In this document: one piece after another, positions 1 to 64,000 of the stretch | Position numbering within the stretch: position 1 is the first letter of the stretch | How the letters are laid out: every line of letters starts with the position of its first letter | Assembly: GCA_017380575.1 (NCBI GenBank) | Contig: JAFODS010000019.1 | Coordinates: 92,948-156,947 of the forward strand | Length of the DNA stretch: 64,000 nucleotides | DNA from: Clostridia bacterium | GTDB lineage: Bacteria > Bacillota > Clostridia > Oscillospirales > Acutalibacteraceae | Direction of reading: 5' to 3' | Made by a program: the position numbers and the translations under genes | The notes under the pieces: generated by a model | What the model was told of the DNA's origin: nothing | Seen by the model: only the letters and a program-made list of their open reading frames with translations | Database searches by the model: none

Positions 1-1913
1 ACGCTGATATGACAAAGGGTACAGGTGTTGTTAAAATCACACCTGCACACGACCCGAACGACTTCGAGGTAGGCAGACGTCACAATCTTCCGATGGTAAG
101 AACATTTACTTACGACGGACATATGACAGGTGCTGCTGAAAAGGCTGCGTACGATGAGCTTGTTGCAAGCGGAAAGGCTGCTGCAGATGAACCTGAAGTT
201 CTTGACTGCGGTAAGTATGCAGGCATGACAACAATGGAAGCTCGTAAGGCTATCCTTGCTGACCTTGAAGAGGGCGGATATATCAAGTATATCGAGCCTC
301 TCAAGCACGAAGTTGGTACTTGCTACCGTTGTCATTCAACAATTGAACCGATGGTTTCAAAACAGTGGTTCGTTCGTATGGTACCTCTTGCAGAGCCTGC
401 AATTGAAGCTGTTGAAAAGGGCGAAACCGTATTTATCCCTGAAAGATTCACAAAGAACTATATGAACTGGATGAGAGGTACACGTGACTGGTGTATTTCA
501 CGTCAGCTCTGGTGGGGTCACCGTATCCCTGCATGGTACTGTGCAGACTGCGGTGCAACTATGGTTTCTAAAACTGATATTGACACTTGTCCGCACTGTG
601 CAAGCAAAAATGTCAGTCAGGATGAAGACACACTTGATACATGGTTCTCGTCAGCTCTCTGGCCGTTCTCAACTCTCGGCTGGCCTGATGAAACTCCTGA
701 TCTTAAGCACTATTATCCGACAAGTACTCTCGTTACAGGTTACGATATCATCGGTTTCTGGGTAAGCCGTATGATTTTCTCGGCTCTTGAGTATACAGGT
801 CAGGTTCCGTTTGATACAGTTCTTATCCACGGTCTTGTACGTGATGCTCTCGGCAGAAAGATGTCAAAGTCACTCGGTAACGGTATCGATCCTCTTGAGG
901 TTATTGACCAGTACGGTGCCGATGCTCTTCGTCTTACTCTTGCAACAGGTAACAGCCCGGGTAATGATATGAGATTCTCTGACGACAAGGTAAGTGCAAG
1001 CCGTAACTTTGCAAACAAGATCTGGAATGCTGCAAGATTTATTCTTATGAATCTTGGCGAGGACGAAAAAGCACCTCACGTTCCGGAAGACCTTGCCCTT
1101 GAGGATAAATGGATTCTCAGCCTTTACAATAACCTTGTTAAGGAAGTTACAGACAACCTTGATAAGTTTGAACTCGGTATTGCGGTTCAGAAGCTTTATG
1201 ACTTCATCTGGGATGTATTCTGCGACTGGTATATTGAAATTGCAAAGATCCGTCTTAATTCAGGCGATGAGAAGGCTGCGCAGACAGCTCGTGATATGCT
1301 TGTTTACATTATGTCAAACACATTGAAGCTCCTTCATCCGTTTATGCCGTTCATCACAGAAGAAATCTGGCAGACACTTCCTCACGAAGGTGAGTCAATT
1401 ATGATTTCAGAGTGGCCGACATATAAAGATGAGTTCAATTTTGCAGTTGAAGAGCAGGAAATGGAAAGAATTATGGAAGCAGTCCGTGCTATCCGTAACC
1501 GCCGTGCAGAAATGAACGTTCCTCCGTCAAGAAAGGCGAAGTATTATATTGCAACATCTTACAAGGATACATTCCGTCAGGCAGGTATCTTTATGCAGCG
1601 TCTTGCTTCTTGCTCAGAGGCAGAGGTTGGCGACAGCTTCGAGTTTGACGATGCTGTATGCGTTGTTACAACAGATGCTAAGGTTTATATCCCGATGGGC
1701 GACCTTGTAGACTTTGAGGCTGAAATTGCACGTCTTGAAAAAGAGAAGGCTAAGGAACTCAAGGAACTTGAGTTTATTGATAAGAAGCTCAATAACGAAA
1801 ACTTCGTTGCAAAAGCACCTGCAGCAGTTGTTGAAGGTCAGCGTGAGGCAGCAAAGAAGATTCGTGATAAGATCGCGATGATCGATGAAAGCCTTGCAAA
1901 GCTCAGAAAATAA
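1..1913 (+). CDS. valS: Valyl-tRNA synthetase, 5'-truncated by the window edge
   Basis: Charges tRNA-Val with valine in the cytoplasm. The frame is open from base 3, so the gene starts upstream; about 637 C-terminal residues are visible out of roughly 880 usual for the family. The visible part begins in the editing domain (TPAHDPNDFEVG), continues through zinc-ribbon-like Cys pairs (CADCG and CPHC) and the class I signature GRKMSKS at about nt 852-872, then the anticodon-binding domain. It ends in the charged coiled coil (EIARLEKEKAKELKEL) that distinguishes ValRS from IleRS. A hairpin terminator follows, so it is transcriptionally separated from folC. The GTGVVKITPAHDPND segment and the C-terminal arm make ValRS rather than IleRS or LeuRS secure. 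Confidence 0.97.
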   Translation, partial: ADMTKGTGVVKITPAHDPNDFEVGRRHNLPMVRTFTYDGHMTGAAEKAAYDELVASGKAAADEPEVLDCGKYAGMTTMEARKAILADLEEGGYIKYIEPLKHEVGTCYRCHSTIEPMVSKQWFVRMVPLAEPAIEAVEKGETVFIPERFTKNYMNWMRGTRDWCISRQLWWGHRIPAWYCADCGATMVSKTDIDTCPHCASKNVSQDEDTLDTWFSSALWPFSTLGWPDETPDLKHYYPTSTLVTGYDIIGFWVSRMIFSALEYTGQVPFDTVLIHGLVRDALGRKMSKSLGNGIDPLEVIDQYGADALRLTLATGNSPGNDMRFSDDKVSASRNFANKIWNAARFILMNLGEDEKAPHVPEDLALEDKWILSLYNNLVKEVTDNLDKFELGIAVQKLYDFIWDVFCDWYIEIAKIRLNSGDEKAAQTARDMLVYIMSNTLKLLHPFMPFITEEIWQTLPHEGESIMISEWPTYKDEFNFAVEEQEMERIMEAVRAIRNRRAEMNVPPSRKAKYYIATSYKDTFRQAGIFMQRLASCSEAEVGDSFEFDDAVCVVTTDAKVYIPMGDLVDFEAEIARLEKEKAKELKELEFIDKKLNNENFVAKAPAAVVEGQREAAKKIRDKIAMIDESLAKLRK

Positions 1914-1920
1914 TAAAACT

Positions 1921-1949
1921 TATGGGACGGTTTATCCGTCCCATATTTT
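1921..1949 (+). terminator. Intrinsic terminator after valS
   Basis: Perfect 10-bp stem (TATGGGACGG / CCGTCCCATA) with a 5-nt loop, ending in TTTT, seven bases after the valS stop codon. Confidence 0.8.
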
Positions 1950-1952
1950 GAA

Positions 1953-3236
1953 ATGAGTGATTTTATGAACTATAATGAAGCTCTTGAATTTATACATTCA
2001 CGAATGAAATTCGGCTCGCAACCGGGTATGGAACGTATTTCCGCTTTGTGCGAAGCGTTTGATAATCCGCAGGATAATCTTAAGTATGTTCACGTTGCGG
2101 GAACAAACGGTAAAGGCTCAACCTGCACCATGATTGCCAAAATGCTTGAAGCGGCAGGCTATAAGGTCGGTCTTTTTACTTCACCGTTCGTTGTTGATTT
2201 CCGTGAAAGAATTCAGATTAATTCTCAGATGATTCCTCAGCAGGACTTTGCAGATATCGTTGCAAAAATTGTTCCTGTGATTGAAGAACTTAAAAAGAAA
2301 AACATTGAACCTACGGAGTTTGAAATCATAACTGCCGCAGCGTTTCTCTATTTCAGTCAGGAAAAATGTGATATCGTTGTTCTTGAGGTCGGCCTTGGCG
2401 GCACGCTTGACTCAACAAACATAATAAAAAAGTCTGAGGTAAGCGTTATTACATCAATCTCAATGGATCATACCGATATTTTAGGCGATTCCATTCTTGA
2501 AATTGCTGCACATAAATGCGGTATTTTCAAAGAGGGCGGTCACGTTGTCGGTTATCCTCAGCCTGATTTTGCCGTTGAACGTTTTGTAAAAGAAAAGGCA
2601 AAAGAAGCCGGCTGTAATTACACTCATTCTGACCTTGGTCGAATCCGACTTGTGCTTGAAGAATTCGACGGTTCAACGATTATCTACGCAGGCTGTACTT
2701 TTAAAATTCCTCTTGCCGGTAAGCATCAGATTTATAACTTCTCAACTGCAATTTCTGCAATCAACGTTCTTAAAAACAAGGGTTGGAATGTTTCTGCAAA
2801 AAATATGATAGACGGTATTTCTGCACTCAAAATTCCTGCAAGAGTCGAAATTATTTCTAAAAATCCTCTTGTTATCATTGACGGCGGACACAATGCTGAG
2901 GGTGTGGATGCACTTTGCTATACACTCAAAAAGCACTATTCTGACAAGAAGATAATCGCTGTTTTTGGCATGATGAAAGATAAGAACTATAAATACTGTG
3001 CCGAAAAATTAGCTCCGTTGTGTCAGAAGATTTACACAACAACCGTTTCAAATCCACGCTCGCTGACAGCAAAAGAGCTTGCGGCTGAGCTTAAGACTTA
3101 CGGTGTAAAAGCAAAGCCTGTTGACGACTGTGCAAAAGCATATGCAAAGGCATTGAAAAAAGCGGACGAAAATTCGCTCGTTCTTGTCTGCGGTTCGCTT
3201 TATCTTGCATCAGACATCAAAAATTTACAAAAATAG
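1953..3236 (+). CDS. folC: Bifunctional folylpolyglutamate / dihydrofolate synthase
   Basis: Adds L-glutamate to (dihydro)folate or dihydropteroate in an ATP-dependent, Mur-ligase-like reaction in the cytoplasm. The P-loop HVAGTNGKGST lies at residues 47-57. TSPFVVDFRERIQIN follows near residue 75, the Mur-ligase central motif ENVGLGG is represented by VLEVGLGGTLDSTN near 147-160, and the C-terminal domain carries DGGHNAEG near residue 310. At 427 aa it has normal family length. The assigned ATG has only a weak upstream purine run; a second ATG at 1965 (MNYNEAL) is a reasonable alternative start. It lies between two terminators and appears monocistronic. folA and thyA, which act in the same folate pool, are at 19-20.4 kb. 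Confidence 0.95.
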   Translation: MSDFMNYNEALEFIHSRMKFGSQPGMERISALCEAFDNPQDNLKYVHVAGTNGKGSTCTMIAKMLEAAGYKVGLFTSPFVVDFRERIQINSQMIPQQDFADIVAKIVPVIEELKKKNIEPTEFEIITAAAFLYFSQEKCDIVVLEVGLGGTLDSTNIIKKSEVSVITSISMDHTDILGDSILEIAAHKCGIFKEGGHVVGYPQPDFAVERFVKEKAKEAGCNYTHSDLGRIRLVLEEFDGSTIIYAGCTFKIPLAGKHQIYNFSTAISAINVLKNKGWNVSAKNMIDGISALKIPARVEIISKNPLVIIDGGHNAEGVDALCYTLKKHYSDKKIIAVFGMMKDKNYKYCAEKLAPLCQKIYTTTVSNPRSLTAKELAAELKTYGVKAKPVDDCAKAYAKALKKADENSLVLVCGSLYLASDIKNLQK

Positions 3237-3275
3237 TCACCGTTTACGGTCTTGATTCAACAAAATATTTATCTT

Positions 3276-3312
3276 AAATCCTTTATCCTTTCGGATAGAG
3301 GATTTTTCTTTT
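3276..3312 (+). terminator. Intrinsic terminator after folC
   Basis: Interrupted stem AAATCC-ATCC / GGAT-GGATTT around a TTTC loop, followed by a T-rich run, 40 bases past the folC stop and just upstream of the spoIIA operon. Confidence 0.65.
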
Positions 3313-3327
3313 TCAGGAGGAATATTA

Positions 3328-3666
3328 ATGCCCGTTAAAATTATTTCAACAAAACAGAGAGTAACCGCCTTTCTTGAAGGCGAAATTGACCATCACACCG
3401 CCGCGGCTTTAAGGCTTGAAATTGACGAGGCAATCGGGCGTAATAAGCCGAAGACGCTCAAACTTGATTTTGCCGATGTAACTTTTATGGATTCTTCGGG
3501 AATAGGCCTTGTTATGGGGAGATTCCGCACGATTCAGCCCTTGGGAGGAAAGCTGATTGTTTCAAATCTTTCGCCTCAGGTATATCGGATAATGCAGCTT
3601 GCAGGTCTTGAAAAAATAGCAAAAATAAGCAAAAGGGAGGATGTAAACAATGCAGAAAATAAATGA
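3328..3666 (+). CDS. spoIIAA: Anti-sigma F factor antagonist SpoIIAA
   Basis: STAS-domain protein of the forespore switch. In the unphosphorylated form it binds the anti-sigma factor SpoIIAB and frees sigma F; SpoIIAB phosphorylates it on a serine, and the SpoIIE phosphatase reverses this. The phosphorylation motif MDSSGIG is at residues 54-60, in the position of the known SpoIIAA serine. The length (112 aa) is typical. A strong AGGAGGAAT ribosome site precedes the ATG. The 3' end overlaps spoIIAB by 17 bases, giving the classical spoIIAA-spoIIAB-sigF order. Gene order and motif together make a general RsbV-type antagonist unlikely. Confidence 0.94.
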   Translation: MPVKIISTKQRVTAFLEGEIDHHTAAALRLEIDEAIGRNKPKTLKLDFADVTFMDSSGIGLVMGRFRTIQPLGGKLIVSNLSPQVYRIMQLAGLEKIAKISKREDVNNAENK

Positions 3667-4087
3667 AATGAGGATGACTCTGGATTCTAAATCCGTAAAC
3701 GAAAGCTTCGCACGTTCAACTGTTGCAGCTTTTATGGCACAGCTTGACCCGACGCTTGATGAGATTTCGGATGTAAAAATGGCTGTAAGCGAGGCTGTCA
3801 CTAACTGTATAGTACATGCTTATCCGCAGTCTGTGGGTAAGATTTACATATGTGTCACGATTCTTGAAAACAGACGGGTGAAGATAAGCATAAGGGACAA
3901 GGGATGCGGAATCGTTGATGTAAAGCAGGCAATGGAACCTCTTTTCACAACCCTTGGCGGTGAACGTGCCGGTCTCGGATTCGCTGTTATGGAAAGCTTT
4001 ACCGACAAAATTACCGTTCACTCAAAGCCTGAAAAGGGAACGACTGTGACAATGTATAAAACCGTAAACGGGCGTGCAGGGATATGA
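3650..4087 (+). CDS. spoIIAB: Anti-sigma F factor / serine kinase SpoIIAB
   Basis: GHKL-fold protein that holds sigma F inactive and phosphorylates SpoIIAA using ATP. The N-box SEAVTNCIVHAYP occupies residues 47-59, the G1-like DKGCGI motif is near residue 82, and the ERAGLGFAVMESF lid/G2 segment is near 104-116. At 145 aa it has family length. The start overlaps the end of spoIIAA and the stop overlaps the start of sigF by 4 bases (ATGA), so the three are translationally coupled. A ribosome site (AAAGGGAGG) lies within the end of spoIIAA. Confidence 0.95.
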   Translation: MQKINEMRMTLDSKSVNESFARSTVAAFMAQLDPTLDEISDVKMAVSEAVTNCIVHAYPQSVGKIYICVTILENRRVKISIRDKGCGIVDVKQAMEPLFTTLGGERAGLGFAVMESFTDKITVHSKPEKGTTVTMYKTVNGRAGI

Positions 4088-4749
4088 TAATCAGTTCTGA
4101 AACAAGGGACGAAAAAATTGAATCTAACCTCGGTCTTGTGCACTCCTGTGCTCACAAGCTCAGAGGCAGGGGAGTCGAATATGAAGACCTTTTTCAGGCA
4201 GGCTGTGTCGGTCTTATAAAGGCTGTGGACGGGTTTGATGAGGAAAGAGGCTTCAGCTTCTCGACCTATGCTGTGCCTGTCATACTTGGCGAAATGAAAC
4301 GAATTTTCCGCGATGACGGAACTGTAAGTGTAAGCCGTTCGCTTAAAGAAAAGGGAAGGAAAATAAGCTACGAAAAAGAAGCGTTTATAAAGCAATTCAA
4401 CCGTGAACCGACGGTGAAGGAAATTGCTGAACGGCTCGGCTTTGATGAGTATGAAACCGTTCAGGCAATAACCGCTTCAATGCCTGTTATTTCTATGACG
4501 ATGCAGGACGATGAAAGCGAAAATCAGTTTGATATTCCCGTGGATTCTCACGAACAAAGTGTGTCAACATTAATCGCTCTTGAACAGGTAATGAGTGAGC
4601 TTGACGGAAGGGATAAGGAAATAATAAGAATGAGGTATTATTCGGGTTTAACGCAGACTGTGATAGCGAAAAAACTCGGTATGACTCAGGTGCAGGTCAG
4701 CAGACGTGAAAAAGTGATTTTAAAACAGATGCGCTCGAAATTACTGTAG
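4084..4749 (+). CDS. sigF: RNA polymerase sporulation sigma factor F
   Basis: First compartment-specific sporulation sigma factor, active in the forespore once released from SpoIIAB. Region 2 contains DLFQAGCVGLIKAVDGFD, FSFSTYAVPVILGEMKR and the promoter-melting residues downstream. Region 3 (SRSLKEKGRKI) and region 4 with its helix-turn-helix (LTQTVIAKKLGMTQVQVSRREK) follow. The length (221 aa) is slightly short of B. subtilis SigF but normal for Clostridia. It is the last gene of the spoIIA operon. Sigma G is a close paralogue, but the upstream spoIIAA-AB pair identifies this as sigma F. Confidence 0.95.
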   Translation: MIISSETRDEKIESNLGLVHSCAHKLRGRGVEYEDLFQAGCVGLIKAVDGFDEERGFSFSTYAVPVILGEMKRIFRDDGTVSVSRSLKEKGRKISYEKEAFIKQFNREPTVKEIAERLGFDEYETVQAITASMPVISMTMQDDESENQFDIPVDSHEQSVSTLIALEQVMSELDGRDKEIIRMRYYSGLTQTVIAKKLGMTQVQVSRREKVILKQMRSKLL

Positions 4750-4793
4750 ACAAAACAGGCGGATAGTGGTATTATTTTCGCGGAGGTGTTATA

Positions 4794-4976
4794 ATGCCCG
4801 GTAAAACAAACTGCGAAAGCTGTAATAATTTCTGCTACGACGAGGTTGAAGATTATTATTACTGCTCAATGAACCTCGACGAGGATGAATATATCAAGTT
4901 CTTAAGTGCATCGTATTATGATTGCCCTTATTATGAGCCTGACGATGAATATAAAATCGTACGAAAACAGAACTAA
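4794..4976 (+). CDS. Small Cys-rich acidic protein (DUF6472-like)
   Basis: A 60-residue protein with an AGGTG ribosome site (GCGGAGGTGTTATAATG), 44 bases after sigF and before a clear terminator, so it is probably read through from the spoIIA operon or from its own promoter. It contains five cysteines (CESCNNFC near the N terminus, YYYCSM and YYDCPYY later) and many Asp, Glu and Tyr residues. Paired CxxC and CxxxC spacing suggests a small metal-binding knuckle, which is inference. Its layout resembles the uncharacterised DUF6472 family of Clostridia. No function can be assigned from sequence. Confidence 0.75.
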   Translation: MPGKTNCESCNNFCYDEVEDYYYCSMNLDEDEYIKFLSASYYDCPYYEPDDEYKIVRKQN

Positions 4977-5004
4977 GAAAAACCGCACTTTGTTGCGGTT
5001 TTTC
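4977..5004 (+). terminator. Bidirectional-looking terminator
   Basis: Perfect 11-bp stem GAAAAACCGCA / TGCGGTTTTTC with a six-base loop, directly after the small Cys-rich gene. The T-rich right arm supports rightward termination. Confidence 0.85.
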
Positions 5005-5033
5005 TTGCATAATTATGCAAGATGTGTTAAAAT
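5005..5033 (+). promoter_or_regulatory. Promoter of the amidohydrolase-proBAC operon
   Basis: TTGCAT (5005-5010), 17-bp spacer, TAAAAT (5028-5033). The -35 hexamer forms the left part of a perfect 16-bp palindrome, TTGCATAATTATGCAA (5005-5020). The expected transcription start is near 5040. Confidence 0.6.
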
Positions 5034-5042
5034 ATTCGTCAT

Positions 5043-5058
5043 TAATCAACGTTGATTA
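5043..5058. promoter_or_regulatory. Perfect 16-bp palindrome, candidate operator
   Basis: TAATCAACGTTGATTA is a perfect palindrome placed 9 bp after the -10 hexamer, covering the expected first transcribed bases and ending 41 bp before the likely start codon at 5100. This is a classic place for a dimeric repressor to bind. No regulator gene is adjacent and the cognate protein is unknown. Confidence 0.5.
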
Positions 5059-5099
5059 TGTGAATGCTATTAATAAAAAGCAGAATAGAAGGTATTAAA

Positions 5100-5903
5100 A
5101 TGTTGATAGACTTTCACACCCACATTTTTCCTGATAAAATTGCGGCAGGGGCGGTACGCTCTTTGAGTAACAGTATAGTTAATTTTCAGGGAGTAAGGTA
5201 CAGACATTACACAAGAGGCACGGTTGACAGTCTGGTCAGTTCAATGGAAAGAAACGGTGTTGATATGTCCGTTATTCTTCCTATCGCAACAAAGCCGACA
5301 CAAACGAAATCGATAAATGAGTTTGCAAAACAGGTCCGTAACGAAAAATTGATTTCTTTTGCTTCTCTTCACCCCGAACAAAGTGATTGGGAATATATAC
5401 TTGAAGGAATAAAAGAAAACGGATTCAAAGGAATCAAGCTTCATCCGGAATATCAGTCTTTTTATGTTGACAGTCCGCGTTCGCTTGAAATTCTCAGAAA
5501 AGCGGAAGACCTCGGTCTGTATGTAACCCTTCATACGGGATTTGACTACGGAATGCCGGAGCCGATTCATTGTCAGCCGGACAGACTTAAAAACACACTT
5601 GAATATGTTTCGGGTAAATATATTATTGCGGCTCATTTAGGGGCGTTTATGAACTGGGATGAAGTTGAAAAGCATCTTGTAGGGACAAACATAAACTTTG
5701 ACACTTCTTTTGTTTCAAAGTTTATTTCACCTGAACAGTGCAGACGTATTATCAGAAATCACGGAGCAGACAAAATACTTTTCGGAAGTGATTCGCCGTG
5801 GAACAGCCCGAAGACAGAAAAAGATTTTATTATTGGTCTTAATCTTTCACAAGAAGAAAATGAAATGATTTTTTATAAAAATGCATTGAAAATATTGAAA
5901 TAA
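5100..5903 (+). CDS. Amidohydrolase-family TIM-barrel metal hydrolase
   Basis: Predicted cytoplasmic metal-dependent hydrolase of the amidohydrolase_2 / TatD-like superfamily. Visible metal ligands are the N-terminal DFHTHIF (residues 4-10), a mid-chain histidine in TLHTGFDYG, AAHLGAF and the late Asp in FGSDSPW. The ATG at 5100 is chosen because the protein then begins directly with the metal-binding strand and has an AGAAGGT site; an upstream in-frame ATG at 5064 lacks a good ribosome site and would lie just past the operator. It is 14 bp upstream of proB, so it belongs to the proline operon, but no proline-biosynthesis role is known for this family. The substrate is unknown. Confidence 0.8.
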   Translation: MLIDFHTHIFPDKIAAGAVRSLSNSIVNFQGVRYRHYTRGTVDSLVSSMERNGVDMSVILPIATKPTQTKSINEFAKQVRNEKLISFASLHPEQSDWEYILEGIKENGFKGIKLHPEYQSFYVDSPRSLEILRKAEDLGLYVTLHTGFDYGMPEPIHCQPDRLKNTLEYVSGKYIIAAHLGAFMNWDEVEKHLVGTNINFDTSFVSKFISPEQCRRIIRNHGADKILFGSDSPWNSPKTEKDFIIGLNLSQEENEMIFYKNALKILK

Positions 5904-5917
5904 CAGAGGATATTAAA

Positions 5918-6691
5918 ATGAGAATTGTTGTAAAAGTCGGAACATCAACGCTTGCGCATGCAGGCGGATTGCTGAATATACGCAGGGTTGAAGAACTCTG
6001 CAAGGTTCTAAGCGACCTTAAAAATGCAGGAAACGATATTATTCTCGTAACATCAGGAGCAATCGGAATGGGTACGGGAAAGCTTCAGCTTAAGTCAAAG
6101 CCTACCGATATCGCAGGCAAGCAGGCGGCAGCTGCAGTCGGTCAGTGTGAGCTTATGTATACTTACGATAAGCTTTTTTCGGAATATAACCACACCGTCG
6201 CTCAGCTTCTTATGACGGGTGATGACTTTGAGCACGCAGACAGATATAATAATTTCATCAATACAATGAATAAACTCCTTGAGTTTTCAGCGTTGCCGAT
6301 CATTAACGAAAATGATACGGTTTCAACAGATGAAATCAAGGTTGGTGATAACGATACGCTTTCAGCAATGGTTGCTGTCAGCGTGAAGGCAGATCTTCTT
6401 ATTCTGCTTTCTGATATTGACGGTCTTTTCACTTCTGATCCGCACAAAAATTCTGATGCAACTCTTATTTCTGTTGTGTCTGAAATTACCGATGAGATCA
6501 GATCACTTGCAGGTGATAAAGGCTCAAGTCTCGGTACGGGCGGAATGAAAACAAAAATCCGTGCGGCTGAAATCAGCACATCAAAGGGTTGCGATATGGT
6601 TATTGCTAACGGTGAAAACCCTTATGTGCTCTACGATATAGTTGACGGCAAATCGGTCGGAACAAGGTTTCTTAAAAAGGCAGGCGAATAA
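5918..6691 (+). CDS. proB: Glutamate 5-kinase (short form without PUA domain)
   Basis: Phosphorylates L-glutamate to glutamyl-5-phosphate, the first step of proline biosynthesis. Amino-acid-kinase features: VKVGTSTL at residues 4-11, VTSGAIGMG near 46-54, [17 protein letters not shown] near 126-142, and the phosphate-binding GTGGMKTKI near 206-214. At 257 aa it lacks the C-terminal PUA domain of longer ProB proteins such as that of E. coli, a common short form in Firmicutes. Proline feedback inhibition would be through the kinase domain alone. It is followed after 1 base by proA. Confidence 0.95.
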
Positions 6692-6692
6692 A

Positions 6693-7940
6693 ATGACAAC
6701 ACTTGAAATATTGAAACAGGCAAAGGCTGCAAAAAGTGTCCTTGCAAAGCTTACAAGTGAAAAGAAAAACGAAGCACTTTATGCAATGGCGGATGCTCTT
6801 GTTGACTCCGCGGATGATATCCTCAGTGAAAATGCGAAGGACATTGAAGCTGCAAAAGGTGTTATTTCGGATGTAATGATAGACAGACTTACTCTTACCA
6901 AAGAAAGAATCGAGAGTATGGCTGAGGGTATAAGAGAGGTTGCAAAGCTTCCTGACCCTGTCGGTGAGGTTCTTGAAAGAGTTGAACGCGAAAACGGAAT
7001 GGTAATCGAGAAAACTGCAGTGCCGATGGGTGTTGTTGCAATTATCTACGAAAGCCGTCCGAATGTTTCCTCCGATGCTGCGGCACTTGCACTCAAAAGC
7101 GGTAACGTGTGTGTTCTCCGCGGAGGTAAAGAGGCATTCAGAAGTGCAAATGCAATTGTAAATGCACTCAGAAAAGGCTTGAAAAATCTTGGGATTGACG
7201 AAACTGTTATCAATATGGTGCAGGACACAAGCCGTCAGAGTGCAAACGAGCTTATGACAGCGGACGGTTATGTCGATCTTCTCATTCCGCGTGGCGGTGC
7301 AGGACTTATCAATGCCTGCGTAAAAAATGCAACAGTTCCGTGTATTCAGACGGGTACGGGTATCTGCCACGTTTATGTTGATGAAACTGCCGATATGGAA
7401 ATGGCACTTAAAATTATTGAAAATGCAAAAACAAGCAGACCTTCGGTTTGTAATGCAGAGGAAGTTTTGCTCGTAAATAAAAAAATAGCTGCAGAATTCC
7501 TTCCGAAGCTTAAAAAGATTCTTGTTGATGACAGAAGTGTCAACCCCGTTGAGTTAAGACTTCACGAATCAGCTCAGGGTATTATTGATGGTACTCCTGC
7601 AGGTGAGAATGATTTCGATACGGAATTTCTTGATTATATTCTTGCTGTCAAGGTTGTTGAAGATGTAAATGAAGCTGTTGCTCATATTTCAGAGCACTCA
7701 ACCCACCACAGCGAGGCAATTGTAACTCAGAGTGAAGAGGCTGTTGAAATCTTCACACGTGATATAGACAGCTCATCTGTTTACGTAAATGTCAGTACAC
7801 GTTTTACTGACGGTGGTGAATTCGGTCTTGGCTGTGAAATGGGTATATCCACACAGAAGCTTCATGCAAGAGGTCCGATGGGACTTCGTGAGCTGACTAC
7901 ATATAAATACATTATCCGTGGTAACGGTCAGATAAGATAA
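6693..7940 (+). CDS. proA: Glutamate-5-semialdehyde dehydrogenase
   Basis: NADPH-dependent reduction of glutamyl-5-phosphate to glutamate-5-semialdehyde, the second step of proline synthesis; ProA usually works in a complex with ProB. The catalytic cysteine lies in [11 protein letters not shown] at about residue 253. Other family landmarks are [25 protein letters not shown] and the C-terminal [17 protein letters not shown]. The ATG at 6693 is one base after the proB stop; a longer frame from 6642 would lie inside proB and add 17 unrelated residues. The length (415 aa) matches the family. Confidence 0.96.
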
Positions 7941-7952
7941 GGCGGTGACATT

Positions 7953-8753
7953 ATGGGAAAAACTTTCGGTTTTATAGGATGCGGTAATATGGGCGGAGCA
8001 CTCGCAAAGGCTGTGTCCGAAGCAGGGTATAAAAACGATATTCTTCTTGCAGATATAAACAAAGAAAGAGTTGAAACTCTTGGTCAAGAGATTTCTGCAG
8101 AGCCTGCAGATGCACAAAAAATTGCACAGGAATGCAAGTTTATCTTTATCGGCGTAAAACCGCAGATGATCGCAGAATGCTTCGCAGAAATCAAAGAAAC
8201 ATTGAGCAAGAGAGAAGATAAGCCTGTTATTGTTTCTATGGCAGCAGGAGTCGCTGTGAGCCGAATTAAAGAACTTTCAGGCGTAGACTCTGTTATCAGA
8301 ATAATGCCGAATATGCCTGTTTCTGTCGGCTCAGGCGTTGTTCTTGCAACAGCTGAAAATGTGAACGAAGCGAATAAAGCCTGCTTCGAAAATGCTATGA
8401 GCAAGGCAGGCGTTTTTGACTGGCTCGAAGAAAAGTTTATTGATGCAGCAAGTGCACTTTCGGGTTGCGGTCCTGCTTTTGCTTATATGTTTGCTCAGGC
8501 TTTGGCAGACGGTGCTGTTGCCTGCGGACTTCCGAGAGATAAAGCTATTCTTTATTCGGCGGGAACGCTTCTCGGTTCAGCAAAAATGATTCTTGAAACA
8601 GGAAAGCATCCCGAAAAGCTTAAGGACGAGGTCTGCAGTCCGGGCGGTTCAACCATTATGGGTGTTAAGGCTCTTGAGGACGAAGGTATGCGAGGAGCTG
8701 CAATAAATGCTGTTTTGGCAGCTTACAAAAGAACACTTGAGCTTGGTAAATAA
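7953..8753 (+). CDS. proC: Pyrroline-5-carboxylate reductase
   Basis: Reduces delta-1-pyrroline-5-carboxylate to L-proline with NAD(P)H, completing the pathway encoded by the two upstream genes. The N-terminal Rossmann motif is GFIGCGNMGGAL (residues 5-16). The C-terminal dimerisation domain carries ALSGCGPAFAY and the signature EVCSPGGSTIMGV. At 266 aa it has typical length. A GGCGGTGA ribosome site lies 12 bp after proA. A strong terminator follows, closing the operon. Confidence 0.96.
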   Translation: MGKTFGFIGCGNMGGALAKAVSEAGYKNDILLADINKERVETLGQEISAEPADAQKIAQECKFIFIGVKPQMIAECFAEIKETLSKREDKPVIVSMAAGVAVSRIKELSGVDSVIRIMPNMPVSVGSGVVLATAENVNEANKACFENAMSKAGVFDWLEEKFIDAASALSGCGPAFAYMFAQALADGAVACGLPRDKAILYSAGTLLGSAKMILETGKHPEKLKDEVCSPGGSTIMGVKALEDEGMRGAAINAVLAAYKRTLELGK

Positions 8754-8760
8754 GATTAAT

Positions 8761-8803
8761 GAGCTGTAAACAACAATTTGTTTTTTACAGCTCCTTCTTT
8801 TTT
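8761..8803 (+). terminator. Terminator of the proline operon
   Basis: Perfect 10-bp stem GAGCTGTAAA / TTTACAGCTC followed by CTTCTTTTTT, seven bases after the proC stop. Confidence 0.85.
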
Positions 8804-8831
8804 AAGGGGATAGGAAAAAATGCGCAGAATG

Positions 8832-8913
8832 AACAAACTGAGCCAAAACTAAGCGAAGCTTTGTTTTGGGCACCCGAAGGCGTACAAAGGTACGTCGAGT
8901 GGCGAAGTTTGTT
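8832..8913. repeat. Cruciform-like palindromic repeat
   Basis: An outer 8-bp inverted repeat (AACAAACT 8832-8839 / AGTTTGTT 8906-8913) encloses two hairpins: CCAAAAC / GTTTTGG at 8843-8869 around AGC-GAA-GCT, and an interrupted hairpin at about 8870-8902 with a GTAC-AAAG-GTAC tip. The arrangement is a small multi-branched fold of the kind seen in dispersed REP-like intergenic elements. No coding capacity. Confidence 0.5.
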
Positions 8914-9044
8914 TATAGCATAAAATGTTAACTTTTATATATTTACTTGTTCTTTTATGTCTTAAGGGTTTCTTCAAGTATTAAAACTTCGAAGAAATTC
9001 TTTCTTTGTTTATTTTATGCGGTCTGCACTTTTTTAGCCCCTTT
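8914..9044. other. AT-rich intergenic tail without a gene
   Basis: Between the palindromic repeat and the end of the CorA gene no plausible reading frame or promoter is seen. A weak hairpin (TTCTTC-AAGT / AACTT-CGAAGAA, 8971-8997) is the only structure. Confidence 0.4.
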
Positions 9045-9980
9045 TTATATAAGCTTTTTCTTTTTGAAAATATAAATGCAAAGTCCGACAGTCAGTACAC
9101 TTAATATGATTACGTAAAGGTAGCCGTATTTCCAAGAAAGCTCAGGCATATAACGGAAATTCATACCGTACCATCCTGCGATAAGCGTAAGAGGTGAAAA
9201 CACAGCCGTTATAACTGTAAACAGCTTCATTGTGTTGTTGAGCTTCATATCCAGGCTTGTCTGGTGTATTTCACGTAACTGAACAATGTTGTCGCGAAGA
9301 AGGTTGACATCGCTGCAAAGCCGTTCCGCTTTTTTGATTAAATTTCTGAAATATGAAAGATTGCTTTTTTCAAAAAGATTGTTTTCGTTTTCGCATAAAT
9401 CTTCGCATATATCAATCAGCTGTTCATAATAATTTCGCAGTTTAAGAAGTTTTATTTTGTAGCTGAGAAGCTCTTCGTAAAAATTTTTATATTCGTTTTC
9501 ACGGATTATTCTGTCTTCAATACGGCTGATTTCAAGCTCAATCGTTTCCAGACCTTTATTATCTGAAGAAATCAGACTGCTTATAAAAGCATATATGAAT
9601 TTTTCGGGAGTGAATCCGTCGGGCTGAATACGATTTACCGTATCAAGAAATTGTCTGTGTATTGAATGATTTGAATCTGAAATATCAATCATAAGAAAAA
9701 AATTTTTACGGATGTAAAAAGCTATTCTGTTTTCTGTCATATTGTTGATATCGGGTTCTATAATTATCATCGTGCCGTAGTAAAATCCGTCACAGCTTTC
9801 TGTTTTTGAACGGAAAAACCTGTCATCACGGCTGAATTTTTCAAAAGCTTTTTCGTCCAGTCCGAAGCTTAAGTGAAATTTTTCAAACTCACCTGTTGAA
9901 ATAAAAGCTGCAATATCAGCTGAAGATGTAACTTGCGTAAAATCAATTTCACGTACGGTGTCGCTAAACTCAAAAATCAT
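9045..9980 (-). CDS. CorA-family divalent cation transporter
   Basis: Predicted inner-membrane channel for Mg2+ or a related divalent cation, normally a homopentamer. A long cytoplasmic N-terminal domain rich in charged helices is followed by two C-terminal membrane segments. The family signature YGMNF lies between them, at the end of the first (LIAGWYGMNFRYMPE), and the chain ends in KKKKLI. About 311 aa from the ATG at 9980, which has a GAGGTG ribosome site 5 bp upstream; an in-frame ATG at 9992 would overlap that site and is rejected. Mg2+, Co2+ or Zn2+ preference cannot be read from the sequence. No M-box-like leader is seen. Confidence 0.9.
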   Translation of the reverse strand: MIFEFSDTVREIDFTQVTSSADIAAFISTGEFEKFHLSFGLDEKAFEKFSRDDRFFRSKTESCDGFYYGTMIIIEPDINNMTENRIAFYIRKNFFLMIDISDSNHSIHRQFLDTVNRIQPDGFTPEKFIYAFISSLISSDNKGLETIELEISRIEDRIIRENEYKNFYEELLSYKIKLLKLRNYYEQLIDICEDLCENENNLFEKSNLSYFRNLIKKAERLCSDVNLLRDNIVQLREIHQTSLDMKLNNTMKLFTVITAVFSPLTLIAGWYGMNFRYMPELSWKYGYLYVIILSVLTVGLCIYIFKKKKLI

Positions 9981-9993
9981 AATACACCTCAAG

Positions 9994-10030
9994 AAAAAAG
10001 ACTGAACAGCTATCCGTTCAGTCCTTTTGA
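9994..10030 (-). terminator. Terminator between phosphoesterase and CorA gene
   Basis: AAGACTGAAC / GTTCAGTCCTT stem around a 7-8 base loop, with A/T runs on both sides. It would end leftward transcription of the phosphoesterase gene before corA. Confidence 0.75.
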
Positions 10031-10037
10031 TTTTATA

Positions 10038-11177
10038 TTATTTTTTCTTAGCTTTTGCTATTTTATTCACAGTAACTGCGGCTGTTGTGATTGCTGCAGC
10101 TGCACCGAGCACGGTGCCTGCAACCTTGAGCTTTGTATCCTGTCTGTCTGTAACGTGCTCCATATACGGACTAAGGCTTTTGGATTTAAGTCCGAACTGT
10201 TTGAAATGGTACATTCTTGTGTCTATATTCTGAAGATTGTTTTCGTCAAGTGTGATAAGCCTTACTCCTGAACGGCACCCGTCAGTATACGGACGGAATC
10301 CCGCTGTTTTACACTGTGCAAGCATAATTCCGTCAACATATCCGGCAAAGTCATTCATATGGTCGTGACCGAAGAATGCACCGATAACGTCACCGATTTC
10401 TTTCCAGGCAGCAAACTGACCGCTGTTAACACAGGGTGTACACGGTCCTTCACCGAGGTAGCCTTCAACGTTCTCCTTGAGAACGTAATTTTTGTCTGCC
10501 CATTTACGGTGGCCGGGAACACAGTCAAGCTTTTCGTGAACCTTTGCTTCTCTTAAAAGCTCATATTCTTCGGGAACGGGGATATGCTGGAAAAGAAAAG
10601 CGGGAATAATCTTACCACCGTTATTTTCTTTGATTTCAAGTGCAGTCTTCTTGTACCACTCAATCTGATCCGTATGTACCCAGTCGTAATATGAAAGCTC
10701 CTGATCTTCAGCGAGATTATTGCTGTCAATAAACCAGAGGTTGAATACATCGTCGTCTGAATCCGTTGATTTTATGAGAAGATTATAGTTTCCGTAGCCT
10801 GTAATTGAATCGTCAGCGTTGAACATATAGCAGTTGTCGTGCTCTCTGTAAAGGCGCATCTGATCCTTAAGGCTTACCGCACATTCTCTGTCGTGATTGC
10901 CGAAAACAACTGCGAACGGAATATCTCTTAATGAAACAGGGTAGAGGATTCGGCTGATAACCGAACGCATCTGCATTTCATTGTCGGCACCTGCATTATC
11001 TCCAAGGTAAACCACCAGGTCGGGATTAAGCTCTTCAACAGCCTTGGTAAGAAGAGCATTCATATCATCAGCTTTGTTTGCAGCATTGTCCGAATACATA
11101 TCGTAGCTTTCGTGCAAATCACCGATGAGCATAATTTTGAATTTTCCGTTTTTAAATCTTAACGGTTCTTTGTTCAT
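10038..11177 (-). CDS. Metallophosphoesterase with C-terminal membrane tail
   Basis: Calcineurin-like phosphoesterase, probably acting on a phosphomono- or diester in or near the cytoplasm. Metal motifs in order: GDLHES (residues 18-23), GDNAG near 60, GNHDREC near 95, FQHIP near 199 and GHDHMND near 275. The last 28 residues form an Ala/Val-rich helix (GTVLGAAAAITTAAVTV) followed by KIAKAKKK, which looks like a tail anchor. There is no signal peptide, so the catalytic domain would face the cytoplasm (inference). 379 aa. The substrate is unknown. Confidence 0.85.
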   Translation of the reverse strand: MNKEPLRFKNGKFKIMLIGDLHESYDMYSDNAANKADDMNALLTKAVEELNPDLVVYLGDNAGADNEMQMRSVISRILYPVSLRDIPFAVVFGNHDRECAVSLKDQMRLYREHDNCYMFNADDSITGYGNYNLLIKSTDSDDDVFNLWFIDSNNLAEDQELSYYDWVHTDQIEWYKKTALEIKENNGGKIIPAFLFQHIPVPEEYELLREAKVHEKLDCVPGHRKWADKNYVLKENVEGYLGEGPCTPCVNSGQFAAWKEIGDVIGAFFGHDHMNDFAGYVDGIMLAQCKTAGFRPYTDGCRSGVRLITLDENNLQNIDTRMYHFKQFGLKSKSLSPYMEHVTDRQDTKLKVAGTVLGAAAAITTAAVTVNKIAKAKKK

Positions 11178-11254
11178 AACGATCCCTGCCTTTATAATGT
11201 TTACTTATTAATATTATATATCTATGCAGTATCTTTGTCAATTATAAAGAAATA

Positions 11255-11276
11255 GCGGACAGGTTTTCCTGTCCGC
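11255..11276 (-). terminator. Terminator after the DUF378 gene
   Basis: GC-rich stem GCGGACAGG / CCTGTCCGC with a four-base loop, followed on the minus strand by TATTTCTTT. Confidence 0.75.
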
Positions 11277-11286
11277 AGGTCGGCTG

Positions 11287-11511
11287 TTAGTCCATTGTTT
11301 CAACTGTACCGACTTCAACATCGCTTCTGTCCCTGAAAAGCATTGAAATGCACCAGACACCGGCAAGAGAAACAAGCGTGTAGATAATTCTGCTCACGAT
11401 TGCATCCTGACCGCCGCCGATCCAGCTTACAATGTCAAATTGGAAAAGACCGATTGAGCCCCAGTTTAAAGCGCCGACGATGACCAAAATCAACGAGATT
11501 TTGTCTAACAT
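11287..11511 (-). CDS. DUF378 small membrane protein (YuzA-like)
   Basis: A 74-residue integral membrane protein. The first segment contains the family hallmark GALNWGSIGLFQFD (residues 13-26), and a second segment (IIYTLVSLAGVWCISML) follows after a Gly/Asp loop. A polar C-terminal tail ends the protein. This is the ordinary DUF378 arrangement. The function is unknown; it is a single gene with its own terminator. Confidence 0.88.
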   Translation of the reverse strand: MLDKISLILVIVGALNWGSIGLFQFDIVSWIGGGQDAIVSRIIYTLVSLAGVWCISMLFRDRSDVEVGTVETMD

Positions 11512-11604
11512 ATAATCATCTCCTGAATTATGCTCAATGGTAGTTTTAACGTTAAAAAGATTTTTATTCAGTATTTAATTGATTTATAATATTTTCCAAA
11601 ACTG

Positions 11605-11633
11605 TTGAAAAAAAATCAGATTTGTTATATTAT
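11605..11633 (+). promoter_or_regulatory. Promoter upstream of the PHP phosphatase gene
   Basis: TTGAAA (11605-11610), 17-bp spacer, TATTAT (11628-11633), 30 bp before the start codon. Confidence 0.6.
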
Positions 11634-11663
11634 AAAATGTAAAATATTTTAGGAAGTGTTTTA

Positions 11664-12476
11664 ATGATTTTTAAAAATTTTGTTGATATGCATACGCACA
11701 CAAACAACTCATTTGACGGTAACTATCCTATTGAGGAAATGTGCGAGGCTGCAATTGAAAAAGGTATTCAGGTAATAGCTTTTACCGATCATGTTGAGAT
11801 GGACTATTTCACGGAAAAAGGCTTTGATAAAGATGCCGAAAATTCATATAAAGATATGCTCAGAGCAAAGGAAATGTATAAGGATAAGATAGATCTTTGT
11901 GTCGGTATTGAGCTTGGCGAGCCGACATATGATGTTGAAGCTTCTGAGGCACTCATCAATTCAAGGGATTACGATTTTGTTATCGGTTCAATCCACAATC
12001 TCAGAAAAACAGACGATTTCTGTGAACTTAAATATGAAGGTATGGATATTGAAGCTTTACTTGACAAATACTTCTATGAGTTGAAACTTCTTGCAGATTG
12101 GGCAAAGTTTGATACTTTTGCACATCTTACATATCCTTTGAGATATATTGTCGGTGAAAATAAAATCCCTGTAAATATGCAGAAATATCAGAAGGATATC
12201 GATGAAATCCTTTCTATCCTTGCTTCTAAGGATAAGGCTCTTGAAATCAATACATCAGGTCTTCGCCAGCCGATCGGTATAACGATGCCTGATGAAAGTA
12301 TAGTAAGACGATTTAAGGAGCTGGGCGGCAAAATGATTACCGTCGGTTCGGACTCTCATTTTACCTATCATCTTGGTGCAGGAATTGAAGAGGGTATGAA
12401 AATCGCTAAAAATGCAGGCTTTGACAGCGTATATGTTTTCAAAAAGCGTCAGCCTGTTGAAATTGAGATAATCTGA
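11664..12476 (+). CDS. PHP-domain phosphatase, histidinol-phosphatase (HisJ/HisK)-like
   Basis: Polymerase-and-histidinol-phosphatase fold with a trinuclear metal centre. Motifs: DMHTHTNNSFDG (residues 8-19), FTDHVEMDYF near 39-48, GIELGEP near 80, GSIHNLR near 107, INTSGLR near 195 and GSDSHF near 229. 270 aa. HisJ-type histidinol-phosphate phosphatases have this domain and size, but no other his gene is nearby, so histidine biosynthesis is only the family default. It is 16 bp upstream of the DUF4364 gene and probably co-transcribed with it. Confidence 0.8.
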   Translation: MIFKNFVDMHTHTNNSFDGNYPIEEMCEAAIEKGIQVIAFTDHVEMDYFTEKGFDKDAENSYKDMLRAKEMYKDKIDLCVGIELGEPTYDVEASEALINSRDYDFVIGSIHNLRKTDDFCELKYEGMDIEALLDKYFYELKLLADWAKFDTFAHLTYPLRYIVGENKIPVNMQKYQKDIDEILSILASKDKALEINTSGLRQPIGITMPDESIVRRFKELGGKMITVGSDSHFTYHLGAGIEEGMKIAKNAGFDSVYVFKKRQPVEIEII

Positions 12477-12492
12477 TTTATGAGGTGATAAA

Positions 12493-13044
12493 GTGGAACT
12501 TTACGATGCATTTACCGAAGGTGTTGAGCCCGGCGGACTTCGTAACCGTAATGAAATCAAAACTCTTATATGCTACCTTGTTTCACATCTTGATATACCC
12601 ATAACAAAAGGTCAGCTTAATAATATTATCTGCGAAGAAGGTCTTGCTAATTATTTTGAGCTTAATCAGGCTCTCAGCGAGGTTCTTGAAAACGGTAATG
12701 TCCGCGCGGAAAACGGAGATGATCCGGAACTTTATATTACTGAAATCGGCAAGCAGAACACTTCAACACTTGAAAAAGATTTGCCGTATACGGTACGAGA
12801 AAACGCTCTTAATGCAGCATTGAGATTACAGACACGTCTTCGTCGCGAAAGAGAGCATAAAATTGAAATTACACGTCTTGAAAAAGGGTGTAATATTACA
12901 ATGTCAGTCCTTGACGGTGAAGATGAGCTTATGACTGTTACAATTTTTGTTGCAGATTATGAGCAGGCTCTTGCGGTTAAGGAAAAGTTTTTATCAGATC
13001 CCGTATCAATTTATTCAAATATAGTTTCCCAGCTTATGGCCTGA
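12493..13044 (+). CDS. DUF4364 family protein
   Basis: A 183-residue soluble protein with a TGAGGTGATAAA ribosome site and GTG start. The N-terminal half (RNEIKTLICYLVSHLDIPITK, then a GLANYFELNQALSEV helix pair) has the look of a winged-helix domain. The C-terminal half is a mixed alpha/beta region. The family is widespread in Clostridia and is often described as a putative transcriptional regulator, but its role is not established. It is the second gene of the PHP operon. Confidence 0.8.
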   Translation: MELYDAFTEGVEPGGLRNRNEIKTLICYLVSHLDIPITKGQLNNIICEEGLANYFELNQALSEVLENGNVRAENGDDPELYITEIGKQNTSTLEKDLPYTVRENALNAALRLQTRLRREREHKIEITRLEKGCNITMSVLDGEDELMTVTIFVADYEQALAVKEKFLSDPVSIYSNIVSQLMA

Positions 13045-13067
13045 CTAAGTGATAATATTTATTTCAT

Positions 13068-13107
13068 AAAAAACAACGGCAAGGAAAAATCCTTGCCGTT
13101 AATTTTA
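13068..13107. terminator. Bidirectional terminator between convergent genes
   Basis: Perfect 10-bp stem AACGGCAAGG / CCTTGCCGTT with an AAAAAT loop and A-rich left and T-rich right flanks. It serves both the DUF4364 gene (plus) and tatD (minus). Confidence 0.85.
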
Positions 13108-13872
13108 TCTTATTCTGAAAAGCTCAATTGCGTTTTCTTTTGTTTTATTAATGAGTTGCTGAGTGTCGGTGTTTCTGACCTCGGCAATTTTTTCTGCAGT
13201 AAGGGCAATCATATCCGAAGTGCAACGCTTTCCTCTGTTAGGTACGGGTGCCATATACGGACAGTCGGTTTCAAGAAGCAGTCTGTCCTCGGGAAGGTAT
13301 TCCGCAACTTCAAGTGGTTTACGTGCATTTTTGAATGTAACTGCACCACCGAGACCGATGTACATGCCGAGCTTTAAAATTTCTTTTGCCATTTCGACAC
13401 TACCGGAGAAGCAATGCAGAACACCCTTTGGCTTATATTTCTTTAGAAGATTCAGTGTGTCCTCGTGAGCCTCACGATCGTGAACAATAACGGGAAAATC
13501 AGCTTCAACAGCAAACTGTAACTGCTTTTCGAAAAACTCAAGCTGTTTATCCTTAGGAACGAAATCGTAATGATAATCAAGTCCGATTTCACCAACGGCA
13601 ACACATTTTTCGTAGCTGCAAAGTTGTTTGATTTTTTCAAATTCTACAAAGCTGTCTTCATTGATTTCGCTCGGGTGAATACCCAAGGCACAATAGAAAT
13701 AATCAAAGCTGTTACAGATATCAATGCTTTTTTCGCAGGACTTTAAATCACAGCCACAGTTTATAACGTATTCAACACCGTTTTCAGGGAGTTTTCGTAA
13801 AAGCTCATCTCTGTCCTCATCAAACTTTAAATCGTCATAATGGGCGTGTGTGTCAAAAATATGATTGTACAT
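13105..13872 (-). CDS. tatD: TatD-family metal-dependent hydrolase
   Basis: Predicted Mg2+/Mn2+-dependent DNase or general metal hydrolase of the TatD family (YabD in Bacillus), located after metG as in many Firmicutes. Metal motifs: DTHAHYDD (residues 8-15), GEIGLDYHYD near 96-105, VHDREAHED near 131, HCFSGS near 156 and ETDCPYM near 207. 255 aa is normal. The start codon overlaps the metG stop region, so the two are translationally coupled. Confidence 0.92.
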   Translation of the reverse strand: MYNHIFDTHAHYDDLKFDEDRDELLRKLPENGVEYVINCGCDLKSCEKSIDICNSFDYFYCALGIHPSEINEDSFVEFEKIKQLCSYEKCVAVGEIGLDYHYDFVPKDKQLEFFEKQLQFAVEADFPVIVHDREAHEDTLNLLKKYKPKGVLHCFSGSVEMAKEILKLGMYIGLGGAVTFKNARKPLEVAEYLPEDRLLLETDCPYMAPVPNRGKRCTSDMIALTAEKIAEVRNTDTQQLINKTKENAIELFRIR

Positions 13873-15815
13873 TATCTTATTCTTGCTCCTGCAGGCATAC
13901 CGTCAACGAAAATAACCTTAACGTCATCCTCAGCACAGTCAGCTGCAAGAATCATTCCACAGCTTTCAACACCGCAGAGAACTGCTGGCTTGAGGTTTGC
14001 AACAAGAACGACTTTCTTGCCGATAAGGTCTTCGGGCTTGTACCATTTTGCGATACCGCTTGCAACTGTTCTCGGCGTGTCTGTACCGTCATCGAGTGTG
14101 AGCTTAAGGAGCTTCTTTGCCTTCTTGACAGGCTCACAGTCTTTGATTTCAGCCACTCTGAGTTCAACCTTGGCAAAATCCTCTATACCGATCTGTGCAA
14201 GACCTACAATTTCGGGTCTTTCCTCTTTCTTCTCAGCTTCTTCCTGAGCTTTTCTCTTAGCTTCAATTTTTTCAAACATCTCGTTTGCATCAATTCTGCC
14301 GAAGAGCGGTGTAGCTGTACCAACCTTTGTGCCGACTTTAAGTCCGCCGAAGCTTTCAAGGCTTTCGTATGATGTCACATCAGTGTTGATCTGCTCAAAA
14401 ATCTTCTGTGCAGTTTCAGGCATAAAGGGTGAGAGGAGAACTGCTGTGAATCTGATACCTTCAAGAAGGTTGTAAAGAACTGTGCCGAGTCTTGCTTTCT
14501 TTTCCTCGTCCTTTGCGAGTGCCCAGGGCATTGTTTCGTCGATGTACTTGTTGCAACGCTTTGCGAGTGCAAAAATAGCTTCGAGTGTGTCGCTTACACG
14601 GTATTCGCCGAAGAGCTTGTCAACCTTAGCAACTGTATCAACCGCAAGTGTCTTAAGCTCGCTGTCGATGTCTTCTGTTACATCTGCAGACATAACCTCA
14701 CCGTCAAAGTACTTGTTTGTCATTGCAACTGTACGGTTAACGAGGTTGCCGAGTGTGTTTGCAAGATCGGAGTTATATCTTTCAATGATAGTTTCGTATG
14801 TGATTGAACCGTCTGAAGTGTACGGCATCTCTGAAAGAAGATAGTATCTTACTGCATCAACGCCAAAAAGCTCAACAAGGTCGTCTGCATAGATAACGTT
14901 TCCTCGTGATTTTGACATTTTGTCAGCACCGAAAAGAAGCCACGGGTGACCGAAAACCTGCTTCGGAAGCGGCTCGCCGAGTGCCATAAGCATAATCGGC
15001 CAGTAAATTGTGTGGAATCTTACGATATCCTTACCGATAATGTGAACATCAGCAGGCCAGTATTTTTTGTACATCTCGCTTGAACCGTCGGGATCGTAGC
15101 CGATGCCTGTGATATAGTTAGTAAGAGCATCAATCCATACGTATACAACGTGATTCGGATCGAAATCAACAGGAATACCCCACTTGAAAGATGTACGGGA
15201 AACGCAAAGGTCCTGAAGACCGGGCTTGATGAAGTTGTTAAGCATTTCCTTTTTACGGCTTTCGGGATAAATGAAGTTTTCGTTGCTTTCAATGTAATCT
15301 TCAAGCTGCTTCTGATATTTTGAAAGCTTGAGGAAATAAGCCTCTTCTCTTGCGGGTTTTACGTCACGACCGCAGTCGGGACATTTACCGTCAACGAGCT
15401 GAGATTCAGTCCAAAAAGATTCGCAGGGAGTGCAGTACATTCCTTCGTACTCGCTCTTGTAAATATCGCCCTGCTCATAAAGTTTCTTGAAAATTTTCTG
15501 AACAACCTTTTCATGGTAGTCATCTGTTGTTCGGATAAACTTATCGTAAGTAGTGTTAAGAAGGTCACAGATGTCCTTGATTTCGCCTGCAACTTTATCA
15601 ACGTGCTCCTTGGGTGTGATTCCTGCTTCTTTTGCAATTTCTTCAATCTTCTGACCGTGTTCATCAGTACCTGTCTGGAAAAAGACATCGTAACCCTGCA
15701 TACGCTTATAGCGTGCAAGAGCGTCAGTCATAACGATTTCGTAAGAGTTGCCGATGTGCGGTTTACGTGAAGTATAAGCAATCGCAGTGGTTATATAGTA
15801 TTTTCCTTTGTTCAT
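13872..15815 (-). CDS. metG: Methionyl-tRNA synthetase with C-terminal tRNA-binding domain
   Basis: Charges initiator and elongator tRNA-Met. The class I signature appears as PHIGNSYE (HIGN at residues 20-23). Zinc-knuckle cysteines are in CTPCESFW and CPDCGRD, the KMSKS loop is DKMSKSRGNV near residue 300, and the catalytic WIDALTNY segment is near 227. The C-terminal 100 residues form the EMAP/Trbp111 dimerisation and tRNA-binding domain (FAKVELRVAEI onward). 647 aa is typical of the Bacillus type. A strong ribosome site (CAGGAGGGA) precedes the ATG. No T-box leader fits in the short upstream gap. Confidence 0.97.
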   Translation of the reverse strand: MNKGKYYITTAIAYTSRKPHIGNSYEIVMTDALARYKRMQGYDVFFQTGTDEHGQKIEEIAKEAGITPKEHVDKVAGEIKDICDLLNTTYDKFIRTTDDYHEKVVQKIFKKLYEQGDIYKSEYEGMYCTPCESFWTESQLVDGKCPDCGRDVKPAREEAYFLKLSKYQKQLEDYIESNENFIYPESRKKEMLNNFIKPGLQDLCVSRTSFKWGIPVDFDPNHVVYVWIDALTNYITGIGYDPDGSSEMYKKYWPADVHIIGKDIVRFHTIYWPIMLMALGEPLPKQVFGHPWLLFGADKMSKSRGNVIYADDLVELFGVDAVRYYLLSEMPYTSDGSITYETIIERYNSDLANTLGNLVNRTVAMTNKYFDGEVMSADVTEDIDSELKTLAVDTVAKVDKLFGEYRVSDTLEAIFALAKRCNKYIDETMPWALAKDEEKKARLGTVLYNLLEGIRFTAVLLSPFMPETAQKIFEQINTDVTSYESLESFGGLKVGTKVGTATPLFGRIDANEMFEKIEAKRKAQEEAEKKEERPEIVGLAQIGIEDFAKVELRVAEIKDCEPVKKAKKLLKLTLDDGTDTPRTVASGIAKWYKPEDLIGKKVVLVANLKPAVLCGVESCGMILAADCAEDDVKVIFVDGMPAGARIR

Positions 15816-15846
15816 GGAAATCCCTCCTGAGTTTACATATAGAATT

Positions 15847-15874
15847 ATTATACCATTTCCTGTAAATTTATCAA
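15847..15874 (-). promoter_or_regulatory. metG-tatD promoter
   Basis: On the minus strand TTGATA (15874-15869), 16-bp spacer, TATAAT (15852-15847), about 30 bp before the metG start. Confidence 0.6.
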
Positions 15875-15927
15875 GTAAAAAATATATTTTAGTATGCCGT
15901 ATTTTAAGATAATGGCAGTCTTTTTTC

Positions 15928-15956
15928 TTGAATAATAAAAATATATATGTTACAAT
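15928..15956 (+). promoter_or_regulatory. Promoter of the glycosyltransferase pair
   Basis: TTGAAT (15928-15933), 17-bp spacer, TACAAT (15951-15956), 32 bp upstream of the first glycosyltransferase gene. Confidence 0.55.
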
Positions 15957-15987
15957 TTACAAGATATAGCCGAAGGGTGGTTTTTGG

Positions 15988-17043
15988 ATGTCATCAATAG
16001 TTTTAAGCGTAATTTTACCTGCTGTTACGGACAGCGAAAAATTGAGCAGATTCTGCAGTTCTCTTTTCTCCGGGAATACACCTGCCGAACTTTTAATCTG
16101 CGGGGAAACGGACAGTAGATTTTTTGAAAAATTACCGCAGGAATATACAGAAAAAATTGTTCTTGTAAACGCTGAGGACAAGGTACAGTCTGTCAGCAAA
16201 GCAATTGAAATTTCACGCGGAAAATTCCTTATGTTTTCCGATGAAAGTGTGATTTTTGCACCCGATGCAATCGAAAAGCTTATTGTAGCTTCACGCGGAA
16301 ACTCTGCGGTATGTAATGCAGGAATAATCCAAAACGGTGAATGTAACAAAGCTTTTTCTGAAAGCTTTTCTCTTGAAGAAGCGGCAGGCAAGGCTGTTCA
16401 TTTCAATTATCTTCTTTCAACGGATATAATTAAAAACAATGCACTTTCTCTTTGCGGAACAAGCACTTTGGCAATTATGCTTTTTATTGCAGACTACCTT
16501 CGTTATGATAATTGCAACGCTCTGCACGAAGTTCTTGTTTATTCTGATTCAAAAAATGAATACACATCCGATGACAGTATCTCTTATATTGAGGAATATG
16601 CAAAAATATTCAGCCTTACACAGAATGATAAAGCATCAATCTTTTTTATAAAAGCTGTTTTTACTGCACTTCTTGCGAATATGAATGCCGAAACCTTTGA
16701 AGTACTAAAAAGCACAGTAAGAGCTTTCAGCGACTCTGTCCTTATTCTTGCCTGGATTCGTGCATCATTTAGCGTGGATGTTGATATGCTTCTTGACGAA
16801 GATTCATATTTCGGTGATTTTAAAGTCAACGGGATGAATGTATATTATAAAGAAGTAACTCTGCCTATGGTACCGGATTCGGTTGTCAGAAACTTCTTCT
16901 CGGGTAAATACGGTGTTGATATTCTCAAAAAGTGTATCGGTGCATGGCTTCATTATAAGTTCTATTGCCGTAAAGACGGTAAAATTAAGACTCTCGGTTG
17001 CAAATTGAGCCGTAAACTGCTCGGAGGTGACTTCGTTGGATGA
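15988..17043 (+). CDS. Divergent family 2 glycosyltransferase-like protein
   Basis: 351 aa. The N-terminal 110 residues follow the GT-A pattern: SVILPAVTDSEKL at residues 7-19 in place of the usual PxYN, a strand (LLICGE) where the first nucleotide-binding Asp usually lies, AIEISRGKFLMFSDES near 72-87 where family 2 has the DxD. The remainder is helical and unlike known domains. The DxD is weak (SDES), so it may bind a sugar nucleotide poorly or act as a partner of the next gene. The two genes overlap by 8 bases and are translationally coupled. Probable role in cell-surface polysaccharide or teichoic-acid-like polymer synthesis (inference). Confidence 0.6.
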   Translation: MSSIVLSVILPAVTDSEKLSRFCSSLFSGNTPAELLICGETDSRFFEKLPQEYTEKIVLVNAEDKVQSVSKAIEISRGKFLMFSDESVIFAPDAIEKLIVASRGNSAVCNAGIIQNGECNKAFSESFSLEEAAGKAVHFNYLLSTDIIKNNALSLCGTSTLAIMLFIADYLRYDNCNALHEVLVYSDSKNEYTSDDSISYIEEYAKIFSLTQNDKASIFFIKAVFTALLANMNAETFEVLKSTVRAFSDSVLILAWIRASFSVDVDMLLDEDSYFGDFKVNGMNVYYKEVTLPMVPDSVVRNFFSGKYGVDILKKCIGAWLHYKFYCRKDGKIKTLGCKLSRKLLGGDFVG

Positions 17044-18313
17044 TTTCAGATATCTTGTCAGCGTAGTTATACCGGTCTACAACGTAGAAAAATACCTTGA
17101 TTTGTGTATGCAGTCGCTCCTTAAGCAAACTCTTGAATTTAATAAAATGCAGGTTCTTCTCGTCAATGACGGTTCAACCGATTCAAGCGAAGAAATCTGC
17201 AAAAGCTACGCTGAAAAATATGAGAATGTTTTTCTTTACACCAAGGTTAACGAAGGTGCCTCGCAGGCAAGGAATTTTGCTCTTGACAGGGCAGAGGGTA
17301 GGTATATTTTTTACCTCGATTCCGATGATACCGTAAAACCTGAAACTATCAAATCGGTGTGCAGCTTTTTTGATTCGGTCTATGATGAGGTTGACCTTGT
17401 TACATACAGAATTATACAGTATCATAACGGCAGACCTACGATTGTTCACTACCGTTATATGACGTTACTTGAAACAGGCGTGTATGACCTTAACGACCCG
17501 AAAAACAGGTTTATTACGCAGACTCATATGAATGTCTGTGTCAAAAATTTAAGAGAAAACAACGTTAAATTCGACACAATCAAGCACGAGGATGAAAAAT
17601 ACTGCTGTGAAATTCTTCGCAGAAAAATGAAGATAGGCTTTTGTGATAAGGGTGAATATGTTTATAACAGAAGCAATGTGAACAGCGTTGTTTCAACTCA
17701 GTTTTCACCCGAGCATATTTTCGAAACCTCGATGAAGCTTTATGAGGATTTGTTCGATTCTTTCCCGGGAAAAGTACCTCCGTATTTTCAGGGTATTGTG
17801 TTCAATGATTTCCGCTGGAAGCTTATGGACGGTAAATTCTTCCCTGATCACCTTGAAGGTGACGATTGGATTAAGGCGAACAAAAGAATAGATTCTCTTC
17901 TTTCAAGAATGGATTCGAACACAATAATTTTACATCCGTCTGTCAGCGTTGAGCATATGCACTATTGGCTTAAGCGTCGCGGAGGGTGTACTGTTTTTAA
18001 CAATCCTGTCAGTCTTTCAGTCTGCTGCGAAGGTAAAATGATATTTCAGGTAAAGAACCTTAAAGCAACAAAAAGCGTTAAAGATGACGTTACGGAGTTT
18101 TCAATCAAATCTCCGATATTCTTCCACCTGAAAAAGAAGAATATTGTTATCAGACGAAACGGTGAACCGATTGATTTCAGCTTTGTTGACTCGCATACAG
18201 ATAAGGAGCACCTTGAGCCAAAGATGCTTTATCCTCAGTTTACAGTCAGCACAGAAGAGGCTCAGAATGCTGAGTTCACCGTTGAGATAAATTCAATTTC
18301 GTACAAAATATAA
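17036..18313 (+). CDS. Family 2 glycosyltransferase
   Basis: GT-A glycosyltransferase that transfers a sugar from a nucleotide-sugar to a surface polymer or acceptor. Motifs: SVVIPVYNVEKYLDLCMQSL near residues 9-28, LLVNDGSTDSS near 47-57 (nucleotide-binding Asp), GASQARNFAL near 79, and the DxD-type YLDSDDTV near 98-105. The C-terminal half is an all-beta accessory region without a recognised domain. The TTG at 17036 is preferred: GGAGGTGA at 17023-17030 is an excellent ribosome site with 5-base spacing, whereas a GTG at 17027 would lie inside that site. About 425 aa. It overlaps the end of the preceding gene. Confidence 0.88.
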   Translation: MDDFRYLVSVVIPVYNVEKYLDLCMQSLLKQTLEFNKMQVLLVNDGSTDSSEEICKSYAEKYENVFLYTKVNEGASQARNFALDRAEGRYIFYLDSDDTVKPETIKSVCSFFDSVYDEVDLVTYRIIQYHNGRPTIVHYRYMTLLETGVYDLNDPKNRFITQTHMNVCVKNLRENNVKFDTIKHEDEKYCCEILRRKMKIGFCDKGEYVYNRSNVNSVVSTQFSPEHIFETSMKLYEDLFDSFPGKVPPYFQGIVFNDFRWKLMDGKFFPDHLEGDDWIKANKRIDSLLSRMDSNTIILHPSVSVEHMHYWLKRRGGCTVFNNPVSLSVCCEGKMIFQVKNLKATKSVKDDVTEFSIKSPIFFHLKKKNIVIRRNGEPIDFSFVDSHTDKEHLEPKMLYPQFTVSTEEAQNAEFTVEINSISYKI

Positions 18314-18328
18314 AATGGAAGTGTAATA

Positions 18329-19045
18329 ATGGAAAAGCAGACACCGATTATCGAAATGGAACTTTATATTGTAAGACACGGTCAGTCCTGCACAAACATT
18401 AAGGACGGTTACGGTGTTCCAGAGGAAGAGCTTACGCGTGACAAATTGGTTAACCCTCCGTTAACAGAGCTTGGCAAACATCAGGCTGAAATGCTCGGTG
18501 ACTACTACAAGGATGTAAAATTCGATGCAGTTTTTGCAAGTCCGTTACGTCGTGCAACAATGACTGCTTACCTTGCTGTTATGCAGAATGAATGCTCGGA
18601 AAAGTTTGTTTACACAATGCCGTGGCTTATTGAATGCGGTATAGGTGAGGATTATTCTGCTGTCACATTTGATGAACTTAATGCTGAGTTTGACGGAAAA
18701 ATACTTGCTCCCGAAGGAATAGACGTCAGCGGAAATCTTATTAACGGTGACGGCCAGAATCAGGACTCTCACCGCAGAAGGGCTGAAAATGTAATAGCTT
18801 ACCTGAAAAACCGCTATCATAACGGTGAAAAGGTAATGTGCGTTGCTCATGGAGGATTCAATACAGATATTTTTCTGCACGCTGTCAAGGCACAGGACAC
18901 ACGTCTTTTTGACCCTGCTTTTTCTAACACAGGAGTTACGAAAATTATAATTTATAAAGAAAATACAGGCCCCTACGGTTATGACATTGAGCTTTGCTAT
19001 CTCAACAGCACAGCTCATCTTGCAAAAGAAAAATGCTCGGTTTAA
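18329..19045 (+). CDS. Histidine phosphatase (phosphoglycerate mutase-like) family protein
   Basis: Branch-1 histidine phosphatase; the nucleophilic histidine sits in YIVRHGQSCTN (residues 12-22). Other family residues are ASPLRRATMTA near 70-80, the acidic ECGIGEDY near 102 and the second catalytic histidine in VAHGGFN near 172. 238 aa, longer than minimal PhoE/CobC phosphatases. It is 15 bp after the glycosyltransferase and probably in its operon, which might suggest a sugar-phosphate substrate, but the family is too broad to say. The terminator loop overlaps its stop codon. Confidence 0.85.
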   Translation: MEKQTPIIEMELYIVRHGQSCTNIKDGYGVPEEELTRDKLVNPPLTELGKHQAEMLGDYYKDVKFDAVFASPLRRATMTAYLAVMQNECSEKFVYTMPWLIECGIGEDYSAVTFDELNAEFDGKILAPEGIDVSGNLINGDGQNQDSHRRRAENVIAYLKNRYHNGEKVMCVAHGGFNTDIFLHAVKAQDTRLFDPAFSNTGVTKIIIYKENTGPYGYDIELCYLNSTAHLAKEKCSV

Positions 19046-19064
19046 GCCGAGCATTTAATTTTTT
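19031..19064. terminator. Bidirectional terminator between convergent operons
   Basis: Perfect 10-bp stem AAATGCTCGG / CCGAGCATTT with a short loop containing the stop codon of the upstream gene, followed by AATTTTTTG. Confidence 0.85.
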
Positions 19065-19065
19065 G

Positions 19066-19554
19066 TTATTTTCTTTTATATTCACACCAACGGAATTTAT
19101 ATCCGTTACATTCTTTCTCACCCGAATCTTCAGAAAGCATCCATTCGTCAGGAGAAAGGGCAGGGAATTTTTTGTCAGCCTCGTCTGCAACTGCATCAAC
19201 GTGTGTAATGATTGCTGTGTCACACATAGGCAAAAGTAAGGTATAAATTGATTCACCGCCGATAACGTAAACGTCATCGCTGTTGTACTGTGAAAGAACA
19301 TTTTTGAGTTCCTCAAGGTCAGAAACGAAGGTTGCACCTTCAACTTCAAGGTCTTTGTTTCTCGAAAGAACGATGTTTACTCTGTTTTTTAACGGTTTTG
19401 AATTCGGGAATGACTCAAGCGTCTTTCTTCCCATAACGCAAATTTTTTCTATTGTTTTTGAACGGAAGAACTTAAGGTCATCGGGAATATAAAAAAGAAG
19501 ATCGTTTTTATTGCCGATATTCCATTCTTTATCAACCGCAACTATTAACTTCAT
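19066..19554 (-). CDS. folA: Dihydrofolate reductase
   Basis: Reduces dihydrofolate to tetrahydrofolate with NADPH, regenerating the cofactor consumed by the adjacent ThyA. Features: IVAVDKEWNIGNKNDLLFYIPDDLKFF at the N terminus (substrate Asp in the PDDLKFFR helix near residue 27), VMGRKTLESFP near 41-51, and YVIGGESIYTLLLP near 97-110. 162 aa is typical for chromosomal DHFR. It is the last gene of the yaaL-bofA-phosphoesterase-thyA-folA series, 11 bp after thyA. Confidence 0.95.
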   Translation of the reverse strand: MKLIVAVDKEWNIGNKNDLLFYIPDDLKFFRSKTIEKICVMGRKTLESFPNSKPLKNRVNIVLSRNKDLEVEGATFVSDLEELKNVLSQYNSDDVYVIGGESIYTLLLPMCDTAIITHVDAVADEADKKFPALSPDEWMLSEDSGEKECNGYKFRWCEYKRK

Positions 19555-19565
19555 ATTAATCCACC

Positions 19566-20411
19566 TCAGACTGCGATAGGAATGTTTTTGATCTGTTCGT
19601 GTGTTTCGTAGTTGTCAAGTCTTACATCGTCAACCGTGAAATCGTAGAAATCCTTGATTTCAGGATTGATCCAGAAGGTTGGTGCGGGGAGAGGCTCACG
19701 TTTGATAAGCTCCTGAATGACGGGAATGTGTCTGTCATAAATGTGAGCGTCTGCAATAACGTGCACGAATTCACCGATTTCCATATCGCACACCTGTGCG
19801 AACATATGAAGAAGAACACAGTACTGAACAACATTCCAGTTGTTTGCTGCGAGTACGTCCTGACTTCTCTGATTGAGAATACCGTTGAGCACGAGCTTGC
19901 CGTTTTCACCCTGAGTTACATTGAAGGTCATACTGTATGCACAAGGGTAAAGACCCATCTCACTCAGGTCGTGGTGATTGTAGATATTTGTCATAATACG
20001 GCGGCTGAACGGATTGTTTTTAAGGTCGTAAAGAACTCTGTCAACCTGGTCAAACATACCTTCCTTATACTGGTGCTTGACACCAAGCTGATAGCCGTAT
20101 GCCTTGCCGATGCTACCGTTTTCGTCCGCCCATGAATCCCAGATGTGTGAGTTAAGGTCATTGATATTATTTGACTTTTTCTGCCATATCCAAAGGATTT
20201 CATCAACGCAGGACTTGAAAGCAGTACGTCTTAATGTAAGTGCGGGAAACTCCTTTTTAAGGTCATATCTGTTTACAACACAGAAAAGCTTCTGTGTATA
20301 AGCGGGTGTGCCGTCCTCCCATACGGGACGGACTTTCTCACCTTTGGTGTCGGTACCGTTTTCAAGGATATTCTTACACATATCAATAAATAATTTATCA
20401 GCGTAGCTCAT
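19566..20411 (-). CDS. thyA: Thymidylate synthase (ThyA type)
   Basis: Methylates dUMP to dTMP using methylene-tetrahydrofolate and produces dihydrofolate. The nucleophilic cysteine is in LYPCAYSMTF, followed by the RSQDVLAANNWNVVQY nucleotide-binding stretch. N-terminal LTLRRTAFKSCVDEILW and C-terminal HIYDRHIPVIQELI match the family. 281 aa. It follows the phosphoesterase gene by 3 bp and precedes folA by 11 bp. Presence of ThyA argues against dependence on a flavin-dependent ThyX. Confidence 0.96.
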   Translation of the reverse strand: MSYADKLFIDMCKNILENGTDTKGEKVRPVWEDGTPAYTQKLFCVVNRYDLKKEFPALTLRRTAFKSCVDEILWIWQKKSNNINDLNSHIWDSWADENGSIGKAYGYQLGVKHQYKEGMFDQVDRVLYDLKNNPFSRRIMTNIYNHHDLSEMGLYPCAYSMTFNVTQGENGKLVLNGILNQRSQDVLAANNWNVVQYCVLLHMFAQVCDMEIGEFVHVIADAHIYDRHIPVIQELIKREPLPAPTFWINPEIKDFYDFTVDDVRLDNYETHEQIKNIPIAV

Positions 20412-20414
20412 TTT

Positions 20415-21230
20415 TTACTCTCCTTTAATTTTTATTAAACATATTTCAGGTCTGCAGTTGAAGCGAAGGGGAAGGGGATAGTTTCCGATTCCCGAAGTAA
20501 CATACAGACCGGTGTTTTCAAATTCATATAAACCTTTGTCAGTAATGGTTCCGTTATATGTGATTTTAGGCAGAATATGACCGTTATAGTACAATCCGTC
20601 GAGGAAGGGCAAACGAATCATTCCGCCGTGGGTATCACCGCTGAAAACGTAATCAAAACCAAAATCGCCGTAGTGAGACATTGACGGGATGTGGGAAAGA
20701 AGAATATTGATTCTGTCATTTGGCGGTGTTTCAAATTCGTTTGAAAGATTGAATGTATCCGAAAAATAAACATTGTCTATTCCGTAAATTCTTAACTTAT
20801 TTCCTTTGATATCTACATCGCGGAATTCATAATCAAGCAGGAAAACGTTTTTAATATTATCAAGTTTTTGCTTGTATTCTTCATCATAATCGTGGTCGCC
20901 TGTAACTGCGTAAATATCCGCAATATCTGAAAGCTTTTCTAAAAAACTTATAACATTGTCAATTCTGCCTGTCATTCCTCTGGAGTACATATCGCCCAGA
21001 ACAAATATGATATCAGGTTTTGTTTCTTTAACACGACTTATTACTTCGTTGTTGTCATAGATAAAAGAATAATGAAGGTCAGAAACGAGTGCAATTCTGA
21101 TTTCATCTTTTGCTTTATCGGATGCAAGGGAGGCTTCGACTGTTTTTAGTGTCAGGTTGTTATAGCTCCAGACAACTAAAAGTAAAACGGTCAGGCAAAG
21201 ACAAAAGAATTTTACAAGTCTTTTTTTCAA
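20415..21230 (-). CDS. Membrane-anchored metallophosphoesterase (YaeI/YkuE-like)
   Basis: Calcineurin-like phosphoesterase with an N-terminal membrane anchor (FFCLCLTVLLLVVWSY, residues 9-24), so the enzyme domain is probably extracytoplasmic. Metal motifs: LVSDLHYSF near 48-56, LGDMYSRG near 79, GDHDYDEE near 113 (GDHD instead of the common GNHD), LSHIPSM near 178 and SGDTHGG near 197. 271 aa. It is tightly coupled to thyA (3 bp) although no functional link to folate is known. The substrate may be a lipid or peptidoglycan-precursor phosphate (family-level inference). Confidence 0.85.
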   Translation of the reverse strand: MKKRLVKFFCLCLTVLLLVVWSYNNLTLKTVEASLASDKAKDEIRIALVSDLHYSFIYDNNEVISRVKETKPDIIFVLGDMYSRGMTGRIDNVISFLEKLSDIADIYAVTGDHDYDEEYKQKLDNIKNVFLLDYEFRDVDIKGNKLRIYGIDNVYFSDTFNLSNEFETPPNDRINILLSHIPSMSHYGDFGFDYVFSGDTHGGMIRLPFLDGLYYNGHILPKITYNGTITDKGLYEFENTGLYVTSGIGNYPLPLRFNCRPEICLIKIKGE

Positions 21231-21300
21231 AGAACCACATCCTTAATTATACAGCGTTATTATATATCAAATCTTAACAAAAAACAACTGTTTAATTGTT

Positions 21301-21555
21301 TTATCTGAATATAGTGTCAAGAAAAAGAAGAGCTATGCAAGCAGGAGTACCGAAAACACACGAAAAAGCTATTGTATACCAATTAAGAGCAACGGTTACA
21401 CCTGTCAGAAGACCGATAACATTAACAGCAAGCAGTGAAGCAAGCCCTTGAAAGGCAGAGTTTATCAAACTTTTGAAAAAATGCCCGCTTTTTACCGCTG
21501 TGATATAAACAGCTAAAGCACCTGTAGCCAACAGTATGATTACAACAGCTTTCAT
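21301..21555 (-). CDS. bofA: BofA-family sigma-K processing inhibitor
   Basis: 84-residue membrane protein with two or three hydrophobic helices (VVIILLATGALAVYI, LINSAFQGLASLLAVNVIGLL and FSCVFGTPACIALLFL). The conserved GTPACIALLFLDTIF C terminus fits the BofA/YabK family. In Bacillus, BofA in the outer forespore membrane inhibits the SpoIVFB protease until sigma K is needed. It overlaps yaaL by 4 bases as in the recR-yaaL-bofA arrangement, but recR is not adjacent here. Confidence 0.85.
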   Translation of the reverse strand: MKAVVIILLATGALAVYITAVKSGHFFKSLINSAFQGLASLLAVNVIGLLTGVTVALNWYTIAFSCVFGTPACIALLFLDTIFR

Positions 21556-21806
21556 ATGTTTATACCGCCGATAAAACAGGGATTATGAACTTTGCCGAGC
21601 TTGGCCTCTTTTATAAGATAGCTGTAATGTGTTTCCAGTTCTTTCATTCTGTAAATTATGGATTCGGTTTCATATGGGTCAGTAACCTCGTTAAACAGCA
21701 GATATGCTTTGTTAAGCTCACTGATAACACGTTTGGTTTCTTCGGTAAGCAGTTTATCTTCTTTGGCAATTATTTTACTGTCGGCAAACAAATCAATTAT
21801 CATCAT
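21552..21806 (-). CDS. yaaL: YaaL-like DUF2508 protein
   Basis: 84-residue acidic, mostly helical soluble protein (LLTEETKRVISELNKAYLLF, then IYRMKELETHYSYLIKEA). Family and position next to bofA correspond to B. subtilis YaaL, whose function is not known. The start ATGATG has an AGGTTAAT-type ribosome region. An in-frame second ATG at 21803 is equally possible. Confidence 0.78.
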   Translation of the reverse strand: MMIIDLFADSKIIAKEDKLLTEETKRVISELNKAYLLFNEVTDPYETESIIYRMKELETHYSYLIKEAKLGKVHNPCFIGGINI

Positions 21807-21892
21807 ATTAACCTCCGTTTTCTTTGATAAATTAATATTGCTAAAAGCGGAGATTTATGATAGTATTAAATCAGTTTCGGGAGGTGACACCA

Positions 21893-23098
21893 ATGTATGA
21901 TATAGCTGTTATAGGTGCGGGCGCATCGGGAATTGTTGCGGCGATAAGTGCGAAGAAAACGAATGATAACCTTTCGGTTGCATTGATAGAAGCTTTACCT
22001 AAAATAGGAAAAAAGATTCTTGCAACTGGCAACGGAAGATGCAACCTTACAAATCTTACAGCAAATACGAAAAGCTATAATACAAAAGCGGTTTCGGCTG
22101 TTATGGGAAATTGCCCTCCGAATAAAATTATTGAATTTTTCTCTTCAATAGGTCTTGAATGTGTCACCGACAGCGAATCAAGAGTTTATCCTATGAGCAA
22201 CACAGCAACGGGTGTTCTTGATTGCCTCAGGTTTGAAGCAGACCGTCTTGAAATAGATGTTATTACAGATACAAAAGTAACATCTGTTCGAAAGAACAAC
22301 AGGACTTTTGTTATCAATGACAGCATTGAGTGCAGAAAGGTTGTTGTCGCAACTGGCGGAAAAGCGGCACCCTCACAAGGCTCTGACGGAAGCGGATATC
22401 CGATAATTAAATCTTTAGGACATACGGTTACACAGCTTTATCCCGGACTGGTTCAGCTTACAGTTAAGGAAAATCTTAAATTTCTCAAGGGGATAAGGGT
22501 TAAAGCTACTGTTTCTTTGAAGGATAAAAACGGCAAAATGCTTGATAAATCGGAAGGTGAGATTCTTTTTGCAGATTACGGTCTTTCGGGAATTGCGATA
22601 ATGGATGTCAGCAGAAGTGTCAAGGAAAACAACTGCATATGCAGTCTTGATATACTTTCCGATATGAAAAATGAAGCGGTATATGAATTCATCGCAAAAG
22701 CCAAAAAACGAAACCCGTCGCTTTTGCTTGAGGATGCATTGTGCGGAATCTTACCTAAAAAGGTAGGATATCTGATTATCAAAAACTCAGGTTTCAGGCA
22801 GGATATAACCTTACGTGAACTGAGAAACGAAGATATAAATAAATTCGTCTGTAATATGAAAAACTGTGTTTTTACAGTAATAGGTACAAGAGGTTTTGAC
22901 AGTGCACAGATTACCGTCGGCGGAGCAGTGTTTGATGAGTTTGATACAAAAACTCTTGAATCGAAATTTGCAGAAGGTCTTTACTGCACAGGTGAACTCC
23001 TGGATGTTGATGCACCCTGCGGTGGATTTAATCTCCAATGGGCGTGGGCGAGCGGAATTGTTGCAGGAAACGCTGCGGCATATAGTTTAACAAGATGA
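21893..23098 (+). CDS. HI0933/BaiN-family NAD(P)/FAD-dependent oxidoreductase
   Basis: Flavoprotein with an N-terminal FAD-binding Rossmann fold (AVIGAGASGIVAAIS, residues 5-19), the family signature GNGRCNLTN near 47-55, VVATGGKAAPSQGSDGSGY near 153-171, and C-terminal TVGGAVFDEFDTKTLESK and CGGFNLQWAWASG. The ATG at 21893 follows GGGAGGTGACACCA, an ideal ribosome site, and removes 12 unrelated residues of the longer frame. 401 aa. Some relatives (BaiN) act on bile-acid intermediates, but most members are of unknown substrate and this one should not be called BaiN on family alone. Confidence 0.9.
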   Translation: MYDIAVIGAGASGIVAAISAKKTNDNLSVALIEALPKIGKKILATGNGRCNLTNLTANTKSYNTKAVSAVMGNCPPNKIIEFFSSIGLECVTDSESRVYPMSNTATGVLDCLRFEADRLEIDVITDTKVTSVRKNNRTFVINDSIECRKVVVATGGKAAPSQGSDGSGYPIIKSLGHTVTQLYPGLVQLTVKENLKFLKGIRVKATVSLKDKNGKMLDKSEGEILFADYGLSGIAIMDVSRSVKENNCICSLDILSDMKNEAVYEFIAKAKKRNPSLLLEDALCGILPKKVGYLIIKNSGFRQDITLRELRNEDINKFVCNMKNCVFTVIGTRGFDSAQITVGGAVFDEFDTKTLESKFAEGLYCTGELLDVDAPCGGFNLQWAWASGIVAGNAAAYSLTR

Positions 23099-23158
23099 AT
23101 GAAGTTAGTCACAAAGATATTGAGATAATTTAAAATCGTATTTCTTGGGGGATATAGA

Positions 23159-23803
23159 ATGAAGAAAGTTTTTGTGTTTATGTTGGTTTTACTGTTGTTT
23201 TCAGGTTGCAGCATAAATGAGGATACGACCCCCGGAGAATCTGAAACAATCGCAACTGAACCTACAATTGCAACCGAAAAGCCAAGTGACAGTTTTGAAA
23301 ATGTAGCGATTATTAATCATAAGATGTCAAGATTTTTTGCAGGATATGATCATTATGATGCCAACAAAGCGGTTGAAAAAATACTTAATCTTATCAATCA
23401 AAGGGATAAAAATGCTTTGATAGCTGAATTTTCTCAGGGAACAAAAAATTGTGAAGATCTTGACAGGCAAGTTGAAGTTTTATTTGATTACATTAATGAG
23501 CCGATTGTTGATTACACTGAAGCCGAACCGGGAGTGGCAGAAGATGTAAGCTATGGCGAAACTGTTCGAAAATCGTTCAGAATTTCGATAGAAGCGTATA
23601 CAGATTCTATGAAATACTATTTTGATTTTGAGATAGTGCAAATTGACAAAGCAAATGAAAACAATGTCGGAATAAATTCAATGTGTGTGTTTGCCGAAGA
23701 AGTTAATCAATATTATCTTGATAACTATGATGTAAATGATTTTCCGTCAAGAGAAGTAACGTCAGGATTGGTTTGTTTTTCAAAAGATGGAATAATTAAC
23801 TGA
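23159..23803 (+). CDS. Putative lipoprotein (DUF5104-like)
   Basis: Signal peptide with lipobox LLLFSGC (Cys18), then a Thr/Glu/Pro-rich linker and an alpha/beta domain with an NTF2-like feel (AVEKILNLINQRDKNALIAEF, then YYFDFEIVQIDK). 214 aa. A GGGGGATATAGA ribosome region precedes the ATG. It resembles DUF5104 lipoproteins of Firmicutes, whose role is unknown. More AT-rich than neighbours. A terminator follows. Confidence 0.72.
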   Translation: MKKVFVFMLVLLLFSGCSINEDTTPGESETIATEPTIATEKPSDSFENVAIINHKMSRFFAGYDHYDANKAVEKILNLINQRDKNALIAEFSQGTKNCEDLDRQVEVLFDYINEPIVDYTEAEPGVAEDVSYGETVRKSFRISIEAYTDSMKYYFDFEIVQIDKANENNVGINSMCVFAEEVNQYYLDNYDVNDFPSREVTSGLVCFSKDGIIN

Positions 23804-23841
23804 AAGCTAAATTAAAACAATATACTGTTAAAAAAAGAGTA

Positions 23842-23863
23842 AAAGCACCCTAATGGGTGCTTT
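23842..23863. terminator. Bidirectional terminator
   Basis: Perfect stem AAAGCACCC / GGGTGCTTT with a TAAT loop, between the convergent lipoprotein and ricT genes. A-rich left flank and CTTTACTTT right flank. Confidence 0.8.
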
Positions 23864-23870
23864 CTTTACT

Positions 23871-24734
23871 TTATTCAATATCTTTCAATGCATCAATTTC
23901 TGATTTATCAACAGTAATTCTTTTGTCCTTGATAAGCTTTACATCTTTTCTGTGATATACTGCAGGGGCGGCTTCAGGATATCTGTCAAGGCAGATTTTA
24001 AGCATTCCTTTAAGAAGATTGACTTCAACAACGGAGCCTTTACCCTGCGGAGTGTCAACGATTGCACCGACCTTGGGTGTTACGTGAAGAAGATGTTCGT
24101 ATGCGTTCTGCTCGTATTTAAGACAGCACATAAGTCTTCCGCACGTACCGCTGATTTTAGTGGGGTTAAGGGAAAGACCCTGTTCCTTTGCCATCTTGAT
24201 TGAAACGGGCTGGAAATCACCGAGAAAGCTGTTACAGCAGAAAGGCCTTCCGCAGATGCCGAGACCGCCCTTCATCTTTGATTCGTCACGCACACCGATC
24301 TGACGAAGCTCAATTCTTATTCTGAATACGCTTGCAAGGTCTTTTACAAGCTCACGGAAGTCAACACGTCCGTCAGATGTGAAATAGAAAAGAACCTTAC
24401 TTCCGTCAAAAGTATATTCAACATCCACAAGCTTCATGTCAAGCTTGTGGTTTTCGATTTTCTTAAGGCAGATTTCGAAAGCTTCCTTTTCCTTAATCTT
24501 ATTGTTTTCAACAGTTTTAAGATCTTCAGGAGTAGCAAGACGGATAATCGGCTTAAGCGGTTTTATGATTTCTTCGTCATCTATTGTTCTGTTTTCCATT
24601 GCAACTTCACCGCATTCGATACCGCGTACGGTTTCGACAATTGCAAAGTCACCTTTTTTAAATTCAACGTCAAGGGGATCAAAATAATAAATCTTACCGA
24701 CCTCTTTAAAACGTATTCCGACTACTTTGGACAT
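23871..24734 (-). CDS. ricT: RicT/YaaT PSP1-domain protein
   Basis: Subunit of the Ric (YaaT-YlbF-YmcA) complex, which in Bacillus carries iron-sulfur clusters and promotes RNase Y-mediated mRNA maturation and sporulation. The PSP1 domain fills residues 5-240; the conserved cysteines appear in CGRPFCCNSFL near 167 and CGRLMCCLKYE near 198. 287 aa is standard. It is third in the darA-holB-ricT cluster, matching the yaaQ-holB-yaaT order. In Clostridia the family is often mislabelled as stage 0 sporulation protein. Confidence 0.92.
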   Translation of the reverse strand: MSKVVGIRFKEVGKIYYFDPLDVEFKKGDFAIVETVRGIECGEVAMENRTIDDEEIIKPLKPIIRLATPEDLKTVENNKIKEKEAFEICLKKIENHKLDMKLVDVEYTFDGSKVLFYFTSDGRVDFRELVKDLASVFRIRIELRQIGVRDESKMKGGLGICGRPFCCNSFLGDFQPVSIKMAKEQGLSLNPTKISGTCGRLMCCLKYEQNAYEHLLHVTPKVGAIVDTPQGKGSVVEVNLLKGMLKICLDRYPEAAPAVYHRKDVKLIKDKRITVDKSEIDALKDIE

Positions 24735-24763
24735 AGTTGGTACCTCCGGGATTTGTATGGTAG

Positions 24764-25627
24764 TTATCCGCCGTAAGCAGTGTTTCTGAGTATACTGCAG
24801 AAGCGGGTTGTAAGCAGATTTTTGTTTGCATTTTTGTTGATACAGTCAAAGAGATGTTCTGTGTTTTCAACAAGTGCAATGAGTGTTTTTAACGGGAATT
24901 TAGCCGCCAGACGTTTTGCTGTATCTTCGTGGTGGCTCAGAGTAATGTTGCTTCCTGCATTTACTGCAACAGCATCGCGGAAAATAAGCTGCAACGATGT
25001 GAGGGTAACAGAAAATAAATCTTTATCTTTTTCAAAGGCTGACGAAAGTCGCATAAAATTAAGCTCCGTAACTTCTGTCAGAGCGACAGCAAGCTTTTCG
25101 GCAAGCTCATCGGCTTTGAGAGCGTACTCATCCGTAATTCTATGGTCATCAGCACCAAGGTTGAACGGTGTGACACGCGACATAATTGTTTCAAGAAGAG
25201 CGGCTCTTGACTCGCACAAAAGTATAAATCTTGCGTGTGAAGGCGGCTCTTCAAGTGTTTTAAGAAAAGCGTTCTGAGCCGAAGCGTTCATCTTGTCTGT
25301 GTTTTTTAAAATATATACCTTGCATTTTGCTTCGTTCGGAAGAATGTATGAGTCTGCACGGATTTCTCGTACAAAATCAACCTTGAATGTTTTTTCCTTC
25401 TTGTCTTCAGGGTCAAAAATTATAACGTCAGGATGCGTACCGTTTTTTAATTTAAGGCAGTCTTTGCACATTCCGCAGGGGACATCGCTTTGACAAAGAA
25501 ATGCTGAAGCAATATACAATGCAAGCTCGTCACGGTCATCAGCGTTGCCTGAGTCAATCAGAATTGCATGAGGAAGCCGACAGTTTTTAATCAGCTCCGT
25601 GACCATATCGAAAATCTTAGTGTTCAT
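24764..25627 (-). CDS. holB: DNA polymerase III delta' subunit
   Basis: Clamp-loader AAA+ subunit. A zinc module is visible as CQSDVPCGMCKDCLK near residues 39-53. The sensor and SRC-like region is LCESRAALLETIMSRVTPF near 138-156, preceded by MNASAQNAFLKTLEEPPSHARFILL, which is diagnostic for the family. The ATG at 25627 with an AGGAAT ribosome site is preferred; the frame extends upstream into darA to 25672 but those 15 residues are not family-like. 287 aa. It lies between darA and ricT. Confidence 0.92.
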   Translation of the reverse strand: MNTKIFDMVTELIKNCRLPHAILIDSGNADDRDELALYIASAFLCQSDVPCGMCKDCLKLKNGTHPDVIIFDPEDKKEKTFKVDFVREIRADSYILPNEAKCKVYILKNTDKMNASAQNAFLKTLEEPPSHARFILLCESRAALLETIMSRVTPFNLGADDHRITDEYALKADELAEKLAVALTEVTELNFMRLSSAFEKDKDLFSVTLTSLQLIFRDAVAVNAGSNITLSHHEDTAKRLAAKFPLKTLIALVENTEHLFDCINKNANKNLLTTRFCSILRNTAYGG

Positions 25628-25643
25628 AAAAATTCCTGCTTTA

Positions 25644-25967
25644 TTACATTTTGTGGAACTGTTCAACGTCAAGGACGAAAACAGTAGCTCCGCCGACTGT
25701 TATCTGAACGGGGATTGCAGGCATTACACCGCTTTCAAACGCAGGAGAAACTGAAGTGATTTCTTCTCTTTTTCTGCAATTGGTACGAAGAATTTCAAGA
25801 AGTGTATCAACCTTGTCATCCTCAACACCCATAAGAAGTGTAAGGTTGCCTGCACGCAGAAATCCTCCTGTTGTTGAGAGCTTTGTGGCATAAAAACCGG
25901 CTTTTGTAATTTCGCTGAGAACTGTCTGTGAATCGTCACTGTTGATGATTGCAACAATAAGTTTCAT
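25644..25967 (-). CDS. darA: Cyclic-di-AMP receptor DarA/PstA
   Basis: PII-like trimeric protein that binds c-di-AMP. Family features: MKLIVAIINSDDSQTV at the start, GFYATKLSTTGGFLRAGN (residues 24-41, the T-loop/ligand region) and LLMGVEDDKVDTLLE. 107 aa is typical. It is followed 17 bp later by holB, the conserved yaaQ-holB neighbourhood of Firmicutes. Downstream signalling partners are not known. Confidence 0.93.
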   Translation of the reverse strand: MKLIVAIINSDDSQTVLSEITKAGFYATKLSTTGGFLRAGNLTLLMGVEDDKVDTLLEILRTNCRKREEITSVSPAFESGVMPAIPVQITVGGATVFVLDVEQFHKM

Positions 25968-25982
25968 AACAAGATCATTCCT

Positions 25983-26771
25983 TTATTTGTTCAGTATTTC
26001 AAGATTTCGTTTAATTACTTTATCTCCGCGCCAGGCATAAGCTCTGTCGGAAATATCAGAATCTGTACGGGCTTTAATTTCTGCACCGATTCTGAAGTTA
26101 TCAATCGGCTCAATTTTTATGTTTCTGTTCATCGGACAGACATTCTGACAAATATCGCAACCCCAGGCACACCCGGTTGACTTTATCAGCTTTTCCTGTT
26201 CCTCTGTGAGTGAACCTTTTTTCTGTGTGATAGCGGAAAGACATTTTTGGGGATTGATGCCGTTATCGCTGATTGCTTTGGCAGGACAGGCATCAATACA
26301 TTTTCTGCATTCCACACAAAGCGAATTAACAACGTTCGGATAATCAAAAACTTTTGTTGTAACGATTTCTCCGATGAAAACCCAGGAACCGTACGTTGGG
26401 TTAATGAAAAGACCGTTAAGTCCTTTAACGCCAAGTCCTGCTGAAACTGCAGCTTTAACCTCGGGAATAGGAGAGTTGTCCGTGAAGACTGTGAACTCTT
26501 CATCAGGATAAGCTTCTTTGAGCTTTTGTGAAGCAGAAAGAAGAATCGGAGTAATGGTGTCGTGATAATCGGGAACAACAGCATATTTTGATATGTCTGA
26601 GCCTTCATATGCACTGTCACCCAGGTAGTACGGAAACAGCAATACAATTACGCTTTCAGGTTTTTCGGGAAGTCTGTTTTTAGCTCTGCAGTCAATAAGA
26701 TTATCTTTAACTTTATCAAAGGGGCAGAACCCATAAACAGGTGCTGTTTCTGAAAGAATTTTATCAATCAT
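25983..26771 (-). CDS. QueG-like iron-sulfur protein (short)
   Basis: A two-[4Fe-4S] protein related to epoxyqueuosine reductase. Cluster cysteines are in CVECRKCIDACPAKA near residues 158-172 and GCAWGCDICQNVCP near 200-213. An N-terminal corrin-binding-like region carries GLGVKGLNGLFINPTYGSWVFIGEI. It has about 262 aa against 350-390 for full QueG, lacking the C-terminal HEAT-like region. It could be a short QueG or a relative with another reductive role. It sits 15 bp downstream of the AEC-type transporter gene and upstream of darA. Confidence 0.7.
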   Translation of the reverse strand: MIDKILSETAPVYGFCPFDKVKDNLIDCRAKNRLPEKPESVIVLLFPYYLGDSAYEGSDISKYAVVPDYHDTITPILLSASQKLKEAYPDEEFTVFTDNSPIPEVKAAVSAGLGVKGLNGLFINPTYGSWVFIGEIVTTKVFDYPNVVNSLCVECRKCIDACPAKAISDNGINPQKCLSAITQKKGSLTEEQEKLIKSTGCAWGCDICQNVCPMNRNIKIEPIDNFRIGAEIKARTDSDISDRAYAWRGDKVIKRNLEILNK

Positions 26772-26781
26772 TTAAAATCTC

Positions 26782-27714
26782 CTAAGCGATTGTCTGCACC
26801 GCGGCGATTATAAGCGGAATCGTAATTATAGACATAAAGCTGACAGTTGCAACAATCTGTGCGGCAAGGCTTGTGTCCTTATTATATTTTGCGGCAAACA
26901 TTACTGTGTTGTTTGCTGTCGGAGCACAAGCGGAAATTGTAAGTGCAATGAGCAAGGTTCCGGTAATGCCGAGAAGATAGTAAATACCAACCATCGCAGC
27001 AGGAAGCACCAAAAGCTTCATAAAGGCTACAAGAAGAATTTTCTTGTGCTTGAAAATATCATTCAGCTTAGTGTGTGAAAGGAAAGTTCCGAAAATAAGC
27101 ATTGCGATCGGAGTCTGCATTGAAGCGAGATAGGAAATCGGCTCATTAATAAGAGCAGGAAGCTTGATTTTGAAAAGGAACAGCGGTAATCCGATAAGAA
27201 CGGAAAGAACACCCGGATTGAGAATAAGCTTCTTTTTGTCAAATTTGCCGTCCACATTGTTCATTATATAAACACCGTGGGTAAAAGAAACCGCATTGAA
27301 TGCCATAACAACTGCTGAGCAGTAAAAAACGCCTTCGTCGCCTAAAATAGCCTCGGTCAGAGGAAGTGTCATATATCCGACATTTCCGTAAATTGAGCTG
27401 TATCTGAAAAGGATGTTTTTCTCGCGGTCGCCTTTACGGTATAAAGGAATGTTAAGCACGATGGCGACTAAGTGCATAAGGAAACCGCAACCGACAGCAA
27501 TAAGAAGCTTTATACCTGTTTCTTTAGTAAATTCCTGATTAAGGAAAGAACGTATAATCACACAAGGAGTGATTATATAAAAAAGCAGGTCGGTACAAGC
27601 TTTTGCGGTTTTTTCGGTGAATAATCCGATTTTATCACTTATAGCACCTATAAAAACAATGATGTAAAGTATACCGACTTGCTGTGCGGCGATTCTTACG
27701 TTTTCAAAAAACAT
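26782..27714 (-). CDS. AEC-family transporter
   Basis: Auxin-efflux-carrier-type integral membrane protein with about ten hydrophobic segments arranged as two five-helix repeats separated by a short loop near residue 155. Typical polar breaks occur in VIIRSFLNQEF near 54 and in SACAPTANNTVMFAAKYN near 266-283, a family-like Asn-rich crossover. 310 aa. Bacterial members move organic acids or amino acids; the substrate cannot be inferred. It precedes the QueG-like gene by 10 bp. Confidence 0.85.
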   Translation of the reverse strand: MFFENVRIAAQQVGILYIIVFIGAISDKIGLFTEKTAKACTDLLFYIITPCVIIRSFLNQEFTKETGIKLLIAVGCGFLMHLVAIVLNIPLYRKGDREKNILFRYSSIYGNVGYMTLPLTEAILGDEGVFYCSAVVMAFNAVSFTHGVYIMNNVDGKFDKKKLILNPGVLSVLIGLPLFLFKIKLPALINEPISYLASMQTPIAMLIFGTFLSHTKLNDIFKHKKILLVAFMKLLVLPAAMVGIYYLLGITGTLLIALTISACAPTANNTVMFAAKYNKDTSLAAQIVATVSFMSIITIPLIIAAVQTIA

Positions 27715-27732
27715 ACTTTATCCTCAAATCAA

Positions 27733-28623
27733 TTAATTCTCGTTTGCGTTACTTTCAGCTTTTGATGATGAAATGCATACGTAAATTGCATAAACAGCAA
27801 AAGTAAGGTCGCTGATACATACAGGGTGAAGGGGATTGATGAGCTCGCTTTTTCCGGTTATAAGGAGAATAAGCTTCGGGATGAAGCATACTAGTGCAAA
27901 CATTGCAACGGGAAGACCATAGGCGTAGATTTTCCAGAAAATATCTTCTGCATCAATTTTTGATCTGATCTGAGCAAATGCAAGGAAGAAGACCATAGCG
28001 AAAACAATTGCGAAAAGCTCAAGGAAAAGATCGGAAACGTTTGTGAATGCAATCGTTCTCTTGAATCTGTAGAGAAGACGGAAAACACACCATACAACAG
28101 GGCTGAGAGCAAGAATTTTAAATTTTGAAACAGCGGTTTCGTTAAGTGCAGACAGTCCTGAAATAAGGAAATGGAATCCTGACAAAGCAGCGAAGAAACC
28201 TTCAGCTATAAGAAGTGTTCCGCCCTGAGCCGAAATGTATGCGGATAAACCGTCGCGGTCAAGATATCTAGGAGCGTTGCTGATGAGATCGATGAAGTCA
28301 GTAATAAGATCAACTCCGCTGATAACTGCACCTGCTGCCATAATAAGAGAAACAGCAAGAAAAACTTTGGAATTCTTACCTACAGTTACAGTAGGTATTG
28401 ATTTATGACAGAGATACGGTAAAACGATACAGATAATCATTGCAACGGCAAGGATACCGTAGACAACAATAACAGAAAAATCTTTTTCATCAAAAAATCC
28501 TGTTGAGGGATTAATCAGTTTTGCATGCTGATAAACCCTGAGCGGAACTGCAATAAGAATTGCTGCCAAAACGGCAAAAAAAGGAATTCTCAAGATAAGG
28601 CTGTCGTTCTTTGTTTTTTTCAT
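27733..28623 (-). CDS. Uncharacterised multi-pass membrane protein
   Basis: 296-residue protein with seven to eight predicted membrane segments (first at residues 12-28, last near 272-288), short loops, and a hydrophilic region around residues 112-128 (NAPRYLDRDGLSAYISAQG). No catalytic motif or transporter signature is visible. It follows the citrate synthase gene by 1 bp and precedes the AEC gene by 18 bp, so it is probably part of one minus-strand operon. The function is unknown. Confidence 0.7.
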   Translation of the reverse strand: MKKTKNDSLILRIPFFAVLAAILIAVPLRVYQHAKLINPSTGFFDEKDFSVIVVYGILAVAMIICIVLPYLCHKSIPTVTVGKNSKVFLAVSLIMAAGAVISGVDLITDFIDLISNAPRYLDRDGLSAYISAQGGTLLIAEGFFAALSGFHFLISGLSALNETAVSKFKILALSPVVWCVFRLLYRFKRTIAFTNVSDLFLELFAIVFAMVFFLAFAQIRSKIDAEDIFWKIYAYGLPVAMFALVCFIPKLILLITGKSELINPLHPVCISDLTFAVYAIYVCISSSKAESNANEN

Positions 28624-28624
28624 T

Positions 28625-30046
28625 TTACTTGCCTATCCTTTCTTCAAACGGTACGTATTCGGTATCAAGAGTGAATTTATCAACTCGGTCTTCGATTTTA
28701 ATATATTCTCTTCTTGTCGAAACGCTCTTGTATGCCGGTCGGATAATTCTGCCGCCTGTCATAAGTTCTTCAAGACGGTGTGCTGACCAACCTGCGATTC
28801 TTGCAGTTGTGAAAAGCGGAGTGAAGATATCTTCGGGAATCTGAAGCATTTCGTAGATAAGACCTGAATACATATCAACATTAGCACAGATCGGCTTCTT
28901 GCTTCCCTTAACCTTAAGGAAGATTTCAGGAGTAAGACGTTCAACTGTTTCAATAAGGTTGAATCGTTCTTCATAGCCTGCCTTCTGTGCGAATTTTCTT
29001 GCTTCCTCTTTGAGGATAACTGCTCTCGGGTCGGAGAGGGTATAAACTGCATGACCCATACCGTAGATAAGGCCTGAACCGTCACCGGCTTCTTTCTTGA
29101 TTATTTTTTCAAGGAAATCGGCAATCTGACCTTCGTTGGAAATGTCGCTTACACCTTCACGGATGTGATTGAACATTTCAGCAACCTTGATGTTAGCACC
29201 GCCGTGCTTTGGTCCTTTAAGAGCACCGATTGCAGCAGCGTATGCAGCATAAGTGTCTGTTCCGCTTGATGTAAGAACTCTTGCGGCAAATGTTGAGTTG
29301 TTACCGCCGCCGTGTTCAGCATGAACCATAAGACAAAGGTCAAGGAGCTTTGCTTCTTCATCTGTGAAAGTTTTATCCGAACGCATTGAACGAAGAACAG
29401 CTTCTGCTGTTGAATGGTTCGATTTCGTCGGATGGATGTACATGCTCTTTTTGTAATAATGACGTCTCTTAACCTGATATGCATAAGACATAATTACAGG
29501 AATCTGTGCAATGAGCTGGATAGACTGACGGATTACATTCTCGATTGAAAGATCGTCAGGGTTTTCGTCGTATGAATAAAGAGCAAGGACCGAACGTGTA
29601 ATTTTATTCATGATATCGGGCGAGGGTGCCTTCATAATCATATCTTCAATAAAATCGTCGGGCAGATTTCTGCATTCAGCAAGAATCTGACTGAATTTTT
29701 CAAGCTGTCGTGTTGTGGGAAGAGAACCGAAAATAAGGAGCCATGCAACTTCTTCAAAACCAAAGCGGTTTTCTTCCTGACAGTTCTTAACGATGTCTGA
29801 CATATTGACACCGCGGAAGAAAAGATTACCTTCCTTCGGAACTCTTTCACCGTCGTTGATGTAGTAACCGTCAACGGAACTGATTTTTGTAAGACCTGCC
29901 ATAACGCCTGTACCGTCGGCATTACGGAGTCCGCGTTTAACACCGTATTTGGTGAAATCGTCGGGATTGATTTTATTATGTTTACGGAGCTCTTCTACAA
30001 GAAACTCGACGTTTTCGTTTGTGATTGGAGTCATATAAGATGCCAT
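28625..30046 (-). CDS. Citrate synthase
   Basis: Condenses oxaloacetate and acetyl-CoA to citrate. Active-site and family motifs: MVHAEHGGGNNSTFAARV (catalytic His) near residues 231-248, GPKHGGANIKVAEM near 272-285, GMGHAVYTLSDPRA near 328-341 (second catalytic His and Asp-region), and the C-terminal arginine-containing ARIAGWSAHRLEE. It is 473 aa, longer than the 370-aa type, with an N-terminal extension of about 60 residues as in several Clostridia enzymes. It could use 2-methylcitrate as well. No aconitase or isocitrate dehydrogenase is nearby, so a partial pathway toward glutamate is only likely. Confidence 0.93.
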   Translation of the reverse strand: MASYMTPITNENVEFLVEELRKHNKINPDDFTKYGVKRGLRNADGTGVMAGLTKISSVDGYYINDGERVPKEGNLFFRGVNMSDIVKNCQEENRFGFEEVAWLLIFGSLPTTRQLEKFSQILAECRNLPDDFIEDMIMKAPSPDIMNKITRSVLALYSYDENPDDLSIENVIRQSIQLIAQIPVIMSYAYQVKRRHYYKKSMYIHPTKSNHSTAEAVLRSMRSDKTFTDEEAKLLDLCLMVHAEHGGGNNSTFAARVLTSSGTDTYAAYAAAIGALKGPKHGGANIKVAEMFNHIREGVSDISNEGQIADFLEKIIKKEAGDGSGLIYGMGHAVYTLSDPRAVILKEEARKFAQKAGYEERFNLIETVERLTPEIFLKVKGSKKPICANVDMYSGLIYEMLQIPEDIFTPLFTTARIAGWSAHRLEELMTGGRIIRPAYKSVSTRREYIKIEDRVDKFTLDTEYVPFEERIGK

Positions 30047-30075
30047 AGTTTCACCGCCAAATAATATTTCAGAAC

Positions 30076-30105
30076 ATTATACAATATAATGCGTTGTAAA
30101 GTCAA
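30076..30105 (-). promoter_or_regulatory. Citrate synthase promoter
   Basis: On the minus strand TTGACT (30105-30100), 18-bp spacer, TATAAT (30081-30076), 30 bp upstream of the start codon. Confidence 0.65.
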
Positions 30106-30188
30106 GAAAAATGCATATATTTCTGGCACTCGGAAAGTAATTATTTTAAGCTTGTCTGCATAGAAATTTAGCATAGGAGGAACAAAAA

Positions 30189-31142
30189 ATGAAACAGATA
30201 TTTTTAATATGCTCGATTCTTACGGTTTCAATGATTATTATACCTCTTGCAGTTATGAAAGACACACGTGAAAAGCCTGTCTCGTCAACTGTTTCGGTGC
30301 AGGAGGATAACGGATACATAAGCGTTATGAAGAGCGAAAACGGAAAGGTTGAAAAGGTAAGTGAAAGAGAATATATTATTGGTTCTTTGGCGGCTGAAAT
30401 GGATTTTTCGTGCCATGATGAAGCCCTTAAAGCACAGGCTGTTGCTTGTTATACATACGCTGTATACACCAAAAACAAGGGCGTTGAAGAAGACCTGAAC
30501 GGTGCTGATATCAGCGACAGTCCTGATGTTCATCAGGGATATATAAATGCAGAGGAAAGAGAGAAAAAATGGGGTGAAAATTTCGGAAAATATGAGAAAA
30601 AAGCAGGTGAAATAGTCGATTCGGTTGAAGGGAAATTTATTGTTTATGACGGCAAACCGATACTTGCGGTTTATCACGATTTAAACAACGGAAGAACAAT
30701 AGATGCCAAAACAGTATGGAAGGAAAAAATACCGTATCTGATAGGTAAGGAAAGCCCCGGGGATAAACTTTCTCCCGACTACAGTAAAGAAGTGAAATTT
30801 ACATATGATGAATTCAGCTCACGGCTTGAAAAAATTGACGGTATTGTTTTAAGCGGAGCGAAAGAAAACTGGATAGGCAAATCTGAAAAAACAGAAAGCG
30901 GATACGTTAAGAATGTTGAAATCTGCGGTGAAAAAATATCGTCTGAAGATTTCTGTACAGCACTTGAACTGAGAAGCAGATGCTTTACCCTGAATAGTAA
31001 TGACGACAATATAAAAATCAATGTTATCGGAAACGGGCATATGGTGGGTATGAGCCAGTACGGAGCGGATTATATGGCAAGGCAAGGTGCTGATTATGAA
31101 GAAATTTTAAAATATTATTATACGGGTGTAGAAATTCAGTGA
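30189..31142 (+). CDS. spoIID: Stage II sporulation protein D (SpoIID/LytB domain)
   Basis: Peptidoglycan lytic transglycosylase that helps the mother-cell membrane engulf the forespore. An N-terminal signal anchor spans residues 5-22. The SpoIID domain shows EREYIIGSLAAEMDF near 60-74, the AQAVACYTYAVY helix and the C-terminal signature GHMVGMSQYGADYMARQGADYEEILKYYY. 317 aa. Strong AGGAGG ribosome site. A CATAGAAAT sequence at about 30159 is a loose match to a sigma-E -10 element, in line with regulation known from Bacillus, but this is weak. Confidence 0.88.
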   Translation: MKQIFLICSILTVSMIIIPLAVMKDTREKPVSSTVSVQEDNGYISVMKSENGKVEKVSEREYIIGSLAAEMDFSCHDEALKAQAVACYTYAVYTKNKGVEEDLNGADISDSPDVHQGYINAEEREKKWGENFGKYEKKAGEIVDSVEGKFIVYDGKPILAVYHDLNNGRTIDAKTVWKEKIPYLIGKESPGDKLSPDYSKEVKFTYDEFSSRLEKIDGIVLSGAKENWIGKSEKTESGYVKNVEICGEKISSEDFCTALELRSRCFTLNSNDDNIKINVIGNGHMVGMSQYGADYMARQGADYEEILKYYYTGVEIQ

Positions 31143-31159
31143 ATTTTTTCGTAAAACTA

Positions 31160-31187
31160 TTGCATTTTCTCGTTGATATGTTACAAT
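31160..31187 (+). promoter_or_regulatory. Ferredoxin promoter
   Basis: TTGCAT (31160-31165), 16-bp spacer, extended -10 TGT-TACAAT (31182-31187), about 34 bp upstream of the ferredoxin start. Confidence 0.6.
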
Positions 31188-31220
31188 GTAATCAAATCTG
31201 GGACAAGGAGGAAGATTAAA

Positions 31221-31391
31221 ATGGCATTTAAAATTACTGATGATTGCATCTCTTGCGGTGCATGTGAAGCTGAGTGCCCGGTAGGTGCTATCGCTGAAGG
31301 TGATGGCAAGTATGAGATCGATGCTGATGCTTGCGTATCATGCGGTGCATGTGCAGACGCTTGCCCGGTAGCTGCTCCCGTAGAGGAATAA
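31221..31391 (+). CDS. 2[4Fe-4S] clostridial ferredoxin
   Basis: 56-residue soluble electron carrier with two cluster motifs, CISCGACEAECPVG (residues 9-22) and CVSCGACADACPVA (residues 38-51), eight cysteines in all. The ATG at 31221 follows an AAGGAGGAAG ribosome site; a longer frame from 31173 runs through the promoter and is rejected. Highly acidic, Ala-rich composition, codon use biased to abundant codons and a dedicated promoter and terminator suggest high expression. Partners would be pyruvate:ferredoxin oxidoreductase or hydrogenases elsewhere. Confidence 0.95.
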   Translation: MAFKITDDCISCGACEAECPVGAIAEGDGKYEIDADACVSCGACADACPVAAPVEE

Positions 31392-31410
31392 TCAAACTTC
31401 ATACGCAGGG

Positions 31411-31440
31411 TGGACTTCGGTCTGCCCTGTTTTTCTTTTT
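31411..31440 (+). terminator. Terminator after the ferredoxin gene
   Basis: GC-rich stem CAGGGTGGAC / GTCTGCCCTG (two non-Watson-Crick positions) with a stabilising TTCG loop and a TTTTTCTTTTT tail. Confidence 0.8.
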
Positions 31441-31484
31441 GACATATTGTTTTTTTGATAGTATAATGCTAACGAGGTGATTGT

Positions 31485-32219
31485 ATGGCAGATTTCCGAA
31501 AAGAATATCTTGGCAACGATGTCAGTGTTGTTGTGTCGGACGAACACGGATTCGGTACGGATGCGGTTCTTCTTGCTGATTTTGTTTCGCCGAAGCGTAA
31601 GGAAAATGCTTGTGATTTCGGAACGGGCTGCGGAATTATCCCTATGTTATGGTACAGAAACGGATGTGCAAAGCATATCTGGGGTGTTGAACTGCAGAAG
31701 CAGGGATACGAACAGGCTTGTGAATCTGCGAAAATCAGCGAAGCTGAAGAGAAAATTACCTTCCTCAACCACGATTTGCGGGATGTTAAGTCAATTTTTG
31801 AGCACGGAACAATGGATGTTGTTTCGATGAATCCACCGTACAAGGCAGCTGACAGCGGAATAAAAAGTGCATCACAGGCGGACCTTATCGCAAGGCACGA
31901 GGTTGAATGCAATCTTTCAGATGTCGCTTCTGCTGCGGCTCATCTTCTGAATTTCGGGGGCAGACTTTGTATGTGTAACCGTCCCGAAAGATTGAGCGAC
32001 ACAATAATCGCGATGAAAGAAGCTGGAATTGAACCAAAAAGATTACGCTTTGTTGTCAAAAGACCGGATACACGCCCGTGGCTTTTCCTGATTGAAGGTA
32101 AAAAGGGAAGTAAACCCTATCTGAACGTTGAACCGATGCTTATAATGTACGGTGATGACGGGAAACTGAGCGAGGAAGTTATTAAAATTTACGGCGAATA
32201 TAAGGAGAACATAAAGTGA
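31485..32219 (+). CDS. tRNA1(Val) adenine-N6 methyltransferase-like (TrmN6/YfiC)
   Basis: Class I SAM-dependent N6-adenine methyltransferase. SAM motif: CDFGTGCGIIPML near residues 42-54; catalytic NPPYK near 111-115, the NPPY hallmark of N6 amino methylation. 244 aa matches TrmN6, which modifies A37 of tRNA-Val in E. coli; the Firmicute relatives are usually labelled the same by homology. It overlaps rsmI by 4 bases. An RNA target is likely given that neighbour. Confidence 0.85.
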   Translation: MADFRKEYLGNDVSVVVSDEHGFGTDAVLLADFVSPKRKENACDFGTGCGIIPMLWYRNGCAKHIWGVELQKQGYEQACESAKISEAEEKITFLNHDLRDVKSIFEHGTMDVVSMNPPYKAADSGIKSASQADLIARHEVECNLSDVASAAAHLLNFGGRLCMCNRPERLSDTIIAMKEAGIEPKRLRFVVKRPDTRPWLFLIEGKKGSKPYLNVEPMLIMYGDDGKLSEEVIKIYGEYKENIK

Positions 32220-33043
32220 GTAAGCTCTATATAGTCGGAACACCTATCGGAAATCTCGGAGATTTTTCTCCCAGAGCGGTTGAAACTCTTAATGAGTGTG
32301 ATTTTATTGCCGCAGAGGATACCCGTGTTACGCTTAAACTTTTAAACCATTTTGGTATAAAAAAGAATATGGTGAGTTATTTTGAACATAACCGACGTGA
32401 ACGCGGAGAGATGATTGTAAGCCGTATTCTTGGCGGCGAAAGCTGTGCACTTGTTACGGATGCAGGTATGCCTGCAATTTCCGATCCGGGTGAAGATCTT
32501 GTCAAGCTCTGCCATGATAACGGGATAAAGGTTGAATCTGTGCCGGGACCGTGTGCTTTTACAACAGCTCTTGCATTATCTGGTATGCCGTCGGGAAGAT
32601 TCACTTTTGAAGGCTTTCTGAGTGTCAATAAACCGAGCAGAAGGGAACACCTTGATTCGCTTAAAAACGAAACAAGAACCATGCTTTTTTATGAAGCTCC
32701 GCACAAGCTCGGTGCAACTCTTAAAGATATGTTTTCAGCCTTCGGAGACCGCGAAATTGCGATAGTAAGAGAAATTACAAAGATACACGAGCAGGTTATA
32801 AAAACAACGCTTTCACAAGCGGTTGAAGCTTACGGTGAAGGTGGTCTTAAAGGTGAAATTGTCCTTGTTATTCACGGTGCTGAACCTGTTGTGAATGATG
32901 AAAAAATAACGCTTGAGGATGCTGTAGAAATGGCAAAAAAGAGCGTTGAAAACGGGCTTTCCGTAAGCGAAGCTGCAAAGCAGGCCGCGAAGCTTTCAGG
33001 GTATAAAAAAGGCGAAATTTATAAACTGTTGATAGGAGAATAA
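32216..33043 (+). CDS. rsmI: 16S rRNA 2'-O-ribose C1402 methyltransferase
   Basis: Methylates the ribose of C1402 in the ribosomal P site using SAM. Tetrapyrrole-methylase fold motifs: YIVGTPIGNLGDFSPRA (residues 4-20), CDFIAAEDTRVT near 29-40, YFEHNRRERG near 55-64, ALVTDAGMPAISDPGEDL near 76-93, and the SGMPSGRFTFEGFL region near 120-133. 275 aa is normal. The start is coupled to the trmN6-like gene by a 4-base overlap; the next gene begins 2 bp after its stop. Confidence 0.95.
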   Translation: MSKLYIVGTPIGNLGDFSPRAVETLNECDFIAAEDTRVTLKLLNHFGIKKNMVSYFEHNRRERGEMIVSRILGGESCALVTDAGMPAISDPGEDLVKLCHDNGIKVESVPGPCAFTTALALSGMPSGRFTFEGFLSVNKPSRREHLDSLKNETRTMLFYEAPHKLGATLKDMFSAFGDREIAIVREITKIHEQVIKTTLSQAVEAYGEGGLKGEIVLVIHGAEPVVNDEKITLEDAVEMAKKSVENGLSVSEAAKQAAKLSGYKKGEIYKLLIGE

Positions 33044-33045
33044 GT

Positions 33046-33672
33046 ATGGGATTTTTTGAATACATTTCTCAGCATTGGTATGCAGGTGCAGCCCTTGTTC
33101 TGCTTGTTATTCTGACTGTTTTTGTGTGGATACGGGCAGCAATTTCAGGCAAGAAAAGAAGCGAAGAACGCGAACGTATAATTGCCGAAATTGAACGTGA
33201 AAAAGCACTCAGAAAAGAGTTTAAAACCGTTGATGACAGTACGTTTTCAAAAGCTGACGACTATCGGTTGATAATCGGGCTATGTGCTTATATTCAGCAA
33301 AAAATTGAGAATGAAACCGATATGAATGCTGCTTTTTCGGCACTTTCCGAGATTGAAAAATATGCTTATGTACTCGGTTATGTTTTTGAAGACAGCAAAA
33401 AAGGCCTTTCGGAATTTTTCCGTGCAAACGGTGAACCGTTACTTTCGGTTTCGTTGGATGCCGTAAGAAAAGTTATCGGCGGAGATTTTGCGGAAATTTT
33501 TGAAAAAGAGTTTGTTATGCTTGACGAAAACGACGAAACGACCTCCGTTGACAATAAGGAATTGGATGTTTTGGACAGCAGATTTTCAACAATTATTGAG
33601 AATGAAGGTTCTGAAGTTTATGCAAAAGTCGCTTCATATCTTCGCCTGAACAAAAATTATTTTCTTAATTGA
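33046..33672 (+). CDS. Uncharacterised protein with N-terminal membrane anchor
   Basis: 208 aa. One membrane segment at residues 13-30 (GAALVLLVILTVFVWIRA) is followed by a basic stretch (SGKKRSEERERI), a charged helix and a largely helical cytoplasmic domain. No known motif is visible. It is the third gene of the trmN6-rsmI operon (2-bp gap), and a terminator follows. Function unknown. Confidence 0.7.
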   Translation: MGFFEYISQHWYAGAALVLLVILTVFVWIRAAISGKKRSEERERIIAEIEREKALRKEFKTVDDSTFSKADDYRLIIGLCAYIQQKIENETDMNAAFSALSEIEKYAYVLGYVFEDSKKGLSEFFRANGEPLLSVSLDAVRKVIGGDFAEIFEKEFVMLDENDETTSVDNKELDVLDSRFSTIIENEGSEVYAKVASYLRLNKNYFLN

Positions 33673-33682
33673 TAAATTTTAC

Positions 33683-33716
33683 AAAAAAGTGCTTCATTTT
33701 TTGGAGCACTTTTTTG
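33683..33716 (+). terminator. Terminator after the trmN6-rsmI operon
   Basis: Perfect stem AAAAAAGTGCT / AGCACTTTTTT with an 11-12 base T-rich loop. Confidence 0.8.
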
Positions 33717-33756
33717 CTTTAATATGTAATTAATACTTTATTTCTTCTGCTTGTTG

Positions 33757-33765
33757 TGTTATAAT
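33757..33765 (+). promoter_or_regulatory. Extended -10 element before the hexuronate operon
   Basis: TGT-TATAAT (33757-33765) without a convincing -35 hexamer, about 50 bp before the start codon at 33816. An extended -10 can compensate for a weak -35, and activation by a regulator is possible. Confidence 0.5.
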
Positions 33766-33815
33766 CACTATGTGTTTAGAATGGACACTAATTGACAAAT
33801 AAAGGGGCAATTAAT

Positions 33816-35837
33816 ATGGCACATTTTATTTTTTCTGCATTCTGTGATGAATCAGGAGAAGCTACAATAGGCGGTCAGATGGCTGCTTGTAAGGCTAACG
33901 GTATAACTCATATGGAACTCAGAGGCTTCGGACCTGAGCTCAGCATAAATAATCTTTCTGTTGAACAGGCAAAAGAGATGAAGGCTGAAATTGATAAGGA
34001 AGGAATGAAAGTTTCTTCAATCGGCTCAGGCTACGGTAAAATCAATATCAAGAATGATTTTGAACCGCATTTCGAAGCTTTTAAAAATACAGTCGAAGTT
34101 GCAAAAGTACTTGAAGCAAAGTATATCCGTATGTTCAGCTTCTATTTTGATGAGGGTGACGATTTTGATGCTTACAGAGATGAAGTTATCCGTCGCGTAA
34201 AGGCTCTTGTTGATTATGCTGATGAAAACGGTCTTATCTGTTGCCACGAAAACGAAAAAGGTATTTACGGTGATACAGCTGAGCGTTGTCTTGATGTGCT
34301 TCAGGCTTGCGAAGGTAAACTCCGAGCAGTGTTTGACCCTGCAAACTTTATTCAGTGCGGTGTAGATACACTTAAGGCTTACGATTTGCTTGAGGATTAC
34401 ATCGAATATTTCCATGTTAAGGATGCTCTTTATAACAGTGCTGAGGTTGTTCCGGCCGGTGAGGGTGAAGGTCACCTTGTTGAAATTCTTAAGAAGTTTG
34501 ATAAGCGTAATCAGGCGGCTGTTCTTTCACTTGAACCGCATCTTAAAGTTTTTGACGGACTTTCAAATCTTGAGGTTACCGACGATGTAGAAAATGCAAT
34601 GAAAGTGCACACATACGCTTCTCATGCTGAATCTTTCAAGGCTGCTGCAGATGCTATGCATAAGGTTGCAGAAGAGGTTCAGACGATCCGCTTCGGTATT
34701 ATCGGTATGGGTAATATGGGTACAGCCCACGCTAAGAATTTCCTTAACGGTGATGTAAGAGAAATGCGTATTACAGCTGTTGCTGATATCGTTCCGGAAA
34801 AGCTTGAATGGTCTGCAAAGAATCTTCCGTGGGCAAAGAGATACACTACTGCAACTGAGCTTATGGAAAGCGGTGAGGTTGATGCAGTTATAATCTGTGT
34901 TCCTCATTATTTCCATCCGCCGCTTGTTATTGAAGCTCTTAAAAACGGACTTCACGTTGTTTCGGAAAAGCCTGCAGGTGTTTATACAAAGCAGGTACGT
35001 GAAATGAACGAATTCGCTGCAAAACAGGACAAAACGTTCGCAATGATGTTCAATCAGCGTACAAACTGTGTTTACAGAAAAATCAAAGAGATAGTTGACA
35101 GCAAGGAGTACGGAGATATCCGCAGAGTTAACTGGATTATTACCGACTGGTACCGTACTCAGGCTTATTATAATTCAGGCGGATGGCGTGCAACCTGGGT
35201 TGGTGAAGGCGGAGGCGTTCTTCTCAATCAGTCACCGCATCAGCTTGACTTGTGGCAGTGGCTTTGCGGTATGCCTTCAAAAATCCGCGCATTCTGCCAC
35301 GAAGGTAAATGGCACGATATTGAGGTTGAGGATGACGTAACAATTTATGCCGAGTATCCCAACGGTGCTACAGGCGTGTTCATCACAACAACAGGTGATT
35401 ATCCTGGATCAAACAGACTCGAAATCACTATGGATAAAGCAAAGCTCGTTTGTGAGAATGGCAGTAAGATTACACTTTATGAGCTTGCTGAATCGCTTCA
35501 GGAAAATATCGCTAACTGCGAAAGCGGTTTCACAAGTATCGATATTGAAGCAATTGATGTTGAAACAGACGGAATTAATGACCAACATACAGGTGTTCTC
35601 AATGCGTTTGCCGATCACATTCTCTTCGGCACTCCGCTTATTGCAAATGGTGATGAGGGTATCAGAGGTCTTATGATTTCGAATGCCGCTCATTATTCAA
35701 GCTGGACAGGTGAAACTGTTGAACTTCCGATTGATGAAGATAAATACTACGAGCTTCTTATGAAGAAGGTTGCTTCTTCAAAAGCAAAGGAAGACGTTGT
35801 TTCAGTAGTCAACGAGGATATGAGCAGTACATATTGA
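33816..35837 (+). CDS. Fusion: sugar isomerase/epimerase TIM barrel + Gfo/Idh/MocA dehydrogenase
   Basis: Two complete enzymes in one 673-residue chain. Residues 1-265 form an AP-endonuclease-2-type sugar-phosphate isomerase/epimerase barrel with metal-ligand candidates CHENEKGIYGD near 148-158, FDPANFIQCG near 176 and FHVKDAL near 203. After a helical linker, residues 290-673 are a Gfo/Idh/MocA NAD(P) oxidoreductase: GIIGMGNMGTAHAKNF near 294-309, SEKPAGVYTKQ near 384-394 (catalytic Lys in EKPA) and GGGVLLNQSPHQLD near 467-480. The ATG at 33816 follows AAAGGGGC; an upstream TTG at 33792 is weaker. It heads the hexuronate operon, so interconversion and oxidation of an acidic or keto sugar is plausible, but the substrate is unknown. 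Both families normally occur as separate proteins. Confidence 0.88.
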   Translation: MAHFIFSAFCDESGEATIGGQMAACKANGITHMELRGFGPELSINNLSVEQAKEMKAEIDKEGMKVSSIGSGYGKINIKNDFEPHFEAFKNTVEVAKVLEAKYIRMFSFYFDEGDDFDAYRDEVIRRVKALVDYADENGLICCHENEKGIYGDTAERCLDVLQACEGKLRAVFDPANFIQCGVDTLKAYDLLEDYIEYFHVKDALYNSAEVVPAGEGEGHLVEILKKFDKRNQAAVLSLEPHLKVFDGLSNLEVTDDVENAMKVHTYASHAESFKAAADAMHKVAEEVQTIRFGIIGMGNMGTAHAKNFLNGDVREMRITAVADIVPEKLEWSAKNLPWAKRYTTATELMESGEVDAVIICVPHYFHPPLVIEALKNGLHVVSEKPAGVYTKQVREMNEFAAKQDKTFAMMFNQRTNCVYRKIKEIVDSKEYGDIRRVNWIITDWYRTQAYYNSGGWRATWVGEGGGVLLNQSPHQLDLWQWLCGMPSKIRAFCHEGKWHDIEVEDDVTIYAEYPNGATGVFITTTGDYPGSNRLEITMDKAKLVCENGSKITLYELAESLQENIANCESGFTSIDIEAIDVETDGINDQHTGVLNAFADHILFGTPLIANGDEGIRGLMISNAAHYSSWTGETVELPIDEDKYYELLMKKVASSKAKEDVVSVVNEDMSSTY

Positions 35838-35855
35838 TTTTACCGGAGGGGTATT

Positions 35856-36869
35856 ATGAGAGTTTCAGTTGTAGGCTGCGGCGGTGTTTCTAAGTCGCAC
35901 CTCAGAGCACTCAGTGAAATGGAATCCGTTACGATTTCATCAGTTGTAGATATCGTCAGGGAGAAGGCAGACTCAGCGGCACTTAAATACGGCTGTAAGG
36001 CATATTACGATTATGAAACGATGCTTACCGAAGATAAGCCTGACTGCGTTCATATCTGTACACCGCATTATCTCCATGTGCCTATGTCAGTTAAGGCTCT
36101 CACTCAGGGGATTCACGTCCTTTGCGAAAAACCGTGTGCTATTTCAGCTGAAGGACTTTCTCAGCTCAAAATGGCCCAGCTTCTCAGTGATGCGAAGTTC
36201 GGTGTATGTTTCCAGAACAGATATAATGAATCTGCGATTCTTGTAAAGTCTCTTGTTGATAAAGGTACCTACGGTAATGTCGAAGCGGTAAGATCTACCG
36301 TTCATTGGTTCCGTGACGAAGCTTATTACAGTGACGACTGGCACGGCACAATAGAAAAAGAGGGTGGCGGTGTTGCAGTAAATCAGGCAATACACACTCA
36401 GGATCTTATGAGATATGTTTCAGGTAAAAAGACCAAATGTGTTACAGGTCATGTTTTTACAGACCATCTGAAGGACATAATTGAAGTAGAGGATACTGTT
36501 CATGCTATTTTTGAATATGAGGACGGCGCACTCGGTCTTTACAATGCGACGACAGCATTTTCGAAAAATCTTCCCGTAATTATTGATGTCGTATGCGAAA
36601 AAGCTACTCTCCGACTTGAAGGGGATAATGCTTATCTTATTACCGACAGCGGTATTGAACAGCTTCATCTTGCAGATAATGAAGGCTTTGTCGGTAAAAA
36701 CTACTGGGGTAAGGGACATAGTTCGCTTATCAGCGATTTTTATGATTGTATTAAGGAAGACAGAAAATTTCCGATTGATGCAATAGAAGGTGGAAAAGCT
36801 GTTGAAGAATTTTTAGCAATTTTTGAATCTTCTGCAAAGGGAGATAAAGTATATTTAAAGAAGGATTGA
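35856..36869 (+). CDS. Gfo/Idh/MocA-family oxidoreductase
   Basis: NAD(P)-dependent sugar or inositol-type dehydrogenase. Rossmann motif VVGCGGVSKSHLRAL near residues 4-18, catalytic Lys in CEKPCAI near 91-97, and the active-site helix EGGGVAVNQAIHTQDLM near 169-185. 337 aa. It starts 18 bp after the fusion gene with a GGAGGGG ribosome site and is 4 bp from uxuA. It is a paralogue of the second half of the fusion protein, so the operon encodes two dehydrogenases of this family. Confidence 0.9.
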   Translation: MRVSVVGCGGVSKSHLRALSEMESVTISSVVDIVREKADSAALKYGCKAYYDYETMLTEDKPDCVHICTPHYLHVPMSVKALTQGIHVLCEKPCAISAEGLSQLKMAQLLSDAKFGVCFQNRYNESAILVKSLVDKGTYGNVEAVRSTVHWFRDEAYYSDDWHGTIEKEGGGVAVNQAIHTQDLMRYVSGKKTKCVTGHVFTDHLKDIIEVEDTVHAIFEYEDGALGLYNATTAFSKNLPVIIDVVCEKATLRLEGDNAYLITDSGIEQLHLADNEGFVGKNYWGKGHSSLISDFYDCIKEDRKFPIDAIEGGKAVEEFLAIFESSAKGDKVYLKKD

Positions 36870-36873
36870 TCTT

Positions 36874-37935
36874 ATGCAAATGACAATGAGATGGTTCGGC
36901 AAGGAGAAGGACACTGTTTCTCTTGAAGAAATAAGACAGGTGCCGGGCGTTGTTGGTGTTGTTCCTGCTCTTCATGCTTTGCCTGCAGGTGAAGCATGGC
37001 CTCTTGATATGATTATGGATATGAAAAAAGAGATTGAGGCAGCAGGTCTTACAATGGAGTGCATTGAAAGCGTTAATGTTCACGAGGACATCAAGCTTGG
37101 TGCACCCACAGCAGATATGTATATTGAAAATTACAAAACAAGTATCCGAAACCTTGCAAAAGCAGGTGTTAAGGTTATTTGTTATAACTTTATGCCTGTG
37201 TTCGACTGGACAAGAACTGATCTTGCAATGGATATGGGTAACGGTGCAACCTGCCTTAGCTATAACGGGGGTCAGGTTGAAGGTAAAAGCCCCGAAGATA
37301 TGTTCAGAGAGATTGATGACAACTCAAACGGCTATGCTATGCCGGGTTGGGAAACTGAGCGTATGGGTGAAATCAAGGAGCTTTTCGAAAAATATAAGAA
37401 TGTTACCGCAGATGATATGTGGAATAACCTCAAGCATTTCCTTGAAGAAATTATCCCGGTTTGCGAGGAATGTGATGTCAGAATGGCTATTCATCCTGAT
37501 GATCCGCCGTGGGATATTTTCGGTCTTCCGCGTATCATAAAAAACATTGAGGATTTAAGAAAGTTTCTCAAGCTTGTGGATTCTCCGTATAACGGACTTA
37601 CTTTCTGCACAGGTTCACTCGGAGCAAGTGCTTCAAACGACCTTCCTGCAATGATCCGTGAAGTAGGTGACAGAATCTATTTTGCACATTTAAGAAACAT
37701 TAAAATCCGCGAGAGCTGGTTTAATGAAACATCACATCTTTCTTCTGACGGCTCTCTTGATATGTACGAGATTGTCAAGGCGTTGCAGGATACAGGTTTT
37801 GACGGATATATAAGACCTGACCACGGAAGAATGATCTGGGGCGAGGTTGCAAGACCGGGTTACGGTCTTTATGACAGAGCACTCGGTGCGGCTTATCTCA
37901 ACGGACTTTGGGAAGCGGCAGAAAAATCAAAATAA
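36874..37935 (+). CDS. uxuA: D-mannonate dehydratase
   Basis: Dehydrates D-mannonate to 2-keto-3-deoxy-D-gluconate in glucuronate catabolism. UxuA family features: MRWFGKEKDTVSLEEIRQ at the N terminus, IESVNVHEDIKLG near 67-79, MAIHPDDPPWDIFGLPRI near 205-222 (metal-binding His), FCTGSLGA near 247 and RPDHGRMIWGE near 312. 353 aa is typical. The downstream SDR, KdgK and Eda complete the route. UxaC, which would make fructuronate from glucuronate, is not in the window. Confidence 0.95.
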   Translation: MQMTMRWFGKEKDTVSLEEIRQVPGVVGVVPALHALPAGEAWPLDMIMDMKKEIEAAGLTMECIESVNVHEDIKLGAPTADMYIENYKTSIRNLAKAGVKVICYNFMPVFDWTRTDLAMDMGNGATCLSYNGGQVEGKSPEDMFREIDDNSNGYAMPGWETERMGEIKELFEKYKNVTADDMWNNLKHFLEEIIPVCEECDVRMAIHPDDPPWDIFGLPRIIKNIEDLRKFLKLVDSPYNGLTFCTGSLGASASNDLPAMIREVGDRIYFAHLRNIKIRESWFNETSHLSSDGSLDMYEIVKALQDTGFDGYIRPDHGRMIWGEVARPGYGLYDRALGAAYLNGLWEAAEKSK

Positions 37936-37950
37936 TACGGAGGAATATAT

Positions 37951-38802
37951 ATGACAGAGCATAAAAGTCTCAAGGGTAAGGTAGCTGTAATCACAGGTGG
38001 CGGCGGTGTGCTTTGCTCAGGTTTTGCAAAGACACTTGCACAGCAGGGTGTAAAGGTTGCGGTACTTGATCTTAATGAAGCAGCAGCACAGAAGGTTGCT
38101 GATGAAATTGTTGCAGACGGCGGTACAGCTATCGCTGTAGGTTGTAATGTGCTTGAGCCCGACAGTATGAAAGCTGCAAGAGATATTATTGCTGAAAAGC
38201 TTGGAACTTGTGATATTCTTCTCAACGGTGCGGGCGGTAATAATCCTAAGGGTACTACAACAAAAGAAACACTCGAAAAAATTGACCTTATTGAAAAAGA
38301 TGAGAATGTTAAAACGTTCTTTGATCTTGATCCCCAGGGTATTTCTTTCGTATTCAACCTTAATTTCCTTGGCACACTTATTCCTACCCAGATTTTTGCA
38401 AGAGATATGGCAATGAAAGAGGACAGCTGTATAGTTATGGTAACTTCTATGAATGCGTTCCGTCCTCTTACCAAAATTCCTGCGTATTCAGCAGCTAAAG
38501 CTGCTGTTGCAAACTTTACACAGTTTATGGCTGTACACTTTGCTGAAATGGGTATTCGTGTAAATGCAATCGCTCCCGGTTTCTTCTCAACTCAGCAGAA
38601 CAAGGCTCTTTTGTGGAATGAAGACGGTACCCCGACAGCAAGAACAGGTAAGATTCTTGCAGCAACTCCGATGGGACGTTTCGGTGAGCCCGAAGAGCTT
38701 GCCGGTGCACTCTTATTCCTTTGCGATAAAGAGTATTCAGGATTCGTAACAGGTACAACAATCGCTGTTGACGGCGGTTTCAATGCATATTCAGGTGTGT
38801 AA
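37951..38802 (+). CDS. SDR-family oxidoreductase, probable D-mannonate oxidoreductase
   Basis: Short-chain dehydrogenase with the nucleotide motif VITGGGGVLCSGFAKTL near residues 13-29 (TGGGGVLCSG instead of the textbook TGxxxGIG), LNGAGG near 92 and catalytic YSAAK near 174-178 with a preceding serine in MVTSMNAF. 283 aa. SDRs of this subgroup (UxuB-like) reduce fructuronate to mannonate in Firmicutes and lie next to uxuA as here, 15 bp downstream. Enzymatic assignment is from context. Confidence 0.85.
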   Translation: MTEHKSLKGKVAVITGGGGVLCSGFAKTLAQQGVKVAVLDLNEAAAQKVADEIVADGGTAIAVGCNVLEPDSMKAARDIIAEKLGTCDILLNGAGGNNPKGTTTKETLEKIDLIEKDENVKTFFDLDPQGISFVFNLNFLGTLIPTQIFARDMAMKEDSCIVMVTSMNAFRPLTKIPAYSAAKAAVANFTQFMAVHFAEMGIRVNAIAPGFFSTQQNKALLWNEDGTPTARTGKILAATPMGRFGEPEELAGALLFLCDKEYSGFVTGTTIAVDGGFNAYSGV

Positions 38803-38838
38803 AATTAAAATATTTTTTAACTGAAAAGAGGTGTCAGA

Positions 38839-39846
38839 ATGTCCGCTAAGGTTAGCATCATAATACCTGTTTATAATCTTGAAGATTACGTCGAAAACTG
38901 TATAAGCAGCTTGTTGAATCAGACATATGATAATATCGAGGTTCTGTGTATTGATGACGGTAGTACGGATAATTCTGCCACAGTTATCAAAAAACTTGCT
39001 GAAGGAGACCAACGGGTAAAGTATATTTACAAAGAAAACGGCGGAGTTTCATCAGCAAGAAACAAGGGTCTTGAAGTAGCAAACGGCGAGTACATTATGT
39101 TCGTTGACGGCGATGACTATATGCATTTTCAGGCTGTTGGTATACTTGTTCGCTGCATTGAAGAGAAAAACTGTGATATGGTTTCGGCTCATCAGACGCA
39201 TACATCATCCCTTGCGGAAGAAATGAAAGAAATTGTGAATTACAATTTCACTGATGCTTCTCACGAAGATCTTTTTAAAGAGGTAAACGGAAATGTTATC
39301 GGTAAGTCATCCTGTGCAAAACTCTTCAAAAAAGATTTTGCATTAAAAGCCCGATTCCCGGTAGGGATTGCTAACGGAGAGGATGCAAATTACATTATTC
39401 GTTTGCTTGCAAATGGAGCTGAAGTCTGTATAGTTGATCTCGTACTTTACTATTATTATTCAAGAGAAAATTCATGTGTAACATCGGAATTTACTCAAAG
39501 CAAGTTTTCAATTACATTATCGTTTGATGATTTGTGTGAATATCTTGAAAATTTTGATTATAAATTCCTTAAAGCGTACTGCTTACAGTATCTTTATCAG
39601 TCAATACTCTACAACCGTACAAGCTCAATAGGCACTTCGGCTCAAAAATATGTACTAACTGAATGTAAACGTATTGGAAATAAATGGCTTAAGGAATTTA
39701 TAAAAAATTCTGATATAAATATCGTTATTAGAATCGCGTTTGTTATGTTTTTTAAATCAAGACATTTATATGAGTTTGTACGTATGATTCAGGATCCCAC
39801 TATGAAAGACTTCTACAAAAACAGAAAAAAGAACAGAAAGGATTGA
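38839..39846 (+). CDS. Family 2 glycosyltransferase inside the hexuronate operon
   Basis: GT-A enzyme: IIIPVYNLEDYVENCISSL near residues 8-26, CIDDGSTDNSA near 37-47, GVSSARNKGL near 68, FVDGDDYM (DxD) near 88-95. 335 aa, no membrane segment, C-terminal helical region ending in a Lys/Arg-rich tail (KNRKKNRKD). A GAGGTGTC ribosome site precedes the ATG. It sits between the SDR and kdgK, same strand, with gaps of 36 and 4 bp. Its base composition is more AT-rich than the flanking enzymes, so it may be an insertion. A surface-glycan role is the usual one for the family. Confidence 0.85.
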   Translation: MSAKVSIIIPVYNLEDYVENCISSLLNQTYDNIEVLCIDDGSTDNSATVIKKLAEGDQRVKYIYKENGGVSSARNKGLEVANGEYIMFVDGDDYMHFQAVGILVRCIEEKNCDMVSAHQTHTSSLAEEMKEIVNYNFTDASHEDLFKEVNGNVIGKSSCAKLFKKDFALKARFPVGIANGEDANYIIRLLANGAEVCIVDLVLYYYYSRENSCVTSEFTQSKFSITLSFDDLCEYLENFDYKFLKAYCLQYLYQSILYNRTSSIGTSAQKYVLTECKRIGNKWLKEFIKNSDINIVIRIAFVMFFKSRHLYEFVRMIQDPTMKDFYKNRKKNRKD

Positions 39847-39850
39847 TATA

Positions 39851-40948
39851 ATGGAGCTTAATTTAAGACCGCAGAATGAATGCGCTTTTGATATGCTGTC
39901 TCTCGGTGAGGTTATGTTAAGACTTGATCCGGGCGACTCAAGAATAAAAACAGCAAGAAGCTTCCGCGTCTGGGAAGGTGGCGGTGAATACAATGTTGCA
40001 CGAGGTCTGAGAAGATGCTTCGGACTTAAAACAGCCGTTGTAACAGCACTTGCAGACAATGAAATCGGCCGACTTGTTGAAGATTTTATGCTTCAGGGCG
40101 GTGTAGATGTCTCTCTTGTTAAATGGGTTAAGTATGACGGTATCGGAAGAACCGTTCGTAACGGACTTAATTTTACAGAAAGAGGTTACGGCATCAGAGG
40201 TGCTGTCGGTGTTTCTGACAGAGGCAATACTGCTGCTTCACAGCTTAAAGCAGGCGATATAGACTGGGATTATATTTTTGGTACTCTCGGTGTAAGATGG
40301 CTTCATACCGGTGGTATTTTTGCTGCTCTTTCGGATACAACTGCTGAAGTTGTTATTGAAGCTGTTAAGGCAGCGAAGAAGTACGGTACAATCGTTTCTT
40401 ATGACCTTAATTATCGTCCGTCTCTCTGGAAGGATATCGGTGGTAAAGAAAAGGCACAGCAGGTTAACAAAGAAATTGCAAAGTATATCGATGTTATGAT
40501 CGGTAACGAAGAAGATTTCACAGCCTGCCTTGGTCTTGAGGTTGAAGGTAATGATGAAAATCTTAAGGAGCTTAATCTTGACGGATATTTCAAGATGATT
40601 GAAAACGCAGTTAAGGTTTATCCTAATTTTAAGGTTATTGCAACAACACTCCGTACAGTTAAAACTGCAACAGTTAACGATTGGAGTGCAATCTGCTGGT
40701 CAGACGGAAAGATCTACAAAGGAATGGATCTTCCGGGGCTTGAAATTTATGACCGTGTTGGCGGTGGCGACAGTTTTGCATCAGGACTTGTATACGGTCT
40801 TATGACAACAGGCGATGCACAGACAGCTGTTAATTACGGTGTTGCTCACGGTGCACTTGCAATGACAACACCCGGCGACACTTCAATGGCAAGTAAAGCT
40901 GAGGTTGAAAGAATTGTCAGCGGTGCAGGCGCACGAGTTCAGAGATAA
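39851..40948 (+). CDS. kdgK: 2-keto-3-deoxygluconate kinase (PfkB family)
   Basis: Phosphorylates KDG to 2-keto-3-deoxy-6-phosphogluconate. PfkB features: N-terminal SLGEVMLRLDPGDSRIK, GGEYNVARGLRR near 42-53 (substrate loop), VSYDLNYRPSLW near 182-193 and the C-terminal DRVGGGDSFASGLVYGL near 301-317 with the catalytic Asp. 365 aa. The start is 4 bp from the glycosyltransferase stop. It is followed 12 bp later by the KDPG aldolase gene, so the kinase substrate can be assigned with some confidence. Confidence 0.9.
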   Translation: MELNLRPQNECAFDMLSLGEVMLRLDPGDSRIKTARSFRVWEGGGEYNVARGLRRCFGLKTAVVTALADNEIGRLVEDFMLQGGVDVSLVKWVKYDGIGRTVRNGLNFTERGYGIRGAVGVSDRGNTAASQLKAGDIDWDYIFGTLGVRWLHTGGIFAALSDTTAEVVIEAVKAAKKYGTIVSYDLNYRPSLWKDIGGKEKAQQVNKEIAKYIDVMIGNEEDFTACLGLEVEGNDENLKELNLDGYFKMIENAVKVYPNFKVIATTLRTVKTATVNDWSAICWSDGKIYKGMDLPGLEIYDRVGGGDSFASGLVYGLMTTGDAQTAVNYGVAHGALAMTTPGDTSMASKAEVERIVSGAGARVQR

Positions 40949-40960
40949 GGAGATTTTAAA

Positions 40961-41611
40961 ATGGATAAAGAGAGAATTTTAACAAGAATACAGGATTGCG
41001 GTATTGTTGCTGTTGTCCGTGCTGAAAGCACAGATAAGGCTGAAAGAATCGTTGATGCCTGTATGGAAGGCGGAGTTGCAGCGATTGAACTTACTTTCAC
41101 TGTTCCTCATGCTGACAGAGTTATTGAAGAGCTTGCTAAGAAGTATGATGAAAATGATATTATTCTTGGTGCAGGCACAGTTATGGATGCTGCAACAGCT
41201 CGTATTGCGATGCTCAGCGGTGCACAGTATATCGTAAGCCCGTATCTTGATATTGAAACACTTAAACTCTGTAACCGTTACAGAGTAGCTATGATGCCCG
41301 GTATTATGACAGTGCGTGAAGGTGTTATGGCTATGGAAAACGGTGCAGATATCCTTAAGGTTTTCCCTGGTGACCTTTTCGGTCCGAAGATTATCAAGGA
41401 TATCAGAGGTCCTATTCCTTATGCTAAAATGATGCCTACAGGCGGTGTTGACGTAAATAACGTCGGTGAATGGATTAAGGCAGGTGCAGTAGCTGTCGGT
41501 GCCGGTTCATCACTTACTGCAGGTGCTAATACAGGCGATTATAAGAAAATAACAGAAACAGCAAAGCAGTTTGTTGCAAATATCAAAGCGGCAAGAGCTG
41601 AGTTGAAATAA
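40961..41611 (+). CDS. eda: 2-keto-3-deoxy-6-phosphogluconate aldolase
   Basis: Cleaves KDPG to pyruvate and glyceraldehyde-3-phosphate, finishing the pathway. Class I aldolase features: VAVVRAEST near residues 12-20, IELTFTVPHAD near 43-53, GAGTVMDAATARIA near 68-81 and the Schiff-base lysine segment ILKVFPGDLFGPKII near 132-146, then MPTGGVD near 161. 216 aa is the family length. Clear AAGGAGAT ribosome site. Confidence 0.95.
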   Translation: MDKERILTRIQDCGIVAVVRAESTDKAERIVDACMEGGVAAIELTFTVPHADRVIEELAKKYDENDIILGAGTVMDAATARIAMLSGAQYIVSPYLDIETLKLCNRYRVAMMPGIMTVREGVMAMENGADILKVFPGDLFGPKIIKDIRGPIPYAKMMPTGGVDVNNVGEWIKAGAVAVGAGSSLTAGANTGDYKKITETAKQFVANIKAARAELK

Positions 41612-41632
41612 TTATTCCGAGGTATAAATACT

Positions 41633-42904
41633 ATGTTTGTTGACATAGCCAAAATTAAAATAAGAGCAGGTGACGGTGGAAACGGTGCTGTAGCTTTCCA
41701 CCGTGAAAAGTTCGTTGCTGCAGGCGGTCCGGACGGCGGTGACGGAGGAAAAGGAGGAAATATCGTTTTTAAAGTTAACGATAATCTCTCAACACTTGCT
41801 GATTTCCGTTATAAGAGAAAGTACAGAGCGCCTAACGGCGAACCCGGTCAGACAGGCAAAAGAAATGGCAAAAGCGGTGCTGACCTTGTGATTGAAGTTC
41901 CGAGAGGTACCGTTATACGTGAAGTGAATAGCGGCAAGGTTATGGCGGATATGTCCGACGACGATGTCTTTATCGCTGCAAAAGGCGGTAAAGGCGGTTG
42001 GGGTAACCACCATTTTGCCACACCGACAAGGCAGGCTCCACGTTTTTCAAAGCCCGGTATACCGGGTGAGGAGTGGGAGGTAAGTCTTGAACTCAAGCTC
42101 CTTGCAGACGTTGGTTTGCTTGGGTTCCCGAATGTCGGCAAATCAACGCTTATTTCAGTTGTCAGCCAGGCAAAGCCAATAATTGCTGACTATCATTTTA
42201 CAACCCTTACACCCGTGCTTGGTGTTGTTTCAATGGGTGAAGGTAATTCTTTCGTTATGGCAGATATTCCGGGTCTTATCGAAGGTGCAAGTGACGGAAT
42301 AGGTCTTGGTCACGAGTTTCTTCGTCACGTTGAGCGTTGCCGCTTGCTTGTTCATATTGTTGATGCAGCAGGTAGTGAGGGAAGAGATCCGATTGAGGAT
42401 TTCAATACGATTAATGCCGAACTTATAAAGTTCAATCCTGATATGGCTGATCTTCCGCAGATTGTTGTCGGTAACAAAATTGACCTTGCAACAGACGAAC
42501 AGCTTGAAGCTCTTGAAAAGTATTTTACTGAAAGAGGATATCAGTATTTTACTATGTGTGCACCGATAGTTGAGGGTACACAGGAGGTAATTAACGCTGT
42601 TGCTGCTAAGCTTGCAACACTTCCACCGATAAAGAAGTTTGAAAAAGAAGAAATTCCTGCAGAATTCTTTGAACAGAACAATAACGGTAAGTTTACAATT
42701 ACTGTTGAAGATGATGTTTACTCGGTAGAAGCAGAGTGGCTTCTTAAAATACTGCAGAGAACAGACCTTGATGATTATGAGTCTTTGCAGTATTTCCAGA
42801 GGGTTTTGCAGTCAAGCGGAATTATTGATGCTCTTGAAGAAAAAGGAATACAGGAAGGCGACACGGTTGTTATTTATGACCTTGAGTTTGATTTCGTGCC
42901 GTAA
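41633..42904 (+). CDS. obgE: Obg GTPase
   Basis: Essential GTPase in late 50S ribosome assembly and stress signalling. The N-terminal Obg fold is glycine-rich (GDGGNGAVAFHREKF onward), the G domain carries GFPNVGKSTLIS near 165-176, DIPGLIEGAS near 213 and NKID near 281-284. A C-terminal OCT domain (FTITVEDDVYSVEAEWL) completes the chain. 423 aa. A GAGGT-type ribosome site precedes the ATG. It may be co-transcribed with eda through a 21-bp gap, though its role is unrelated. Confidence 0.97.
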   Translation: MFVDIAKIKIRAGDGGNGAVAFHREKFVAAGGPDGGDGGKGGNIVFKVNDNLSTLADFRYKRKYRAPNGEPGQTGKRNGKSGADLVIEVPRGTVIREVNSGKVMADMSDDDVFIAAKGGKGGWGNHHFATPTRQAPRFSKPGIPGEEWEVSLELKLLADVGLLGFPNVGKSTLISVVSQAKPIIADYHFTTLTPVLGVVSMGEGNSFVMADIPGLIEGASDGIGLGHEFLRHVERCRLLVHIVDAAGSEGRDPIEDFNTINAELIKFNPDMADLPQIVVGNKIDLATDEQLEALEKYFTERGYQYFTMCAPIVEGTQEVINAVAAKLATLPPIKKFEKEEIPAEFFEQNNNGKFTITVEDDVYSVEAEWLLKILQRTDLDDYESLQYFQRVLQSSGIIDALEEKGIQEGDTVVIYDLEFDFVP

Positions 42905-42911
42905 GTGAAAA

Positions 42912-43304
42912 ATGGAAAGATTACTTAAAGAAAAAGATGTTAAGCCAAACGAGTTAAGTCCGTTGACTCTTGCGTTTATCGGAGATACGGTGTTTGATCT
43001 GCTTGTAAGGGAAGACCTTATCTGTAAGGCAAACAGACCAGCGAATGATCTTCACAACCTTGCTGTGCAGAAGGTTAAGGCATCTGCACAGGCAGGTTTT
43101 ATTGAAAAGATAATACCTCATCTGACAGAAGCAGAGCTTGCTGTTTATAAGCGAGGCAGAAATGCAAAGTCAGGTCATCTTCCGAAAAACGCTTCGCAGA
43201 GTGATTACCATATGGCAACTGGCTTTGAAGCACTTATAGGTTACTTATATCTTTCAGATAGAATTGAAAGAATTAAAGAACTTTTCAACATAATAGAAAA
43301 CTAA
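42912..43304 (+). CDS. mrnC: Mini-ribonuclease III
   Basis: Dimeric RNase III-like enzyme without a dsRNA-binding domain, which matures 23S rRNA ends in Firmicutes. The motif LSPLTLAFIGDTVFDLLVR (residues 15-33) holds the catalytic region; the second conserved block is GHLPKNASQSDYHMATGFEALIGYLYL near 89-115 with acidic active-site residues. 130 aa. It follows obgE by 7 bp. No cysS, its common partner, is adjacent. Confidence 0.92.
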   Translation: MERLLKEKDVKPNELSPLTLAFIGDTVFDLLVREDLICKANRPANDLHNLAVQKVKASAQAGFIEKIIPHLTEAELAVYKRGRNAKSGHLPKNASQSDYHMATGFEALIGYLYLSDRIERIKELFNIIEN

Positions 43305-43317
43305 CGGAGGCTCGGAG

Positions 43318-44232
43318 TTGAAAAAGGGAAAAAGCATTAAGTCTGTTTTTACAAATTTCAGTATAAAAGAATTTGCTGTTGATAATATTTACTACATTCT
43401 GGGGTGTATTCTCTATGCCGCAGGTGTCAATATTTTTGCAATTCCGAATAATATCGCGCAAAGCGGAATTACCGGTCTTGCAATTATCATCAATTACCTT
43501 GTACCGCAGTTTCCTGTCGGTCTTACAGGTTTTGTTCTGAATGTCCCGTTGATAATCCTTGCATGGATTTTTATCGGAAAGGCGTTTACTCTCAAAACCC
43601 TGTGGACAACCGTAATTCTGTCGCTTTGTATTGACGGTGTTGCGGCTGTAATGGATATGGGACTGATTGGTGCATACACGGGAGACAAGCTTCTTGCTTC
43701 TCTTTTCTGCGGTGCGATGTGCGGTGCAGGAATTGCGTTGATTATTGTTCGCGGTGCAACATCGGGCGGAACGGATGTCCTCGGCAGATTACTTAAAAAA
43801 ATCTGGCCTCATATGACAATGGGAACAATGATTCTCGTCTGCGATGCCGTTGTGGTTATAACTGCTGCTATTGTCTTCAGGAGCGTTGACAGTGCGATGT
43901 ATGCGGCTATACTTATTTTTGCAAGCTCTGAGGTTATGGACCATATTCTCTATGGTACGGGAAGCGGTAAAATGCTTTATATCTTCACTAAGAAGGGTGA
44001 CGAGATAGCGAGAATGATAACCGAAACCTGTAAGAGAGGTGCAACGATAATCGAAGGTAAAGGCGGTTACACAGGCGACTCAAATGAACTTGTCATCTGT
44101 GCGGCAAGGAGCCACGAAATACCGAGAATACGTAAAAAAGTAAAAGAATTTGACCCCGATTCATTTGTTGTTTTGACAGAAGCAAATGAAATTCTCGGCA
44201 AAGGCTTTACGCCGCCGGCGGCAGGGGATTGA
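43318..44232 (+). CDS. YitT-family membrane protein
   Basis: Integral membrane protein with five to six N-terminal helices (first near residues 21-38) and a C-terminal DUF2179 cytoplasmic domain (FTKKGDEIARMITETCKRGATI onward). Hallmarks are FAIPNNIAQSGITGLAI near 42-58 and RGATSGGTDVLGRLL near 143-157. 304 aa. A CGGAGG site precedes the TTG start. The family is of unknown transport activity. It follows mrnC by 13 bp. Confidence 0.88.
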   Translation: MKKGKSIKSVFTNFSIKEFAVDNIYYILGCILYAAGVNIFAIPNNIAQSGITGLAIIINYLVPQFPVGLTGFVLNVPLIILAWIFIGKAFTLKTLWTTVILSLCIDGVAAVMDMGLIGAYTGDKLLASLFCGAMCGAGIALIIVRGATSGGTDVLGRLLKKIWPHMTMGTMILVCDAVVVITAAIVFRSVDSAMYAAILIFASSEVMDHILYGTGSGKMLYIFTKKGDEIARMITETCKRGATIIEGKGGYTGDSNELVICAARSHEIPRIRKKVKEFDPDSFVVLTEANEILGKGFTPPAAGD

Positions 44233-44254
44233 TAGTAAGCTGTGAGGAGTATTT

Positions 44255-44734
44255 ATGAAAAACAGGAAGATAATGGTTTTTGCTGTTATTGCTCTAATTA
44301 TTATTGCCTTAGGTGTTTCTGCAAATGTTTTTGGTTTTTCTTTTTCGACAAGATATTACGATACAATTATCGAGGCGTATAATGTTGAAAACGATGATTA
44401 CATTATAAATGAAGAAATCACACTAGTTAAAAAAGATAATGTTGCAGTAGCTTTATGCAAAACAACAACCGAAGAATATATTATCACTCCTTTCAAAATT
44501 AAAAATAGTCAGTATTTTTCTTTATCAGATGTTGATACGTTAAGTGGTTTAGAAGAAATTGATGGAGATATCGGAGAGTCTTTTTGTCGGATTGACGGCA
44601 AAAAAGTATACTATAATTTAATTGAAACAGAGAATGTCGAAAATTACAAAAAGCAATATCAGAACATTTCTTTTAGTGATCAGATAAATGCAAATGACGG
44701 CAAAACTGTAACATTAGTATTATATTACAAGTAA
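44255..44734 (+). CDS. Uncharacterised membrane-anchored/exported protein
   Basis: 159 aa. A hydrophobic N-terminal segment (VFAVIALIIIALGVSANVF) is preceded by MKNRKI, so it is a signal anchor or signal peptide. The rest is hydrophilic and beta-rich with two cysteines. No recognisable domain. Composition is AT-rich compared with yitT upstream. GAGGAGT ribosome site. A terminator follows. Confidence 0.65.
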   Translation: MKNRKIMVFAVIALIIIALGVSANVFGFSFSTRYYDTIIEAYNVENDDYIINEEITLVKKDNVAVALCKTTTEEYIITPFKIKNSQYFSLSDVDTLSGLEEIDGDIGESFCRIDGKKVYYNLIETENVENYKKQYQNISFSDQINANDGKTVTLVLYYK

Positions 44735-44769
44735 AAAATCAGGCTGTAATGGAACAGCCTGATTTTTTC
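44735..44769 (+). terminator. Terminator after the obgE-mrnC-yitT region
   Basis: Perfect stem AAAAATCAGGCTGT / ACAGCCTGATTTTT with an AATGGA loop, starting directly after the stop codon of the preceding gene. Confidence 0.9.
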
Positions 44770-44928
44770 TATATAAACCATCTCGAAAGAGGGTATGATA
44801 CAGTTATTTTTTCTTTTTTCAAGTGTTGCTTGAGTTGCTTACAATAAATGATTTATTGTTTTTTATATTTTAATACGTTATTATACATACAGGCCGGTCA
44901 ACAAAGCTAATCAGAGGTGATAAGAACA

Positions 44929-46023
44929 ATGACTATTTATTTAGGTGAAAACATAAAAAGATTAAGGTTAGAAAAAGGACTTACACAAGAAACTCTTTCA
45001 GAGTTTTTAGGTGTTACTTCTCAAAGCGTCAGTAATTGGGAACGCGGAGAAAGTTATCCCGATATTACAATTCTTCCTGAAATTGCAGGCTTTTTCAAGG
45101 TAAGTGTTGATGATCTTCTGGGGATTAACAGAGCCGAAGACGAGGCAGAAATAATCAGAGAACTTGAAGCTTATGATAATCTCAGAGACGAAAAATTAAA
45201 GCTGGAAATAATAAATAAACTTAAAGAAAAGTTTCCTAATGATTTTCGTGTCCTTTTGAGATATATGACTTGCCTTGTTCATTTCAAAGAAAACACCCCC
45301 GAAAATGTCGCAAAAATAATTGCAATATATGAAAACATCAAACAGAACTGCAACAATGATAAAATACGCATTTCAGCTAAAAGGCATATTGTAGAGCTCT
45401 ATAAAGGGCTTTCACAGAAAGAAGGTAGCGGTATAACCTTTGAGGACTGTGAAAAAATTATAAAAGAAATGCCGAGGATGAGAGACGGACAGGAAATGTT
45501 CTGCTTTTATTACCCCGAAAATTATCCGAACGGTGACGAGATAATAATGAACACACTTGAAGAACAGTTTTTACTGCTCAATACAGTGTATTCTCATTAT
45601 TTTCATTACAACGGTTTTTTCTATGACAGAAACTTCTCTGATGAATGGGTGCTTTCCGCTTTCAAAACAGAACTCGACTTTTTGAATTTTGTGTATGATG
45701 ACGGTCATTACGGAAAAATGTGGCGAACAGTAATTTATAATTACGGACATTTAGGCGTACGATATTTCAAACTTGGTGATACAGTTAATGCATTGAAAAA
45801 CTTCAGAAAAATGTGTGACCTTGCTATCGAGTTTGATAATATGGACAGAATAACAACCATGCACTCAGTAATGTTTGAAGGAAATAAATTTGATAAGCAT
45901 ACTTTGGGTACTACTTATGTTGCCAAAACACAGATAAAAGAGCTTTTGACAGAAAAATATCCGTTGACAGAAGATTTTAAAAATATGATTGAGTTCAAAA
46001 ATATTATTGCTTTACTTGAATAA
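44929..46023 (+). CDS. XRE-family transcriptional regulator with long C-terminal domain
   Basis: N-terminal helix-turn-helix (LGENIKRLRLEKGLTQETLSEFLGVTSQSVSNWERGESYPDI) spans residues 4-46, with FFKVSVDDLLGI closing the DNA-binding domain near 60-71. The remaining 290 residues are helical and TPR-like (LKLEIINKLKEKFPNDFRVLLRYMTCL), a layout seen in peptide- or metabolite-sensing regulators. The ATG at 44929 with GAGGTGATAAG upstream is preferred over the 44917 start, which overlaps the ribosome site. 364 aa, AT-rich. No target is obvious. Confidence 0.85.
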   Translation: MTIYLGENIKRLRLEKGLTQETLSEFLGVTSQSVSNWERGESYPDITILPEIAGFFKVSVDDLLGINRAEDEAEIIRELEAYDNLRDEKLKLEIINKLKEKFPNDFRVLLRYMTCLVHFKENTPENVAKIIAIYENIKQNCNNDKIRISAKRHIVELYKGLSQKEGSGITFEDCEKIIKEMPRMRDGQEMFCFYYPENYPNGDEIIMNTLEEQFLLLNTVYSHYFHYNGFFYDRNFSDEWVLSAFKTELDFLNFVYDDGHYGKMWRTVIYNYGHLGVRYFKLGDTVNALKNFRKMCDLAIEFDNMDRITTMHSVMFEGNKFDKHTLGTTYVAKTQIKELLTEKYPLTEDFKNMIEFKNIIALLE

Positions 46024-46036
46024 TGCCATTGAAACG

Positions 46037-46073
46037 AAAACAAGTCACTCTGAAAAAGAGTGACTTGTTTTTT
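46037..46073. terminator. Bidirectional terminator between convergent genes
   Basis: Perfect stem AAACAAGTCACTCT / AGAGTGACTTGTTT with a short A-rich loop and T-run to the right. Confidence 0.85.
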
Positions 46074-46100
46074 ATATAGCTAAGGAATATTTTTTTAAAA

Positions 46101-47561
46101 TCAATCCCACTCGCAACCTGTAACGGTATCCATATCAATTCCCTTGGTATCGTGTGTTTTAAGCAGAAGTGCAAAGAATGCGCCGATAAAACCGGGGACG
46201 AGGAGGGCGAGTGAAACCACTCCGATAATCTCGTTTCCGAGACCCGTTATAAACGGTACACCGATTCCTACAATGTAGGATATCGCAAAGCCGACAGCCG
46301 TGACAAGAAACTGCGCAGACATTGTTGATGAACGAAGGTTTGTCGGTGATGATTCGCCGATCATCATGATAAGAACGTCATTTGTTGAATAGTAGCTGCC
46401 GATGCTTGCACCGCAAAGGAAACCTACGAGATACGGATTCCAACCGAGTGTTGAACCGACTGTGAACGTAAAGAATGCAATAAGGCAGTTGACAGCGGTA
46501 ACGATTGCGGCTGATTTTCTTCCCTTGATATCGGAAATGAATCCCATTATAACCTGAGAAACTGCGCATCCTACGGGGAACATAAACAAAGCTGTAGTTA
46601 TATCGCCGATGCTGACAGCCTGATATGCCGCTTCAATTGTTTCAAACAGCCCTGCTTTGACGTGATGCTGAGCATATCCGTAAGTCATAATTATCTGATA
46701 GTTAACCGTTCCGATGAAACCGACGTTGACGATTGAAGATGTTATGTAAAGCCAACGGAGCTGTTTGTGTTTCATCGCGAATTTCAAAGCGGGGATGAGT
46801 CCTCCCTGTGCGTTCTGTGCATCTTTGAGCTTCTTTTCAGCTTCTCTTTCCTCGTCTGTCATTCTGAGGTAGCGAAGTCTTGATTCGATGAAGGAATCCG
46901 TCTCACGCGCGGTCAAAAGTGCGATGAAGCTTGTTACAAGACCGACAAGTGCAGGGATAAGGTAAACCATTCTCCACTCTGAAGCATTGTGCATAAGCAA
47001 CCTTCTGAGCACGGGTACGAGCATAACGGACATATTTGCAATGAATTTGATTGAAGAATAAACTTTGCCTCGGTGATCTGTAGGTGAGGATTCCATTATG
47101 TAAACAACGTGCATATCGTGTGGAATAAAAAACTGCACCATACACGCACCGAAAAAGTACAGAAAGAGATTGTCGGACAGGAAAATTACAAGCAGTGCAA
47201 AGCTCATTCCGAAAGTGTTGATAACAAGAAACTTTTTTCTTCCCCAACGGTCGGCAAGTGGACGGTACAAAAGCCCTATTGCCTGAAACGGAACAATCAG
47301 TATAGAGAGAATATCAAGGAATGTTCCTGATCTTTTGCCGAAAGAAGCGAGAAGGTCGTTCGCAATTTCTGTTTTCATCAGAGTACCTATCTGAGAGGCG
47401 ATTTCATCGGTAGCGTATATCAGCGTGATTATGAATACGAGATAAGCGAAATAATATCTGCCTTTTGGTTTTGCTTTTTCTTTTTCCCATTTCAGAATTT
47501 CTTTGTCTCGCTTTTTCTGCAGTTTTAAAAGCTGTTCTTGTGTGTATACTTTCTTTCTCAT
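46101..47561 (-). CDS. MFS transporter
   Basis: 486 aa, about 12 membrane segments, with a hydrophilic N-terminal extension of 30 residues (KKRDKEILKWEKEKAKPKG) and a central cytoplasmic loop (RLRYLRMTDEEREAEKKLKD) between the six-helix halves. The MFS-typical loop RPLADRWGRKKFL occurs near residue 98-110 and DIKGRKSA in the second half. This matches sugar-porter-like MFS proteins. The substrate is not readable. It lies 12 bp downstream of the PHP-domain gene and probably shares its promoter. Confidence 0.88.
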   Translation of the reverse strand: MRKKVYTQEQLLKLQKKRDKEILKWEKEKAKPKGRYYFAYLVFIITLIYATDEIASQIGTLMKTEIANDLLASFGKRSGTFLDILSILIVPFQAIGLLYRPLADRWGRKKFLVINTFGMSFALLVIFLSDNLFLYFFGACMVQFFIPHDMHVVYIMESSPTDHRGKVYSSIKFIANMSVMLVPVLRRLLMHNASEWRMVYLIPALVGLVTSFIALLTARETDSFIESRLRYLRMTDEEREAEKKLKDAQNAQGGLIPALKFAMKHKQLRWLYITSSIVNVGFIGTVNYQIIMTYGYAQHHVKAGLFETIEAAYQAVSIGDITTALFMFPVGCAVSQVIMGFISDIKGRKSAAIVTAVNCLIAFFTFTVGSTLGWNPYLVGFLCGASIGSYYSTNDVLIMMIGESSPTNLRSSTMSAQFLVTAVGFAISYIVGIGVPFITGLGNEIIGVVSLALLVPGFIGAFFALLLKTHDTKGIDMDTVTGCEWD

Positions 47562-47573
47562 ATGTATACCCCT

Positions 47574-48326
47574 TTAAAGCAATATTCTCTTTATATCATC
47601 AAGGAAGTTTTTGGGATCGATGCTGTCGAGTCTGTGAGCATCAGTTCCGAGGGTAAAAACAGCACCGATTTCCTTGCCGATATTAAACATACGTCTTGCT
47701 AATGGTGCATCTGCCATAACTGCAACTGTGTTAATCTCAAATGCACATTCGCTGTTGTAAGCTTCGGTAAGAATATCGCCGATTTCATTGTCTGACCAAC
47801 AGCTGCCGACAGCTTCGTCGCTCCATCCTGTGCTTTTTGTAAGGTATTTGCCGTTAAGCGGGTGAGCGATTGTGTCTGCAGCTTTATCTTTAAAAAGATT
47901 TCTCAGCATGACTTTTGTCAGCTCTTTGTAGTTTTCTGGTGTTTTTTCGGCAGGCTGTTCCCAACCTGTAACATGGAAATGATTCTGTGCATAAAGACGG
48001 TACTCGGTATCAAGCTCAATTCCTTTGAGTGTGTATGTATCGCTTGCGTAGCACGAAAATTCTCCGCCGATAAGAACTTTTATGTCGGGATTGAGTTCAT
48101 CTCTCAGTATTCTTAAATTGTTGCAGCTTTCAATGAATTCAGGCAGATCCTCGGGCTCGTAGATATGGTCGCAAAGGGCAATCATTTGAAGTCCTGCTTT
48201 TTGAGCTGTTGAAACGATATTCTGAAAGCTCATTTCATCCTTGGCACAGCCGGAAAAATTGGTGTGAATGTGCAGATTAAATCGTGCAAGTTCATCTAAA
48301 TCATATATTCCCTGAGTTAAAAACAT
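47574..48326 (-). CDS. PHP-domain metal hydrolase
   Basis: Polymerase-and-histidinol-phosphatase fold: NLHIHTNFSGCAKDEM near residues 17-32 (HIHTN), MIALCDHIYEPED near 47-59, GGEFSCYASDTY near 85, DTIAHPLNGKY near 157 and FTLGTDAHRLD near 226. 250 aa. A PHP phosphoesterase of unknown substrate; position ahead of an MFS transporter suggests it could act on the transported compound (inference). Start ATG with AGGAGTTGATGTT ribosome site. Confidence 0.82.
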   Translation of the reverse strand: MFLTQGIYDLDELARFNLHIHTNFSGCAKDEMSFQNIVSTAQKAGLQMIALCDHIYEPEDLPEFIESCNNLRILRDELNPDIKVLIGGEFSCYASDTYTLKGIELDTEYRLYAQNHFHVTGWEQPAEKTPENYKELTKVMLRNLFKDKAADTIAHPLNGKYLTKSTGWSDEAVGSCWSDNEIGDILTEAYNSECAFEINTVAVMADAPLARRMFNIGKEIGAVFTLGTDAHRLDSIDPKNFLDDIKRILL

Positions 48327-48356
48327 AACATCAACTCCTTTGTAATTAACATATTA

Positions 48357-48385
48357 ATTGTAACAATTTTGCTTTGGTTTGTCAA
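48357..48385 (-). promoter_or_regulatory. Promoter of the PHP-MFS operon
   Basis: Minus strand TTGACA (48385-48380), 17-bp spacer, TACAAT (48362-48357), 30 bp before the start. Confidence 0.7.
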
Positions 48386-48392
48386 TTTGACT

Positions 48393-48421
48393 TTGACATT
48401 GAAATGTCGTGATGTTATACT
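48393..48421 (+). promoter_or_regulatory. SDR gene promoter, divergent
   Basis: TTGACA (48393-48398), 17-bp spacer, TATACT (48416-48421), 36 bp before the SDR start. Its -35 is only 7 bp from the -35 of the opposing PHP-MFS promoter. Confidence 0.7.
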
Positions 48422-48457
48422 GATTAAAAATCTGTATTTACGAAAACAGGTGATTTA

Positions 48458-49252
48458 ATGAATAAAAAGATTGCAATTGTAACGGGTGCTAATTCAGGCA
48501 TAGGCCGCTGTACGGCAAAAGCACTGACTGATGCCGGTTGTACGGTTTATGACTTCAGCAGACGCGATATTTCTGTTGAAAAGATTAACCATATTCGGGT
48601 TGACGTCACGGATGAAAATAATGTTATTAATGCTGTAAAAGAAGTGTATGAAAAAGAGGGCGGAATCGACATTGTTATAAACTGTGCAGGATTCGGAATA
48701 TCGGGTGCAGTTGAATTTACGACTCTTGAAGATGCAAAATCGCAGTTCGATGTTAACTTTTTCGGAATGGTAAATGTTAATAGAGCAGTTATACCGTATA
48801 TGAGGGAAAACGGAGGAGGGCGGATTGTGAATATCAGCTCCGTTGCCGCGGTTGCACATATTCCTTTTCAGACATATTATTCTGCATCCAAGGCAGCAAT
48901 TGAATCCTATACCTGTGCACTTTCAAATGAGCTTAAGCCTTTTAAAATCAGCGTTGTTGCAATTCAGCCGGGTGATATCTGTACAGAATTCACTCAGGCC
49001 CGAAAAAAGACTTTTGCGGGTGATGATGTTTATAACGGAAGAATATCAAAGAGTGTTGCAGGTATGGAGCGTGACGAGCAAAAGGGTATGAAACCCGAGG
49101 TCGCAGGTAATTATATTGCAAAAATTGCTCTTAAATCAAAAGTGAAACCGATATATGCAATAGGTGCAAGCTACAAGCTTGTCTGTATACTCTGCAAAAT
49201 GTTTCCGTGCCGATTCAAAAACTTTGTTATCGGTCAGCTGTACGCTAAATAA
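48458..49252 (+). CDS. SDR-family NAD(P)-dependent oxidoreductase
   Basis: Classical short-chain dehydrogenase. TGANSGIGRCTAKAL near residues 8-22 (cofactor), NCAGFGISGAVEF near 75-87, NISSVAAVAHIPFQTYYSASKAAIES with catalytic Ser and YSASK near 138-142, and a C-terminal basic, hydrophobic end (CKMFPCRFKNFVIGQLYAK). 264 aa. Single gene. The substrate is unknown. Confidence 0.9.
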   Translation: MNKKIAIVTGANSGIGRCTAKALTDAGCTVYDFSRRDISVEKINHIRVDVTDENNVINAVKEVYEKEGGIDIVINCAGFGISGAVEFTTLEDAKSQFDVNFFGMVNVNRAVIPYMRENGGGRIVNISSVAAVAHIPFQTYYSASKAAIESYTCALSNELKPFKISVVAIQPGDICTEFTQARKKTFAGDDVYNGRISKSVAGMERDEQKGMKPEVAGNYIAKIALKSKVKPIYAIGASYKLVCILCKMFPCRFKNFVIGQLYAK

Positions 49253-49255
49253 ATA

Positions 49256-49283
49256 TTGATTATTCTGAATAATATGGTATAAT
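49256..49283 (+). promoter_or_regulatory. Promoter of the ChbG-like deacetylase gene
   Basis: TTGATT (49256-49261), 16-bp spacer, extended -10 TGG-TATAAT (49278-49283). Confidence 0.6.
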
Positions 49284-49315
49284 ATTATCAGTTTTTAAAG
49301 AAAGGACTTTAAACT

Positions 49316-50203
49316 ATGCCTAAGTATCTTATTGTTAACGCAGATGATTACGGAATGTGTAATGCTGCTAACGAAGCTGTTAATGAACTTTTTGAAGGTG
49401 GTTGGCTTAAGTCAGCTACTGTTATGATACCTTGTCCGGCTGCTAAAGCTGCTGTTGATTTTTCAAATGCTCATCCGGAGCACGCAATCGGTGTTCATCT
49501 TACAATGACAAGTGAGTGGGGCAAGTACCGTTGGAAACCGCTTACAAGAGGTAAGACTCTTATGGACGAAGCAGGTTTTATGTGGCACGAGAGTGATCAG
49601 GTTGAGAAGAATGCTTCTTATGAGGATCTTGAAGCTGAAATCCGTGCACAGATTGACCTTGCACACAGCTGGGGAATGAAGCCTTCACATACTGACAACC
49701 ATATGGGTTCACTTTACGGTCACTATACAGGCAGACTCGGTCTTTCTAAAATGACTCTTCGTGTCTGCGGTGAATACGGCTATGCTTACCGTCTTTACAC
49801 AAAGCACGATAAGAGAATCTGCCCGAAGGGTACACCGTATCCCCTCTATGCAGCTGTTACTCTTCTTTCAAAGCGTTGGGGTAAGAAATACGATGTTGTT
49901 ATTCCTGATTATCTTCTTTTCCCTGACTGGAATGATGATATGCGCGTAAGCTATGAGGTTTACCGTGATACAATTCTTAAAATCTGGACAAACATTCCTG
50001 AAGACGGTGTAACAGAAACGTTCGTACATCCATCAGTAGAGTGTGATGAACTCAAAGGCATCACATCAAGATGGCAGGACAGAGTCTGGGAATACGAGCT
50101 TATGAAAGACCCGTATGTTCACGAGTATCTTAAAAAGCACGATGTTGAACTCATCAGCTACCGTGAACTCATAAAGATGAAGGGCGGCAAGCTTAAGGGA
50201 TAA
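49316..50203 (+). CDS. ChbG/HpnK-family carbohydrate deacetylase
   Basis: YdjC-fold metal-dependent deacetylase, the family that removes an acetyl group from chitooligosaccharides (ChbG) or hopanoid-linked sugars. The signature NADDYGMC is at residues 7-14 with metal-binding Asp, GVHLTMTSEW near 60-69 holds a metal His, and PSHTDNHMGSLYGH near 121-134 the others. 295 aa is family size. Ribosome site AAAGGACT. The substrate is not known; no chb operon is adjacent. Confidence 0.88.
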   Translation: MPKYLIVNADDYGMCNAANEAVNELFEGGWLKSATVMIPCPAAKAAVDFSNAHPEHAIGVHLTMTSEWGKYRWKPLTRGKTLMDEAGFMWHESDQVEKNASYEDLEAEIRAQIDLAHSWGMKPSHTDNHMGSLYGHYTGRLGLSKMTLRVCGEYGYAYRLYTKHDKRICPKGTPYPLYAAVTLLSKRWGKKYDVVIPDYLLFPDWNDDMRVSYEVYRDTILKIWTNIPEDGVTETFVHPSVECDELKGITSRWQDRVWEYELMKDPYVHEYLKKHDVELISYRELIKMKGGKLKG

Positions 50204-50217
50204 TTGAATACATAATT

Positions 50218-50247
50218 AACGACGGCAGATTCTGCCGTCGTTTTTTG
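50218..50247 (+). terminator. Terminator after the deacetylase gene
   Basis: Perfect 12-bp stem AACGACGGCAGA / TCTGCCGTCGTT followed by TTTTT. Confidence 0.9.
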
Positions 50248-50294
50248 CTACCAATTCGGGTTTGTCGGAGTGTTTGAATTTTGCAGAATCCAAT

Positions 50295-50482
50295 ACCTCC
50301 ATCTGACGAGGGAGGTGGATTTTGCGAAGCAAAAGACGGAGGGAGAGATAGCACGAGTTTTTACTACCCCTCAGTCTTGCCTGCGGCAAGCCAGCTCCCC
50401 TGACAAGTGGAGCTACGCCCTTTTTTAGCTTGAAAGATTAGAAGAGCTCGACAAACCCGAATTTGTCAGGATGTTAAAACCC
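50295..50482. repeat. 188-bp direct repeat, copy 1
   Basis: Matches copy 2 (53009-53196) at all but four positions over 188 bp with no gap, by eye alignment. It contains a purine-rich CTCCATCTGACGAGGGAGG hairpin at the left, a CTTGCCTGCGGCAAG hairpin and a T-run (CCCTTTTTTAGC). It has no coding sequence. The copies lie 2.7 kb apart on either side of the two-component gene pair. Confidence 0.85.
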
Positions 50483-50708
50483 TTCTTGTAGGGCGTGACG
50501 CTCGTCGACACGCTGTTAAATATAGCAGATATCGGCACGTCGTAAACGTCGTGCCCTACTAAATAGATTCAGGCGTGTCCGTAGGGGAACATATTATGTT
50601 TCCGAAAAATCGCATAAAATTCGCGATCAGATGATATCTCACCCTACGGTGTTGATTTTAAAACATCCCTACAAACCTGAATTTGTTTAATTAACCCTCA
50701 AATATTAA
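50483..50708. other. Non-coding block of small hairpins between repeat and operator
   Basis: Contains GGCACG / CGTGCC (50534-50555) and GGAACAT / ATGTTTCC hairpins and stretches similar to those after copy 2 (GTAGGGGAACATA, CCTGAATTTGTTTAATT). No open frame worth calling. Confidence 0.5.
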
Positions 50709-50740
50709 TAATTTTGTCGATTTTTTCGATAGTTTTGCAT
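50709..50740 (+). promoter_or_regulatory. Direct-repeat box 1 (candidate LytTR operator)
   Basis: TAATTTTGTCG (50709-50719) and TAGTTTTGCAT (50730-50740), TTTTG cores 21 bp apart. It ends 5 bp before the -35 hexamer of the regulator gene. Same arrangement as boxes 2 and 3. AgrA/ComE-type LytTR regulators bind two short direct repeats on one face of the DNA with a spacing near 21 bp. Confidence 0.6.
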
Positions 50741-50745
50741 TTCCA

Positions 50746-50773
50746 TTGACAAGTTATACTCATTTTGTAATAA
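50746..50773 (+). promoter_or_regulatory. Promoter of the two-component pair
   Basis: TTGACA (50746-50751), 16-bp spacer, TAATAA (50768-50773), about 42 bp upstream of the response-regulator start and directly after box 1. Confidence 0.6.
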
Positions 50774-50815
50774 TGAAAATGTATAATTGTATTCAGTCAT
50801 AGGAGAGTACGTACA

Positions 50816-51523
50816 ATGAAAATTGCAATTTGTGATGATGAATCAAGAGTAATAGAAGAAGTGGAAAAGGCTTTGAACTATTATTTCGGAATAAAGTCCA
50901 TAGACGCAGAGATTTTCAGTTTTGAAAACGGTGAAGATTTACTGCACAGCAATATCAGTTTCGACATGGCTTTTCTTGATGTTGAAATGCCGTCCGTCAG
51001 CGGTGTTGAGGTCGGTAAAAAGCTAAAGCGGAAATTCAGCAATATTATAATCTTTATGATTACAGCATACTCTGAATATCTTGACGATGCATTCGAGCTC
51101 GGTGCTTACAGATTTCTGCAAAAGCCGTTGGACGTTACCCGACTGTACCGTTCATTGGATGCGGCGTTGCTTTCGATTTCAGGCAGGGATATCAAAATAA
51201 TCTGCCCGAACAATGACTCCGTAATGGTTTCAACTCAGTCAATAATCTTCTGCGAGACATACAAAAGAAAATCTAAAATCGTAACAACAAAAGGTCAGTA
51301 TATATCAAATGAATCTCTTGCATACTGGAAAGGTAAGTTGGATGAATTGAATTTTTGCTCACCGCACGCAAGCTATATAATAAATTTCAATTTTGTCGAG
51401 AGCTTTAACCGTTCATCGCTTACATTGGCTCACGAAGACCAAAAGTATATTATTTCAATTGCACCGAGCAAACAGTCAGAATTCCGCAAGAAAATGTTTT
51501 CGTTTGCAGAAAGAGGGGTGTGA
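50816..51523 (+). CDS. LytTR-family response regulator (AgrA-like)
   Basis: Two-domain response regulator, 235 aa. The receiver has acidic pair D7-D8, phospho-acceptor D55 in AFLDVEMPS, T83 in MITAYSEY and K103 in LQKPLD, all at the expected positions. Residues 130-235 form the LytTR DNA-binding domain (VMVSTQSIIFCETYKRKSKI, then FVESFNRSSLTL). It binds promoter direct repeats as a dimer in this family. An AGGAGAGTACGTAC region is the ribosome site. The kinase gene begins 1 bp after its stop. Confidence 0.92.
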   Translation: MKIAICDDESRVIEEVEKALNYYFGIKSIDAEIFSFENGEDLLHSNISFDMAFLDVEMPSVSGVEVGKKLKRKFSNIIIFMITAYSEYLDDAFELGAYRFLQKPLDVTRLYRSLDAALLSISGRDIKIICPNNDSVMVSTQSIIFCETYKRKSKIVTTKGQYISNESLAYWKGKLDELNFCSPHASYIINFNFVESFNRSSLTLAHEDQKYIISIAPSKQSEFRKKMFSFAERGV

Positions 51524-51524
51524 A

Positions 51525-52832
51525 ATGAGTAAATTAGGACTCTCCGCAACAATGTTTTTGGTTTATGCTTTAGGGACATATATTTTGTTCTGGTATGGTT
51601 ACCGACTATTTCCCTACAGAAAAAACTTTGCAACATCTATAAGCATCTGCTTTGGTGCAAATGTTATACTTTGGCTGCTTTTCAGCATTTTTCTTAATGA
51701 AGTTACAAACATCGTCGCAACACTCATTCTCTATGGTTTAGTTCTTTATTTCGCTTTCAGATGCGATAAAAAGCTTGCCGTTTTCCATTCTTTGGTGCTG
51801 GTTACTTTAATGGCAAGTGCAGAATATATTATAATTTTCTTGGTTTCCTATATTCTCAATCTGGAGATAACGCATTTTAAAAACGATTTCGTGATATTAG
51901 TTGAAGAAGCCTTCGCCTCAAAATTTTTATATTTCATTCTGTTGACGATAATCACATCATTTTCAAAAAAGCAAATGGAAAAGGGTGGCACAAAATCTTC
52001 GCTATATTTAACAATACTTCCTGCAACAACCTTTTTTATCACGGTTGCTTTGCGAGTACAAAGCCAATATTTTCAATCAAATGTTCTTTCAACAACCGTT
52101 TGTATAATTGCTGAAGTTCTTATGTTTGTTGCAAACATCGTTGTTTTCAGCGTTCATGAAAGAACGATTGACAATCAGAAGAAACTGCACGATATGGAAA
52201 TGGTTGAGCAGAAGCAGACAATCAACCTTGAATACCTTGATATTCTCGAAAAGAAAGACGAGGAGACAAGAATCTTTATTCACGACATCCGTAATAATCT
52301 TATCAACATAAGCAATCTGACCACAGAAGAAAATGTCAAGCAGTATATTCAGGACATCTACGATAAATCGAACGAAGTGTCAATCAAGGCTAAAACAAAG
52401 AACCGTGTGCTTGATGTCATAATCAATAAGTACGCTCTGCTGTGCAAAGATAAAAACATCCGTTTCACAACAGTTGCCCCTAACGAAAACCTTTCGTTTA
52501 TCAGCGATTATGATTTATCAGCCATTCTCGATAACATTTTAAGAAATGCAATCGAGAGAGCCGAAAAGGAATCTGACCCGTACATCGAGCTTACATTGGA
52601 TTGCGACAACAAGTTCCATAAGATTATTCTTAAAAACAGTTGTTCAAGCGAACCGGTTGCGGATAAGGATACTTTGATTACAACCAAGGAAAACAAGAAG
52701 TCCCACGGTTACGGAATGCGAAGTGTAGCCAAAGCATTGAAGAATTATAACGGTGAATTTGAGTGGATGTTTGAAAATAATGAGTTCAAAATAGTGATTT
52801 TAATACCCACCAAGACAAGCAATCTCAGTTGA
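51525..52832 (+). CDS. AgrC-like GHKL sensor histidine kinase
   Basis: 435 aa from the ATG at 51525, which follows AGAGGGGTGTGAA; the longer frame to 51393 runs inside the regulator gene. Six or so N-terminal membrane helices (to about residue 205) are followed by a coiled linker, the phosphorylation motif IFIHDIRNNL with H253, and an HATPase domain: DLSAILDNILRNAIERAEKE (N box) and HGYGMRSVAKALKNYNGEF (G2). This is the HPK10 class that senses peptide pheromones in Agr/Com-type systems. No AgrB or AgrD gene is in the window, so its ligand is unknown. Confidence 0.9.
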   Translation: MSKLGLSATMFLVYALGTYILFWYGYRLFPYRKNFATSISICFGANVILWLLFSIFLNEVTNIVATLILYGLVLYFAFRCDKKLAVFHSLVLVTLMASAEYIIIFLVSYILNLEITHFKNDFVILVEEAFASKFLYFILLTIITSFSKKQMEKGGTKSSLYLTILPATTFFITVALRVQSQYFQSNVLSTTVCIIAEVLMFVANIVVFSVHERTIDNQKKLHDMEMVEQKQTINLEYLDILEKKDEETRIFIHDIRNNLINISNLTTEENVKQYIQDIYDKSNEVSIKAKTKNRVLDVIINKYALLCKDKNIRFTTVAPNENLSFISDYDLSAILDNILRNAIERAEKESDPYIELTLDCDNKFHKIILKNSCSSEPVADKDTLITTKENKKSHGYGMRSVAKALKNYNGEFEWMFENNEFKIVILIPTKTSNLS

Positions 52833-52847
52833 TTGCTTGTCTTTTTT
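52812..52847 (+). terminator. Terminator after the kinase gene
   Basis: Perfect 13-bp stem AAGACAAGCAATC / GATTGCTTGTCTT, with the stop codon in the loop end, followed by TTTT. Confidence 0.9.
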
Positions 52848-53008
52848 GTGTCAGCAAATTCGGGTTTAATAAACAGATTTATTTTGTTTGTCGTAGGGAC
52901 GGGCGTCCTCGACCGTCCGCTAATACGACAGAATCTTCTTGCCTTTTTCGTATCATCAAGTTCGCTTTGTTGATGGTGTTGAATAAGGTGAATATCGGAA
53001 CAACAAAA
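52848..53008. other. Non-coding block with a GC hairpin
   Basis: Holds GGACGG / CCGTCC (about 52896-52918) and the AT-rich lead into repeat copy 2. No credible gene. Confidence 0.5.
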
Positions 53009-53196
53009 ACCTCCATCTGATGAGGGAGGTGGATTTTGCGAAGCAAAAGACGGAGGGAGAGATAGCACGAGCTTTTACTACCCCTCAGTCTTGCCTGCGG
53101 CAAGCCAGCTCCCCTGAAAAGTGGAGCTACGCCCTTTTTTAGCTTGAAAGATTAGAAGAGCTCGACAAACCCGAATTTATCAGGATGTTAAAACCC
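53009..53196. repeat. 188-bp direct repeat, copy 2
   Basis: Nearly identical to copy 1 (four mismatches seen by eye). The copies share further shorter blocks downstream, up to the operator box, so the whole repeat-plus-box unit may be duplicated. Confidence 0.85.
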
Positions 53197-53351
53197 TACG
53201 AACCACGATTCGGATGACTTCGTAGGGGAACATAATATGTTCCCGTTAAGATTTGCACAAAATCCGCGGGCAGATAATATCTGCCTCTACGATCTTGATT
53301 TTTATTCTGCTATACAACCCCGAATTTATTTAATTGAACCCGAAAGATTAA

Positions 53352-53383
53352 TATTTTTGTCGCTTTTTTCGATAGTTTTGCTT
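53352..53383 (+). promoter_or_regulatory. Direct-repeat box 2 (candidate LytTR operator)
   Basis: TATTTTTGTCG (53352-53362) and TAGTTTTGCTT (53373-53383), TTTTG cores 21 bp apart, 109 bp before the small membrane protein gene. Differs from box 1 at only a few positions. Confidence 0.55.
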
Positions 53384-53492
53384 CACACCTTTCTTTTTAG
53401 ATAGTTATTTCGTAACATAGCAACTGATATATGGTAATTGGTTTGTTGCACATTCAATTTTATTTATTAGGCACAGTTATGGGAGGCGTTTT

Positions 53493-53744
53493 ATGAAACG
53501 ATTAAGCAAAAAAGAACAACTCATTTTGGTAGTTTTTTCTGTAGTCTTATTTGGCGGTAGAATCCTTTTATGGGCAAGTGCTTTTACTTCAAATCAGAGG
53601 TTAATAATAATATCTTTTGTTATGAGATGTTTGTTTTATTTAATTTACATATTAGTAGTTGCTAAAGAGTCTAAAATCTTTGCCGTTTTATTATTTGCCT
53701 TCTTTATTATAGAACTTTTTGTATGGTATCCATTGTTCTTATAA
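53493..53744 (+). CDS. Small three-helix membrane protein
   Basis: 83 aa, MKRLSKKEQLI then three hydrophobic segments (residues about 11-28, 38-56 and 62-82) with a basic N terminus and very short loops. Strong GGGAGGCG ribosome site. No family recognised. AT-rich. It carries box 2 upstream and box 3 downstream, so it and the next gene are candidate targets of the adjacent regulator. Size and topology would fit an immunity, accessory or export-helper peptide, but this is only speculation. Confidence 0.7.
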   Translation: MKRLSKKEQLILVVFSVVLFGGRILLWASAFTSNQRLIIISFVMRCLFYLIYILVVAKESKIFAVLLFAFFIIELFVWYPLFL

Positions 53745-53887
53745 ATGCTATAAACAAACTAAGTTGTTGAGATATTCAATTGTGCATATATCAGACACCC
53801 TTGCATAAAGGGGGGCTACGTTCTGTTTTAAAACTGTAAAAAGACCTCCACAACTACGATTTTATTTACTTGAACCTGAAATATTAA

Positions 53888-53919
53888 TAATTTTGTCGCT
53901 TTTTTCTATAGTTTTGCAT
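53888..53919 (+). promoter_or_regulatory. Direct-repeat box 3 (candidate LytTR operator)
   Basis: TAATTTTGTCG (53888-53898) and TAGTTTTGCAT (53909-53919), identical to the half-sites of box 1 and also 21 bp apart. Confidence 0.6.
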
Positions 53920-53925
53920 TTGACC

Positions 53926-53954
53926 TTACTTTTTCTTATTCTGTGCTTTATAAT
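53926..53954 (+). promoter_or_regulatory. Promoter of the exported protein gene
   Basis: TTACTT (53926-53931), 17-bp spacer, TATAAT (53949-53954), directly after box 3 and 117 bp before the start codon, giving a long leader. Confidence 0.55.
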
Positions 53955-54071
53955 TCTTTCAAGGGAAATTTTTATAAAACCAATCTCAAATGCTTATGAT
54001 TGAAAAAAGAGGTGGTTTGACGTAATAAAAATACAATCAAACTATTTTAAAATCAGAAAGGAAAAATTATT

Positions 54072-54572
54072 ATGAAAATTATGTTAAAGAAAATTTTGTC
54101 ACTTGTTTTATGTGTAGTTTTAGCTTTTGCGATGTGTACAACAGCTTTTGCGGTTCCCGAAGAGCCGTTCCCTGAGGATTATTGCGAAATTAAGGGTGAA
54201 CTGTTGACAGTAATTGGTTTTAGCCGTAATGACAAAATAGAGTTGTATGCTGAATACTACTCAAACACCGATGCAAATGCACATCTTGTCTGGACGATTG
54301 AAGGTGAAAGCAAATTTATACGTTCGGAAGATGATAAAATGTCAACCAAAGACCATGTTGCTGTGCGTTTCAAGGGTGAATCTGTTGTCAGACTGCAACT
54401 TGTTTCTACAAGCGGTGAGGTGCTTGCCGAGGACGAGGTTACTCTCAAGGAATATGTAGATAATACATCATTTTGGGAGGATCTTCCGGCAAATATTATG
54501 ATGTCAATTATGGTTATTATCGGTGTAATCGGCGGAACTATCATGCCGCTGTTCAGTTGGATGTGGAACTAA
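54072..54572 (+). CDS. Exported, C-terminally membrane-anchored protein of unknown function
   Basis: 166 aa. A signal peptide (LKKILSLVLCVVLAFAMCTTAFA, cleavage after AFA near residue 28) is followed by an extracytoplasmic region of about 110 residues that looks like one beta-sandwich/Ig-like domain (HLVWTIEGESKFIRSEDDK, then VVRLQLVSTSGEVLAEDEV) and a C-terminal helix (IMMSIMVIIGVIGGTIMPLF) ending in SWMWN. It is therefore a type I-like surface protein. No LPXTG. Its own box 3 and promoter link it to the two-component system. No close family recognised. Confidence 0.75.
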   Translation: MKIMLKKILSLVLCVVLAFAMCTTAFAVPEEPFPEDYCEIKGELLTVIGFSRNDKIELYAEYYSNTDANAHLVWTIEGESKFIRSEDDKMSTKDHVAVRFKGESVVRLQLVSTSGEVLAEDEVTLKEYVDNTSFWEDLPANIMMSIMVIIGVIGGTIMPLFSWMWN

Positions 54573-54702
54573 TGTTTTTTAGGGAATGTTAAACACATAG
54601 GAAAAGATGTAAAACTAACGGCAGGATACAAAGATGACACTTCTCTATGTTAGTTGAAAACTGAAACTTCATTGGGTAACCTTTGTCACAGACAATGTAT
54701 TA

Positions 54703-54734
54703 AACCCGTGGTAAGAATTTTCTTACCACGGGTT
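54703..54734. terminator. Terminator between convergent genes
   Basis: Perfect 13-bp stem AACCCGTGGTAAG / CTTACCACGGGTT with a 6-base AATTTT loop. Poly-T is short on both sides. Confidence 0.75.
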
Positions 54735-54752
54735 AGTGCTTAATATTTAAAA

Positions 54753-55970
54753 TTATTTCTGCTTATATCCGTCAAGGAATTCGCCCATTCTTCTCATTGC
54801 TGCGCGAAGCTCTTCAGCCTCAGGAAGCATAACGATACGGAAATGATCGGGTTCCTTCCAGTCGAAACCACTGCCGGGGATAAGAAGGATATTTGTAGCG
54901 TGGAGAAGATCCCATGCAAACTTCTTATCGTCTGTGATGTTGAACTTCTTAACATCAAGCTTCGGGAAGAGGTAGAAAGCAGCACTGTTCTTTACGAATG
55001 AGATACCGTCAATCTTTTCAAGCTCTGAACAGGTAGCCTCTCTCTGTTCGTAAATACGTCCGCCGGGAACGATCATTGAACGAGGAGTTTCCATATCAGC
55101 CATAGCTGCAGGGATAACAAGCTGGGGGAGTGTATTTGCACAAAGACGAAGTGATGTCATCTGAATGATACCCTTACGGTATTCTGCAGTAAGCTCACGC
55201 GGACCACTAAGAACCATCCAACCGCAACGGAAACCGCAGACAAGATGTGACTTTGAAAGTCCGTTCATTGTAACAACGGGGATGTCGGGAGCGAGCGAAG
55301 CTGTTGAAATATGTTCAAGGTCATCCATAACGAGTCTGTCGTAAATTTCATCCGAGAAGATGATAAGGCCGTTTTCTCTTGCAATCTGAACGATTTCAAG
55401 AAGAATCTCTTTCGGATAAAGAGCACCTGTCGGATTGTTGGGGTTAATGATTACGATAGCCTTTGTTTTTGATGTAACCTTTGAACGGATGTCAGCGATA
55501 TTAGGATACCAGTTGCTCTTCTCGTCACATGTATAGAAAACGGGGTTACCGCTTGCAAGGTAGACTGAGTTGCCCCAAAGAGAATAGCTGGGTGAGGGGA
55601 CAAGAACTTCGTCACCGTCATTAAGAAGAGGCATAAGAGCAAAGTTAACAACTTCACTTACACCGTTACCGATGAATACATCGTCAGGAACGATACCTTC
55701 GATACCCTTTGTCTTTTCGTATTCGCAGATAGCTTCACGTGCATCGGGCATGCCCTTGAAATCGCAGTAAGCAACACCTTTCTGCTCGTTACCCTTGAGA
55801 GCATCCTCAAGGCTCTTGGGAAGCTTGAAACCGAATGTTGCAGGGTTACCTGTATTAAGTCTTAAAACATCGATTCCTCTTGCTCTCATATCCATTGCTT
55901 CAACAAACAAAGGACCTCTGATATCTGAGTGAACGTTCTTCATTCTGTCAGCTGTTTTGATAATATCCAT
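54753..55970 (-). CDS. PLP-dependent class I/II aminotransferase (AlaT-like)
   Basis: Alanine-type aminotransferase, 405 aa. PLP motifs: FIGNGVSEVVNFALMPLL near residues 99-116, INPNNPTGALYP near 177-188, FSDEIYDRLV near 207-216, and the Schiff-base lysine in GLSKSHLVCGFRCGW near 240-254. The MRARGIDVLRLNTGNPATFGF N terminus resembles glutamate-pyruvate aminotransferases of the AlaT/YfdZ group, consistent with pyruvate/alanine metabolism. The gene stands alone with its own promoter. Confidence 0.9.
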   Translation of the reverse strand: MDIIKTADRMKNVHSDIRGPLFVEAMDMRARGIDVLRLNTGNPATFGFKLPKSLEDALKGNEQKGVAYCDFKGMPDAREAICEYEKTKGIEGIVPDDVFIGNGVSEVVNFALMPLLNDGDEVLVPSPSYSLWGNSVYLASGNPVFYTCDEKSNWYPNIADIRSKVTSKTKAIVIINPNNPTGALYPKEILLEIVQIARENGLIIFSDEIYDRLVMDDLEHISTASLAPDIPVVTMNGLSKSHLVCGFRCGWMVLSGPRELTAEYRKGIIQMTSLRLCANTLPQLVIPAAMADMETPRSMIVPGGRIYEQREATCSELEKIDGISFVKNSAAFYLFPKLDVKKFNITDDKKFAWDLLHATNILLIPGSGFDWKEPDHFRIVMLPEAEELRAAMRRMGEFLDGYKQK

Positions 55971-56004
55971 AACTTATTCCTCCGTTTCGGAAATTTACAA
56001 TAGA

Positions 56005-56033
56005 ATTATATACTTCAATGGTTTAAATTGCAA
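56005..56033 (-). promoter_or_regulatory. Aminotransferase promoter
   Basis: Minus strand TTGCAA (56033-56028), 17-bp spacer, TATAAT (56010-56005). Confidence 0.65.
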
Positions 56034-56051
56034 TAGTAAATGAAGGTTAAT

Positions 56052-56768
56052 TTAATTATTATTTTGCTTTTTTGCCACAAGTGTGATTACATCGGTTGAT
56101 AATGAAACTGTTTTATCTAATCTTGGTATATCGTATTGCTGTTTGATTTTAGTTTCTTTAAGCTTAATGAAATTGTTAAATGTGTCATTTAAAATATTTG
56201 TGAGTTTATCAGAAGTAAGATTTACTTCAAAATGAGGTTGTAAAAGTTCGCCGTTATTTTTATTGGTTTCTGTAACATTAGAATTGATTATAAGGCAAAC
56301 AATACCTTCAGGTTTTAGTCCGTTTTTGATTTCGTTAAGCTTTTCTGTAAAAGCAGATTCTGAACAAACGTGTTCCAATGCGGAAACTGCAATAATTAAG
56401 TCATATGAACAAGGTTTAATATCGAAATCTTCAATTGTTGAAACAATACCGTTGATATTATCCTTGACTTTGTGAAGTTCGGCATTTTGATAAAGTTTTT
56501 CGATTGCCAAATCCAAAATATCCACACAGTCAATATTACAGTTATTAATAAAAGTTTCTGCTATTGGTATGCAGTTTCTTCCTATTCCGCATCCCAAATC
56601 CAGAATGTTTATATATTCTTTTTCGGTTAACAACGGTAGGATATCCAATACTGTTTTAACAGGTTTCTGCAACCAACTTCCTTCTTTAAAAAGCTCGGTG
56701 CTTGAATATATTTCTTCATGTGATTGTTTCTCTGCTGCTCTTATTTCTGAAAGTCTTTCCTTGGTCAT
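56052..56768 (-). CDS. Class I SAM-dependent methyltransferase
   Basis: SAM-binding motif ILDLGCGIGRNCIPI near residues 58-72, then IDCVDILDLAIEKLY near 81-95 and CSYDLIIAVSALEHV near 117-131. About 238 aa starting at 56768, which follows a GGAGAG site at the end of the CapA gene; the longer start at 56795 would lie within that gene. AT-rich. The substrate is unknown. Third gene of the SGNH-CapA operon. Confidence 0.83.
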   Translation of the reverse strand: MTKERLSEIRAAEKQSHEEIYSSTELFKEGSWLQKPVKTVLDILPLLTEKEYINILDLGCGIGRNCIPIAETFINNCNIDCVDILDLAIEKLYQNAELHKVKDNINGIVSTIEDFDIKPCSYDLIIAVSALEHVCSESAFTEKLNEIKNGLKPEGIVCLIINSNVTETNKNNGELLQPHFEVNLTSDKLTNILNDTFNNFIKLKETKIKQQYDIPRLDKTVSLSTDVITLVAKKQNNN

Positions 56769-56772
56769 AGTT

Positions 56773-57945
56773 TTATATCTCTCCGAAATGCTCAAGCATA
56801 TATTTTTTCACTTCTTCAAGCTTACTCTTTTTCCATTCACCCTTATCAGCTTCTTCGGCAAGAGGGCAGATTAAAAAGAAATCAAGCGTTTCCCCCGGTA
56901 CACGTCCTGTACGAAGCGGTTCTCTGAAGTGTTCAGTCCATTCCTCTTCGGTTGCATCTTTAAATCGTGCAGGATTAAGATAAGTCATCTGTCTTTTTGT
57001 TGCAGCAACAAGGACTTTAGCGGAAAGGGGAGCAAGAAGCTTATATTCATCCTCCTGAACGTCAACAAAAATCCTAGGAAGCTCGGATTTGATGATATGC
57101 TCGGGGCCACGTTCGATTTCCAGACCCATAGGCTCCCAGGTGAACTCATCTTCAGTAAAGTTGATTTTAACAAGAAGTCCAAGCTCAGTGTTGAACTGTG
57201 AACGCTGATAATCTGTATCAAAAATGAAGTTGCCGAGTGAATAGAAGATAATCTTGTCACCAACAGTTTCGTAATTCATCGGAACGTGCGGATGATGTGA
57301 AACTACGATATCTGCGCCCATTTCGAGGTATTTATGATATCTTTCTCTTGTATACGGAGAGGGCAGAGGAGTGAATTCTTCGCCTGCGTGGGCAACAACA
57401 ACACACCAACGACATTTTGATTTTATTTCATCGATTGTTTCCTGAATTGCGTCAAGGTCGCTCCAACTGTAACAACCGGGTTTGTCAATGTCAGCCTTTC
57501 TGCATGCACGCTGATAACCCACACCGAACATTCCGATTCCGCCTGCTTCGTCAAGAATAACAGGCTTTCTCGCTTCGTCGATGTTCATTCCTGCGCCGAT
57601 TGTTTGCACGTTGTTTTCTTTTGCGATTTCGAGAGTTTTGCTGATACCGTATTCCTTTGCGTCCATAATGTGGTTATTGCAGATGTTCCATATGTCAGCG
57701 TGCATATTATTAAGCACTTTTACAGCAGCAGGGTCAATTGTATGAAGAAGCTGCTGAACACCGTCTTTGGTTGTGTTCTGCTCAACGGGTGCAACGGGTC
57801 CCTCGACATTCGCTATAACATGATCTGCACTGTGAAGAAACTCCAATATTTCCCTGGAAATAAGCTCGTCATCTTCCCATTTTTTATACATATATCTGTC
57901 AAAGCCGATATCGCCTGTAAAAACCAATGAAGTTTTATTTTTCAT
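56773..57945 (-). CDS. CapA/PgsA-family metallophosphatase-like protein
   Basis: 390 aa. Metallophosphatase-like domain of the CapA family: FTGDIGFDRYMYKKW near residues 9-23, NVEGPVAPVEQ near 48, WNICNNHIMDAKEYG near 87-101, VVAHAGEEFTPLPSPYTRE near 184-202, VVSHHPHVP near 214-222 and YSLGNFIFD near 235. No signal peptide or membrane segment is visible, unlike many CapA proteins in polyglutamate synthesis, so this is a soluble relative. The substrate is unknown. It starts 9 bp after the SGNH gene. Confidence 0.88.
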   Translation of the reverse strand: MKNKTSLVFTGDIGFDRYMYKKWEDDELISREILEFLHSADHVIANVEGPVAPVEQNTTKDGVQQLLHTIDPAAVKVLNNMHADIWNICNNHIMDAKEYGISKTLEIAKENNVQTIGAGMNIDEARKPVILDEAGGIGMFGVGYQRACRKADIDKPGCYSWSDLDAIQETIDEIKSKCRWCVVVAHAGEEFTPLPSPYTRERYHKYLEMGADIVVSHHPHVPMNYETVGDKIIFYSLGNFIFDTDYQRSQFNTELGLLVKINFTEDEFTWEPMGLEIERGPEHIIKSELPRIFVDVQEDEYKLLAPLSAKVLVAATKRQMTYLNPARFKDATEEEWTEHFREPLRTGRVPGETLDFFLICPLAEEADKGEWKKSKLEEVKKYMLEHFGEI

Positions 57946-57954
57946 AGATTAACC

Positions 57955-58584
57955 TCACGAATCAAGAGTTTTAGTGATTGCTTTTTGAAGCTCTTCTTTT
58001 ATAAGCTGATGACCTGCAGCAGAAGGGTGAATTCCGTCAACGCTCCAGTAGCGGTGGTTACCGTCAGCTGCAGCCGCGTCGAATTTATCCTGAAGAGGAA
58101 TGAAGTAGAGGTTGAATTTTTTTGCAATGTTTGCCGAAGCTTTTGCCATTTTATGAACTTCACAACTGAACTCATCCCATCTTGCTTCGGTATGAATTCC
58201 TTTCATAATGAACGGTTCTAAAATAAAAATCTTTATTTCGGGCAATGCTTCTGTTACTTCTTCAATCAGCATCGAATAAATCTTTTCAAATTTCTCGGGA
58301 GTTACTCCGCAGTTCTGAGTCAACTCGTGCGAAACATCGTTAACTCCGATAAGAATAGACATCATATCCGGTTTAAGATTTATAATGTCTTCTTTTATGC
58401 GGACATAAACATCGGTTATCCTGTCACCGCTGTTTCCGCGGTTAATGAAACGAAATTCATCTTTTTTATTTTTAAGTAAGTCAGAAGCGAGCAAAAAGGC
58501 ATAGCCACAGCCAAGGCTGTCATCATTGTCGTCATCTCTGTTTGCATCGGTAATCGAGTCACCCTGAAAAAGAAAAGTTTTCAT
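57955..58584 (-). CDS. SGNH/GDSL-type hydrolase
   Basis: Esterase of the SGNH family: block I FQGDSITDANRDDD (Ser at residue 9 region), block II NRGNSGDRI near 46-54, block III IGVNDVSHE near 77-85, block V SVDGIHPSAAGHQL near 185-198 with the catalytic Asp/His. 209 aa, no signal peptide, so cytoplasmic or released. Typically an acetyl- or acyl-esterase; with the GH28-like gene next door a sugar-acetyl esterase is possible (inference). Confidence 0.88.
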   Translation of the reverse strand: MKTFLFQGDSITDANRDDDNDDSLGCGYAFLLASDLLKNKKDEFRFINRGNSGDRITDVYVRIKEDIINLKPDMMSILIGVNDVSHELTQNCGVTPEKFEKIYSMLIEEVTEALPEIKIFILEPFIMKGIHTEARWDEFSCEVHKMAKASANIAKKFNLYFIPLQDKFDAAAADGNHRYWSVDGIHPSAAGHQLIKEELQKAITKTLDS

Positions 58585-58612
58585 AAACTACCTCTTGAGA
58601 ATTTTTTAATTA

Positions 58613-58641
58613 ATTTTATCATACTCTGTGTTCTTTTTCAA
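58613..58641 (-). promoter_or_regulatory. Promoter of the SGNH-CapA-methyltransferase operon
   Basis: Minus strand TTGAAA (58641-58636), 17-bp spacer, TAAAAT (58618-58613). Confidence 0.6.
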
Positions 58642-58656
58642 TCTTAAATACAGCGA

Positions 58657-58685
58657 TTTACAAATACTCAGGTGAATGATATAAT
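58657..58685 (+). promoter_or_regulatory. Promoter of the GH28-like gene
   Basis: TTTACA (58657-58662), 17-bp spacer, TATAAT (58680-58685), divergent from the SGNH operon promoter. Confidence 0.65.
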
Positions 58686-58717
58686 ATGTGCATCAAAAAC
58701 ACATCGGAGTTGATATT

Positions 58718-60352
58718 ATGCAGGGGCTTGTAAAATTTATATACACAATCATCACAACAGTTTCAGTTTTTCTTGCGTCGGTTTTTGTCCCGGCTGAAAT
58801 AAAGCTAATGACGGAAAACTTTTATTTTACATCTCTTCAGTATCCCGAAGAAGCTGTTATTTCGCTTGAAGAGGCAGGTCTTACACCTAATGAATTTACA
58901 TACCGTGCCGATGCTGAGCATGAGGAATATGTACAGTCAGGCGGATATGATGATATCGGAGGTGTTTTTATTTCTCCGTATTTTACGGCAAACATAGGCG
59001 AAACCGATGTTCCGGTTTATGCTTCTATGGTGTTTAACCGTTCTGAAAATACAGGTGCAATACATTCCTTTTCCGAGGTTTATGTTGACATAGACAGCGA
59101 TTTTTCGTTCAATATTGTGCTTGAAAGCGATACGGTAAAGCTCAGAAATGCTATCGTTCTGCCTGAAAAGCTTGGGGTTAAAGCTGAGTGTAAGAAAGGC
59201 GTTGTAACTGCATCGATATCTGAAACGGGAATTTATACATTCCTTTTCAACGGTGCAAAGCAACATTACGGCTATACTCTTTTTGTCCGTGAAAAGGTCG
59301 ATGAGGAAGCGGAAATCAGAGAATATATCGAGAAATACGGCGAAGAGAATGTAATCGTAGTTGAAAAAGGTGTTCATAATCTTGATTATTTCAATATGGT
59401 AGGTAAGGAGAATCAGGTTATCTATCTCAAAGAGGGTGCATATGTCACTGCAAATCATCATTATGATATAACATGCCTTGAAGATGAGCAGAAATATGTC
59501 GAAGAGGGTGCTTCCACAGATAATGCGATCGGTCTTACAAGATATCCGTTTATAAACTTCTATAACTGCAAAAATATTACTCTCACAGGTCGTGGAGTTA
59601 TCGATATGACAAGACTTGACAGAAGAGAACGCAGGGGAGTTGTTTTTACTGATTGTGAGGATATAAGTATCAGTGATATCAAGATTATCAATGCTCCTGA
59701 ATGGTCTTTGATAAATTACTGTTGCCGTAATGTTAATATTGAAAATGTTGATATTCTCGGATACAGAGGAAATTGCGATGCCTTCGCAATATGTAATTCC
59801 GAAAATGTGCTTGTTGATAATTGTTTTGCACGAACAGCTGATGACGAGTTCGAGGTAAAGGCTCTCGGCGGAAAAATGGGTACTAAAAATGTAACATTTC
59901 AGAATTGTGTTGCCTGGGGCGGATATGCCCGTTGCTTCGGTGTTACGGGAGAAGTGTGCAAAAGCATCTCTGATATAACATTCCGCGACTGTGCTGTTAT
60001 TTACCGTGACGGTATCTGGGACAATGACCGCATAGGCTCGCTCGTTGTTGTTGCTGAGCAATGTGAAGGAAGCATTGACGGAATAACGTTTGAGAATATC
60101 GAAGTTTTCCGTGATGAGGGCAGAGCAATTCTTGTTAAAGTTTATGATGAAGAAAAAGAAAACTTTAAAATTGAGAATGTGCAATTCAGAAATATTTCCT
60201 ATACATCGTATATGCCGTCAAAAATCGACGGTAACGGAAGCGGAACCAATACCGTGAATGTTGATTTGGAAAACGTTACTGCTAACGGAAAGCTTGTTAA
60301 AAGAAAAGGTCTTCGGTTCGAGATAGGCAAAAATTGTGCGGTTGAATTTTAA
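58718..60352 (+). CDS. GH28-like right-handed beta-helix protein
   Basis: 544 aa from the ATG at 58718 (GGAG ribosome site). The first 25 residues (QGLVKFIYTIITTVSVFLASVFV) form a membrane anchor or signal. A beta-sandwich-like region follows to about residue 200, then right-handed beta-helix rungs (YPFINFYNCKNITLTGRGVIDM, ISISDIKIINAPEWSL, NVNIENVDILGYRGNCDAF). GH28 relatives use NTD, DD, GHG and RIK motifs; here NCD and ADDEF are present but no GHG or RIK is seen, so catalysis may differ or be lost. It could act on pectin-type polysaccharide. Confidence 0.78.
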   Translation: MQGLVKFIYTIITTVSVFLASVFVPAEIKLMTENFYFTSLQYPEEAVISLEEAGLTPNEFTYRADAEHEEYVQSGGYDDIGGVFISPYFTANIGETDVPVYASMVFNRSENTGAIHSFSEVYVDIDSDFSFNIVLESDTVKLRNAIVLPEKLGVKAECKKGVVTASISETGIYTFLFNGAKQHYGYTLFVREKVDEEAEIREYIEKYGEENVIVVEKGVHNLDYFNMVGKENQVIYLKEGAYVTANHHYDITCLEDEQKYVEEGASTDNAIGLTRYPFINFYNCKNITLTGRGVIDMTRLDRRERRGVVFTDCEDISISDIKIINAPEWSLINYCCRNVNIENVDILGYRGNCDAFAICNSENVLVDNCFARTADDEFEVKALGGKMGTKNVTFQNCVAWGGYARCFGVTGEVCKSISDITFRDCAVIYRDGIWDNDRIGSLVVVAEQCEGSIDGITFENIEVFRDEGRAILVKVYDEEKENFKIENVQFRNISYTSYMPSKIDGNGSGTNTVNVDLENVTANGKLVKRKGLRFEIGKNCAVEF

Positions 60353-60355
60353 TTA

Positions 60356-60384
60356 TTGACATTGATTTTAATAAGAATTATAAT
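60356..60384 (+). promoter_or_regulatory. Consensus promoter of the secreted phosphoesterase gene
   Basis: TTGACA (60356-60361), 17-bp spacer, TATAAT (60379-60384): full consensus, beginning three bases after the preceding stop codon. Confidence 0.8.
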
Positions 60385-60412
60385 ACAGAAAAAGAAAAAA
60401 GAGGGTTAAGCA

Positions 60413-61840
60413 ATGAAAAAGTTATTATGTTTTGTTTTAACAGCTGTTCTTCTTGCAACATCGGTTGTGCCGACCTTTGCAATGAGTGAAACTTCATGGG
60501 ATTCTGTCTGGTCATCAGCTGATGCTGAAGCAGGCCTTATTATGTTTGTCGGTTCTGATGAATCGGAACGTAATTTTACCTGGTATACGGAAGAACAGAA
60601 CACGCCGAGTGTTGTGGTAAGTACAAACGGTATGCTCACTGATTCTGAAAAGTTCGAAGGCACTTCTGTTAAGGCTACAGAAGGTGACTTTGCAAATCAC
60701 GTTACCGTTACGGAGCTTGAAGAAGATACGGTTTACTACTACAAATGTATCAGCGGTGATTATGAATCCGATGTCTATTCTTTCAAAACAGCTTCTGACG
60801 ATGAATTCAAGGCTGTTTATATGACTGATATTCATATCACACAGAACAGCGAGGAAAATCCTTACTCTTTGAAGAATACATCATACAATCTCAACAATGC
60901 TCTTGAGGATGCACTTTCAAAGGAAAGCGATATTTCGCTCCTTCTTTCAACGGGTGACCAGGCTTCTGACGGTCTTGAGTGCGAATATAAAGCTTTTGCT
61001 GCTTCACCGCTTCTTAAGTCAATTTCAGTGGCAACAACAATCGGTAATCACGACCTTAAGGGTGCGGAATACAAGACATTTTCAAACCTTCCGAATGAAT
61101 ATGAAAAGGCGGCTGTTTCTTCATATATCGGTGATGACTATTGGTTTGTAAAGGGTGATGTTCTTTTCCTTGTTGTGGATTCAAATAACGCTTCAGGTGC
61201 AGACCACTATAAGTTTGTTAAGAAGGCAGTTGAATCTAACCCCGACGTAAAGTGGAAGGTTATGATGGCACATCACGACCTTTACAGCGGAAGAATTCCT
61301 CACCGCGAAAGTGAGAACGAGCTTTTGAGATTGATATGGGCTCCGATTGTTGATGCGTTCGGAATTGACCTTGTTCTTCTCGGACACAGCCATTATTATA
61401 CAGTTTCCAATGTTCTTCGTAACAACAAAATCGTCGCACCGCTTGAAAGCGAAATGGTTGATCCGAACGGAACAATTTATATGGTTTCGTGTTCAATCAA
61501 CAGACCGCGCGGTGACGATGAAATCGGTCTTAACGAAGAAATCGGTTTTGATTATCTTACAGAGGAGCCAACCTACAATATTCTTATCTGCAGTGAAGAT
61601 TCAATCACAGTTGAGTCTTATGAGGTAGGGGATGAAGAACCGTTCTATTCATATACACTCGTAAAGACAACTGATGATGGCGGTCATGAGTATAACAGCA
61701 ATATCTTTAAAAACATTTTCAATGCTATTGTAAGATTTATCAGCAAGATTGTTGCTTTCTTCAGCAACTTCGGCAGATTATATGATCTCAGAGAAGACGG
61801 ATTTGATGTTAAAATCATTGACGGTCTTCTGGGCAGATAA
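60413..61840 (+). CDS. Secreted purple-acid-phosphatase-like metallophosphoesterase
   Basis: 475 aa. A signal peptide (KKLLCFVLTAVLLATSVVPTFA, residues 2-23) leads into an Ig/FN3-like N-terminal domain (to about residue 125) typical of purple acid phosphatases, then the calcineurin-like domain: VYMTDIHITQ near 138-147, STGDQASDG near 181-189, TIGNHDLKGA near 209-218, MAHHDLYSGR near 284-293 and LLGHSHYYTV near 324-333. The C terminus (ifknifnaivrfiskivaffsnf-like amphipathic helix) is hydrophobic and could bind the membrane surface. Acts on extracellular phosphate esters (family-level). Confidence 0.88.
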   Translation: MKKLLCFVLTAVLLATSVVPTFAMSETSWDSVWSSADAEAGLIMFVGSDESERNFTWYTEEQNTPSVVVSTNGMLTDSEKFEGTSVKATEGDFANHVTVTELEEDTVYYYKCISGDYESDVYSFKTASDDEFKAVYMTDIHITQNSEENPYSLKNTSYNLNNALEDALSKESDISLLLSTGDQASDGLECEYKAFAASPLLKSISVATTIGNHDLKGAEYKTFSNLPNEYEKAAVSSYIGDDYWFVKGDVLFLVVDSNNASGADHYKFVKKAVESNPDVKWKVMMAHHDLYSGRIPHRESENELLRLIWAPIVDAFGIDLVLLGHSHYYTVSNVLRNNKIVAPLESEMVDPNGTIYMVSCSINRPRGDDEIGLNEEIGFDYLTEEPTYNILICSEDSITVESYEVGDEEPFYSYTLVKTTDDGGHEYNSNIFKNIFNAIVRFISKIVAFFSNFGRLYDLREDGFDVKIIDGLLGR

Positions 61841-61886
61841 TATTTGGGGTTACTAAGGTTAATTTGAATTTTAACCCGATAAAATT

Positions 61887-61925
61887 AACACACCGAATTC
61901 GACAAGAGTTCGGTGTGTTTTTGCT
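61887..61925 (+). terminator. Terminator after the secreted phosphoesterase gene
   Basis: Perfect 11-bp stem AACACACCGAA / TTCGGTGTGTT with an 11-base loop, then TTTTGC. Confidence 0.85.
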
Positions 61926-61993
61926 TAAAATATATGTTATTGATTAGTATGTTGATAAAGTTTTTTTGAGTGTGGAGTTTATAATAAGAAAAT

Positions 61994-62025
61994 TCTCAAA
62001 TACCAAAGGTACTTGAGAGTTTTTG
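61994..62025 (+). terminator. Second rightward hairpin
   Basis: TCTCAAATACC / GGTACTTGAGA stem (one mismatch) with an AAA loop and a GTTTTTG tail. May be a backup terminator or the end of an unseen short transcript. Confidence 0.55.
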
Positions 62026-62079
62026 TGCAAGTGTTCATAAATAAAGCTATAACTTCGTTTGAAATTTATAATCAGATGT

Positions 62080-62727
62080 TTATTGCGCTAAAGTGAATTT
62101 GATTTCTTCACCATTTATGTTAAATTTTACAATCACTTTTTCGCGTTCAGCTTCTAATTGATATGGTACTTCGATGCAAAACCTGACGTACCTTGTTTTA
62201 TTAGAGCTTAAAGGTTCGAAAGTTGATAATGTTTTATATTCCCAATCACCGTTCTTTATATCATCAGTAATACCACAACCTGAGTGATATCCTTTTCCAC
62301 GGTTCCAAGCTTCTCCATTTGCAAAATCAAATATGTAACCGTCGTTATAATCGACAATGAAAGTATAATTAAATGTCTCGTTAGTTTTTGAATTTCCTAT
62401 ATAATTTATTGTTCCTGAAAAATACATCATAACTTTATCTTCAGAAGCTTCGTAAGGTGTTTTTCCTGAAATTAGCCCTTCAGGAGTTAAATAATTCTCA
62501 TCGGGCCAATTTGCTAATTTTTCGGCAAATCCTTCGAAAACAGGAGTAAATTCAAATTTACCCTCATTTACAGTAACGGTATCGCCGAATTGATAGATAG
62601 TGTTATCTGTTTTAGTGGTTGATTCACTATGATTGTCGTCAAGTTCTTGATTTTGAGTTTTTTTACCACAGGCTACACAAGTAAAACAAAGAACTACAAC
62701 TAAAAGTAATGCAATAATTTTTTTCAT
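62080..62727 (-). CDS. Putative lipoprotein
   Basis: 215 aa. A signal peptide (KKIIALLLVVVLCFTCVAC) with an unusual lipobox (CVAC at residues 17-20, the modified Cys being residue 20) is followed by GKKTQNQELDDN-type linker and an all-beta domain (FTPVFEGFAEKLANWPDENY, then NYIGNSKTNETFNYTFIVDYNDG). Such layout fits small DUF5067-like surface lipoproteins. AT-rich. Its start lies about 87 bp beyond the structured RNA terminator described next, so it may have its own promoter or be controlled by read-through of that terminator. Confidence 0.7.
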   Translation of the reverse strand: MKKIIALLLVVVLCFTCVACGKKTQNQELDDNHSESTTKTDNTIYQFGDTVTVNEGKFEFTPVFEGFAEKLANWPDENYLTPEGLISGKTPYEASEDKVMMYFSGTINYIGNSKTNETFNYTFIVDYNDGYIFDFANGEAWNRGKGYHSGCGITDDIKNGDWEYKTLSTFEPLSSNKTRYVRFCIEVPYQLEAEREKVIVKFNINGEEIKFTLAQ

Positions 62728-62813
62728 TCAGAACCTTCTTTCAATATTTTTGCTAAAGTTTATGAACACCGCACCTGAAAATGCCAAACGCACTTGATTT
62801 ATCTTCGTAAAAT

Positions 62814-63030
62814 AAAAAAGTGCGCCAACCGAAGCCGACGCACATAAAACGCAAACTCCGATTGTCGCCAAACAAACTTAAACAGAATGGGGATAGCAAG
62901 CTAAGCCATAATGATTAAAAGGAATCTGCGTTTTTTACAAATTCAAAATCATTATGACCGAATAAAGGTTATATTATCCCTATAAAAAGATAAAATATCC
63001 CTGTTGTTCTGTTTATTCAGTTTGTTTGGC
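62814..63030 (-). ncRNA. Structured RNA candidate with own promoter and terminator
   Basis: On the minus strand, a transcript starting at about 63030 would have its 5' end (63030-63009) pair with 62867-62885, a 19-22-base closing stem. Interior 62946-62958 and 62908-62920 pair as a 13-bp apical stem, extended by a GAATTTG / CAGATTC helix. AGGGATA segments (two copies in the 5' strand) can pair with TATCCCC in the 3' strand. The 3' tail (62846-62859) can pair with an interior segment (62921-62934). It ends at a GC-rich terminator (62820-62843) with a TTTTTT tail. The rod shape with a bulge resembles 6S RNA, but identity is not proven. A leader controlling the lipoprotein gene is the alternative. 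About 217 nt. Confidence 0.55.
62820..62843 (-). terminator. Terminator of the structured RNA / lipoprotein leader
   Basis: On the minus strand GTGCGTCGGC-TTCG-GTTGGCGCAC (two G-T pairs) followed by TTTTTTA. Confidence 0.8.
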
Positions 63031-63036
63031 ATGTTT

Positions 63037-63066
63037 AGTATATCACAATTATTTAGTTTCTTGCAA
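63037..63066 (-). promoter_or_regulatory. Promoter of the structured RNA
   Basis: Minus strand TTGCAA (63066-63061), 18-bp spacer, TATACT (63042-63037). The expected start point is about 63030, exactly where the long closing stem begins. Confidence 0.6.
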
Positions 63067-63180
63067 TAACTTAACAAAAAAATCCCACTTGACATCTTTG
63101 CAGTATAGCTTAATGTGTCATAGTAGGTTGTATACTCTGATAAAAAGGTATAAAAAATTTAGTATTCACAAGTCAACTTC

Positions 63181-63376
63181 CTTATGAATACTCAACATTG
63201 TGCGAAAGGGGGACACGGCTTTGCTTCGCAACAGTACCCGCCTCGGACTTCGGAACTAAAAACAGTCCACCGGACTGTTTTCTTAACGTTCCTCACCCTC
63301 TTAGGGTTCAAGTCCCTAAACCAACAAAAAAGGACACCGTATGGTGTCCTTTTTTGTTGGTGCGAGTGTTCATAAG
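63181..63376. mobile_element. 196-bp inverted-repeat element with tRNA T-arm-like segment
   Basis: Terminal inverted repeats CTTATGAATACTC (63181-63193) and GAGTGTTCATAAG (63364-63376) match at 12 of 13 positions. Inside are a perfect AAAACAGTCC / GGACTGTTTT hairpin (63259-63281), a T-arm-like hairpin TAGGG-TTCAAGT-CCCTA (63302-63318), and a perfect 19-bp hairpin (63320-63338 / 63343-63361). It may be a MITE, or the border sequence of the mobile element whose TnpV gene begins at 63756. A full tRNA cannot be folded. Confidence 0.5.
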
Positions 63377-63469
63377 GGATTTACTCAAAATATAAGCAAA
63401 ACCGGCTTCAAACATAGTATTCTGCACTCCTGCTGTTGCTTAATAGAGAAACATAGGGAGGAATACATA

Positions 63470-63748
63470 ATGTCAAATATCATTGAAGATTTTTATTACG
63501 GCAACATTGAGCCGCAAGATGTCAATTCAGAATTAACACCCAAGCTCAAGAAGAAATTGAGCAATCTTGCCGAGAAAGAAGAACAACTCACAGCAAGACT
63601 CGCTGGTGAGGATAAAGAGCTGTTTCAAAACTATATAAGTGCATATATTGAGTTTTCAATAACAAGTAACGCTGACAGCTTTATATCAGGCTTTAGACTT
63701 GGTGCAAAATTTATATACGATACATTTGTTAAGAATACGAAAGGATGA
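63470..63748 (+). CDS. DUF6809-like mobile-element accessory protein
   Basis: 92 aa, start at 63470 preceded by AGGGAGGAATACAT; the longer frame from 63341 runs through a hairpin. Acidic, helical (LTPKLKKKLSNLAEKEEQLTARL, then YISAYIEFSITSNADSFISGFRLGAKFI). The ending FRLGAKFIYDTF resembles the DUF6809 family that accompanies TnpV and other mobile-element genes in Clostridia. Function unknown. Confidence 0.7.
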   Translation: MSNIIEDFYYGNIEPQDVNSELTPKLKKKLSNLAEKEEQLTARLAGEDKELFQNYISAYIEFSITSNADSFISGFRLGAKFIYDTFVKNTKG

Positions 63749-63755
63749 ATGCCCT

Positions 63756-64000
63756 ATGAAAAGCAATACAAATATTCAATATAGACAAGTTGGAGATTTC
63801 AACATTCCTAACTTTATCTTACCGCCCGAAGAAGCAAGTGTCAGGCTTGATAAATGGGGTAAGGATTATTTGCTAAAAAATAAAAAGGTGTTATTTACAA
63901 CACTGCTTACCCAAGGCAAACTCTATCAGCACTGTGCTGAAGTCGAAACTCAGGCAAGAGATATGTTTGACACTCTTGTTGACCAGATGAAAAACGCAGA
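63756..64000 (+). CDS. tnpV: TnpV-like transposon-encoded protein, 3'-truncated by the window edge
   Basis: Starts at 63756, 7 bp after the previous stop, and stays open to the edge; 81 residues are visible. The sequence (IQYRQVGDFNIPNFILPPEE near residues 7-26, KWGKDYLLKNKKVLFTTLLTQGKL near 33-56, then RDMFDTLVDQMKN) follows the pattern of TnpV proteins of Tn4451-like mobilisable transposons. A ribosome site is AAGGATG at the end of the preceding gene, so the two are coupled. It marks the beginning of a mobile element that runs beyond the window. Confidence 0.78.
   Translation, partial: MKSNTNIQYRQVGDFNIPNFILPPEEASVRLDKWGKDYLLKNKKVLFTTLLTQGKLYQHCAEVETQARDMFDTLVDQMKNA

Follow-up and report, generated by a model that had tools for sequence, protein, structure and literature searches.

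Three direct-repeat boxes as probable operators of an AgrA-type LytTR regulator in an uncultured clostridial genome

Three direct-repeat boxes in the window, by which we mean the whole stretch of 64,000 nucleotides analysed here, from an uncultured gut-type bacterium, are, as judged from sequence, probably operators of an AgrA-type LytTR response regulator which would drive genes of envelope and secreted proteins. The regulator concerned may be the one encoded in the window (50816-51523), its paralogue on contig C16 of the same assembly, or both. The boxes themselves are, at the level of sequence, real and resemble promoter elements; which LytTR protein binds them, that binding leads to activation rather than repression, and that a peptide is the signal, we infer. 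The features referred to below are the following, all on the plus strand.

50275-50483 (+): first copy of a repeat unit, sharing 94% identity with the second
50709-50740 (+): box 1, half-sites with TTTTG at 50712 and 50733, ahead of the genes for regulator and kinase; model E 3.4e-12, training site
50746-50774 (+): promoter following box 1, TTGACA-17-AATAAT, the -10 being preceded by TG; 11/12 matches, best among 15 sites found
50816-51523 (+): response regulator with receiver and LytTR DNA-binding domains (AgrA/ComE type); Response_reg 3.6e-16, LytTR 2.9e-12
51525-52832 (+): AgrC-like membrane histidine kinase (GHKL); HATPase_c_5 2.7e-20, H253 and N-box present
52812-52843 (+): hairpin resembling a terminator where the kinase gene ends
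52989-53197 (+): second copy of this repeat unit, sharing 94% identity with the first
53352-53383 (+): box 2, TTTTG at 53355 and 53376, upstream of the 83-aa gene; model E 1.1e-11, training site
53413-53418 (+): candidate -10 after box 2, TAACAT, 4/6, 32 nt past box 2
53493-53744 (+): hydrophobic membrane protein of 83 aa, no family match
53888-53919 (+): box 3, TTTTG at 53891 and 53912, upstream of the 166-aa gene; model E 2.0e-12, training site
53949-53954 (+): -10 after box 3, TATAAT, 32 nt past box 3
54072-54572 (+): exported protein of 166 aa with a C-terminal membrane helix; N- and C-terminal hydrophobic stretches

The preliminary description of this DNA had reported that each box contains a TTTTG pair exactly 21 bp apart, that boxes 1 and 3 agree fully in their half-sites, and that the boxes lie ahead of a LytTR regulator, an 83-residue membrane protein and an exported membrane-anchored protein. 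Each of these observations is borne out, and the open reading frames are found as claimed. When all eight sites of the genome (see below) are considered, the best 9-mer window is 81% identical at a repeat lag of 21 bp, while no other lag between 15 and 27 exceeds 58%. The arrangement found is that of a LytTR operator, namely two direct repeats 21 bp apart from start to start and directly upstream of a -35 element. The stretch which ends in box 2 is in part a duplicate of the region upstream of box 1 (the duplicated stretches ending in boxes 1 and 2 comprise 209 nt at 94% and 134 nt at 78% identity) and about 40 nt of upstream sequence are common to all three boxes, which are therefore not independent of one another.

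The bare pair TTTTG-N16-TTTTG occurs 60 times in the 2.52-Mb assembly, compared with 62 times for the reversed pattern, and was discarded as a motif since this corresponds to chance level. In contrast, the 27-nt motif TTTTGTCGNTTTTTTNNNNANTTTTGC yields eight sites versus none for the reversed control if at most one mismatch is allowed, and 11 versus three with up to three mismatches. The half-sites have diverged so far that a consensus scan could miss them. A sequence model trained on 16 sites, which include all eight of this genome (G000) and exclude those of G017 and of contig C36 of G010, finds exactly eight sites in G000 at E ≤ 3.3e-5 with the next one only at 0.02, this gap in E being the informative part of the result. 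Five of the eight are located outside the window, on contigs C16, C37 and C76, and the genes found after them encode a subtilase, an RHS protein, an ECF sigma/Big_3 pair and two dockerin proteins. Altogether seven sites precede genes on the same strand and one, C16:127, runs off a contig end, so that the concern that the motif might be a plain repeat is largely answered. Outside the genus, a family-wide scan produced one match each in 6 of 392 genomes versus five control matches, and we take these matches as chance. Because the same boxes precede surface-protein genes elsewhere in the genome, what they point to seems to be a circuit of cell-to-cell communication which reaches beyond this locus. 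On grounds of geometry, genome-wide placement and comparison, LytTR-type direct-repeat operators directly ahead of promoters and beside an AgrA/AgrC-like pair, with probable autoregulation, are supported, while the "self-contained" nature originally proposed for the regulon is not.

Within a range of 29-33 nt, a -10-like hexamer is present 31-32 nt past the second TTTTG in all eight sites. The TATAAT score summed over these sites amounts to 42 out of 48, as against a mean of 29.3 and a maximum of 38 in 20,000 shuffles (none as good) which preserve base composition only and with ties resolved towards 31; other 5-nt windows score at most 33. If offsets from 20 to 45 are allowed, the best -10 match falls at 31-32 nt in six of the eight sites, not in all, the exceptions being box 1 with TATAAT at 44 nt and C16:32067 with TATAGT at 37.

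Both domains of the window regulator score above the Pfam cut-off and its best fold match is full-length ComE (4cbv, E 1.3e-12). The active-site residues D7, D8, D55, T83 and K103, phosphoacceptor included, are present and invariant in an alignment with 34 of 80 relatives. The VIA-align rows cover almost solely the receiver domain and hold little information on LytTR. A PDB search with the LytTR domain alone returned no LytTR entry, with matches only at E 0.59 or worse. The kinase matches HisKinAgrCStaph at 3.1e-8, far under the curated cut-off of that model. The AgrC/AgrA-type pair appears intact and is probably self-activated through box 1. As to the candidate targets, the 83-aa protein is represented among the loci compared only by this genome's own copies, has no match in a phage search, and its reading frame is absent between the kinase gene and the next box in two sister loci. 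For the 166-aa protein a beta-rich ectodomain is predicted in a low-confidence model (mean pLDDT 69); the folds matched by this model, for the most part p53-type beta sandwiches with a best E of 3.6e-3, have no functional meaning. In two relatives, G012 and G014, its homologues come after an ECF sigma/Big_3 pair; two targets unlinked in G000 thus have homologues which are neighbours there.

In the two same-genus species G009 and G010 the regulators are 97% identical to that of the window and three and five sites, respectively, are present. Box 1 is kept ahead of the regulator/kinase pair in both (with one mismatch in G009), and conservation starts about at the box and extends into the promoter. 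Of the held-out sites in G010, that on C85 fits (spacing 21, TATAAT at 31, ECF sigma gene), as does that on C23 (spacing 20, TACAAT at 32, secreted LRR/dockerin protein), while that on C36 fits poorly, being directed into a converging gene and followed by a poor -10. Locus L090, whose regulator is 66% identical, combines agrB (2e-37), an AgrD-like ORF and a three-mismatch box just 3' of the kinase gene. In five genomes of the genus, where regulator identity does not exceed 32%, the best model matches reach E 0.014-0.15 only. G012 possesses a site, while its 68% complete assembly yielded no close regulator; the agr locus of G013 (regulator 36%) is devoid of a box, though one is present elsewhere in that genome; and the single site of G017, which recurs in another genus, may be unrelated. 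Fisher tests, with G017 counted as site-bearing and relatedness ignored, give 3/3 versus 3/15 (p 0.025) and 4/4 versus 2/14 (p 0.005). The two closest named relatives derive from samples of sheep rectum and water-deer cecum.

Contig C16 harbours a paralogous LytTR/AgrC pair whose regulator is 71% identical to that of the window (67% in the LytTR half). With an AgrB (2e-35), the GHKL kinase, the LytTR regulator and an AgrD-like ORF (TIGR04223, 20.0 bits at a cut-off of 19) in which Ser replaces Cys, agrB, agrD, agrC and agrA occur here together as in an agr quorum-sensing locus. The agrD stop overlaps the agrB start, and agrDB is opposite in strand to the regulator/kinase pair, a helix-turn-helix-type gene lying in between. 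One of the outside boxes directly follows the kinase gene of this pair and another is located 4 kb further; neither agrBD nor the C16 regulator has a high-scoring box ahead of it. Elsewhere in the genome AgrB is represented by one sub-cut-off match on C33 only. Beside the agrCA pair of the window neither agrB nor agrD is found: in tblastn searches with two relatives the best E for AgrD is 0.31, while the same queries find the AgrD-like ORF of G013 at 3e-8 and 1e-6. The earlier statement that no AgrB/AgrD is present accordingly holds for the window cluster and fails for the genome. Three more LytTR proteins are encoded on C15, C19 and C76, that on C76 lying 8 kb from the box of this contig; among the matches listed for G009 or G010 there is no orthologue of it. 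Orthologues of the C19 regulator are found in G009 (98%) and G010 (94%), with at most 51% identity elsewhere among the loci compared. The idea that genomes devoid of boxes likewise have C19-like regulators was rejected, as orthologues at 94-98% are, among these loci, confined to the box-bearing G009 and G010.

Given these relatives, the boxes might be operators solely of the C16 agr regulator or of the LytTR protein from C15, C19 or C76, the window pair being otherwise employed or no longer binding. We consider this rather unlikely. The similarity of the C16 regulator and the box directly 3' of its kinase gene speak for it, as do the proximity of the C76 protein to a box and the C19 orthologues, which follow the same pattern as the window regulator and occur in the same two box-bearing species, so that distribution cannot separate the two. 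Yet AgrB was not found in G009 and G010 (assemblies 68% and 77% complete), and since both carry sites a C16-type locus seems not to be required there. Moreover, good sites are absent near the C15 and C19 genes, the conserved box 1 precedes the window pair, and L090 links a box to an agr-type regulator. It is, by comparison, quite conceivable that regulator and boxes function as proposed but that the kinase responds to something other than an AgrD peptide, in the manner of Clostridioides difficile RgaS, which is reported to be AgrC-like yet unresponsive to AgrD1 (PMC10602386). The lack of agrBD in the window cluster and of a detectable AgrB in G009 and G010 would agree with this. Conversely, close relatives on C16 and in L090 are located near agrB and agrD, and between window and G010 it is the sensor half which diverges most, with 70-78% identity as against 93-96% in the kinase half and 97% in the regulator, as in peptide-specificity groups; the sensors of window and G009, however, are 99% identical.

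Two further explanations appear highly improbable. The Spo0A site reads TGTCGAA (box form TGNCGAA), which is resembled by TTTTGTCGA, present in box 1 and in the C37 site, and Spo0A is encoded in the genome. A Spo0A function of the boxes is, however, largely refuted: directly after TTTTGTCG all four bases occur among the sites while the next position is T in 15 of 16, so that the boxes do not conform to TGNCGAA, and the second TTTTGC stays conserved 21 bp further along. In addition, Spo0A is present in 15 of 18 genomes of the genus, 12 of which lack boxes, and was not found in the site-bearing, incompletely assembled G009, G010 and G017. Plain dispersed repeats or passive duplications might likewise have carried the boxes along, in line with the duplicated stretches and the shared upstream sequence in the window. 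Many sites devoid of a downstream gene would then be expected; of the eight here one runs off a contig end, and the site on C36 of G010 has no gene in its direction. This view is weakened by a search with box 3 and its flanks, which finds only three other places at E < 0.01; the sole match outside the window, C16:32047, starts 7 nt ahead of the box and reaches as far as the -35, without the upstream flank. The upstream flanks of the C37 and C76 sites visibly differ, and the onset of conservation at about the box in G009 and G010 argues in the same direction.

Returning to the preferred reading, in which the boxes are operators of an AgrA-type regulator, a phosphorylated regulator dimer would occupy both half-sites, which are separated by two turns of the helix and lie directly ahead of the -35, and would bring RNA polymerase to the -10 located 31-32 nt past the second of them. 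Through box 1 the regulator/kinase pair would activate itself, boxes 2 and 3 would switch on the membrane and the exported protein, and the five further sites would control secreted, dockerin-bearing and repeat-rich surface proteins together with the ECF sigma factor and the Big_3 protein, possibly its anti-sigma factor. The kinase most likely senses a cyclic peptide whose nearest source in the genome would be agrBD on C16. Only tentatively do we propose a two-tier circuit in which the C16 agr locus, via the shared diverged LytTR operator, switches on a second, self-activating AgrC/AgrA pair which lacks its own AgrBD and the sensor half of which has diverged in one sister species. If true, this pair would act as an amplifier, or as an eavesdropper on own or neighbours' Ser-lactone peptides, and would commit cells to a surface-protein and ECF-sigma programme. 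The combination of a receiver pair without signal genes and a complete paralogue apparently using the same operator opens both cross-talk and eavesdropping to direct testing. Uncultured Clostridia thereby gain an operator, a promoter arrangement and a set of target genes, all concrete, for signalling of the Agr type. That dockerin proteins, a subtilase and an ECF sigma factor are linked to it suggests that the cell surface of these Clostridia is under peptide-signalling control. For agr in Ruminococcus no paper was found, and neither operator nor circuit is described in the titles and abstract openings, partial in coverage, of literature on agr in rumen/Lachnospiraceae MAGs, eavesdropping AgrC, dockerins with agr, and dual agr systems.

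Among known systems, the VirR core AGTTNTNCA is resembled only by the second half-site of the window boxes (6-7 of 7 positions), and the AgrA consensus is matched at only 11-12 of 16. In the published LytTR layout, to which the boxes come close, repeats of 9 bp are separated by 12 bp and the -35 lies about 10 bp further on (PMC6193735; also PMC11347149, PMC2766830). The HdrRM/BrsRM systems share with the present one this 9-12-9 spacing and position, weakly conserved half-sites and positive feedback (PMC6193735), but combine a LytTR protein with a membrane inhibitor, separate from two-component systems. Staphylococcus aureus AgrC/AgrA corresponds in domain make-up, in repeats upstream of promoters centred near -60 (PMC4227749) and in autoactivation. 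Its half-sites are unlike, and in the present genome agrBD resides on a separate contig; furthermore, the AgrA motif FFRCHNS reads FCSPHAS in the window regulator, which places Ser and Ala at the positions of the DNA contacts Arg198 and Asn201 (PMC4227749). C. difficile RgaS/RgaR likewise pairs an AgrC-like kinase with a LytTR regulator, whose critical Gs at -51 and -72 are 21 bp apart (PMC10602386); RgaR, however, activates agrB1D1, whereas here a good box is missing before agrBD and box 1 precedes the pair itself. Clostridium perfringens VirS/VirR, in which VirS responds to Agr peptide, also combines an AgrC-like kinase and a LytTR regulator with VirR boxes and secreted targets, there a toxin (PMC2838878, PMC10602386), from which the present genome is distinguished by the self-activation implied by box 1 and by its complete paralogous agr locus.

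The three boxes lie exactly where the preliminary description had placed them, and each contains two TTTTG half-sites 21 bp apart, both half-sites being identical between boxes 1 and 3 as it had stated. Among lags of 15-27 bp, 21 bp stands out with 81% identity versus at most 58%. The genome-wide scan envisaged there gives a divided answer: the bare TTTTG pair is not unusual (60 matches in the assembly versus 62 with the reversed pattern), whereas the longer, informative unit TTTTGTCGNTTTTTTNNNNANTTTTGC occurs with at most one mismatch at eight sites and never reversed. A 50-column sequence model returns the same eight sites at E <= 3.3e-5 and the next match only at 0.02, these eight matching by construction because they make up half of the 16 sites from which it was built. 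The sites (C numbers denote contigs of the source genome, C14 carrying the window) are:

C14, 50709-50740 (box 1): before the LytTR response regulator (50816-51523) and AgrC-like GHKL kinase (51525-52832)
C14, 53352-53383 (box 2): before the 83-aa gene (53493-53744)
C14, 53888-53919 (box 3): before the 166-aa gene (54072-54572)
C16:36191: directly after a paralogous kinase gene, before a subtilase with BspA-type leucine-rich repeats
C16:32067: 4 kb beyond C16:36191, before a 1633-aa protein with RHS repeats
C37:17838: before a dockerin type I protein, then a second dockerin type I protein
C76:15617: ECF sigma factor and Big_3 protein 475 nt on, with repeat DNA in between
C16:127: runs off the contig end

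A same-strand gene follows seven of the eight sites. In each of the eight, the best -10 match at 29-33 nt past the second TTTTG is found at 31 or 32 nt. TATAAT matches at these offsets amount to 42 of 48; 20,000 shuffles preserving composition gave a mean of 29.3 and never more than 38. Elsewhere from 10 to 59 nt, 5-nt windows reach at most 33 (30-34 itself excepted). Upon widening the offsets to 20-45, 31-32 remains best in six sites, the exceptions being box 1 (TATAAT at 44) and C16:32067 (TATAGT at 37). The promoter following box 1, TTGACA-17-AATAAT with a TG, ranks top of 15 promoter-like sites in 50200-54700, a total which is at the shuffled mean (14.7).

As to INDEPENDENCE, partly duplicated stretches (209 nt at 94%, 134 nt at 78%) end in boxes 1 and 2, and about 40 nt of upstream sequence is common to all three window boxes, which therefore are not three independent events. 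The upstream flanks at the C37 and C76 sites are visibly different, and the C16:32047 match is limited to the stretch that begins 7 nt ahead of the box and ends at the -35 element. MITE-like repeats with AATTCGGGTTTGT ends lie at 50253-50463, 50671-50683, 53165-53177 and 53314-53326 (five end matches with at most one mismatch in the window versus 0.13 expected); exact copies occur near the C76 sigma-factor site and in locus L086.

The Big_3 protein at C76 is possibly the anti-sigma factor of its ECF neighbour. Genes for homologues of the 166-aa protein (64% in genome G012, 44% in G014) follow an ECF sigma/Big_3 pair (Pfam support), immediately in G012 and after one intervening gene in G014; homologues of two unlinked box targets of the source genome are thus neighbours in other genomes, which argues that their common boxes reflect one programme. 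In G004, a 90-aa exported protein (L171:1658-1930) bears a C-terminal GAVGGTIG helix similar to the terminus of the 166-aa protein (E 3.7e-4); a LytTR/AgrC-like pair of 32% identity lies about 1.6 kb away.

Judged by its residues, the window pair is intact: the regulator has D7, D8, D55, T83 and K103, the kinase H253 and the N box. The regulator's structure model (mean pLDDT 87) has full-length ComE as top match. A search of the genome gave five LytTR domains. One of them, on C16, is part of a paralogous pair (71% identity in the regulator, 79-83% in the kinase half and 52-56% in the sensor half); the C15 and C19 regulator loci, when scanned, contain no good site. The C19 regulator has orthologues in G009 (98%) and G010 (94%), and identity does not exceed 51% among the remaining regulator loci compared, so that species distribution alone cannot name the binder. 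The product of L037:3405-3893, 8 kb from the C76 box, has 162 aa and a LytTR domain but lacks a receiver domain.

That AgrB and AgrD are absent, as previously described, holds for the window cluster but not for the genome, since C16 carries agrB (Pfam AgrB, 2e-35) near the paralogous pair together with a 53-aa ORF (L035:12867-13028) that overlaps the agrB start and scores above the cut-off of the AgrD model TIGR04223 (20.0 bits versus 19). Both lie on the strand opposite to the pair, with a helix-turn-helix-type gene in between. In the AgrD-like ORF the ring Cys typical of AgrD is replaced by Ser, so that a lactone would be expected; a counterpart in G013 (L168:5677-5811) also has Ser, that of L090 Cys. 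The regions upstream of agrBD and of the C16 regulator contain no good box; autoregulation is described as generally lacking in the agr systems of clostridia (PMC10602386). Between the window kinase and that of G010 (L083:4284-5723), the sensor half is 70-78% and the kinase half 93-96% identical (regulator 97%), a pattern resembling that of peptide-specificity groups. The sensors of the window and G009 kinases share 99% identity, which leaves the G010 comparison as the basis for fast sensor evolution.

G009 (RGIG6217, sheep rectum) and G010 (RGIG8518, water deer cecum) encode regulators with 97% identity to that of the window. Box 1 is conserved in both, and in both a further box precedes the gene of an exported relative of the 166-aa protein. 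Aligned over the three species, upstream conservation starts approximately at the box and runs on into the promoter. Within the genus, 6 of 18 genomes carry a site (17 matches versus 2 control); outside it, 6 of 392 family genomes have one match each versus 5 control matches. The association tests made on the genomes take no account of relatedness. At E <= 1e-4 the model finds, in ten chosen genomes, 8 sites in the source genome, 3 in G009, 5 in G010 and one each in G012 and G013, mostly training sites, and none in the other five (best E 0.014-0.15). Of three G010 sites held out of the model, that on C85 fits (ECF sigma and Big_3 genes, spacing 21, second half-site TTTTT, TATAAT at 31), as does that on C23 (secreted LRR/dockerin protein, spacing 20, TACAAT at 32); that on C36 does not, pointing into a converging gene with AATGAT at 29 as best -10. 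G012 has its site, yet no close regulator was found in this 68% complete assembly, and the G013 agr locus lacks a box though a site exists elsewhere in that genome. Scanning 80 regulator loci at up to four mismatches gave any match in ten: L088 and L089 of the G009/G010 species, L090 and L093 with three mismatches, and six with four. L090, from an uncultured Lachnospiraceae MAG, combines a 66% regulator, agrB (2e-37), a GHKL kinase and an AgrD-like ORF (19.4 bits, cut-off 19) with its box directly after the kinase gene; in L093 a regulator of 37% identity lies about 1.1 kb from the box-like site (5861-5887, minus strand). A box-like site in G017 (L087:3675-3701), which precedes by 66 nt a gene judged methyltransferase-like by eye, may be unrelated to the boxes; its identity with a site in L174 of G114, another genus, would reflect chance, transfer or contamination.

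Spo0A is encoded in the genome and TTTTGTCGA is reminiscent of its box, but Spo0A also occurs in 12 genus genomes without boxes and was not found in three genomes with sites (incomplete assemblies); moreover, any of the four letters may follow TTTTGTCGA, while the second half-site is retained at its 21-bp distance, and we consider Spo0A boxes very unlikely. We instead consider it likely that an AgrA-type regulator, that of the window or that of C16, uses the boxes as its operators. Sequence and placement point to a real LytTR/Agr-type operator set, now of eight sites, tied to a complete agr locus. The window pair is probably self-activating, without signal genes of its own, and an AgrD peptide as its input is a reading we favour slightly.

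The box/promoter geometry found here is close to that listed for LytTR systems, in which 9-bp repeats separated by a 12-bp spacer stand about 10 bp ahead of -35 and half-sites are poorly conserved (PMC6193735); VirR boxes are given as immediately upstream of -35 (PMC2838878), and the critical Gs of C. difficile RgaR at -51 and -72 (PMC10602386). In contrast to the DNA-contact motif FFRCHNS reported for AgrA (PMC4227749), the window regulator reads FCSPHAS, with Ser and Ala in place of Arg198 and Asn201, a change which could go with the altered half-sites. Diverged half-sites combined with changed residues at DNA-contact positions, a probably self-activating receiver pair lacking signal genes, and a predicted regulon of surface and secreted proteins would distinguish this system.
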